DNA from: Anaerolineales bacterium | GTDB taxonomy: Bacteria; Chloroflexota; Anaerolineae; Anaerolineales; UBA6663 | Direction of reading: 5' to 3' | Assembly (NCBI GenBank): GCA_016789245.1 | Contig: JAEURM010000081.1 | Location: 1-7,953 of the forward strand | DNA length: 7,953 nt | Part shown: positions 1-7,953 of the stretch, piece by piece | How the letters are laid out: every line of letters begins with the position of its first letter | How positions within the stretch are numbered: the stretch's first letter is position 1 | Position numbers and translations under genes: made by a program | The notes under the pieces: generated by a model | What the model was told of the DNA's origin: nothing | The model's database searches: none | The model's input: the letters and a program-made list of their open reading frames with translations, nothing else

Positions 1-767
1 AGGCTACAGGCAACAAGATCCCGTTTACGGATATTAACTTGCCCGTGCGCTCCACAGATAACTCCATGCCCCATGTGTGGCATATGGTGAGCACCCTGTT
101 TGAACCGGCGCGGCGCGGTGGCGAAGATATTCTGCTGGTGATTCTGCTCCGCAATGCGTTGTTTACGTGGCGTGAGGCGTTGGTGGGTTTTGCCATTGGC
201 AGTCTTATCGGTTTCACGCTCGGCGTCATCTTTGTGCATTCCTCGCTGTTAGAGCGCGGCCTCATGCCTTACGTAGTGGCCTCGCAAACAGTGCCGTTGC
301 TGGCCATTGCGCCTATGGTGGTGATTTGGGGAAGCCGCCTCGGCTGGCCAGCGTGGGTATCCGTCACCGTTATTTCAGCCTATCTCACGTTCTTCCCCGT
401 CACCATCAACACTTTGCGCGGCCTCACCTCACCAGAGGCCACGGCGCTAGAGCTAATGCGCTCCTACGCCGCCTCGCCGTGGGAAGTGCTGTGGAAACTG
501 CGTGTGCCCGCCGCCCTGCCGTACATCTTTACGGCGCTGAAAATTTCCGCCACCACCAGCGTGATTGGGGCCATTGTAGGTGAACTGCCGTCCGGCATTC
601 CCGATGGCTTGGGCCGTTCACTGCTGACGTTTGCGCAATACTTTTCCACTGGCCCACAACAACTTTTTGCCGCCGTCTTTATTTGCGCCCTGCTGGGCAT
701 AACTTTTTTCGCCCTAATAACTTTGATAGAACGCTTGGTAATTCCGCCGAGCCGAAGATTGGAATAA
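1..767 (+). CDS. ABC transporter permease, NitT/TauT-type (5' end outside window)
   Basis: Inner-membrane subunit of an importer of the nitrate/sulfonate/pyrimidine-precursor type (BPD_transp_1 fold). The frame is open to the left edge of the window (codons from base 3), and a TTG at 39 only mimics a start. By alignment with the second permease of this cluster (1685-2521), the first transmembrane helix is missing, so the gene begins upstream. Hydrophobic segments are visible around REALVGFAIGSLIGFTLGV, LMPYVVASQTVPLLAIAPMV, WVSVTVISAYLTFFPVTIN, the ALKISATTSVIGAIV stretch and a C-terminal helix ending in IERLVIPP. The EAA-type coupling loop that contacts the ATPase is ELMRSYAASPWEVLWKLRVP; ELMRSYAAS is identical in the second permease. 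The two are therefore paralogues that probably form a heterodimeric channel. The ATPase gene follows after 60 bases. Family is certain, substrate unknown. Confidence 0.93.
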   Translation, partial: ATGNKIPFTDINLPVRSTDNSMPHVWHMVSTLFEPARRGGEDILLVILLRNALFTWREALVGFAIGSLIGFTLGVIFVHSSLLERGLMPYVVASQTVPLLAIAPMVVIWGSRLGWPAWVSVTVISAYLTFFPVTINTLRGLTSPEATALELMRSYAASPWEVLWKLRVPAALPYIFTALKISATTSVIGAIVGELPSGIPDGLGRSLLTFAQYFSTGPQQLFAAVFICALLGITFFALITLIERLVIPPSRRLE

Positions 768-775
768 TCCCTAAT

Positions 776-823
776 CCTCCAATTCTCTAATTCTCTTTTT
801 GAGAATTGGAGAATTAGAGAATT
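776..823. repeat. Spacer inverted repeat, AATTGGAGA/AATTAGAGA word family
   Basis: The spacer between permease 1 and the ATPase is almost entirely repeat. Bases 781-795 (aattctctaattctc) are an exact reverse complement of 809-823, giving a 15-bp stem with a 13-base loop. A second register pairs 778-787 with 801-810. The right arm ends 4 bases before the ATG at 828. The T-run lies in the loop rather than after the stem, so this is not a standard intrinsic terminator. Related words occur at 5251-5284 and, in coding frame, at 5964-5995. Confidence 0.85.
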
Positions 824-827
824 TACT

Positions 828-1619
828 ATGACTCAACCCGCCGTATCCTTCACTTCCGTCAGCAAAGTCTTTAATGAGCGCGGCGATAACCGTGTGAAAG
901 CGCTCGAAGATATTAATTTTGAAATTCAGCCCGGTGAATTTATCTCGCTCATTGGCCCCTCCGGCTGTGGTAAAAGCACCCTGCTCCGCTTGGTGGGTGA
1001 TTTACTGCAACCCTCCAGCGGCACCGTGCTGGTAAACGGCAAACCGGCCGCGCAAGCCCGGCTCAAGCGAGAGTACGGCATGGTGTTCCAACAAGCCACG
1101 CTTTATGATTGGCGCACAGTGAGTGCCAACGTGCAACTGCCATTGGAAATTATGGGCTGGAGCAAAGAAAAGCAAACCGCCCGCGCGCGGGAAATGCTCC
1201 AGCTAGTGCAGTTAGAAGATTTCCAAAAACATTATCCGTGGCAACTTTCCGGCGGGATGCAACAGCGCGTGGCCATTGCCCGCGCCCTTTCCTTTGAGCC
1301 GTCTATTCTGCTCATGGATGAGCCGTTCGGCGCGTTGGATGAAATGACGCGCGAGCGCTTGCAGTTGGAAGTTCTGCGCATTTGGCGGCAGACCCAAACC
1401 ACCGTACTCTTCGTCACCCATAGCATCCCAGAGGCGGTGTTCCTCAGCACGCGCGTGGTGGTGATGTCACCGCGCCCGGGCCGCATCTCCGGTGTGGTGG
1501 AGGTAGATTTGCCCCAACCGCGCGGCTTTGAAACGCGTGAGCATCCGCGCTTCTTTGAAAAAATCACCGAAGTGCGTGAGCGCCTGCGGCAAGATGAAGT
1601 GAAAGTAGCGTCTTCGTAA
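828..1619 (+). CDS. ABC transporter ATP-binding protein, NitT/TauT (SsuB/TauB) type
   Basis: Cytoplasmic ATPase that powers the importer formed with the permeases on both sides. All nucleotide-binding motifs are present: Walker A GPSGCGKST (residues 43-51), Q-loop FQQ (87-89), signature LSGGMQQR (140-147), Walker B ILLMDE (160-165), D-loop GALD (168-171) and switch His198 in VTHS. Residues after about 210 (SPRPGRISGVVEVDLPQPR) are the C-terminal extension typical of the SsuB/TauB/ThiZ group, and 263 aa is the usual length. The ATG at 828 starts MTQPAVSF, directly before the first beta strand, so the start is sound. No Shine-Dalgarno stands at normal distance; the nearest GGAG (808-811) lies in the hairpin arm 16 bases upstream. 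The gene sits between permeases 1 and 2, so the order is permease-ATPase-permease-binding protein. Substrate cannot be inferred from this subunit. Confidence 0.96.
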   Translation: MTQPAVSFTSVSKVFNERGDNRVKALEDINFEIQPGEFISLIGPSGCGKSTLLRLVGDLLQPSSGTVLVNGKPAAQARLKREYGMVFQQATLYDWRTVSANVQLPLEIMGWSKEKQTARAREMLQLVQLEDFQKHYPWQLSGGMQQRVAIARALSFEPSILLMDEPFGALDEMTRERLQLEVLRIWRQTQTTVLFVTHSIPEAVFLSTRVVVMSPRPGRISGVVEVDLPQPRGFETREHPRFFEKITEVRERLRQDEVKVASS

Positions 1620-1634
1620 ATTCAGCATTACCTT

Positions 1635-1672
1635 GATTTCATGAATTTCTTTGGCGTAATTCGTGAAATTCG
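1635..1672. repeat. Spacer inverted repeat, ATTTCATGAATTT/AATTCGTGAAAT word
   Basis: Bases 1636-1648 (atttcatgaattt) can fold back on 1657-1669 (taattcgtgaaat) with 11 of 13 positions paired and an 8-base loop; 1643-1649 and 1665-1671 are a perfect 7-bp core. Each arm is itself partly palindromic. The element ends at the first possible start of permease 2 and no Shine-Dalgarno is present. The words differ from those of the other spacers. Confidence 0.65.
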
Positions 1673-1684
1673 ATGCGATACAGC

Positions 1685-2521
1685 ATGACCCAAGTCTCTG
1701 ATTTATCCACTCCGGTTGAACAATCCCTCCTGCCCGAAGCGCGTTGGCGGGCCACGGTGCGCCGTTACGCCCCGGCGGTGATTGTATTTGTTCTCGGCAT
1801 TGCGCTGTGGGAAACTTTCGTCACGGTCTTTAACATCGAAGGCTTCCTTCTGCCCAAGCCCAGTGTGATTGCGGTCACGTTCCTGACAGAGTTCCCGGTA
1901 ATTTTGCCCGCCGGCCTGTTCACTCTGCGTGGCGCGGTGGGCGGCTTCCTCATTGGCAGTGTGCTGGCCATCACCGTGGCCTTCGCCACCGCCCGCTGGA
2001 CGGTGATTAACGAAGGCCTGATGCCGTTTGCCATCGCCGTCAACAGCACACCGATTGTGGCCCTAGCACCCATCATGAACAATTGGTTCGGCGTCACCAA
2101 CCCGATGGCCCGCATGAGCATTGTGGCCCTCATCGTTTTCTTTCCGGTAATGATTAACATGGTGAAAGGGCTGACGCAAGTGGGCGCTAACCCGCTGGAG
2201 CTGATGCGCTCTTACGCCGCCAGTGATTTCACCACCTTGTGGAAACTGCGCCTGCCCAACGCCCTGCCGTTTGTGTTCAGCGCGTTCAAAGTGGGGAGCA
2301 CGCTTAGTGTGATTGGAGCCGTGGTGAGTGAGTATTTTGGCGGCACGCGTGAGGCGCTGGGTGTGTACATCTCTCAGCAGGCCGCGCTCTTCCGCTTTGC
2401 GGAGGCGTGGTCAGCCATTATCATCGCTTGCCTTATGGGCATTGCTTTTTACGGCATCATCTTAATTGTGGAACGGCTCGTTATGCCCTGGCACGTTTCG
2501 TTCAGAAACTCCGAAAACTAG
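1685..2521 (+). CDS. ABC transporter permease, NitT/TauT-type (second permease)
   Basis: Second inner-membrane subunit of the importer, 278 aa if started at ATG 1685. An in-frame ATG at 1673 would add only MRYS, apparently read from the edge of the upstream repeat. Neither start has a Shine-Dalgarno, so I prefer 1685 (MTQVSDL). Six hydrophobic segments can be seen: APAVIVFVLGIALWETFV near residue 30, GAVGGFLIGSVLAITVAF, LMPFAIAVNSTPIVALAP, MSIVALIVFFPVMINMV, AFKVGSTLSVIGAVV, and AIIIACLMGIAFYGIILIV near the C-terminus. The EAA-type loop is ELMRSYAASDFTTLWKLRLP. It aligns along its whole length with the 1-767 product, which lacks only the first helix because of the window edge. NitT/TauT importers often use one permease gene as a homodimer; two adjacent paralogues imply a heterodimer, an arrangement also found in some NMT1-linked importers for cofactor precursors and heterocycles. 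Confidence 0.93.
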   Translation: MTQVSDLSTPVEQSLLPEARWRATVRRYAPAVIVFVLGIALWETFVTVFNIEGFLLPKPSVIAVTFLTEFPVILPAGLFTLRGAVGGFLIGSVLAITVAFATARWTVINEGLMPFAIAVNSTPIVALAPIMNNWFGVTNPMARMSIVALIVFFPVMINMVKGLTQVGANPLELMRSYAASDFTTLWKLRLPNALPFVFSAFKVGSTLSVIGAVVSEYFGGTREALGVYISQQAALFRFAEAWSAIIIACLMGIAFYGIILIVERLVMPWHVSFRNSEN

Positions 2522-2528
2522 TTTTATG

Positions 2529-2540
2529 AAGGAGGTGATT
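2529..2540 (+). promoter_or_regulatory. Orphan near-perfect Shine-Dalgarno
   Basis: The 12 bases aaggaggtgatt match the classical full-length complement of the 16S rRNA 3' end at 11 of 12 positions, but no start codon lies at a usable distance. TTG 2539 is only about 3 bases from the core, and the next ATG is 2615, which has its own ribosome site. It lies inside a possible 30-codon reading frame (ATG 2526, TGA 2616-2618) that overlaps the ATG of the binding-protein gene by ATGA. Chance, a decayed gene start or a ribosome-standby/leader role are all possible. Confidence 0.35.
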
Positions 2541-2600
2541 GCGCTCAACCATCTTAGGCTTTACTCAACGACTTTTCACTCTAACCTGTTTACTTTTTCT

Positions 2601-2607
2601 GGAGGAG
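2601..2607 (+). promoter_or_regulatory. Ribosome binding site of the binding lipoprotein
   Basis: The sequence ggaggag stands 7 bases before ATG 2615, a strong and well-placed Shine-Dalgarno. It fixes the start of the lipoprotein gene and contrasts with the Shine-Dalgarno-free starts of most neighbours. High translation of this subunit relative to the membrane subunits would fit its role as the abundant binding component. Confidence 0.8.
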
Positions 2608-2614
2608 ACTTTAC

Positions 2615-3718
2615 ATGAAACGCAAGTTTTTGTTCGCCTTTACCATTGTGGCGCTGTTGTTGGCCGCCTGCCAACCGGCCGCCACCCCCACCGCCGCGCC
2701 GCAAGAAACCGTCAACATTACCCTGCAACTGCAATGGGTGGCGCAAAGCCAATTTGCTGGTTATTACGCCAGTGTGGCCAAAGGCTTTTACGCAGAAGAA
2801 GGCCTGAACGTCACCATCAAAGAAGGTGCGGTGGATATTGTGCCGCAACAAGTGTTAGCCTCTGGCCAAGCCGAGTTCGCCGTATCTTGGGTGCCCAAGG
2901 CGCTCTCTTCCCGTGAGCAAGGCGCTAAGATTGTGAACATTGGCCAAGTGTTCCAACGCAGTGGCACGCTCCAAGTGTCTTGGGCGGATTCTGGCATTAG
3001 CTCCCCCGCTGACTGGAAAGGCAAAAAAGTGGGCACTTGGGGCTTTGGCAACGAGTTTGAAGTGTATGCCGCCATTGCACAAGCCGGCTTGGATAAAGAC
3101 AAAGACGTGACCGTAGTTCAGCAGAACTTTGACATGAACGGTCTGCTCAACCGCGAAATTGATGCCGCGCAAGCTATGACGTACAACGAGTACGCGCAAG
3201 TGCTGGAGGCCATCAACCCCGCCACCGGCAAGCTGTATCAACCCTCCGACTTGGTGGTGATTGATTACAACGAAGTGGGCACCGCCATGTTGCAAGATGC
3301 GCTCTGGGCGCGTGAGGATTGGCTCGCCGATGCCAAGAATCAAGAAATTGCCGTGCGCTTCCTCAAAGCCACCTTCAAAGGCTGGATTTTCTGCCGCGAT
3401 AACTTTGATGAGTGCGTGGACATTGTGTTAGCCAACGGCCCCACGCTGGGCAAAGGCCATCAGGCTTGGCAGTTGAATGAAATCAACAAGCTGGTGTGGC
3501 CCTCCCCCGGCGGCGTTGGCGTGATGGATAAGGCGCTGTATGACCAAACCGTACAGGTGGCCGTTTCTACCGGCAACCTCAAGGCCGCGCCCGATGCGAA
3601 TGCCTACCGCGCTGACTTGGCGCAGAAGGCCGTGGATGAACTGAAGGCCGCTGGTGTGGATGTGACCGGCGCGAACTTTACGCCCAAGACGGTGGAAGTG
3701 ACCGAAGGCGGCAAATAG
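2615..3718 (+). CDS. ABC transporter substrate-binding lipoprotein, NMT1/THI5-like
   Basis: Extracytoplasmic solute receptor of the importer, 367 aa. The N-terminus is a lipoprotein signal: MKRK, a hydrophobic core, and lipobox LLAAC with Cys19 as the lipid-anchored residue, followed by a Pro/Ala/Thr linker (residues 20-30). The mature domain begins with ITLQLQWVAQSQFAGYYAS (35-53), the hallmark of the NMT1/THI5 family whose members bind thiamine-pyrimidine precursors, riboflavin (RibY) and other small heterocycles. GFYAEEGLNVTI and the GKKVGTWGFGNEFEVYAAIA segment are further family landmarks, the latter near the hinge and ligand pocket. Ligand identity cannot be told; RibY-like and ThiY-like functions are alternatives, but the downstream molybdenum hydroxylase, amidase and FdrA genes favour a catabolic substrate. 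The start is set by a good Shine-Dalgarno. The spacing of 93 bases after permease 2 is the largest gap in the transporter block and could hold a promoter, but I see no convincing -35/-10 pair. Confidence 0.95.
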   Translation: MKRKFLFAFTIVALLLAACQPAATPTAAPQETVNITLQLQWVAQSQFAGYYASVAKGFYAEEGLNVTIKEGAVDIVPQQVLASGQAEFAVSWVPKALSSREQGAKIVNIGQVFQRSGTLQVSWADSGISSPADWKGKKVGTWGFGNEFEVYAAIAQAGLDKDKDVTVVQQNFDMNGLLNREIDAAQAMTYNEYAQVLEAINPATGKLYQPSDLVVIDYNEVGTAMLQDALWAREDWLADAKNQEIAVRFLKATFKGWIFCRDNFDECVDIVLANGPTLGKGHQAWQLNEINKLVWPSPGGVGVMDKALYDQTVQVAVSTGNLKAAPDANAYRADLAQKAVDELKAAGVDVTGANFTPKTVEVTEGGK

Positions 3719-3719
3719 T

Positions 3720-3799
3720 CTTTTAGTCCAAAAGTCGAATGGTCGAGTAGTTGCGGCATCGTGACTACTCGACTAACAGACTACCTGACTACCCGGCTA
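3720..3799. repeat. Spacer repeat, GACTAC/GTCGAGTAGT words with hairpin
   Basis: The spacer before the FAD-subunit gene is built from variants of agtc/gactac. Bases 3742-3751 (gtcgagtagt) are the exact reverse complement of 3764-3773, a 10-bp stem with a 12-base loop. A small ctttt/aaaag hairpin (3720-3724 with 3730-3734) precedes it directly after the lipoprotein stop, and gactac words continue at about 3778-3793. There is no T-run after the main stem, so termination is not indicated. The start codon at 3805 has no Shine-Dalgarno. Confidence 0.8.
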
Positions 3800-3804
3800 G
3801 CACC

Positions 3805-4677
3805 ATGAAACCCTCTCCCTTCACCTATCACGCTCCTGAGAGTTTGGAAGCCGCACTGGCCCTTAAGGCTGAGTACGGCGATGACGCGAAATTTTTGGCG
3901 GGCGGGCAAAGCCTGATTCCGGCCATGAACTTCCGCGCCACCCAACCGGAGCGGCTGATTGATGTGAATGGTCTGCGGGAATTGGATTTTGTGAAAACCG
4001 AGGGCGCTGAGCTTCGGCTTGGCGCCCTCACCCGCGTGCGGCGTTTAGAGCGTGAAGCCGCTGTCAAACAATGGTCACCGCTTCTCGCTGAAACCGTGCC
4101 ACACATCGCACATCCGCAAATCCGCAACCGTGGCACCGTGGGCGGCTCACTGGCCCACGCAGACCCGGCGGCGGAACTGCCGGTGATTCTCTTAGCCCTC
4201 AACGGCCGCGTGCGCGCACAATCCGCTTCTGGCTCACGTTGGCTCAGCGCGGATGATTTTTTCATCACGCTGTTCACCACCGCTTTGCAAACCGATGAAA
4301 TGCTGGCCGAAGTAGCTTTGCCCCAACTGCCCGCCCGCACTGGCACCGCATTTTTAGAAGTGGCACGGCGGCACGGTGATTACGCCATGATGGGTGTGGC
4401 CGCCGTGGTAACGCTGGATGAGGGCGGCACTTGCACAGCCGCGCGGCTGGTATATCTCAACGCGGGTGATAAGCCCATGCACGCCGCCCAAGCCAGCGCG
4501 GCCATCATCGGCCACGCACTCACAGAAGCCTCCATTGCCGAGGCCGCCGCCGTGGCCGCCACCCAAGAAATTGACCCAATGGGCAGTTTACACGCTTCAC
4601 CGGAATTTCAACGCCACTTGGCTTCTGTGCTCACCAAGCGGGCAGTGAAATTAGCGGCCCAAAGAGCCAAAGCGTAA
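3805..4677 (+). CDS. Molybdenum hydroxylase FAD-binding (medium) subunit, CoxM/xanthine dehydrogenase type
   Basis: FAD subunit of a three-gene xanthine dehydrogenase/CO dehydrogenase-type enzyme; it takes electrons from the [2Fe-2S] subunit and passes them to an external acceptor in the cytoplasm. From ATG 3805 it is 290 aa, normal for CoxM/CutM-type subunits. The opening PFTYHAPESLEAAL is typical. The two FAD pyrophosphate-binding motifs are AGGQSLIPAMNFR (residues 32-44) and TVGGSLAHADPAAELP (111-126). The central ARRHGDYAMMGVAAVV segment and the Ala-rich CO_deh_flav_C domain follow. A TTG 18 codons upstream (3751) would add only translated repeat sequence, so I reject it. The [2Fe-2S] subunit gene follows after 90 bases, confirming the pairing. 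Small-molecule substrate is decided by the large subunit, which is not in the window, so xanthine, nicotinate-type or other N-heterocycles all remain open. Confidence 0.94.
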   Translation: MKPSPFTYHAPESLEAALALKAEYGDDAKFLAGGQSLIPAMNFRATQPERLIDVNGLRELDFVKTEGAELRLGALTRVRRLEREAAVKQWSPLLAETVPHIAHPQIRNRGTVGGSLAHADPAAELPVILLALNGRVRAQSASGSRWLSADDFFITLFTTALQTDEMLAEVALPQLPARTGTAFLEVARRHGDYAMMGVAAVVTLDEGGTCTAARLVYLNAGDKPMHAAQASAAIIGHALTEASIAEAAAVAATQEIDPMGSLHASPEFQRHLASVLTKRAVKLAAQRAKA

Positions 4678-4678
4678 A

Positions 4679-4762
4679 GCGTGAGACGTGAAACGTAAGT
4701 GGCCTCGGCCCTAACCTGTTTCACGTTTCACTCATCACGCTTCACGTGTCACGTTTCACGTT
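4679..4762. repeat. Spacer inverted repeat, ACGTGAAACGT / ACGTTTCACGT words
   Basis: Bases 4686-4696 (acgtgaaacgt) are the exact reverse complement of 4751-4761. An extra right-hand copy, acgtttcac at 4723-4731, pairs with 4688-4696, and a tcacgcttcacgtg variant lies between, so alternative hairpins are possible. A small ggcc-tc-ggcc palindrome (4701-4710) sits in the centre. The last copy ends 6 bases before ATG 4768. No Shine-Dalgarno is visible. The frame upstream of 4768 is open through this repeat but reads as repeat-derived peptide. Confidence 0.82.
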
Positions 4763-4767
4763 GTTTT

Positions 4768-5244
4768 ATGACTGAACTTCATTCTCTCAAACTTACCGTC
4801 AACGGCCAAACGCACGAGCAACAAGTGGAAGCCCGCTTGCTATTGAGCGATTTTTTGCGGCATGAGTTAGGGCTGAGCGGCACGCATGTAGGCTGTGAGC
4901 ACGGCGTGTGTGGCGCTTGCACCATTTTGTTTGATGGTGAGCCGGTGCGCTCGTGCATCATGTTTGCCGTGCAAGCCAATGGCCATGAATTGCACACCGT
5001 AGAAAGCCTTGGCACGCCCAACAAACTACACCCATTGCAAGAAGCATTTTGGGAGAAGCACGGCTTACAGTGCGGCTACTGCACACCCGGCATTTTAATG
5101 ACACTTAAAGCGTTTTTGCGGGAGAACACGTCTCCCACAGAAGCCGAAGTGCGCGAAGCCCTCTCCGGCAATTTGTGCCGTTGCACTGGCTACCAAAACA
5201 TTGTGGATGCGGCGCTTTTGGCCGCTGAAAAATTGAAAGCCTAA
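4768..5244 (+). CDS. Molybdenum hydroxylase [2Fe-2S] (small) subunit, CoxS type
   Basis: Electron-transfer subunit carrying two [2Fe-2S] clusters between the molybdenum site and the FAD subunit encoded just upstream; cytoplasmic. From ATG 4768 it is 158 aa, the family norm. The N-terminal plant-type ferredoxin domain holds Cys43, Cys48, Cys51 and Cys63 (GCEHGVCGACT...RSC). The C-terminal helical domain holds the second cluster with Cys102 and Cys105 (QCGYCTPG) and Cys137 and Cys139 (NLCRCTGYQNI). All eight ligands are present, so the protein should be functional. An in-frame upstream extension to 4699 would translate the repeat and is not credible. No Shine-Dalgarno; the start lies 6 bases after the hairpin arm. 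Normally the molybdopterin large-subunit gene stands next to this one; here an amidase gene follows instead. Confidence 0.96.
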   Translation: MTELHSLKLTVNGQTHEQQVEARLLLSDFLRHELGLSGTHVGCEHGVCGACTILFDGEPVRSCIMFAVQANGHELHTVESLGTPNKLHPLQEAFWEKHGLQCGYCTPGILMTLKAFLRENTSPTEAEVREALSGNLCRCTGYQNIVDAALLAAEKLKA

Positions 5245-5250
5245 ACACAA

Positions 5251-5284
5251 GCGAATTGGAGGCTTAGAGAATTCTCCAATTCGC
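5251..5284. repeat. Spacer inverted repeat, second copy of AATTGGAG/TTAGAGAATT family
   Basis: Bases 5251-5261 (gcgaattggag) are the exact reverse complement of 5274-5284, an 11-bp stem with a 12-base loop. The words aattggag and ttagagaatt are shared with the repeat at 776-823 and with the in-gene copy at 5964-5995. The stem ends 2 bases before ATG 5287. The only Shine-Dalgarno-like GGAGG (5258-5262) lies in the left arm and would be paired. Confidence 0.85.
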
Positions 5285-5286
5285 AA

Positions 5287-6585
5287 ATGCTCACATTTAT
5301 GAACTTACCTGAACTGATTGCCTCCCTTCGCTCCGGCCAGCTTTTGCTCTCAGATTATTTGGCGCAACTGGAAGCGCAGTTTGCCGAGCGTGAGCCGGAT
5401 GTGCAAGCTTTTATGCCGGAGGCCGGGCGCTGGGATAGGCTGAACTACGAAGCGCAATTGTTGCTAGAGCAATATCCAGCGCCGGAGCAACGCCCCGCCC
5501 TCTTTGGCGTGCCCGTGGGCGTGAAAGATATTTTCCGCGTGGATGGCTTTATTACCACGGCCGGAAGCCAATTGCCACCGGAAGTTTTGCACGGCACCGA
5601 GGCCGCCAGCGTAACGCGGCTGAAGCAGGCCGGCGCACTAATTCTGGGCAAAACTGTGACGACCGAATTTGCGTATTTTGGCCCCGGCCCTACGCGCAAT
5701 CCGCACCATCGCAATCATACGCCCGGCGGCTCCAGCAGTGGCTCAGCCGCGGCGGTGGCGGCCGGCTTAACGCCGCTTACACTGGGCACGCAAACCATTG
5801 GTTCCATTGTGCGACCCGCTTCGTATTGCGGCGTGGTGGGCTTCAAGCCGAGTTATGAGCGCGTTTCGCGTGAAGGCGTGATTCCGCTTTCACCCTCGCT
5901 CGATCACATTGGCCCGTTTGCCAATGATGTAGCGGGCGTGCAGTTGGCGGCCAGTGTGTTGCTAGAGAATTGGAGATTGGAGATTAGAGAATTGGCGCGG
6001 CCTGCTTTTGGAATTCCCGATGGGCCGTATTTGCAAAGTGCCGAGCCGGAGATGCTGGCGCACTTTGAAGCGACAGTGCAAAAACTGAGCGCGGCCAGTT
6101 ACAGCATACGCCGCGTGGCCGCCTTCTCTAACTTTGATGAAATTCAAGCGCGGCAAGCGGTGATGGTGAGTGGCGATGCGGCTCGCGTTCACGCCGAATG
6201 GTTCTCGCAGTTCAAATCCATCTACCACCCGCGCACGGCCGAGTTAATTGAGCGCGGCCAGCAAGTTTCTGATGCTGAGCTAGAAGCCGCCAGTGCGGGC
6301 CGGGCCCAACTGCGGGATGAAATTACAACGTTGATGACGGCCAACGGCATTGATATTTGGCTAGCGCCCAGCGCGCCCGGCCCGGCCCCCGCTGGCCTAG
6401 AAAGCACCGGCAAGCCGATTATGAACCTGCCATGGACGCAAGCCGGTTTGCCCGCATTAAATTTGCCGAGCGGCTTACTTAACGGGTTGCCCGTTGGCCT
6501 ACAACTCATCGGCGGTTGGCACAAAGATGAAGAGTTGCTGACGTGGGCTAGTGAAGTAAGTGATTTAGTAAACAGTGAACAGTAA
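5287..6585 (+). CDS. Amidase, amidase-signature family (GatA-like fold)
   Basis: Cytoplasmic hydrolase of carboxamide bonds, 432 aa. The Ser-cisSer-Lys triad is intact: Lys80 in VGVKDIF, cis-Ser149 in TPGGSSSGSAAAVAAG, and nucleophile Ser173 in GTQTIGSIVRPASYCG, with the usual 24-residue gap between the serines. The GFKPSYERVSREGVIPLSPSLDHIGP region is also typical. It stands alone without gatB or gatC, so a catabolic amidase is likelier than a tRNA amidotransferase subunit. A second ATG at 5299 (MNLPEL) is an equally good start; neither has a Shine-Dalgarno. Two oddities: residues 227-236 (ENWRLEIREL) are encoded by a copy of the spacer repeat family and lie in the linker after the conserved core, and the last residues (VNSEQ) together with the stop are read from the next spacer's repeat. 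The context suggests action on an amide produced from the imported compound. Confidence 0.93.
   Translation: MLTFMNLPELIASLRSGQLLLSDYLAQLEAQFAEREPDVQAFMPEAGRWDRLNYEAQLLLEQYPAPEQRPALFGVPVGVKDIFRVDGFITTAGSQLPPEVLHGTEAASVTRLKQAGALILGKTVTTEFAYFGPGPTRNPHHRNHTPGGSSSGSAAAVAAGLTPLTLGTQTIGSIVRPASYCGVVGFKPSYERVSREGVIPLSPSLDHIGPFANDVAGVQLAASVLLENWRLEIRELARPAFGIPDGPYLQSAEPEMLAHFEATVQKLSAASYSIRRVAAFSNFDEIQARQAVMVSGDAARVHAEWFSQFKSIYHPRTAELIERGQQVSDAELEAASAGRAQLRDEITTLMTANGIDIWLAPSAPGPAPAGLESTGKPIMNLPWTQAGLPALNLPSGLLNGLPVGLQLIGGWHKDEELLTWASEVSDLVNSEQ
5964..5995. repeat. Spacer-type repeat inside the amidase reading frame
   Basis: This stretch is made of gagaattggaga, a ttggaga duplication and attagagaatt. 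Bases 5965-5976 equal 801-812 and 5983-5993 equal 813-823 except at the join, so it is the same family as the repeat before the ATPase gene with one extra 7-base unit. It is translated as ENWRLEIREL without breaking the frame. Confidence 0.75.
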
Positions 6586-6600
6586 ACAGTGGGCAGTTCA
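6568..6600. repeat. AGTAAACAGTGAACAGT repeat overlapping the end of the amidase gene
   Basis: The words agtaaacagtgaacagtaaacagtgggcagttca are direct near-repeats of aacagt. They supply the last codons of the amidase and its stop, and their reverse complement (actgttcactg at 7076-7086, actgttcact at 7097-7106, actgttca at 7066-7073) lies on the other side of the four-helix-bundle gene. The longest perfect inverted match is 11 bases, 6573-6583 with 7076-7086. Confidence 0.78.
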
Positions 6601-6604
6601 TTAG

Positions 6605-6610
6605 AGGAGG
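6605..6610 (+). promoter_or_regulatory. Ribosome binding site of the four-helix-bundle gene
   Basis: The sequence aggagg lies 9 bases before ATG 6620. This is one of only two canonical Shine-Dalgarno sites in the window that are placed before a gene start, and it supports this start codon. Confidence 0.8.
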
Positions 6611-6619
6611 TTCATTCTC

Positions 6620-7066
6620 ATGGGCAAATTGCAACATGCGGCAAGTTATCGCGATTTAATGGTTTACCAAAAAGCGCGTGAGCTTTCCCGTGAGATATTT
6701 CGGTTGACACTTAAGTTCCCTAAAGATGAGCTTTACTCGCTTACCAGCCAAATTCGCCGCTCAGCCCGTTCAATTGGCGCTAACCTAGCTGAGTCTTGGG
6801 CTAAACGTCGGTACGAGAATCACTTTATCAGCAAACTCACCGATGCGGATATGGAGCAATACGAAACTCAACACTGGCTAGATACCGCCGTGGATTGTGA
6901 ATACTGTGATCTCAATACTGCCAAACAGTTGCAACATAGATGTGAAGAAATCGGACGGCTATTAGGCGGTATGATGGCTAAAGCCGATTTGTTTTGTGGT
7001 GACCATCCGAGAACCATGCGTGAATCATCTGCGGAGTATTTTGCAGATTCCGCATCCACCGAGTGA
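6620..7066 (+). CDS. Four-helix-bundle protein, 23S rRNA intervening-sequence (S23) family
   Basis: Small all-helical protein of the family first seen encoded in 23S rRNA intervening sequences and now known as stand-alone genes; its biochemical function is not established, though distant relatives (Avd) serve diversity-generating retroelements by binding nucleic acid and protein. Family marks are YRDLMVYQKARELSREIFRLT (residues 10-30), FPKDELYSLTSQIRRSARSIGANLAE (33-58) and the RRYENHFISKL and YETQHWLDTAV segments of helix 3. The bundle ends near residue 126; the last ~22 residues (GDHPRTMRESSAEYFADSASTE) are outside the usual domain and come partly from a small inverted repeat (7028-7054). 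Codons look more AT-rich than those of neighbouring genes. With its own Shine-Dalgarno and inverted aacagt repeats on both sides, it looks like an inserted cassette rather than a member of the pathway. No rRNA sequence surrounds it, and no reverse transcriptase or variable repeat is seen. Confidence 0.9.
   Translation: MGKLQHAASYRDLMVYQKARELSREIFRLTLKFPKDELYSLTSQIRRSARSIGANLAESWAKRRYENHFISKLTDADMEQYETQHWLDTAVDCEYCDLNTAKQLQHRCEEIGRLLGGMMAKADLFCGDHPRTMRESSAEYFADSASTE
7028..7054. repeat. Small inverted repeat at the 3' end of the four-helix gene
   Basis: tgcgga (7030-7035) pairs with tccgca (7049-7054), and alternatively tctgc (7028-7032) with gcaga (7043-7047). The element encodes the SAEYFADSA tail of the four-helix protein, beyond its conserved domain, and lies 10 bases before the stop. 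It could be a degraded spacer repeat read into the gene. Confidence 0.45.
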
Positions 7067-7106
7067 CTGTTCATCACTGTTCACTGCTTACTGACCACTG
7101 TTCACT
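7066..7106. repeat. ACTGTTCACT repeat cluster before fdrA
   Basis: Three copies of actgttca(ct) at 7066-7073, 7076-7086 and 7097-7106, with a related gcttactg between them. They are the inverted counterpart of the aacagt words at 6568-6600. The last copy ends 3 bases before ATG 7110, and there is no Shine-Dalgarno for fdrA. Confidence 0.8.
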
Positions 7107-7109
7107 ACC

Positions 7110-7820
7110 ATGACGTTTATTCAAAGTGAAATCCGAAAAGGCACTTACTACGATTCCGTAGTGCTGATGCAACTGCAACGCGCCCTGCTGGGTTTGCCCG
7201 GCGTGGCGGATGCGGGCGTGGTGATGGCCACTCCCGCCAACCGTGAACTGCTGGAGCAAAGCGGCCTGCTGGTGGAAAGTGTGCAAGCCGCTAACCCGGA
7301 TGATTTGCTGATTGTGGTGAAAGCCGAAAATGACGCGGCGGCCAAAGACGCGCTGGGCCAAGTGGATGCTTTGCTGGCTAAACGCCGCTCAGCCACCGCT
7401 ACAGAATTCCGCCCGCGCAGCGTGGAGGCAGCGGCCAAACTTTTGCCAGAAGCCCAGTGGGCGCTGATTAGCGTGCCCGGCCGTTTCGCGGCCGGCGTAG
7501 CGCGTGAAGTCTTGAACTTGGGCAAACACGTTTTCCTTTACAGTGATAACGTGGCGCTGGCTGATGAAATTGAGTTGAAGCGGCTGGCGCAAACCCAAGG
7601 CTTATTAGTGATGGGGCCAGATTGCGGCACGGCCATCATCAATGGTGTGGGCTTAGGATTTGCTAACCACGTACGGCGCGGAAGCATTGGTTTGGTGGGG
7701 GCCAGTGGCACCGGCTTACAAACGGCCACCAGCCGTATTCACCAACTCGGCGCGGGCGTGTCGCACGCCATTGGCACCGGCGGGCGAGATTTGAAAGCGG
7801 ACGTGGGCGCGCTCACCGCG
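7110..7820 (+). CDS. fdrA: FdrA, N-terminal part (acyl-CoA-synthetase-like; carbamoyltransferase system), broken at a chimeric junction
   Basis: Recognisable FdrA for about 236 residues of a protein normally near 500-550 aa. Landmarks in order: IRKGTYYDSVVLMQLQ (8-23), VVMATPANRELL, ALISVPGRFAAGVAREVL, VFLYSDNVALADEIELKRLA, LLVMGPDCGTAI with MGPDCG at 168-173, the CoA/nucleotide-fold loop GASGTG (197-202), and AIGTGGRDL with GTGGRDL at 222-228. The fold resembles succinyl-CoA synthetase alpha. In E. coli FdrA acts with the YlbE and YlbF products in oxamate carbamoyl transfer during anaerobic allantoin use; partners would be expected further on. After VGALTA (residue 237) family similarity stops abruptly: E. 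coli continues with a conserved helix and a SKPP segment, absent here. The + frame stays open to 7953 but only because it is antisense to another coding sequence. Start ATG 7110 begins right at the family N-terminus; no Shine-Dalgarno. Confidence 0.9.
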
Positions 7821-7953
7821 CACCACGAAGGCGCTGTCGGCCCCGCCCGCCTTCAGCAGGATGTGGCAGTGGTGGTGGGCATGAGCGACCAGGGGTGCGT
7901 CCATGTCGAGCAAGGCGACACGGCCGAAGCGGCCCTGGTAGATCTTGATGGCG
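7815..7953 (-). CDS. AraC-type regulator N-terminal fragment (foreign-looking, both ends missing)
   Basis: Read on the - strand from the window edge, this stretch gives AIKIYQGRFGRVALLDMDAP followed by LVAHAHHHCHILLKAGGADS and AFVVRG. A His-rich beta strand followed by a hydrophobic strand and a small acidic turn is the usual look of the cupin-like N-terminal domain of AraC-family regulators, and I recall very similar openings in proteobacterial members. Its codons end almost always in G or C (AAG, ATC, TAC, CAG, GGC, CTG, GAC), unlike the mixed codons (CAA, GAA, ATT, AAA) of the rest of the window. The start would lie beyond 7953, and the protein would run into the middle of fdrA, so it is truncated at the junction near 7806-7820. 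The family call is moderate; that the - strand is the true coding strand is stronger. Confidence 0.55.

Follow-up and report, generated by a model that had tools for sequence, protein, structure and literature searches.

Acyl-CoA synthetase FdrA (NCBIfam model NF004760; fdrA of E. coli) is the described protein closest to the last reading frame of the window, the whole stretch of 7953 nt of DNA analysed here. Residues 4-238 of this frame match the model in its N-terminal part but, compared with FdrA, the second half is missing and the last 42 codons are foreign. In the accessible portion of one source, fdrA is listed among three candidate genes for oxamate carbamoyltransferase (PMC3364942); as far as that portion goes, published work on the function of FdrA has no bearing on the join described below.

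The other relatives are AraC-family regulators of the Burkholderiales type, like WP_162068330.1 of Caballeronia sp. NK8 or the full-length proteins P0001 and P0002. They share with the minus strand of the window end an N-terminal stretch of 49 residues; unlike them, the window contains only these 49 residues and lacks both a start codon and the HTH domain. The whole arrangement resembles the chimeric metagenome contigs described, in the accessible part of a review, as possible products of assembly graphs linked by shared k-mers (PMC7299287): likewise, two genomes are joined at a short shared stretch, here near the contig end. The features are collected in Table 1.

Table 1. Features at the right-hand end of the window, with the evidence for each.
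Feature	Position	Strand	Evidence
fdrA, genuine part (residues 1-238 of about 557)	7110..7823	+	NCBIfam NF004760; nine full-length relatives
Stretch compatible with both genes, 21 nt, holding the join	7805..7825	.	Conservation per residue in 119 FdrA and 120 AraC proteins
N-terminal fragment of an AraC-family regulator, 49 codons, Burkholderiales-like	7806..7952	-	335 homologues
fdrA frame, spurious C-terminal part (42 codons)	7826..7953	+	Lies antisense to the AraC fragment; no stop codon before the contig end

The fdrA gene and its neighbours

The contig measures 7953 nt, has reading frames open at both ends and looks like the whole record. Its body looks like Chloroflexota. Ahead of fdrA, the Pfam scan identified two ABC permeases, an ATPase and an NMT1-like binding protein, followed by two molybdenum hydroxylase subunits (FAD-binding and 2Fe-2S), an amidase and a 23S rRNA-IVP-like protein. 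Of the 80 fdrA loci compared (the best 80 of at least 578 confirmed from genome contigs), 28 have the FAD subunit, the 2Fe-2S subunit, the amidase and fdrA in this order, a count to be read with the fact that many of the loci without it end early. In one of the loci (L017), the binding protein is also found ahead of these genes.

The 28 loci also bear on the idea that the whole contig is proteobacterial and acquired fdrA with its neighbours from Chloroflexota. Twenty-five of them are titled Chloroflexota, Anaerolineales or similar, which speaks against it, and even then the join would lie within two unrelated genes. The remaining three (L052, L068 and L073) are labelled Acidobacteriota or Thermoanaerobaculia, and fdrA itself occurs outside Chloroflexota, for example in Microvirga (L077) at 53% identity; both facts would suit such an acquisition, which we nevertheless regard as extremely improbable. 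The named FdrA matches are mostly from Anaerolineales and other Chloroflexota (among the matches listed), and no fdrA relatives were found in a scan of viral contigs.

Several other details of this neighbourhood were recorded. The molybdenum hydroxylase subunits occupy positions 3751-5244, and the large molybdopterin subunit was not seen among the scanned reading frames. Between the amidase and fdrA lies a gene for a 23S rRNA-intervening-sequence-type protein (PF05635; 6620-7066, plus strand), with a GC3 of 0.44, the lowest among the nine window genes. Relatives of this protein are present in four of the best 80 loci (of at least 578), each time downstream of fdrA, at a distance of 2.2-3.1 kb from its aligned part, and in none of these 80 between amidase and fdrA. 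In 28 of the 30 loci with an upstream amidase, the aligned parts of amidase and fdrA are less than 200 nt apart, the exceptions being L005 (687) and L046 (882). Directly 5' of fdrA, positions 7064-7110 contain a short series of near-repeats (CTGTTCACT / CTTACTG type).

Up to the join, the gene is a genuine fdrA like that of Anaerolineales and other Chloroflexota. Homology to the FdrA N-terminal, CoA-binding region is present: NF004760 covers residues 4-238 with an E value of 8.4e-77. The score of 258.9 bits lies below the whole-protein cut-off of 433, which is to be expected when half of the gene is missing. The C-terminal Ligase_CoA domain (PF00549), present in a 96% identical relative (P0122), was not found by Pfam in the window frame, the join and the contig end having removed it. 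The protein search lists this terminal frame of 281 aa as a separate entry (P0121, marked as window-encoded). Some FdrA proteins of 704-721 aa (P0137, P0151, P0200 and P0207) contain a further domain of the CoxG/SRPBCC type (PF06240 and related domains in the precomputed Pfam annotation).

The nine closest full-length FdrA relatives (556-560 aa, among the best 120 of 7999) are 82-96% identical to the window through His238, encoded at 7821-7823. All nine read V-G-A-(L/I)-T-A-H and then QAL(D/G)(V/L)L (among the matches listed). The sequence-only reading had placed the end of the FdrA similarity near the window end, which holds, although it stops after GALTAH (7823) and not after GALT (7817). 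Among the 119 FdrA proteins compared (the best 120 of 7999, without the window's own), H238 is common to 101; it is followed by Q in 108 and by H, as in the window, in six. The motif TAHQAL occurs in 86 of these 119 and TAHHEG in none. The normal FdrA continuation is also found in 78 of the best 80 fdrA loci (of at least 578), the remaining two running out of DNA. Chloroflexota homologues continuing with the window's own plus-strand residues had been named beforehand as evidence against a break; these loci and the nine closest proteins show the opposite.

The AraC-family fragment on the minus strand

A search of 5.8 billion proteins with the 49-residue minus-strand translation retrieved 341 candidates, of which 335 are homologous at E <= 1e-3. 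The best match is 96% identical over 49 of 49 residues, a value reached by both P0001 and P0002, and the fragment is homologous to the N-terminal region of this AraC subfamily. The full-length P0001 carries the AraC HTH domain (PF12833) at its C-terminus. A 46-residue piece, short and without the HTH domain, had no Pfam or NCBIfam match at E <= 1. The proposal that fdrA breaks off into an antisense, AraC-like N-terminal fragment is borne out, both homologies ending near the join.

Taxon names are attached to five of the 120 AraC relatives listed (best 120 of 335): Burkholderiaceae, Cupriavidus, Hydrogenophaga, Pseudoduganella and Rhodoferax, all members of Burkholderiales. Among plasmids, tblastn with the 46-residue query returned 15 records. 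The best one, from Caballeronia, is 82% identical over 44 residues, and the corresponding protein of the Caballeronia sp. NK8 plasmid is annotated as an AraC family regulator; alphaproteobacteria follow at 64-71%. At the nucleotide level, a blastn search of plasmids with the tail found eight records, all at only 60-80% identity, so none of the searched plasmids is closely related to the donor. A locus from the genome contigs (L083) is identical to the fragment at 124 of 147 nt. Judged from its homologues, the foreign piece is from a proteobacterial AraC regulator, closest to those of Burkholderiales.

The first five genomes searched, those of four Chloroflexota loci (L001, L002, L005 and L017) and of L077, contain no match to the fragment. 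As the last of these is a proteobacterium, this type of AraC regulator is unevenly distributed even within its phylum. Among 398 genomes from the phylum of L077, matches are present in 21 (a single one at 90%, another three at 57-61% and the other 17 at 30-38% identity), against one weak match in 396 genomes from the class of L001.

The composition of the tail agrees with a foreign origin. In the minus-strand frame, 44 of the 49 codons end in G or C (GC3 0.90), compared to a GC3 of 0.44-0.72 for the nine window genes. The different codon style pointed out in the sequence-only reading is real: among 2037 in-frame slices of 49 codons from these nine genes, the maximum is 41.

The same data dispose of a genuine, divergent FdrA C-terminus, in which the plus-strand reading would be real. 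The frame does run without a stop over 42 codons up to the contig end, and 18 of 80 tblastn alignments (best 80 of at least 578 loci) reach weakly past residue 238, to 256-280. These extensions are taken as chance. In the plus frame after the join, agreement with FdrA is only scattered, with V252, V254 and V264 each found in 71-89% of the 119 proteins from the best 120 of 7999. The AraC homologues on the opposite strand, conserved at up to 96% identity, the normal continuation in all nine near relatives (among the matches listed) and the conservation per residue refute this possibility, to which we give practically no weight.

The stretch shared at the join

Agreement with the AraC relatives (best 120 of 335) is high up to A49, at 7806-7808, and collapses at 7805-7803. 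Codon 50 of the minus frame is Pro in 117 of these 120 and His in the window; from codon 50 to codon 64, the window residue is common to at most 2% of them. Codons 65 and 66, already inside fdrA, agree with the same set at 99% and 93%, which is taken as chance. Comparing these limits with those of FdrA (conservation table of 119 FdrA, i.e., the best 120 of 7999 without the window's own, and the best 120 of 335 AraC proteins), 21 nt fit both genes. On the plus strand, they encode the last base of V, GALTAH and the first two bases of Q; on the minus strand, two bases of codon 43, VRGERA and the first base of P. The sequence-only reading had suggested short shared sequence in a GC-rich stretch at the junction, gtgggcgcgctcaccgcg; the overlap of the two homologies extends further to the right.

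The sharing of 21 nt is deduced from protein conservation and not from the DNA of the parents, whose exact nucleotide identity over this stretch we infer, as well as the assembler step that would have used it. The best fdrA loci agree with the window at 17 of the 21 bases, the mean being 12.5 in 79 loci; on the AraC side, the agreement is 14 (L083) and 11 (L081). In 200,000 simulated random joins between such genes, a shared identity of at least 10 nt was obtained at a frequency of 1.5e-5 and one of at least 12 nt never. The longest exact common substrings between 79 fdrA and five AraC loci are mostly 10-12 nt long (338 of 395 pairs), with a maximum of 18, encountered once, so sharing of 21 nt is rare for any given pair. 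Taken together, the shared stretch at the join is unusually long. Two sources of differing taxonomy abut there, at a short stretch whose sharing is read from proteins, as is characteristic of a chimera.

A real rearrangement, in which Burkholderiales-like donor DNA recombined into a Chloroflexota fdrA at a short shared stretch and halved it, is the alternative; such a stretch could also suit illegitimate recombination. In addition, one of 396 genomes from the class of L001 contains a remote AraC match (48%, E 6e-4). Positive support is lacking. The AraC piece, without start and DNA-binding domain, is cut by the contig edge, and Pfam finds neither transposase nor integrase in the eight other window proteins scanned. 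Furthermore, the join is absent from relatives: the junction peptide TAHHE is present in one of the 240 proteins compared (the best-listed FdrA and AraC proteins), the window's own; the best 80 fdrA loci (of at least 578) give no AraC match better than E 0.62; and a 33-nt junction probe has no exact match in viral contigs. Right up to the join, fdrA shares 91-96% identity with its seven closest relatives (among the matches listed). A rearrangement is therefore unlikely, and the specific case of inter-phylum illegitimate recombination, with a Burkholderiales-type AraC fragment entering fdrA at about 21 nt of identity, is slightly less likely still.

Origin of the contig end

The contig end is very probably a chimera of two organisms, produced by an erroneous extension at the shared 21-mer, either through an assembler join or a library chimera. 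An assembly chimera with a Proteobacteria-like genome, already favoured as the simplest reading from the letters alone, is also the best supported one now, the AraC piece being closest to Burkholderiales. The last roughly 130-150 bases most likely stem from an unrelated, Burkholderiales-like regulator gene misjoined in assembly, and the tail is most likely an ordinary artefact that is neither a new gene nor an insertion and not novel.

The true Chloroflexota contig would have continued inside fdrA. Instead, about 128 new bases would have been added from the antisense strand of the regulator gene of a bacterium presumably living in the same sample, the stretch apparently common to both genes acting as the bridge. 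The smallest k-mer used in common short-read assemblers is 21, and Illumina reads are about 150 long. The bridge is as long as this smallest k, and the foreign part, including the shared stretch, spans 149 nt (7805-7953) before running off the contig end, which is about one read; a k-mer-bridged extension at a ragged contig end is hence the likeliest route, probably by one or very few reads extending through the assembly graph. Alternatively, a template switch at the same stretch during library preparation or amplification would leave an identical mark.

The fused reading frame should not be given a function. The case matters only as a caution: misjoined contig ends seed false genes and false inter-phylum transfers. 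Such ends can be flagged without reads by comparing where homology stops on either strand, how long the shared stretch is and how long the tail is (here about one read).
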